Shown here piece after piece: positions 1-21,179 of a stretch of 21,179 nt of DNA (position 1 is its first letter; each line of letters begins with the position of its first letter). The DNA is taken from positions 1-21,179 of the IMG/VR virus record IMGVR_UViG_3300046002_005790. One strand, written 5' to 3'. The notes below the pieces were generated by a model that ran no database searches, was not told the origin of the DNA, and saw only the letters and a program-made list of their open reading frames with translations. Source of the DNA: a virus. The position numbers were made by a program, and so were the translations under genes.

Positions 1-1
1 G

Positions 2-436
2 ATCGATTTCCCAAGCATTCCTAATTGTGAAGTATACATCATGGATGCAGTATTGAAGTATCCAGTGAATGATGCACAATTACGTAGTATCGTCGCTGAA
101 CGCCTAGGTTGCCCTGCAGCCAGTGTGGTAGTGGTTCCTAAATATAACCCAGAAGAAATCTGGCGTTGGAACATAGATGGCGAAAGCGAAATTAAAGAAT
201 ATAAACAAGGCGATGCAGAATTAACAAAACCTTATCCAGCACCCGATGCAGATCAAAAAGCCGCAAGCAAGGCCTATGCTGGTGCAGAAACTATCCTTAA
301 AGAATTAAACAAAACACCTAAAGTTAAAATTGAAGGCAATGAATCTGCTGATGGTAAAACATTAAATGATGTAGCGCCTGGCGAATTAAGCCCAGTAGGT
401 AGCAAACAAAACACTATCCCAAATCCAAAAGGGTAG
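2..436 (+). CDS. conserved phage protein, 3' part (5' end outside window)
   Basis: The reading frame is open from base 2 through the left edge, so the ATG at 41 is probably an internal methionine and the gene begins upstream. The visible 144 residues hold a compact region with DAVLKYPVND and a hydrophobic VVVVPKYNPEEIWRWN stretch. A charged linker follows, and the protein ends in a Pro/Lys-rich tail with SPVGSKQNTIPNPKG. I do not recognise a named family. Its place just ahead of the modular virion-type protein, with one base between the TAG and the next ATG, suggests a structural or head-assembly role, but that is inference from context only. Confidence 0.8.
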   Translation: MDFPSIPNCEVYIMDAVLKYPVNDAQLRSIVAERLGCPAASVVVVPKYNPEEIWRWNIDGESEIKEYKQGDAELTKPYPAPDADQKAASKAYAGAETILKELNKTPKVKIEGNESADGKTLNDVAPGELSPVGSKQNTIPNPKG

Positions 437-437
437 T

Positions 438-3400
438 ATGAGCGAGAATATCTACGATATCCTAGCTAAGTTTCCAAAGGACATGCCAACAAGTTCTATG
501 GAACCTGAACCTCTATACGAAAACGTAGATCCTCGTAACGACTTACTAGAAGATGTCCGTAAATTAGAAGAAAAATTCTACAAGTATAAAGACACTCCTC
601 AAGTTTCAACTGACAAAACCGATGACTCGTCAGATTTCAAGATAGCCAAAGCCAAGAGAGAATTACAGTTAGCCATGGCAGAATATCCTGAAGCTAGTAG
701 CCCCACAGAAGCATTAGTGGCACGTATGGGGGATCAGGCCGAAGAAACCAAACGAGTAGTTGATACAGCCAAAACAACCATAGCTAAACAGCAACAAGAT
801 ATTGCTCGAGCAGCACAGGCAGTTAATGATGCTAATGCTCGATATGATGCTCAAGAAAAACGTTTTCAAGACTTTACTAAACAGGTAGCAGCCAGCGAAT
901 TAGATGTCAAACAACAGGCTCAGGCCGCATTAGCATTTTCTCAACAGCCACAAGCAGCACCACAAGATATTATTGCACAAACACAGGCTCAGGTTCAGGC
1001 TCCAGCACCTGTAGCTACTACACCAGAACCAGAAGAACCAGATCAAACACCAATTGCCAAACCAGTGCAGACCAGACCAGCAACTGCTCCTACACCAGCT
1101 GCTAATGTAGTCGATATTGATGCGGCAAGAAAAGCCAAAGAAGCCGAAGTAGAAAAAGAAAGATTAGCAAAACTTGCCACTGCAAACATCGATAATCCAC
1201 AAATTGATTGGGATGATCAAAAGAAGGTTGAGAAGGTTGCTGAAGCTCAAGAAGCGGCCAATGATGTTGGTATAGCTAGAAAAAATTGGGAAATACTCAG
1301 TAATGCTAGATTAAATCCACAACCATTGATTAAATTAGAATTTGGTGATAATCCACCAGTACATTTACAGCCATTAGATGTTGAAGCCCTTTATCGTTAC
1401 TTAATAGGTAAAAGCACAAGATACCTTGGTCAGAAAAATCAACGGTTAGACAACGATTTCTTAAAAAATCTAATAAAATCTAATCTAAATGACTACAAGA
1501 CTGTTAACTATCTTTTAAAAACGAGTGAAGTTAGTAAATTAAGGACTGCTATAAAACGAGCACAGACTCTAGCACAAAAAGCCAAGCAAACTAACATCGA
1601 TTACAATGCACCAAAACAAGCACAATCAGCTCAGACCCCCGCTCAACAGCCGCAACAAACCCAACAACCGGGGTTAAAGGGCACAGATTATTATAAATAT
1701 ATGACAACACCACGGCAACGTGATTTATTTAGGACCGACGATATGCAAGAAAATGTTAACAAACTAGCAACAAGTCTGATGGAAAGATTTGCAAAATTCA
1801 GTGAAGATACAAAACCAGACTTTTTAGATCTTGACAAGGATGGCGACACTGAAGAGCCTATGAAATCAGCGGCTAAATCAGCTAAAGATCATGAGCCAGC
1901 TAAGCCAGACAGCGATGCAGTTGCTAAACGCAAACGCCTACAAGCATTAAAAGACAAGCAAGAAGACGAACGTGCCGAGAAAGGTGATTCTGATAGCAAA
2001 TCATCCTCACGTGTTGTTAAAGGTCGTGCTTATGGTGGTGCCGCACAAAAAGATGATGAAGATAAAGATCTCGACGAAAGCGGTCTACAAGCATACTTAG
2101 GTAAAAAGAAATATGGCAAAGAAGGCATGAAAGCACTTCAAAAAGCAGGTCGTGAAGGTGCTAGCAAAGAGAAAATGGCCGTGCTACGTGCTAAACATGA
2201 TAAGATGGATGAAGCATTACCTCCGGGTGTTACACCACCACCAAAATATGTGCCAAGTGGTAATCCTCAACCTAATAAACAAGTTGGAACAAAATATAGC
2301 CCACAAGGAACACCAGTACCTGTTATGGCTCCAAAGAAACCAGGCGAATTAGAAGAAGTAGCACCTCCAGGCGCCAAAGCTGAACGTATGGTTAAAGGTA
2401 TTAAAAAATCTTTAAGCAAAGACGGTCATTTATCTGGTAAAGATAAAGCAATCGCTTATGCTACAACATGGAAAGCACACAAAAAAGGCCAAGTAGAAGA
2501 AGCTACAGGATTTGGTGACAAGATTAAGAATTCTAAAGCAGAATTAAAAAAACACAAAATGGTCAAAGAAGGTCGTAATCCAGAAAGCAGTGAATATACT
2601 TACGAAACTATTGGTCGTATCTTATCAGACGAACAACCAGGGCTAGATGCTAATTCAGAAGCATTTGTTAAAGCAGTCTATGACGAACTAATTGAAATGA
2701 AGTTGACACCAAAAGCGGCTCGTTGGTTAGTACACTATGATGAGGACTTCATCAGTGATTGTGCTACGTCATACAGCCATTTCTGTGACAGCAAAGCCAA
2801 AGAAGCCATGGAATGTGGCTCACCAATGAACAGTTTCGTCAGTGAAGAACCTCTAATAGATGCAGAACACGAGCTAGCAGAAATCGCTAAACTAGCAGGT
2901 CTGACACGTGAAGACTTCAATCCAATGGTACCAGGTGATTCAGCAAGTCCATTGACCTATGCAGGTTGCTCAAAATGCAATGCAGATCCTTGCTGTTGTG
3001 AAGATGAAAAAGCCATGGACGAAGGTATGGGCTGTAGCGAAGATGAACTAAATGAAGCTGCGACACGCAAAGATTTCCGCATGGTAGCTAATCTACTAAA
3101 ATCAATTCCGGATATCGCTAAACGCACAGAGCTAGCTATGTATCATGCAGACATATTCAAGCAACAAAATTCAAGATTTAAAAAGGAAATGTTTTTAGCA
3201 GCTGCAGGTATTGACACTACTCCTATCGAAGATGAAGTAATGGTCGGTGAAGAAGAAGTAGGTGAAGGTAACGAATTCTCAGGCGCATTAGCCAAGGCTC
3301 GCGCTGAAGGAAAAAAGGAGTTTGAAGTGGACGGTAAAAAATATACAGTAAAAGAAGACATCAACATTAACGTTACAGCTAACGGTGAAGAAGATGTAGT

Positions 3401-3698
3401 TAATCTAATCCGCAAGTTAAGTGGTATGCCAGTTGTTGCTATCCAAGCACAACCAGCCGTGGCTGAAGAAATTGTTGCAGAAGAAGGCCCCAAGGAACGT
3501 GATGTAGAATACACAAACTCACCACGTGAAGAAGTGGCAGGAACAGATGCTGCTATCCCCGCTGGTGCTGATTTAAATCGTGCTAAACGTCAGTATAAGA
3601 AAGAATATCCTGGTGACAACCCAATGGCAGTCAAGGAAGCTATTCAAAATATGCTATGGAATGATTATCAGGCAATGATCAACGACGTTAAGGCATAA
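438..3698 (+). CDS. large modular protein, candidate prohead-processed internal protein (polyprotein)
   Basis: This 1086-residue acidic protein is built from separate segments. It has a coiled-coil-like Ala/Gln/Glu-rich region at about 95-175, Pro/Gln/Ala linkers at about 170-235 and 385-415, and a helical domain at about 295-380. An EF-hand-like DLDKDGDTEE sits at 464-473. A Lys-rich module (AYLGKKKYGKEGMKALQKAG) starts near 550, and a second basic module (AERMVKGIKKSLSKDGHLSG) near 647. A helical domain covers about 712-795, a cysteine cluster (CSKC at 844-847, CCC at 852-854) follows, and two more small modules start near 874 and 947. Apparent module edges carry LxE-like sites: LDE at 545-547, MDE at 590-592, LEE at 638-640, VEE at 686-688, VKE at 709-711 and LNE at 871-873. 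Such sites suit a T4 gp21-type prohead protease. No enzymatic domain was recognised. An AAGGG before the ATG can serve as RBS. The processing idea is inference; the ORF itself is certain. Confidence 0.93.
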   Translation: MSENIYDILAKFPKDMPTSSMEPEPLYENVDPRNDLLEDVRKLEEKFYKYKDTPQVSTDKTDDSSDFKIAKAKRELQLAMAEYPEASSPTEALVARMGDQAEETKRVVDTAKTTIAKQQQDIARAAQAVNDANARYDAQEKRFQDFTKQVAASELDVKQQAQAALAFSQQPQAAPQDIIAQTQAQVQAPAPVATTPEPEEPDQTPIAKPVQTRPATAPTPAANVVDIDAARKAKEAEVEKERLAKLATANIDNPQIDWDDQKKVEKVAEAQEAANDVGIARKNWEILSNARLNPQPLIKLEFGDNPPVHLQPLDVEALYRYLIGKSTRYLGQKNQRLDNDFLKNLIKSNLNDYKTVNYLLKTSEVSKLRTAIKRAQTLAQKAKQTNIDYNAPKQAQSAQTPAQQPQQTQQPGLKGTDYYKYMTTPRQRDLFRTDDMQENVNKLATSLMERFAKFSEDTKPDFLDLDKDGDTEEPMKSAAKSAKDHEPAKPDSDAVAKRKRLQALKDKQEDERAEKGDSDSKSSSRVVKGRAYGGAAQKDDEDKDLDESGLQAYLGKKKYGKEGMKALQKAGREGASKEKMAVLRAKHDKMDEALPPGVTPPPKYVPSGNPQPNKQVGTKYSPQGTPVPVMAPKKPGELEEVAPPGAKAERMVKGIKKSLSKDGHLSGKDKAIAYATTWKAHKKGQVEEATGFGDKIKNSKAELKKHKMVKEGRNPESSEYTYETIGRILSDEQPGLDANSEAFVKAVYDELIEMKLTPKAARWLVHYDEDFISDCATSYSHFCDSKAKEAMECGSPMNSFVSEEPLIDAEHELAEIAKLAGLTREDFNPMVPGDSASPLTYAGCSKCNADPCCCEDEKAMDEGMGCSEDELNEAATRKDFRMVANLLKSIPDIAKRTELAMYHADIFKQQNSRFKKEMFLAAAGIDTTPIEDEVMVGEEEVGEGNEFSGALAKARAEGKKEFEVDGKKYTVKEDININVTANGEEDVVNLIRKLSGMPVVAIQAQPAVAEEIVAEEGPKERDVEYTNSPREEVAGTDAAIPAGADLNRAKRQYKKEYPGDNPMAVKEAIQNMLWNDYQAMINDVKA

Positions 3699-3699
3699 T

Positions 3700-4299
3700 A
3701 TGAAAGAGCTTAAAGAATTTGTTGAGATGATGGACGCTATCGAAGCAGGTCGACCTATCCAAGAAGATAGTGTAGATAGAACACATCTCAGTGATATGCT
3801 AGACCAGCTCGAAGAACATCTTAATCAAGCTGCAGGTATCGCCGGTGATCTAGCACGTTATGGACGCGATCTTCCAGGGCCATTTAGTGGCCAAATCCGT
3901 AGTTACCTAGCACCACACCTAGAAAGCTTCATAGATGATCGTCGCCAACCAGGTAGCATAGCTAGCCTACGCAGTATCTTGATTGACAGCGGTAACGAAG
4001 ACGAAGATGACGACATATACGAATCACAGTCATTTGATCACTTAACCAACAAACGTCTAAAAAGCATATTACTAGCGCCACAAGCAGATTCCCGTACATT
4101 AGAATGGGCTATGGATTTTACAGATGATGCTCTAAGAGCAGACTATGATGATGAGATGATTGACAGCAGAACTTTTGATGCTAGAAATAATGCCTTTAAG
4201 CAAGCTTCAGAAGCGTTTTACGATGAAGACGGTGACGTCAGTGAAGAGGCTGATCTAGACGCAACTCTAGCACATCTAAGAAAATTTTGGAGTGTTTAA
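3700..4299 (+). CDS. conserved phage protein with MK..xE leader (possible internal head protein)
   Basis: This 199-residue, strongly acidic and mostly helical protein starts one base after the previous stop, with AAGG upstream as a weak RBS. Its first residues, MKELKEFVE, resemble the capsid-targeting leader of T4 internal proteins (MKTYQEFIAE), although FVE is a poor match to the usual I/LxE cleavage site; an IQE follows at 20-22. A conserved-looking segment is at about 30-95 (LEEHLNQAAGIAGDLARYG, then LPGPFSGQIRSYL), followed by an acidic Asp/Glu stretch and a second helical part. No known domain was recognised. Neighbours are a modular protein and a second protein with a similar leader. 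Confidence 0.88.
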   Translation: MKELKEFVEMMDAIEAGRPIQEDSVDRTHLSDMLDQLEEHLNQAAGIAGDLARYGRDLPGPFSGQIRSYLAPHLESFIDDRRQPGSIASLRSILIDSGNEDEDDDIYESQSFDHLTNKRLKSILLAPQADSRTLEWAMDFTDDALRADYDDEMIDSRTFDARNNAFKQASEAFYDEDGDVSEEADLDATLAHLRKFWSV

Positions 4300-4302
4300 T
4301 CT

Positions 4303-4668
4303 GTGAAAATTAATGAGATCATCACAGAAGCATTGGAAAGAGGTGAGTTTCGTAAGGTAACTCGACAATCTCTGTCAGCTGTGGATAGTTATCCATACTT
4401 AGACAACAACAGTCACCCTTATGTTGCTTATAGATTTGGTATGGCATTAGCAAAAAGTCCTGATGATGTAACAGATCAATTGGGTCCAATTGGAAGTGAA
4501 TTTGTTACTGTAGGTTATAGTTCTGCAGATCAAGAAATCATCGATCATGCCCGTAAAGAATTTGGACTAAAAGTGAGAAAACACAGCGGAAAAGGCAGTG
4601 AAGAATTAGAAAAAATTAACAAAGTCAGTCCAGTAGCCAAACCCAAACGTAACAAATACGGAGTTTAA
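4303..4668 (+). CDS. small conserved phage protein with capsid-targeting-like leader
   Basis: This 121-residue protein uses a GTG start at 4303, with GGAG about ten bases upstream inside the end of the previous gene. Its N-terminus, MKINEIITEALERG, has an IxE site at residues 7-9 followed by Ala, matching the form and position of the T4 capsid-targeting leader cleaved by gp21. The core contains YPYLDNNSHPYVAYRFGMAL and EFVTVGYSSADQEIIDHAR, and the C-terminus is basic (KPKRNKYGV). Being small and basic at the end suits a packaged internal protein, but this is inferred from the leader and location only. No family was recognised. Confidence 0.85.
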   Translation: MKINEIITEALERGEFRKVTRQSLSAVDSYPYLDNNSHPYVAYRFGMALAKSPDDVTDQLGPIGSEFVTVGYSSADQEIIDHARKEFGLKVRKHSGKGSEELEKINKVSPVAKPKRNKYGV

Positions 4669-4669
4669 T

Positions 4670-4897
4670 ATGAATGATTTAGATCAAATTAAACAACTAG
4701 CAGGTATCACACAAAACGTAGGTCGACTACAAGAATACAAAGGTGAGGGTACAGTCAACACCGAAGGCAGTAATATGAGCGTAACTGCCAACGAAAAAAT
4801 ACAGTATCAAAACACACACAATATCCAACCTGGCACTCCAGAATGGTTCAAATTATGGTTTAGTTTACCATACCTAACAGGCGAAAAACCCTGGTAA
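4670..4897 (+). CDS. small conserved protein immediately upstream of terminase
   Basis: This 75-residue protein starts one base after the preceding stop; GGAG lies six bases before the ATG. The N-terminus has DLDQIKQLAGI at 3-13, a motif shared with two other proteins in the window, and LQE at about 20-22. The C-terminus is aromatic and probably folded: GTPEWFKLWFSLPYLTGEKPW. Its position directly before the large terminase raises the possibility of a small terminase or packaging accessory factor. However, it is much shorter than usual T4 gp16-type proteins and shows no DNA-binding motif, so I leave it unnamed. Confidence 0.8.
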   Translation: MNDLDQIKQLAGITQNVGRLQEYKGEGTVNTEGSNMSVTANEKIQYQNTHNIQPGTPEWFKLWFSLPYLTGEKPW

Positions 4898-4920
4898 TTG
4901 TAATAACCTAATCTTGCCAA

Positions 4921-4928
4921 GATAAGTA
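4921..4928 (+). promoter_or_regulatory. T4-late-like promoter box before terminase
   Basis: GATAAGTA ends five bases before the terminase ATG, and no Shine-Dalgarno sequence lies in the 37-base gap. The T4 late promoter consensus is TATAAATA. The same box-to-ATG distance recurs at 6502 and 8967. Confidence 0.5.
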
Positions 4929-4933
4929 ATAGT

Positions 4934-6502
4934 ATGGCAACAGCAAAAGGTACAGACAGCGTTCTAGTAAAGAAGCCTCATACACGTGAGAGCTTTACAG
5001 AAGAACAATTAAGAGAATTCGCAAAGTGCGCAGATCCTGTTACGGGTCCTGAATACTTTATGAGTAACTACTTCTATATACAGCATCCTACCCAAGGACG
5101 TATGTTGTATAAACCATTTGAGTATCAAAAACGCCTAATACATTCATACCATAACTACCGATTCAGCATCTCACTGATGCCTCGGCAAACAGGTAAATCA
5201 ACAAGTGCCGCAGGGTACTTGCTTTGGTACGCGATGTTCGTGCCAGACAGCACTATCCTGATTGCCGCACACAAATACACAGGCTCACAAGAAATCATGC
5301 AACGTATACGCTACGCTTATGAAAGCGTGCCTGACTTTATACGTGCTGGTGCTGTGAGTTACAACAAGGGTAGTATAGACTTTGACAATGGTAGTCGCAT
5401 AGTGAGTGCTACTACAACAGAAAACACTGGTCGAGGTATGAGTATATCATTACTATATGCAGATGAGTTTGCGTTCGTCCGCCCTACCATTGGTCGTGAA
5501 TTTTGGACTTCAATCAGCCCCACACTAGCAACTGGTGGTAAATGTATTATCACTTCAACCCCCAACAGCGATGAAGATCAATTTGCTACCTTATGGAAAG
5601 GCGCTAACAAACAATTTGATGAATTTGGTAATCCCACAGAATTGGGTATTAACGGATTTAAAGCGTTCCGTAGCTATTGGAATGAGCACCCAGATCGTGA
5701 CGAAGCATGGGCAGTACAGACTCGTAGTCAACTAGGTGATGAACGTTTCCGTCGTGAGATGGACTGTGAATTCATCATCTGGGACGAAACATTGATCAAT
5801 CCAGGGCATTTAATTGAAATGTCGGGATTAGATCCTATAGAACGACAAGGACAGGTACGTTGGTATAAGAAGCCAGAATCACAATATACTTATGTAGTAT
5901 CGTTGGATCCTAGTTTAGGCACTGGCGGCGACCCCGCCGGTATACAGGTATTTGAGTTGCCTACTTTTAAACAAGTAGCAGAATGGCAACATAATCGCAC
6001 ACCTATACAACAACAGGTGGGCATACTAACAGAAATTACCAAATATCTAGCTGAAAATGCCAACCCCAATAATGTTTATTACAGTGTAGAAAATAATACC
6101 GTGGGCGAAGCAGCATTGGTCTGTATCAGTGAAATCGGTGAAGAAAATATCAAAGGTATATTTTTAAGTGAGCCTAGAAAAATAGGTGGTGGTAGACGAT
6201 ATCGTAAGGGCTTTAATACTACAAACAGCAGTAAAATATCTGCCTGTGCTAAACTTAAAAATCTAATAGAAAGCAAGCGTATGATGATCGTTAGCCGTCC
6301 ACTAATATCAGAACTTAAAACATTTGTAGCCCACGGTGCTAGCTATGCGGCTAAACCAGGCGAAACAGATGATCTGGTAATGAGTCTTATCCTTATAGTG
6401 CGCATGGCACAGATGCTACAGAGCTTTGACAGCCAACTTGACTATACTATGAAAGACAGCCTAGAAGATATAGTTGAGCCCATGCCGTTCTTCATTAGTT
6501 AG
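4934..6502 (+). CDS. terL: terminase large subunit (T4 gp17 type)
   Basis: This 522-residue DNA-packaging motor has an ATPase domain that powers DNA translocation into the prohead and a nuclease domain that cuts the concatemer. Walker A is PRQTGKS (83-89), Walker B is LLYADEF with Asp177/Glu178, and the coupling motif is TSTPN just after. The C-terminal RNase-H-like nuclease shows VVSLDPSLG with Asp325, YYSVENNTVGEAA with Glu386 and DDLVMSL with Asp479/480, the expected acidic triad. It is shorter than T4 gp17 (610 residues) but has both domains complete. The start is the first ATG after a T4-late-like box and lacks an RBS. Shorter in-frame starts would not reach into the conserved N-terminal region. 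Confidence 0.97.
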   Translation: MATAKGTDSVLVKKPHTRESFTEEQLREFAKCADPVTGPEYFMSNYFYIQHPTQGRMLYKPFEYQKRLIHSYHNYRFSISLMPRQTGKSTSAAGYLLWYAMFVPDSTILIAAHKYTGSQEIMQRIRYAYESVPDFIRAGAVSYNKGSIDFDNGSRIVSATTTENTGRGMSISLLYADEFAFVRPTIGREFWTSISPTLATGGKCIITSTPNSDEDQFATLWKGANKQFDEFGNPTELGINGFKAFRSYWNEHPDRDEAWAVQTRSQLGDERFRREMDCEFIIWDETLINPGHLIEMSGLDPIERQGQVRWYKKPESQYTYVVSLDPSLGTGGDPAGIQVFELPTFKQVAEWQHNRTPIQQQVGILTEITKYLAENANPNNVYYSVENNTVGEAALVCISEIGEENIKGIFLSEPRKIGGGRRYRKGFNTTNSSKISACAKLKNLIESKRMMIVSRPLISELKTFVAHGASYAAKPGETDDLVMSLILIVRMAQMLQSFDSQLDYTMKDSLEDIVEPMPFFIS

Positions 6503-6509
6503 ATAAATA
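6502..6509 (+). promoter_or_regulatory. T4-late-like promoter box before the 801-residue protein
   Basis: GATAAATA overlaps the last base of the terminase stop codon and is followed by five bases and then the ATG at 6515. It differs from the T4 late consensus TATAAATA only at the first base. There is no Shine-Dalgarno sequence, so the transcript could begin at or next to the ATG. Confidence 0.6.
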
Positions 6510-6514
6510 CTTAC

Positions 6515-8920
6515 ATGAGAGAAATTAACAAAATCGCAGAAGGTCTATTTGAGAAAATCCGTGATAGATTTGAGGATGTTAGCTTGGGTGATGATAAAGC
6601 CAAGGCCACACAAGATCCTGAAAAAGCACGTTTTTTCAATTTTGACTACACTGTAGATGATGAAAATCTTGGTAATGTAACCCTTAGCATCATCGATGAA
6701 ACCAGCCTAAAAGTCTATTTTAGCAAGAATATCAGCGACGATCTAACAGACGAACAGCGCCATGATTGGTACGGCTTTCTCAAAGAACTACGCAGGTTCG
6801 CTAAATCAAACCTATTGAGCTTTGAACCTAGAGATATAACAAGAAGCACATTAAAACATCGAGACCTACAACAGGTTAGCAAAGCAGACAGTACCTACGA
6901 CAAAGATGAAGTCATCAGCGAAAGCCTATATGGTACACGCAAATCTAGCTATGAACGTAAAGGTCCTGTGCGATTAATAGTCCGTCATACTAAAGCACTT
7001 GATGAAATAGAAAATCGCCGTGCCCGCACACACAATATCAACAGCATCTATCTTGAAACACAGGAAGGTGAACGCTTCAAGCTACCAGTTAAAAGCCTTA
7101 GACTAGGTCGTGCTCTGGCACAACATGTCAAACATGGTGGTAGTATGCATGATGACCTAGGTCAGCACATCTGTGAAATGGCAGAAGAATGTGCTAAACT
7201 AAAACCATTCATAAACAACACAAGAAATCGCACATTTGAAGATACAGAAACACAATCAATGGCAGAAGCAGCAGTTGAATATCATGGTCTATTAAACAAC
7301 ACACTAAAACGCATGACTGGTAAGAAAGGGTATCAAAGATGTAAAGAACAATTTGTAGCAACATCAACCTCATATATTCCAGAAATTGATACAGAAGAAA
7401 TGAAACAACGTTTTGAGAAACGAACATTTGACGATCGGTTAGAAGAAGCACTACCTTTGGTACACAAGGCATATAATATGAAAAAAGAAAATAAATTCGC
7501 AGAACAATTTGTCAACTGGGCAGATACCATAGCCGAAGGCACATGGGCAGTTCCTAACACCGACGATGACGTGGATAAACTAATTGAATTATTAAGTAAT
7601 CCTTTACCAGCTGGCGTTGATGGACAAAATGCTACCAACGCACTATATAATCTAATTGGTGATGACAAACTATTTGATAAGATACAAGAAATAGCAAGAA
7701 TAGATCCAGAACACGATGTGGGTGATTTAGTCGCAGATTGGCTACAGGAACATCTACCAAATATCTATCAACAGATTGAAAATGAAATAGGTGATCCGGA
7801 CTACCCAGCAGAACAAGACATCGAAAGTAGTGACATAGATGAAGGCAACACATATGGCTCAAGCAACAGTGGCATAGATGGTGTGGTCTACGAAGAAGAT
7901 AACCAAGAAGACCAATTAGCAAATATTGAAGATATACAATCAGCGATCATACGTAGAATCTTAAACAGCATCGATGATCACAGTGAGTTACTTAAAAAAG
8001 CAGGTCCAGAAGGTATCATGAATGCTGCAAGTGATGTAGCATCATTCCATGCACCAATGGAAGAAATAGGTTCGAGCGATGTTAGTATCATGGTACGCGA
8101 AGTATACCGTGAAGTCGGCGTAGACTATCCAGAAGAAGTAAACGAAGATAAAGAAGAATGTAAATATTGCGGAGGTGATTGTCCAAACGATGAAGAACAC
8201 GCTTGCGATGGCTACTTAGGCGACATTGATGACTTATATAAAGTAACAGAAGAACGAGATATTGATGATAATGAAGAAGTATGTACATACTGTGGTGAAC
8301 CACGCGATGACAAATTTAGTTGCTGTGATGAAAACCATTGGGAAACTAAAAAAGAGTTTGATGACAATATGAATGAAGCTAAAGACACAATCAAATATGA
8401 TCCTAAAACAGGCAAATTAACAGGCTGGGAACACGAAGGTGATTGGGAAAAAACTAAAGGCAAGAAGAAAGATCCTATAGGCAAAATCCATAATCTCAGC
8501 GATAAAGCACGCCGTGAAACAGAAAAGATGAGCAAAGACGAAACATTAGAAGAAGCATTTGACCGATTAGTAAATGAAGATGATACATTCACAGAAGATC
8601 AGGTATCAGACAAACTGCAATCATTTATAGGACAAACATTCTATGTACCCGCAGAAGGACAAAAAGGCACAGTAGCAAAAGTAGCAGAGAAGACCCGTTT
8701 CTCAAACAGTTTAGTAGTTGATCTAGCCAACGGTACAACAATAGCAGTACATTTTAAAGATTTAAAACCAGTAGAAGAAACTCCAGGCCCAATTAAACAA
8801 TTATGGCAAAGACTTGTAGCAACAATCACAGGCGGAGCAACACCAAAAATGCAACCAAAATATAGCACACAAGTTCCGGACCCAATGACAGACATTAAAA
8901 ATTTAGCAGGCCTGAAATAA
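6515..8920 (+). CDS. large conserved virion-type protein with capsid-targeting-like leader
   Basis: This 801-residue acidic protein is of unknown function. The leader MREINKIAE has an IxE site at 7-9 followed by Gly. A folded N-terminal domain (about 20-135) precedes an ISE site (134-136). The next, probably conserved, domain starts SLYGTRKSSYERKGPVRLIV and continues to about 245. More LxE-like sites are LEE at 309-311, IDE at 441-443 and LEE at 678-680. Two cysteine knuckles suggest zinc binding: C549xxC552 with C556 and C564, and C590xxC593 with C603, C604 and possibly H608. The C-terminus ends with DIKNLAGLK, a motif found in neighbouring proteins. Gene order after terminase and the strong terminator behind it suggest a late structural or packaged protein. 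No catalytic motif was recognised. Confidence 0.9.
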   Translation: MREINKIAEGLFEKIRDRFEDVSLGDDKAKATQDPEKARFFNFDYTVDDENLGNVTLSIIDETSLKVYFSKNISDDLTDEQRHDWYGFLKELRRFAKSNLLSFEPRDITRSTLKHRDLQQVSKADSTYDKDEVISESLYGTRKSSYERKGPVRLIVRHTKALDEIENRRARTHNINSIYLETQEGERFKLPVKSLRLGRALAQHVKHGGSMHDDLGQHICEMAEECAKLKPFINNTRNRTFEDTETQSMAEAAVEYHGLLNNTLKRMTGKKGYQRCKEQFVATSTSYIPEIDTEEMKQRFEKRTFDDRLEEALPLVHKAYNMKKENKFAEQFVNWADTIAEGTWAVPNTDDDVDKLIELLSNPLPAGVDGQNATNALYNLIGDDKLFDKIQEIARIDPEHDVGDLVADWLQEHLPNIYQQIENEIGDPDYPAEQDIESSDIDEGNTYGSSNSGIDGVVYEEDNQEDQLANIEDIQSAIIRRILNSIDDHSELLKKAGPEGIMNAASDVASFHAPMEEIGSSDVSIMVREVYREVGVDYPEEVNEDKEECKYCGGDCPNDEEHACDGYLGDIDDLYKVTEERDIDDNEEVCTYCGEPRDDKFSCCDENHWETKKEFDDNMNEAKDTIKYDPKTGKLTGWEHEGDWEKTKGKKKDPIGKIHNLSDKARRETEKMSKDETLEEAFDRLVNEDDTFTEDQVSDKLQSFIGQTFYVPAEGQKGTVAKVAEKTRFSNSLVVDLANGTTIAVHFKDLKPVEETPGPIKQLWQRLVATITGGATPKMQPKYSTQVPDPMTDIKNLAGLK

Positions 8921-8934
8921 AATATTTTATTACT

Positions 8935-8962
8935 AAAGGCACTTTTATAGTGCCTTTTTTTT
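8935..8962 (+). terminator. strong intrinsic terminator ending the virion block
   Basis: A perfect 8-bp stem, AAAGGCAC (8935-8942) with GTGCCTTT (8950-8957), encloses a 7-base loop and runs into eight T residues (8955-8962). It lies 15 bases after the stop of the 801-residue protein and separates the virion block from the next gene. Confidence 0.93.
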
Positions 8963-8966
8963 CAGT

Positions 8967-8974
8967 GATAAGTA
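8967..8974 (+). promoter_or_regulatory. T4-late-like promoter box after the terminator
   Basis: GATAAGTA begins a few bases after the terminator T-run and is followed by exactly five bases (GATGT) and ATG at 8980. This is the same box and spacing as before terminase, and it offers a fresh promoter right after the terminator. Confidence 0.5.
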
Positions 8975-8979
8975 GATGT

Positions 8980-9999
8980 ATGTTAGATTTAGAAAGTTTT
9001 TATAATTGCGTAGTTTGCAAAACTCCACCATCAGACAGATATCAGCCTATACAACTTGTACAAGATGTAGTTATTGTTAATTTTGACTGTTTGTACGAAA
9101 GAGAAGGTTCTATTAGAGCCTCTGACCAATTGATTTATCTGTGCCATAAATTTGGTGAAAATAAAAGATTTTTATTTCTGACAGAAGATGGTGCTCTGTT
9201 ACAGCAGTCTGGTGCTATTGAAATTATAAAAAACATAATTGATTGTTTCAAACTTAACAAAAATACTTGTGCAGTGATCTGCAGAGAGGATTTTGAATTA
9301 GAAAATGCCACAGTAATTAATTATGAATCAATTCCATATTGGTGCAGGGTTCTGTACACACATATCAAAAACATAGACATACATCAAGGTCCTTTTACTA
9401 AAAAATTTGCATGTTGGTTCAATCGTGGTTCTTTTTTCAGATTAGAACTAGCTAGGCATTTATTTGAAAACTATAATGAAGATTCTTACGTTAGTTATCA
9501 AGAGCAGGGTGTGGTGTTAGATAGAACAATCAAATCAAATTTTGATGACAACATAATCTGGGCTAATAAACACACACCGATCGTCTATGATCAACTTTTT
9601 CCTAATCGTGTGTTTGATTTTGATCTGATAGTAGGAGAAAAACGCAAACCTTATAAAGAATATTTTATAGAAATAGTTGCTGAAACTGATATATTAACAA
9701 CTAATTGGATCACAGAGAAAACAGTTAAAAATTTATATATAGGGAAACCATTTATTTTAATGGGGGGACAAGGTAGTTTAGACAAACTTCAAAAATTTGG
9801 TTTTAAATCTTTTAGTCCTTGGATAAATGAAACGTATGATAGAGAACCAAATATCTATTTACGATTAGAAGCAATTAAACAAGAAATAGATAGATTAGGT
9901 AGGATGAATCTAACAGACTTATCAAAAATGTATTTAGAAATGATGCCAATATTTCAACACAACCGGACAGAATATGCAAAGTATATTAATAGCAGGTGA
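8980..9999 (+). CDS. putative glycosyltransferase-like protein
   Basis: This 339-residue protein starts at ATG 8980. An upstream GTG at 8950 is in frame but lies inside the terminator hairpin, so it is rejected. The C-terminal third has NWITEKTVKNLYIGKPFIL followed by a GGQGSLDKLQKFGFKSF segment, a pattern seen in fucosyltransferase/exostosin-like C-terminal domains where an EKT/EK element contacts the sugar nucleotide. A mid-region CWFNRGSFFRLELARHLFEN also fits that type. Assignment to a specific family is uncertain. The last 26 bases overlap the next gene. Base composition is more AT-rich and the codon pattern looser than in the virion block, in keeping with an accessory gene. A role in glycan or surface modification is inferred. 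Confidence 0.72.
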   Translation: MLDLESFYNCVVCKTPPSDRYQPIQLVQDVVIVNFDCLYEREGSIRASDQLIYLCHKFGENKRFLFLTEDGALLQQSGAIEIIKNIIDCFKLNKNTCAVICREDFELENATVINYESIPYWCRVLYTHIKNIDIHQGPFTKKFACWFNRGSFFRLELARHLFENYNEDSYVSYQEQGVVLDRTIKSNFDDNIIWANKHTPIVYDQLFPNRVFDFDLIVGEKRKPYKEYFIEIVAETDILTTNWITEKTVKNLYIGKPFILMGGQGSLDKLQKFGFKSFSPWINETYDREPNIYLRLEAIKQEIDRLGRMNLTDLSKMYLEMMPIFQHNRTEYAKYINSR

Positions 10000-10765
10000 T
10001 AGCTGGGGAGTTGGAGTATTTTCTGGACAAGGTGACTCTTATAGGGCAACAGGAGAAGGTATACATTCTATCCTGACAGAAATGGGACATGAAGTAATTA
10101 ATATCAGCAAAATGGGCATAGCCAATGCACTGATGTTAGATCGATTAGAAGGCAAATGGCACGATACAGGCAGTTGTTTATTTGGTGCAGACGTCAGAGA
10201 CAAAGTAAAATTTGATTTAGAATCAATTGATCATATAGTATTTCTACAAACAGATATATTCAGAGAAAGATATTACTATGCTAAAAAATATCCTGAAGAT
10301 CCTGAAACCCGTTGGAAAACTTTAGAACAGGAGTTTATAATAGCCTTAAGACAGTATACATCTTTAAATGAAATCATTGATAATTACTTCGATAAATTTT
10401 ATACCAGACTTAATTCATTTGCAGTAAAACACAATAAAAAAATACTGATGATTGGTGGGTGGAGTCAACTACATCCAAGCATATCACGATATAGTAATTT
10501 AGTGGCTGTTGTACCTAGCGCCACTAAACTATTAATACCAGAACTCAAACGAGATGTTTATATGAGTGATCCAGAATGGTATTCACTGCTGGCCAACGAT
10601 AAAGAATTTATGTCCAATGTTGGAACTGCATTCAAACAATTAACTATTGACGCTGAAGATAAATTGAAATTAATATACAAACATTGGAACGAAGTACACC
10701 CAAATTTACAAGGGTATCGTAGGCTAGTTGATGAGATTTTACCCTATTTGGTAAAAAATTATTAA
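9974..10765 (+). CDS. SGNH/GDSL-like hydrolase
   Basis: This 263-residue protein shows the SGNH layout. Block I is AGDSWGVGVF with the presumed nucleophile Ser10. A glycine-containing ISKMGIAN segment stands for block II, and ILMIGGWSQ occupies the usual block III place. The C-terminal block V is WNEVHPNLQGY with His242. The Asp usually found three residues before the His (DxxH) is Asn239 here, and the GxND Asn of block III is not obvious, so activity is uncertain. Family members remove acyl or acetyl groups from lipids and glycans. It overlaps the preceding glycosyltransferase-like gene by 26 bases, suggesting translational coupling and a shared role in carbohydrate modification. Confidence 0.75.
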   Translation: MQSILIAGDSWGVGVFSGQGDSYRATGEGIHSILTEMGHEVINISKMGIANALMLDRLEGKWHDTGSCLFGADVRDKVKFDLESIDHIVFLQTDIFRERYYYAKKYPEDPETRWKTLEQEFIIALRQYTSLNEIIDNYFDKFYTRLNSFAVKHNKKILMIGGWSQLHPSISRYSNLVAVVPSATKLLIPELKRDVYMSDPEWYSLLANDKEFMSNVGTAFKQLTIDAEDKLKLIYKHWNEVHPNLQGYRRLVDEILPYLVKNY

Positions 10766-10780
10766 AAATACCTCTTGTGG

Positions 10781-10788
10781 AATAAATA
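10781..10788 (+). promoter_or_regulatory. possible T4-late-like box upstream of gp32
   Basis: AATAAATA lies in the 102-base gap before gp32. Unlike the other boxes it is about 80 bases from the ATG, leaving room for a leader with a hairpin and an RBS. It is weaker evidence than the boxes adjacent to start codons. Confidence 0.35.
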
Positions 10789-10795
10789 ATAGTAG

Positions 10796-10821
10796 CGTAT
10801 TATGTATAGATGCATAACACG
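10796..10821 (+). promoter_or_regulatory. hairpin in the gp32 leader
   Basis: CGTATTATG (10796-10804) pairs with CATAACACG (10813-10821) with one mismatch around an 8-base loop. It has no T-run, so it is not an intrinsic terminator. If the box at 10781 is a promoter, the hairpin would sit at the extreme 5' end of the gp32 mRNA and could affect stability or autoregulation. T4 gp32 represses its own mRNA through a leader pseudoknot, but no homology to that structure is claimed. Confidence 0.4.
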
Positions 10822-10867
10822 TTTAGGCATATTAAAGACCAACTTAAATTAAAAAGGAAATAACATC

Positions 10868-11893
10868 ATGGCAACAAGTTTAGCAGAAATCCGTGCAAAG
10901 TTACAAGCATCAGAAAACCGTGGCACAGGCGGTAATTCACAAAGTGGTGGCGACAACGCTATCTACGCACACTGGAACATCCAAGAAGGCACAAACGCTC
11001 GCATTAGATTCCTTCCAGACGCAGACACAAAAAACACATTCTTTTGGGCAGAACGAGCAATGATCAACTTACCGTTTGCTGGCGTTAAAGGCCAAGCAGA
11101 TAGTAAACCAGTCACTGTACAAGTACCATGCGTTGAGATGTGGGGCGAAGCATGTCCAATCTTAGCAGAAGTTCGTACTTGGTTTAAGGACCAAAGTTTA
11201 GAAGAAATGGGTCGTAAATATTGGAAGAAAAGATCATACTTGTTCCAAGGTTTTGTGCGTGAGAATCCTATCACAGACGATAAGACACCAGAAAATCCAA
11301 TTCGTAGGTTTATCATTAGTCCACAGATTTTTAACTTGATCAAATCAGCATTACTTGATCCAGAGTTAGAAAACTTGCCAACAGACTACCAAGGTGGTTT
11401 AGACTTTACAGTCACTAAAACATCAAAAGGTGGTTATGCTGACTACTCAACGTCAAAATGGTCACGCAAAGAATCTGCACTTACAGCAGAAGAAGCTGCG
11501 GCGATTGAAACTCATGGCTTATACAACTTGAAAGATTTCTTACCTAAGAAACCCAGCGAAGTTGAACTTAAAGTCATGAAAGAAATGTTTGAAGCAAGTG
11601 TAGATGGTCAGGCATATGACGCAGAACGTTGGGGTAATTACTACAAACCAAGAGGCGTGACAATCGTCTCAGCTGAATCAGCTATACCCGTAGCACAAAC
11701 AGCCGCACCAGCAGTGGCAGATGAAGAATTTGAAACTGCGCCAGCTGTAGTTGCTCCAGTGGTCGCAGAGGCTGCACCAGCGGCTCCTACAGCACCAGTT
11801 GCGACACCTCCAGCAGGTGGAACTCCAACACGTGCTGAAGACATCCTAGCGATGATCCGTAATCGTCAGACGATTGATAAGAATTATCCGTAA
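10868..11893 (+). CDS. 32: single-stranded DNA-binding protein (T4 gp32 type)
   Basis: This 341-residue protein coats single-stranded DNA during replication and recombination and works with UvsX and UvsY, encoded downstream. The N-terminal SLAEIRAKLQA helix corresponds to the cooperativity arm. It is followed by NARIRFLPD, the gp32-type start of the OB core, and by FFWAERAMINLPF and RKYWKKRSYLFQGFV strands. T4 gp32 binds zinc with His-Cys-Cys-Cys; here only C88 and C96 remain and the CPxC second cysteine is Leu99, so the zinc site is probably lost. The core is followed by an Ala/Pro/Val-rich linker (about 275-320) and a short TRAEDILAMIRNRQ tail that is not acidic like that of T4. The final residues appear to have been changed by a 31-bp duplication. 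AAGGA lies upstream of the ATG. Confidence 0.9.
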   Translation: MATSLAEIRAKLQASENRGTGGNSQSGGDNAIYAHWNIQEGTNARIRFLPDADTKNTFFWAERAMINLPFAGVKGQADSKPVTVQVPCVEMWGEACPILAEVRTWFKDQSLEEMGRKYWKKRSYLFQGFVRENPITDDKTPENPIRRFIISPQIFNLIKSALLDPELENLPTDYQGGLDFTVTKTSKGGYADYSTSKWSRKESALTAEEAAAIETHGLYNLKDFLPKKPSEVELKVMKEMFEASVDGQAYDAERWGNYYKPRGVTIVSAESAIPVAQTAAPAVADEEFETAPAVVAPVVAEAAPAAPTAPVATPPAGGTPTRAEDILAMIRNRQTIDKNYP

Positions 11894-11899
11894 TCGTCA
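11855..11899 (+). repeat. 14-bp direct repeat across the gp32 stop codon
   Basis: ATCCGTAATCGTCA occurs at 11855-11868 and again at 11886-11899, a 31-base period. The second copy contains the present gp32 stop codon (TAA, 11891-11893) and is in another frame. Confidence 0.95.
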
Positions 11900-11922
11900 A
11901 AAAGTAAGTAAATAAGAAAAGG

Positions 11923-11955
11923 TAACGGGCAAGTCTGAGGCTTGCCCTGTTATTT
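11923..11955 (+). terminator. hairpin between gp32 and uvsX, weak terminator or processing site
   Basis: TAACGGGCAAG (11923-11933) pairs with CTTGCCCTGTTA (11941-11952), with one bulged base and a 7-base TCTGAGG loop. Only a short T tract follows, so termination may be partial. It would separate abundant gp32 mRNA from the less needed uvsX message. Confidence 0.65.
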
Positions 11956-11971
11956 CAATGAGGATAAAAAT

Positions 11972-13051
11972 ATGGCAAAACCATTTGATATAAGTAAATT
12001 TAGAAAGTCAATTACCAAAAGCATTGAAGGCTTAGGTATTGGCTTTAACGATCCGACAGATTGGATCAGCACCGGCAACTACACATTAAACTACTTACTA
12101 TCTGGTAACTTTGAAAGAGGTATTCCGATGGGTAAAGTAACTGTATTTGCAGGCGAATCAGGCGCAGGTAAATCATTTATCTGTTCAGGTAACATTGTAC
12201 GCCACGCACAAGAGCAAGGCATTTATGTAATCTTAATCGATACAGAAAACGCACTTGATGAAGCATGGTTACACGCACTTGGTGTAGATACAGGCGAAGA
12301 TAAACTACTTAAACTTAACATGGCTATGATTGATGATGTGGCTAAGGTTATCAGTGACTTTGTTAAAGAGTATCGCACACTACCAGAAGAAGACCGCCCT
12401 AAAGTATTGTTTGTTCTAGACTCACTAGGTATGATGTTAACTCCAACAGATGTTAACCAGTTTGAAGCGGGTGAAATGAAAGGTGACATGGGTCGTAAAC
12501 CTAAAGCACTTACAGCACTTGTTCGTAACTGTGTAAACATGTTTGGTACATTGAATCTTGGATTAGTTTGTACTAATCATACATACGCTTCACAAGATAT
12601 GTTTGATCCAGATGATAAGATTAGCGGTGGGCAGGGCTTTATCTACGCAAGTTCAATTGTTGTAGCTATGCGCAAACTTAAACTTAAAACAGACGCTGAC
12701 GGTAATAAAACCACAACAGTTAACGGTATCCGTGCTGCTTGTAAGATCATGAAGACCAGATATGCCAAACCGTTTGAAAGTGTACAAGTTGAGATTCCGT
12801 ATGAAACTGGTATGAGTCCATATAGCGGCCTGACAGACATGTTAGAAGCTAAAAACTTGCTTAAGAAAGAAGGCAACAGTTTAGTTTATACCTTTGCTGA
12901 TAAAACAACTATTAAACAATTCCGCAAAGCCTGGGAACGTAATGAAGATGGTTGTTTAGATAAGGTTATGAAAGAATTATCATCTAATGTAACCCTACTA
13001 AGTACTGAATCAAAAGTAGTTGAAGAAACAGAAGAGGAGATAGCAGAATGA
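11972..13051 (+). CDS. uvsX: UvsX RecA-like recombinase
   Basis: This 359-residue ATP-dependent strand-exchange protein drives recombination-dependent replication. Walker A is GESGAGKS (61-68) and Walker B is VLFVLDS with Asp150. NHTYAS with a downstream KISGGQGFIYASS matches the RecA/UvsX loop region. The ATG at 11972 is preferred because AGGA lies eight bases upstream; an in-frame TTG at 11942 would begin inside the upstream hairpin. The acidic C-terminus (VEETEEEIAE) is typical. The stop overlaps the next ATG by four bases (ATGA). With gp32 upstream and uvsY downstream it forms a complete presynaptic gene set. Confidence 0.96.
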   Translation: MAKPFDISKFRKSITKSIEGLGIGFNDPTDWISTGNYTLNYLLSGNFERGIPMGKVTVFAGESGAGKSFICSGNIVRHAQEQGIYVILIDTENALDEAWLHALGVDTGEDKLLKLNMAMIDDVAKVISDFVKEYRTLPEEDRPKVLFVLDSLGMMLTPTDVNQFEAGEMKGDMGRKPKALTALVRNCVNMFGTLNLGLVCTNHTYASQDMFDPDDKISGGQGFIYASSIVVAMRKLKLKTDADGNKTTTVNGIRAACKIMKTRYAKPFESVQVEIPYETGMSPYSGLTDMLEAKNLLKKEGNSLVYTFADKTTIKQFRKAWERNEDGCLDKVMKELSSNVTLLSTESKVVEETEEEIAE

Positions 13052-13293
13052 GTATTGAGTTAGATGCATTAGGCGAAGTTTGGTTGACTTGTAAGGAGTA
13101 TATCGCGCCTAAAGACCGCCAGGCGGCAGCTGATCATGTGTTGGCTATAGTAGCAGATCATAACATCGTCGAGCGCGAATTAAAAGCGTTCGGTGGCACC
13201 GACAGCTATCTCAAACGTGCATTGAAAGAATACCTAGGTGAAGATGAAGAAGAATCTGCGTATGATGACGATGATGGAGATGATGACTACTAA
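13048..13293 (+). CDS. small acidic protein coupled to uvsX
   Basis: This 81-residue protein overlaps the uvsX stop (ATGA) and has a strong GAGGAG ribosome binding site. It has a helical N-terminal region (EVWLTCKEYIAPKDRQAAAD, then SYLKRALKEYLG) and a very acidic end made almost wholly of Asp and Glu. Gene placement suggests a replication or recombination accessory role. I do not recognise a T4 counterpart; it does not look like gp33 or gp59. Confidence 0.88.
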   Translation: MSIELDALGEVWLTCKEYIAPKDRQAAADHVLAIVADHNIVERELKAFGGTDSYLKRALKEYLGEDEEESAYDDDDGDDDY

Positions 13294-14540
13294 TGTCTGG
13301 AAAAAAGTATTTTCCAATAAAAACAGCTACCGCTTGTCAACTTAAATGGGCCTGGAGCACTATATATTTAAATAGTGGCATCACTGGCAGTTGTCATAGA
13401 ACTGCGTATTCAGAGATCACCCCTGAAAATTTTAGCAATTTTCATAATACACCTTTGAAACTTAGTAATCGGCAACAAATGTTGCAGGGAAATTGGCCTA
13501 AGGAAAGCTGTGGGTACTGTCGAAAAATTGAAGAAATAGGAGGAGTAAGTGACAGAATCAGACATCTATCTATACCAAATTTATCCCCAACTGAACTTGA
13601 AATAAATTCTGAAGCAACTATAGTATCTCCAACGATACTTGAAGTGTATTTTAATAATGCCTGTAATTTAGGGTGTTTATATTGTCCCTCAGATGGATCA
13701 TTGAGTTCTACTATTGAGTCCGAAAATAAAAAATTTGGCGAATTTTCACAGAAAGGAGTAATATTAACCAATGGTACTAATCATTTTAAAGATCTAATGC
13801 CATATTTTTGGCAATGGATGGAAACAGGATTCTCTACGTTAAAACGCTTGCATATATTAGGTGGAGAACCTTTATATCAGAAAGAATTTGATAAGTTATT
13901 AGATATGATAGAAAAGAATCCCAATCCAGAATGCGAGCTTAATATAGTGACTAATCTAATGGTTCCAAAAAAAACTTTAGAGAACTTTATTTTAAAATTT
14001 AAACAGTTATTAACCAATAGAAAGTTAAAAAGAATAGATATAACCTGTAGCATTGACTGTTGGGGAGCCGAACAGGAATACGCCAGATGGGGGATAAAAC
14101 TTGATCAATGGGAAGAAAACTTTAACTTACTTTTAGAAACCAAATGGATCCATTTAAATATAAATCAGACTATATCAGTATTGACTATAAAAACTATGCC
14201 AGAATTGTTATTAAAATTATCCAGCTGGCGTAAAAACAGACACGTTGGACATTGGTTTAGCGGAGTTACTCCTGGTCCGTCATATATGAAAGGTGAAATA
14301 TTTGGTAAAGAGTTTGCGCAAGATGCAAAAAAAATATTTTCCTTGCTTCCTAGAGATTCTGAAGAAAATATATTAGCATATGAATATATGGAAGGTATTT
14401 TAAATCAGATATTACAGTCAGAGCAAAATAATGAAGAAATTGCAAATCTAATTATATTTTTAAATGAAAAAGATCGTAGAAGAGGAACCAATTGGAGAAC
14501 TGTATTTCCATGGTTAGGAAGGTATGAACATGTGGTATAG
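13293..14540 (+). CDS. radical SAM (twitch-type) protein
   Basis: This 415-residue protein has the radical SAM cluster motif CNLGCLYC with Cys124, Cys128 and Cys131, which binds a 4Fe-4S cluster and SAM, and the SAM-contacting GGEP at 190-193. An N-terminal region with TGSCHRTAYSEI and CGYCRKIEE carries more cysteines that could bind an auxiliary cluster. Similar proteins in phage genomes are annotated as twitch-domain radical SAM proteins; no substrate is known to me. The ATG overlaps the previous TAA by one base, and GGAG lies about 12 bases upstream. The gene is more AT-rich than its uvsX and uvsY neighbours, which suggests it was inserted into the recombination operon. Confidence 0.88.
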   Translation: MSGKKYFPIKTATACQLKWAWSTIYLNSGITGSCHRTAYSEITPENFSNFHNTPLKLSNRQQMLQGNWPKESCGYCRKIEEIGGVSDRIRHLSIPNLSPTELEINSEATIVSPTILEVYFNNACNLGCLYCPSDGSLSSTIESENKKFGEFSQKGVILTNGTNHFKDLMPYFWQWMETGFSTLKRLHILGGEPLYQKEFDKLLDMIEKNPNPECELNIVTNLMVPKKTLENFILKFKQLLTNRKLKRIDITCSIDCWGAEQEYARWGIKLDQWEENFNLLLETKWIHLNINQTISVLTIKTMPELLLKLSSWRKNRHVGHWFSGVTPGPSYMKGEIFGKEFAQDAKKIFSLLPRDSEENILAYEYMEGILNQILQSEQNNEEIANLIIFLNEKDRRRGTNWRTVFPWLGRYEHVV

Positions 14541-14985
14541 TCGCGTAGTAGCAAGTTTAGGTAGTATTCCTGATTTTATTCAACATTATGAAAAGGAACT
14601 AGAAGACGCACGAAAGGAAGTTGGAGTCTATGGTAACATAGAAAAGAATCTTGCTGGCCTGCCCGGAATTACAGAACGACGTTTTAATCAGCTACAAGAG
14701 ATTGAAGCAGTTCTTAATTACCTCAACATTCAGTTAAGAAAAATACGCAAGAAACACTTCCAAAAGTATCTAGAAGGATACGCTCGTGCTTTAACTAGTC
14801 GCGACGCTGAAAAGTATGTAGACGGTGAAGATGAAGTCATTGACTTTGAAACTATCATTAACGAAGTGGCACTCTTACGCAACAAGTGGTTAGGCATAAT
14901 GAAAGGACTTGAAAGCAAGAACTTCATGCTAGGACACGTTACACGCTTAAGAACAGCAGGTATGGAGGATGCATCAATTGGCTAG
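14530..14985 (+). CDS. uvsY: UvsY-like recombination mediator
   Basis: This 151-residue protein loads UvsX onto gp32-covered single-stranded DNA. The C-terminal half has GEDEVIDFETIINEVAL followed by WLGIMKGLESKNFMLGHVTR, which aligns in order with the WGILLDF, IKSRGFAIKHI and MR elements of T4 UvsY. The body is basic and helical. The start at 14530 is chosen because AGGAAGG (14516-14522) ends seven bases before it; the ATG at 14524 would be only one base from that site. It overlaps the end of the radical SAM gene and, at its own end, the methyltransferase gene. Confidence 0.85.
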   Translation: MWYSRVVASLGSIPDFIQHYEKELEDARKEVGVYGNIEKNLAGLPGITERRFNQLQEIEAVLNYLNIQLRKIRKKHFQKYLEGYARALTSRDAEKYVDGEDEVIDFETIINEVALLRNKWLGIMKGLESKNFMLGHVTRLRTAGMEDASIG

Positions 14986-15886
14986 ACATAGTTTAAGTAT
15001 ATTAGAAACTATACGACAATATGATACGTTCTTAGAAAGCCTGCGACATGTAGCGGATCTAGGTTGCGGTACAGGTGAAGACGTCCATTGGTGGGCTACC
15101 TTAGAAAATTATAATGACCCACCAGAACCTTATAATTTTAATTGTTTTGCTGTTGACAATAATGCTGATCGTCTGAGACAAGTCCCAGATCTAAAAAATA
15201 TTCATAAAGTACATGACATTTATGATAGACAATTCTTATTTCCTGTTAGTATAGACCTCATATGGGCTCACGATAGTTTACAATATAGTATAAATCCATT
15301 AGAAACTCTTCGCATGTGGAATAGCTATATGACTGTTAATGGCATGTTGTTGCTTAGTGTACCTCAACATACTGGTATTGAATATAATAAACATTATAGC
15401 AGAGGCTATAGCGGATGTTATTTTCATTACAATCCAATTAATTTAATTTATATGCTAGCCGTCAATGGGTTTGACTGTCGCGATGCATATTTACTAAAGA
15501 AATTCCAAGATCCGTGGATCAACATGGCAGTATATAAAACAGACATAGCACCAATGGATCCATTAACAACTACATGGTTTGATCTGGCAGATAAAAATCT
15601 ATTACATCCTACAATAGTAGATAGTGTAAATGCTAATGGATTTCTTAAACAAGAAGAAATCTGCATGCCGTGGTTAGACAAAGAATTGTATTTTATTGAT
15701 TATCAGAGTCAACGTATGGAATTTCCCCCAGCTACAGAAACGACAGGAACATTGAATGAAACTACACGTTCTAATAAAACAACAGTTGCGCAAGCCGCAC
15801 CTAAATCAAAAGAAACTCCGGTACTTAAACCATTAACGATTAAGAGCACTCCACCTACCAGAAAGAGTTATAAACATGGTAAATAG
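14978..15886 (+). CDS. SAM-dependent methyltransferase (class I)
   Basis: This protein of about 302 residues has a Rossmann methyltransferase fold. Motif I is ADLGCGTGED (about residues 27-36), followed by an acidic strand end (FAVDNN), motif IV-like DLIWAHDSLQY and a LLLSVPQ strand. A C-terminal Ser/Thr/Pro-rich basic tail (about 255-302) is probably disordered. The start is uncertain: GGAGG ends directly before ATG 14969 but nine bases before an in-frame TTG at 14978, so TTG is more plausible for translation. The substrate is unknown. It follows uvsY with overlap and itself overlaps the nucleotidyltransferase gene. Its by-product SAH could be consumed by the hydrolase encoded at the end of the window. 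Confidence 0.87.
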   Translation: MARHSLSILETIRQYDTFLESLRHVADLGCGTGEDVHWWATLENYNDPPEPYNFNCFAVDNNADRLRQVPDLKNIHKVHDIYDRQFLFPVSIDLIWAHDSLQYSINPLETLRMWNSYMTVNGMLLLSVPQHTGIEYNKHYSRGYSGCYFHYNPINLIYMLAVNGFDCRDAYLLKKFQDPWINMAVYKTDIAPMDPLTTTWFDLADKNLLHPTIVDSVNANGFLKQEEICMPWLDKELYFIDYQSQRMEFPPATETTGTLNETTRSNKTTVAQAAPKSKETPVLKPLTIKSTPPTRKSYKHGK

Positions 15887-16616
15887 AGTGGTCCTATGCA
15901 CGGGCGGATTTGACCCTTTACACTCAGGACACATAGAATACTTCCGTGCGGCCAAACGTCTGGGTGACGTCCTAGTAGTTGGAGTTAATAGCGATAGTTG
16001 GCTCAGACGCAAGAAAGGTCGCGAGTTCATGCCCAGCTATGAGCGTGTTCAGATCATTGAAAATCTCCGTATGGTAGATCATTGTATATTGTTTAATGAC
16101 ACAGAAGATCATGCTATAGAAGCCATACGTAACGTCAAGATCATGTATCCTAATAGCGAAATCATATTTGCCAACGGTGGTGATCGCACAGCAGAAAATA
16201 TACCGGAGATGTCAGAATCTAATGTCAAATTTGTGTTTGGGGTTGGCGGCATAGACAAAAAGAATTCAAGTAGTTGGATCTTAGAAGAATGGAAAGCACC
16301 CAAGACAGATCGTCCTTGGGGTTACTACCGTATATTACACGAAGTGCTGGGTACTAAGGTTAAAGAGCTTACTATTAATCCAGGACAAACCCTGACCATG
16401 CAACGGCATTTTGACCGCAGCGAACATTGGCATGTCGCTGAAGGACATTGCCAGGTTGAACTTGAGGATGAATCTGTCCCCCTACATCAACACGAGCACT
16501 ATCACATACTACCAGAAACATGGCACAGACTACACAATCCCTTTGCAAAACCCTGTAAAATAGTAGAAATCCAGTATGGTATTGACTGCACTGAACAAGA
16601 TATAGAACGCAGATAA
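15876..16616 (+). CDS. fusion of HxGH nucleotidyltransferase and phosphomannose-isomerase-type cupin
   Basis: This 246-residue protein has two domains. Residues 1-140 are a cytidylyl/adenylyltransferase-type domain: CTGGFDPLHSGHIEYF carries the HxGH signature at 16-19, VVGVNSD is the second strand, and SSSWILEEW sits at the place of the C-terminal nucleotide-binding motif. Residues 146-246 match the cupin of type II mannose-6-phosphate isomerases: RPWGYYRIL, then ITV-like LTINPGQTLTMQRHFDRSEH (metal-site region, His178, Glu183, His184) and a final VEIQYG strand with EQDIERR. One usual metal-site His is Asp180. Bacterial ManC joins the same cupin to a different nucleotidyltransferase fold. A role in sugar-nucleotide synthesis for glycan or LPS decoration is inferred. 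The ATG lies inside the preceding gene. Confidence 0.88.
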   Translation: MVNRVVLCTGGFDPLHSGHIEYFRAAKRLGDVLVVGVNSDSWLRRKKGREFMPSYERVQIIENLRMVDHCILFNDTEDHAIEAIRNVKIMYPNSEIIFANGGDRTAENIPEMSESNVKFVFGVGGIDKKNSSSWILEEWKAPKTDRPWGYYRILHEVLGTKVKELTINPGQTLTMQRHFDRSEHWHVAEGHCQVELEDESVPLHQHEHYHILPETWHRLHNPFAKPCKIVEIQYGIDCTEQDIERR

Positions 16617-16619
16617 ATA
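16612..16619 (+). promoter_or_regulatory. T4-late-like promoter box before the putative nuclease
   Basis: GATAAATA overlaps the stop codon region of the preceding gene and is followed by CTATATC and ATG at 16627 (seven bases). GATAAATACTATA is close to the T4 late pattern. No Shine-Dalgarno sequence is present. Confidence 0.58.
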
Positions 16620-16626
16620 CTATATC

Positions 16627-17640
16627 ATGAAAATACGAGATATAGTAGAAAGCACAGTAATCCAAGAGGCACCAGAGCCTACGATATTGGCGTTCCTGAA
16701 AAAAATCAAACTTAAAACCCTTGTCAAGGGTAACAACGTAGAAGTATTGGTAGATACTCCCCCAAAAAACAAAGATGCCTTTAGAAAAGAAGTATTACTA
16801 ACTCTACTAAAAAGTCTCAAGCCCGCTGGAGCCGCATATGATCCCTTGGGTAGTAGCATAGGTCGCATAGTATTTCCTGATTATGCCACTAAAATCTACG
16901 TCAAAGACATAGGTAAAAAAGGCGACAACAGTGCTGGAATTGGTAACGAAACAGCCATTGCAGAAATGATTGAAAAAGTCATCAAGAATCATGGATCCGC
17001 TAATGTAACATTCGTTGATGATCAAAAAAGAAAACTTAGAATTAAAAATGTTACTCAAGTAGACATTTCGGGTAGAAGCTCAGGAACACGTAAACAGGGC
17101 GGCGAAGTTAAAAAAGCTGATATTGTATTACGTAGTCTACGAGGACACTTGCCAGTATCTATCAAAAAAATAAATGCTGAATATTGGGAAAGTGCAGATA
17201 CTTACTACGGTGCTAAAGCAGGTGTATTGATTAAAAAATTACGCCAAGCAGGTCATGTCAAACTATTAAAAACAGATAAACCTGGTATTTTTAAACTCAA
17301 TAAAGAAATCGTAGTTGAGCCCACAGAACAAGAAGCACAGCATGTGATATTTGGTGGAGACATTAATCCAGAAGGTGGTATTATAATCCAAACTTTCTTG
17401 CCTGAACACTTTGTTCAAGATGGCACCAACGTAACTATACATGCTCATGCTGTTATAAAAACCAAAGAAGATATACCAGAAAGCCACCTAATGATGTGGT
17501 TAATTCGCAACGATTCTAGTAGAAATATTGCTACCATTGGTATACCTGGTGTGCGTGTATATGCCGCTGCTTATAAGAGAGCAATTGGCGGTGGCGATAA
17601 AAACATTGTTTTGGTAAACGCAAAAGGTAAAGTAGTATAA
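16627..17640 (+). CDS. putative PD-(D/E)XK-type nuclease with capsid-targeting-like leader
   Basis: This 337-residue protein starts MKIRDIVES, where IVE at 6-8 resembles the cleavage site of T4 capsid-targeting leaders; a second IQE at 12-14 is followed by Ala. The central part has GIGNETAIAEM (Glu108), KKADIVL (Asp165) and LPVSIKK (Lys180) followed by AEYWESADTYYG. The Glu, Asp and xxK spacing fits a restriction-endonuclease-like core, although the usual (D/E)xK acidic residue is Ser178 here. The C-terminal part (about 235-337) is beta-rich with no domain I can name. It is preceded by a late-type promoter box and no RBS. If both leader and nuclease readings hold, it would be an enzyme packaged in the head and injected with the DNA. 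Nuclease activity is a moderate-confidence inference. Confidence 0.85.
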   Translation: MKIRDIVESTVIQEAPEPTILAFLKKIKLKTLVKGNNVEVLVDTPPKNKDAFRKEVLLTLLKSLKPAGAAYDPLGSSIGRIVFPDYATKIYVKDIGKKGDNSAGIGNETAIAEMIEKVIKNHGSANVTFVDDQKRKLRIKNVTQVDISGRSSGTRKQGGEVKKADIVLRSLRGHLPVSIKKINAEYWESADTYYGAKAGVLIKKLRQAGHVKLLKTDKPGIFKLNKEIVVEPTEQEAQHVIFGGDINPEGGIIIQTFLPEHFVQDGTNVTIHAHAVIKTKEDIPESHLMMWLIRNDSSRNIATIGIPGVRVYAAAYKRAIGGGDKNIVLVNAKGKVV

Positions 17641-17652
17641 TCATAAAATTAG

Positions 17653-17681
17653 TTGACCTTGTTATAAATTTCTGTTATACT
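17653..17681 (+). promoter_or_regulatory. sigma70-like promoter for the omega-subunit gene
   Basis: TTGACC (17653-17658) and TATACT (17676-17681) each match the bacterial consensus at five of six bases and are exactly 17 bases apart. They precede the rpoZ-like ATG by 33 bases. This is the only strong host-type promoter I find in the window and suggests early transcription by unmodified host polymerase. Confidence 0.72.
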
Positions 17682-17714
17682 TAAATGTAATTTCAATCAC
17701 TTATGGAGTATTCA

Positions 17715-17963
17715 ATGGCCACAAAAGTCGTAAATTCAGTAGAACGTTATAACATTGACAACTGTCTTAAACCATTTGGTAACAACCGTTACCAGATGAT
17801 ATTAGCGGGTGCTACACGTGCCCGTGAAATCGCTAACAAACGTACATTCTCAGAAAAACACGGTGATAGTACCAAATACGAAAATAAAGCCGTAGTTGAA
17901 GCATTAGTAGAAATTGATCAAGGTAAGTTTGGTGTAGAATATTTAGATAAAATCAAAGGATAA
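17715..17963 (+). CDS. rpoZ: RNA polymerase omega subunit homologue
   Basis: This 82-residue protein resembles bacterial RpoZ, which helps fold and stabilise the beta-prime subunit. It has NNRYQMILAGATRAREIA (about 23-40), matching the NRF/Y-x-hydrophobic-AA-x-RAR core helix of omega. It also has ENKAVVEALVEIDQGKFG, matching the TVIALREIEEG-like segment after a variable loop. Its length is close to bacterial omega (about 90 residues in E. coli). The start at 17715 has GGAG six bases upstream; the ATG at 17703 would itself precede that RBS. It lies behind a sigma70-like promoter and is followed three bases later by a small gene. A role in modifying or stabilising host RNA polymerase during infection is inferred. 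Confidence 0.82.
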   Translation: MATKVVNSVERYNIDNCLKPFGNNRYQMILAGATRAREIANKRTFSEKHGDSTKYENKAVVEALVEIDQGKFGVEYLDKIKG

Positions 17964-17966
17964 AAC

Positions 17967-18161
17967 ATGGCAAAAACTAACAGTAGTTTTAATCTTTCAA
18001 AAACCACTAAAAAATTAGCCTGCGGAATACATGACCCGCATACACGCAGAAAATTCCTCAATCTTATGATTGAAGCCGAAGCGGCCCATGCCGCTGGTAA
18101 AAATCGTAAGTTTAGTGATCCTGCTACTTCACAAAAAGGTCGTGAAGTATCTAAAGAATAA
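17967..18161 (+). CDS. small basic protein of unknown function
   Basis: This 64-residue basic protein starts three bases after the omega gene stop, with AGGA upstream. It has an N-terminal NLSKTTKKLACGIHDPHTRR segment and a helical FLNLMIEAEAAHAAG segment, ending in a charged tail. It is probably co-transcribed with the omega homologue, so a role in modulating transcription is conceivable, but no family was recognised. Confidence 0.75.
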   Translation: MAKTNSSFNLSKTTKKLACGIHDPHTRRKFLNLMIEAEAAHAAGKNRKFSDPATSQKGREVSKE

Positions 18162-18167
18162 TAAATA
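18160..18167 (+). promoter_or_regulatory. possible late-like box before the small ORF
   Basis: AATAAATA overlaps the stop of the preceding gene and lies three bases before ATG 18171. It is one of a set of similar boxes, but it is the least well spaced and stop codons make this composition easy to obtain by chance. Confidence 0.3.
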
Positions 18168-18170
18168 AGT

Positions 18171-18296
18171 ATGCAACGCCAACTATTAGTTGACGTCGGT
18201 ATCTTAGACGCTTGGGGTGCTAACTCCTTTACTACTGTGTTACACGTAGAACGCCGTCCGTATGCAGTTCCTGCTAGCCATTTATTTTTTTTTTAG
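18171..18296 (+). CDS. possible small ORF ending in a poly-T tract
   Basis: This 41-codon ORF fills most of the 147-base gap before the desaturase. It begins MQRQLLVDVGILDAWGANSF and continues with a VERRPYAVPASHL segment, which looks protein-like in composition. It ends in FFF and a stop inside a run of ten T (18285-18294). With nine T the frame would continue as FFFRELLK and end at a TGA overlapping the desaturase ATG (ATGA). It may be a short real gene, a gene with a homopolymer error, or a remnant of a longer one. The T-run could also aid termination, but only a 4-bp stem (GCAG/CTGC) precedes it. Confidence 0.42.
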   Translation: MQRQLLVDVGILDAWGANSFTTVLHVERRPYAVPASHLFFF

Positions 18297-18308
18297 AGAA
18301 TTATTAAA

Positions 18309-19355
18309 ATGACGAAGAAATCTATTCATTTAGCATTCTTAAGTGTTTATGCCCTTATTACTTTAGGGTTAATAACTTATACACAATTGGCTTGGAATGT
18401 TATATTTGTTTTACTAGCATTACCGGTGTTATATCTATTATTTGAAACAAAAATATACACTAATGACAGCAAAGTAAAAATAGCACAGGCTTTTGCATAC
18501 CTAGGCAGTCTGGTGACCTTGATATTTGCGTGGAATCTCAAATTATTTTTATTTGCTTTGTTTTGTGGTTGGTTGCTTTTTGGCATAGGTGTTAGTATAT
18601 GTCTACATAAATGGGCTAGTCATAGAACTTTTGCACCACGAAATCAATTTTGGAAAACTATAATTTTATGGTTTGGTTCTATGTGTACCCTAGGAAGTAC
18701 TATTAGCTGGGCCGCAGGACATCGAGAACACCATAGATTTACGGACAAACAAGGTGATCCGCATAGTCCATCTGGAAGTCTGTGGCACAAGATCAAAGTT
18801 TATTTTTACTATTTTCCTACTTATCCAATCAGTCCAATGCTGATCAAAGACCTTACTATTGATACTGGGCATAAATGGTTCCATAAACACTATTACAAGG
18901 TAATCTACAGCTATGCGTTGGGACTATGTTTAATTGATCCGATATACGCAGGTTATTTTTATTGTTTGCCGGTATTATATGTATTCACGGGCATAAGCTG
19001 GGTAACCGTGATTGCACACTTGCCATATTCGGGACGTTGGGGATATCGAAGTGATACCTATAGGATTTATAAAAGTAATGACTACACGTATAACAGTCAT
19101 GTATGGCAGTTCCTATTAATGGGAGAAGGTTATCATAATACGCATCATACCTGTCCTTGGCTTTGGAACAATGCTATATTACCCAAGGAATTCGACATAT
19201 CGGGGCAAATCATCAAAAGGATCGGTCACGTAAATGATCGTCCTCCTTTACCTTTTGATAGTATCCGTAAAGGGCAAGAAATGTTTAATGAAATAGCCCA
19301 AGTAACTGAAAAAAATAAAGTTAACAATCGTCTGGAAGTGCCGAATCCAACATGA
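18309..19355 (+). CDS. membrane fatty acid desaturase (acyl-CoA/acyl-lipid delta-9 type)
   Basis: This 348-residue integral-membrane di-iron enzyme introduces a double bond into fatty acyl chains. The three histidine boxes are complete: HKWASH (100-105), HREHH (138-142) and HNTHH (276-280). Hydrophobic segments lie at about 8-45, 58-95, 113-133 and 197-235, the arrangement of OLE1/Des9-type enzymes. A FTDKQGDPHSP motif after box 2 is characteristic. It overlaps the next gene by ATGA. Regulation is unclear; only a weak AGAG precedes the ATG. In a phage it may tune host membrane fluidity during infection, which is inference. The gene is AT-rich like the other accessory genes. Confidence 0.95.
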   Translation: MTKKSIHLAFLSVYALITLGLITYTQLAWNVIFVLLALPVLYLLFETKIYTNDSKVKIAQAFAYLGSLVTLIFAWNLKLFLFALFCGWLLFGIGVSICLHKWASHRTFAPRNQFWKTIILWFGSMCTLGSTISWAAGHREHHRFTDKQGDPHSPSGSLWHKIKVYFYYFPTYPISPMLIKDLTIDTGHKWFHKHYYKVIYSYALGLCLIDPIYAGYFYCLPVLYVFTGISWVTVIAHLPYSGRWGYRSDTYRIYKSNDYTYNSHVWQFLLMGEGYHNTHHTCPWLWNNAILPKEFDISGQIIKRIGHVNDRPPLPFDSIRKGQEMFNEIAQVTEKNKVNNRLEVPNPT

Positions 19356-20050
19356 GAAAACCTATTGCACTAGTTGGATACCGTTCAGGATTAGATTTGT
19401 TAGTAGATATTGCTGATGAACTAGATGTAGAAATAGCTGGTATATTTGACAAGTATTTTTTTGGAAACACAGAACAGATAGATGGAATACCTTTTATAGG
19501 TAATGAAGAACAAATTCCTGAATCAGATGTTGCGAAATATGATTTTTTACTAGCCAGCGGATGGGCAGGACATAGTAATATCAAAAATATTGAACATAAT
19601 GGTGATAACTTACGCAAGCGTAGAATACGTATTTTCCGTGAACGTAATTTGCCAATGGCAAATTTGATAAGTCCTAGTGCTTTTATAAGCCCTAAAACTT
19701 TTGTAGGGAATAGTGTAGTTGTTGCAAGAGATTGTTATATTCGAGCGAAGTCTCATATCGGTGATTTTTGTTATTTAGACAGCGGAAGCGCAGTAGCACA
19801 TGATGTAAGGCTTGGTGAAAATGTAATTATGACACCATATACTTTTGTCGCAGGACATATTCATGTAGGTGATAATGTTATGATAGGTGCCGGCAGTATG
19901 ATAGTAAACAGTTATCCAGATCGAGCATTAGAAATAGGTAATGATGTTAAAATAATGGCCGGCACTACAGTTATGCGAGATGTGCCTGATGGTAAGTTTG
20001 TTCATTCAAGCGGTAAAATTTTGCGTAGATTAGATTTAAAAAAGGAATAA
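19352..20050 (+). CDS. hexapeptide-repeat acyltransferase (NeuD/PglD-like)
   Basis: This 232-residue protein has an N-terminal Rossmann-like part (IALVGYRSGLDLLVDIA, GIFDKYFFG) and a C-terminal left-handed beta-helix from about residue 105 with hexapeptide-like repeats: SAFISPKTFVGNSVVVARDC, HIGDFCYLDSGSAV, VGDNVMIGAGSMIV and IGNDVKIMAGTTVM. This is the layout of sugar O/N-acetyltransferases of the NeuD/PglD group, in which a histidine in the helix (candidate in GSAVAHDVRLG) is catalytic. Its ATG overlaps the desaturase TGA. It probably acetylates a sugar on a surface glycan; the acceptor is unknown. Confidence 0.87.
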   Translation: MRKPIALVGYRSGLDLLVDIADELDVEIAGIFDKYFFGNTEQIDGIPFIGNEEQIPESDVAKYDFLLASGWAGHSNIKNIEHNGDNLRKRRIRIFRERNLPMANLISPSAFISPKTFVGNSVVVARDCYIRAKSHIGDFCYLDSGSAVAHDVRLGENVIMTPYTFVAGHIHVGDNVMIGAGSMIVNSYPDRALEIGNDVKIMAGTTVMRDVPDGKFVHSSGKILRRLDLKKE

Positions 20051-20051
20051 T

Positions 20052-20456
20052 ATGGAAAAGAAATTATGGGATAGTATCGATAGCTCAATACTAAAGTCAT
20101 TACCTAATGCCGCACGTGGATATGAGCAACGTATCAATATCCCAGAATTTACATTCTTAGGCGGTGCTAATCAACCAGACTTTGGTGATGTTACTATTTG
20201 GTTCTATGGCAAAGATAAGACTATTGAATTAAAAAGTCTTAAGCAATACATATTCCAATACCGCGACACACGTTTGAGTTACGAGCGAGCATTAGATGTT
20301 ATGTATAAAGATCTTAAAGCAGTGTATGAACCAGATCGTATTCGTATAGAAATTGAATACCGCCCACGTGGAGGTATAAGTAGTAGAATGACCGTAGACA
20401 GCGATTGGGGCCATTTGGGTGGCACTGATCAACTTTGGCAACATCACAAGGATTAA
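20052..20456 (+). CDS. QueF-fold protein lacking the catalytic cysteine
   Basis: This 134-residue protein aligns with type I QueF, the NADPH-dependent preQ0 reductase of queuosine synthesis. It shares [15 protein letters not shown] (31-45) with the QueF PEFTSLCPxxxQPDFA region, [14 protein letters not shown] (59-72) with the QueF NADPH-binding ExKSLK motif, and PRGGIS (105-110). The nucleophile Cys55 (B. subtilis numbering) falls at Gly37, and the whole protein has no cysteine. Catalytic Asp is kept as Asp43 and the active-site Glu as Glu78, while the neighbouring His is Tyr77. The thioimide intermediate of QueF therefore cannot form. AAGGA lies five bases before the ATG. The gene lies one base from the acyltransferase stop and one base from the SAH hydrolase start. 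Confidence 0.87.
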
Positions 20457-20457
20457 T

Positions 20458-21179
20458 ATGGATTATAAAGTAAAAGACATTACATTGGCCGCCTGGGGTC
20501 ATAAAGAAATCGCTATTGCTGAAACAGAGATGCCAGGATTAATGGCAGTCAAAGCAGAATATTTAGAAGCCCAACCACTTAAAGGTGCACGTATTGCTGG
20601 GTCATTGCATATGACCATTCAAACAGCAGTATTAGTCGAAACATTAATAGCTTTAGGTGCTGAAGTGCGTTGGTCAAGTTGCAACATATTTTCAACACAG
20701 GATCACGCCGCCGCCGCACTAGCTGATCAAGGTATACCTGTATTTGCTTGGAAAGGTGAAACAGAAGAAGAATACTGGTGGTGCATTGAACAGACAGTTA
20801 GTGGTCCAGACGATTGGCAGCCAAACATGTTACTTGATGATGGTCATGACCTTACATGGTATATCCATGAAAAACATCCGCATCTATTAGAAGGAATCCG
20901 TGGAGTAACAGAAGAAACAACAACTGGTATCCATAAAATCAATGAAGCAATGGCCAAGGGTGAATTCAAGTTACGTGCTATAAATGTTAATGACAGCGTG
21001 ACCAAAGCTAAATTTGATAACTTATATGGTTGTCGCGAGTCATTAGTTGATGGTATTAAACGTGCCACTGACGTGATGATCGCAGGTAAGGTAGCAGTGG
21101 TAGCAGGCTTTGGTGATGTAGGTAAAGGGTCAGCGGCCGCACTTCGCGCACTATCAGCACAGGTTTGGGTAACTGAGAT
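20458..21179 (+). CDS. ahcY: S-adenosylhomocysteine hydrolase, N-terminal part (cut by window end)
   Basis: The first 240 residues of an enzyme that splits S-adenosylhomocysteine into adenosine and homocysteine and so removes the product inhibitor of methyltransferases. Highly conserved elements are [15 protein letters not shown]-like sequence near 50 (here with VLVETL), [55 protein letters not shown] and the NAD-binding GFGDVGKG (217-224). In the usual DDGGDLT motif the second Gly is His (DDGHDLT). The frame stays open to the last base, so truncation is due to the window. AAGGA lies five bases before the ATG, one base after the QueF-like stop. A phage copy is unusual and suggests heavy SAM use in infection. 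Confidence 0.96.

Follow-up and report, generated by a model that had tools for sequence, protein, structure and literature searches.

Does the 1086-aa protein encoded 5' of a T4-type terminase gene act as one protein, or is it a chain made to be cut into many? The window analyzed here is a 21-kb fragment (21,179 nucleotides) of an uncultured virus, which carries genes for a T4-type terminase large subunit, a gp32-like protein, and a RecA/UvsX-like protein, as well as several accessory genes. A first-pass annotation of this DNA had read the 1086-aa protein as a polyprotein cut at six LxE-type triplets lying between modules. The genes placed in the window are the following.

2-436, + strand: upstream gene, 3' part only; complete in L001:5394-5996, where it starts with MKNFLKYLSE|V, a capsid-targeting sequence like that of T4 IPIII
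438-3698, + strand: putative cassette polyprotein of 1086 aa; open frame in the conserved slot 5' of the terminase large subunit
4934-6502, + strand: terminase large subunit (gp17)
6515-8920, + strand: second modular virion-type protein, 801 aa; N-terminus in PHROG 13484 ('virion structural protein'); homologues have its C-terminal segments in another order
13293-14540: radical SAM protein
15876-16616: cytidylyltransferase-cupin fusion
18309-19355: fatty acid desaturase
20419-21177: S-adenosylhomocysteine hydrolase, truncated where the window ends

The slot between the tail genes and the terminase is conserved when the loci of the relatives are compared. It runs from the tail sheath through a 205-aa tail-tube-like gene, several small genes, and a gene of 200 aa to the cassette gene, 3' of which lie small genes, the terminase, and the 801-aa protein. 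A cassette protein fills this slot in most other contigs recovered along with the 1086-aa gene, and an upstream gene with a MKNFLKYLSE|V-type start is kept in the matching slot of many loci. The tail sheath and the tail-tube-like gene upstream would suit a tail or neck component rather than a head protein, but this is very improbable, given that the terminase lies downstream, that adjoining genes have capsid-targeting-like N-termini, and that in the cyanophage P-HM2 the gene carrying one of the cassettes (cassette B, below) sits between gp16 and gp17. As for the 801-aa protein, its segments 462-549 and 615-687 are swapped in L011 and it holds 29 hydrophobic-x-Glu triplets vs 19 expected; this protein, too, appears to be such a polyprotein.

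The whole 1086-aa protein has no Pfam or NCBIfam domain, and matches only weak PHROGs to which no function is assigned; neither an embedded peptidase nor any other enzymatic domain was detected with Pfam and NCBIfam. AlphaFold2 models the whole chain at low confidence (mean pLDDT 51.7, pTM 0.23), which suggests short helices with coil between them. Comparison with homologues divides the chain as follows, the recurring units (cassettes) being letter-coded.

438-1805, + strand: N-terminal region, residues 1-456; conserved start MS-NIYDIL-K, long helices, A/Q/P-rich linkers; one block in full-length homologues
1806-2078, + strand: residues 457-547; begins with cassette C (M1), KPDFLDLDKDG, an EF-hand-like DxDxDG loop
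2070-2078, + strand: putative cut site LDE545-547|S, at a homology border
2079-2213, + strand: cassette A (M2), S548-E592, net +6; of the shuffled cassettes in this protein, the one found most widely
2205-2213, + strand: putative cut site MDE590-592|A, at a homology border
2214-2357, + strand: residues 593-640, Pro-rich spacer of the source phage
2349-2357, + strand: putative cut site LEE638-640|V, at a homology border
2358-2501, + strand: cassette B (M3), V641-E688, net +6; PHROG 30733
2493-2501, + strand: putative cut site VEE686-688|A, at a homology border
2502-2570, + strand: residues 689-711, basic segment missing or replaced in several homologues
2562-2570, + strand: putative cut site VKE709-711|G, with a homology border 2 aa downstream
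2571-3266, + strand: residues 712-943, acidic block with a Cys cluster (GCSKCNADPCCC) and a TRKDF segment; includes LNE871-873
3048-3056, + strand: LNE871-873|A, motif present, border unsupported by shuffling
3258-3266, + strand: putative cut site VGE941-943|G, left border of cassette D
3267-3356, + strand: cassette D (M4), G944-E973 (GNEFSG...YTVKE), with VKE971-973 as right border
3357-3695, + strand: C-terminal part, residues 974-1086 (RDVEYTNSPREEVAG...LNR-K-Y...GDNPM), common to other cassette proteins

The Cys cluster lies in the block ahead of residue 862, and DxDxDG loops occur in cassette C and in the d form. The triplet VKE709-711 has its equivalents in other phages as LAE|S or LEE|S preceding RN-ESS.

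All six proposed triplets are found at the residues assigned to them, and the frame 438-3698 (+ strand) is open over 1086 aa. The accompanying caution, that some LxE would arise by chance, was correct: the protein holds 25 triplets of the form PhixE (Phi being L, I, V, M or F) vs 19.8 +/- 3.7 in shuffles (p 0.105), which is no enrichment, and the claim of cutting therefore rests on placement. The 1086-aa protein has 45 distinct homology-edge positions, of which 17 lay no more than 1 residue from a PhixE cut; in a circular-shift test, shifted sites gave a mean of 3.9 and a maximum of 13. Random placement, the outcome that the first-pass annotation had named against its own reading, was thus not what was found. 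Its assignment of the sites to module borders holds for 547, 592, 640, 688, and 711, which are 0-2 aa from homology edges, and fails for LNE871-873, which has no independent support because its block keeps identical neighbours in all homologues. Outside the original six, VGE941-943 and VKE971-973 are supported and FSE454-456 loosely so, the latter being the left border of residues 457-547, of which LDE547 is the right border. The residue after the cut (P1') is mostly A, G or S at borders, then E, D or K, which bears out the expected small residue, and the expectation of at least two basic pieces is borne out by cassettes A (548-592) and B (641-688), each with net +6 and a pI of about 9.9; both could bind DNA. 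The number of pieces is uncertain, since no homology border supports LNE871-873, and residues 1 to ~450 appear to form a single helical region.

Whether modules are shuffled among homologues, a check that the first-pass annotation had proposed, was examined by alignment. A scan of viral contigs yielded 75 loci. Homologues spanning much or all of the chain are present in about a dozen of these, in addition to the near-identical L001 (L012 holds a 5' fragment only), and about 60 match stretches only, for example 541-594 or 458-689. The C-terminal half consists of small recurring cassettes, with about 50 architectures in 82 proteins, whose order is permuted, with duplication and loss (e.g., C-E-A-d, E-A-d-C, F-A-C-B, A-C-B, and A-B-J). 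The clearest block is S548-E592, which is nearly constant in alignments and whose flanks change completely on both sides: the triplet preceding it is VEE, MDE, VDE, LDE, MKE, LNE, VSE or MEE, and the sequence past it diverges directly after KMDE. Blocks 641-688, 944-973, and KPDFLDLDKDG show the same pattern, and some contigs hold two stretches of the 1086-aa protein in a second gene as well. None of 50,697 phage records matched cassette A; cassette B is also present in cultured cyanophages, one copy being deposited as a 'DUF6321 domain-containing protein'. Cassette E extends to huge metagenomic phages, L260 (735-kb record) and L261 (595-kb record), and follows LIIE|K in L260. A further relative, L263:874-4380, is gene 81 of Mycobacterium phage ScoobyDoobyDoo (1168 aa), three genes 5' of the portal gene; it has many PhixE, and one of its segments is 38% identical to the TRKDF segment of the 1086-aa protein.

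Border composition was counted by taking each unrelated neighbour context once, against a background PhixE rate of 0.026. Cassette A has PhixE at its left border in 24/25 and at its right border in 16/16 independent contexts, and cassette B in 11/12 and 9/12, respectively. The left border of cassette D has PhixE in 14/18 contexts and its right border (944-973) in 5/10; the right border of cassette d has it in 8/9, and the left border of cassette C in 6/12, or 14/21 in a second set. An out-of-sample set of 160 loci was fetched with cassettes E and G, both absent from the 1086-aa protein; part of these loci are contigs already within the earlier 75-locus scan. Here PhixE stands at the left border of cassette E in 40/40 independent contexts (0.13 by chance) and of cassette G in 10/12 embedded contexts (0.05 by chance), and the left borders of B (7/7), A (6/7), and D (8/10) behave alike. 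Past cassette E, a PhixE occurs within 14 residues in 41/51 fused contexts, vs 0.23 by chance. By contrast, PhixE is almost never seen inside the modules (1 in ~1200 interior cells of five families), again as the first-pass annotation would have it. Among all combinations of P3 class and P1 at the homology edges of all proteins in the set, with P2 varied, hydrophobic-x-E ranks first, at 42 vs 4.8 and 41 vs 5.2 expected for two kinds of edge (8-9x); rows within one family are related, and the p-values are indicative rather than exact. Other shuffled proteins of these contigs were tried as negative controls and rejected, as they themselves carry further PhixE-bordered cassettes.

These counts bear on the possibility that the protein is modular and uncut, the triplet at borders being a linker-type signature or a trace of recombination at short codon runs encoding x-E. 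L, I, V, M, and F share T at the second codon position, so that a weak DNA motif (NTN-NNN-GAR) is conceivable, and P3 is looser than in the known gp21 motif. We nevertheless regard this explanation as quite unlikely. P2 is free, yet P3 is hydrophobic and P1 is Glu across unrelated contexts; PhixE is nearly missing within cassettes; and like sites are borne by adjoining genes in their capsid-targeting sequences. Cassette G supplies a fourth point, as it has Met in place of PhixE where it stands at a natural N-terminus. This cassette, present in relatives of the 1086-aa locus, is a member of the DUF3008 small proteins (PF11450), above the Pfam cut-off, but differs from them in being also embedded in long proteins. 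As a stand-alone gene, it begins with MP-AVSKAQQRF at its own Met (72 ORFs); embedded copies come after LDE, IDE, LEE, VSE, VTE or IAE, and then Lys (PhixE|K). The stand-alone start and the fused PhixE fall at nearly equal positions, which matches what cutting apart would require.

A polyprotein cut at these sites would need a protease of matching specificity. T4 gp21 cuts after L/I-X-E, and divides the core proteins gp22, gp67, and gp68 into several pieces (PMC9026906; PMC9958956). No gp21-type protease gene was found within the 21-kb window, which is too short to hold gp21. Of 20 longer records that carry cassette proteins, 7 have both Peptidase_S77 and Gp23, and in the longer records the first part of gp23 includes L[RKM]E|[NAT] shortly ahead of the conserved mature part. 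A start like MKTFKDYLAE|S, which we take to resemble the targeting peptide of T4 IPIII, is found in the gene immediately preceding the cassette gene and often in the one after it. Starts of this type, ending in L/I-x-E|S/A, were counted in 171 of 1118 ORFs of the loci, vs 1.5 after shuffling. In several loci (L030, L045, L055, L057, L072-L075, and others) the genes 3' of the cassette gene start with MK-[TS]-LK-DYL-E|S and then carry further shared cassettes (AEYQGRKVPLGKPMRGDVKKFKVYV; CWDGYKQVG...VPNCVPVKE), with homology edges at PhixE. The N-terminus of the 1086-aa protein itself, MS-NIYDIL-K, is unlike the MK-type targeting start of T4; its relatives have MNNMYDILARINLLE|G. The main weakness of the polyprotein reading lies in P3: among loci L001-L259, it is L or I in 83/88 targeting sites but mostly V, then L and M, at cassette borders. 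The looser P3 could make many of these borders poor substrates; V and M at P3 would either have to be tolerated by the protease or slow the cutting.

Proteomes of cultured cyanophages bear on the fate of the pieces. In Synechococcus phage S-CREM2, ORF111 carries a KPDFLDMDGDG cassette between VKE and LKE (VKE|AAKPDFLDMDGDG..LKE|), and this protein was detected in virions by 8 unique peptides at 19% coverage (PMC10665884). In phage S-SCSM1, for which 45 virion proteins were identified by mass spectrometry (PMC9602691), ORF92 is of the cassette C type and ORF93 consists of cassette G and nothing else; the depositors labeled both as virion proteins, a GenBank entry that presumably reflects the mass spectra. 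S-SCSM1 ORF89 and S-SM2 gp186 have further segments in common, and these segments, too, begin behind a PhixE. These proteomes suggest that at least some pieces may be retained in the head. They also count against the view that the chain is disposable core or scaffold filler, cut by gp21 like T4 gp22, gp67, and gp68 into pieces that exit the prohead and have no task in the virion. Fragments of the T4 core proteins do mostly leave (PMC9026906; PMC9958956), and the N-terminal region here is long and helical, as such a role would allow. However, a filler would hardly need cassettes this strongly conserved across unrelated contexts, related cassette proteins are found in virions, the stand-alone cassette of S-SCSM1 ORF93 is deposited as a virion protein, and the 1086-aa protein has no significant BLASTP match to T4 gp22, gp67 or gp68. 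A role as filler is therefore unlikely.

The gene is probably that of a head polyprotein, which the prohead protease would cut into small pieces and whose cassettes would be exchanged as units from P1' to P1. The cassettes recur and are reordered, PhixE marks their borders and is avoided in their interiors, the gene sits in a conserved slot next to packaging genes, and gp21 is present in longer relatives. The polyprotein reading of the first-pass annotation is thus supported, with the cleavage itself predicted from sequence. In the proposed mechanism, the N-terminal region would carry the polyprotein into the prohead core, where a protease of the gp21 type would cut behind hydrophobic-x-Glu. 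The products would be small pieces of about 30-90 aa, several of them strongly basic and others bearing DxDxDG or Cys-cluster loops that resemble metal-binding sites. Because each cassette spans P1' to P1, gain, loss, duplication, and reordering would leave the cutting scheme intact, and small stand-alone genes could be fused in by placing a PhixE ahead of them. Some pieces at least may remain inside the mature head, possibly to be ejected along with the DNA. More tentatively, T4-like aquatic phages may share a widespread platform in which any small protein could be fused in, enter the head by virtue of one targeting signal, be cut loose, and probably reach the host, and in which cassettes would be swapped like genes.

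If the polyprotein reading is true, it would account for a large class of hypervariable, unannotated proteins from the head loci of very common aquatic phages, and it would be a case, in a DNA virus, of exon-like shuffling of protein units organized around protease sites. It would also predict where exactly dozens of small head proteins have their N- and C-termini, and provide a natural rule for loading several proteins into a phage head from one chain. Cultured cyanophages with existing virion proteomes allow a cheap and immediate check.

Among known systems, T4 gp22, gp67, and gp68 are those with which this protein would share several L/I-x-E cuts per chain, the setting of the prohead core, and small pieces. 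On the other hand, the T4 pieces are not known as recurrent, conserved, reshuffled cassettes, and P3 at the cassette borders includes V and M. The internal head proteins of T4 (IPI, IPII, IPIII, and Alt) are small, often basic, fast-changing head cargo processed by gp21 (PMC9026906). The genes adjoining the 1086-aa locus have IPIII-like targeting sequences, but the T4 proteins are products of separate genes with their own N-terminal targeting peptides, whereas here many units would share one chain. In phiKZ and SPN3US, head and ejection proteins undergo extensive x-x-E cutting by a gp21 relative, with several cuts per propeptide (PMC10052503; PMC9026906). These cuts strip propeptides off one mature protein, and a shuffled multi-unit polyprotein is not described in the cited accounts. 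Polyvalent proteins of phages and conjugative elements are multi-unit chains delivered on invasion, and have been likened to the polyproteins of RNA viruses (PMC5512222); they differ in that their domains are large and enzymatic and often include a peptidase, while the cassettes here are small, with no enzymatic or peptidase domain recognized. No published account of DUF6321 or of cassette shuffling at prohead-protease sites was found; one may exist elsewhere. As far as could be found, the processing of core and internal proteins by prohead proteases is the known part of this arrangement, and the shuffled multi-unit chain is apparently new.
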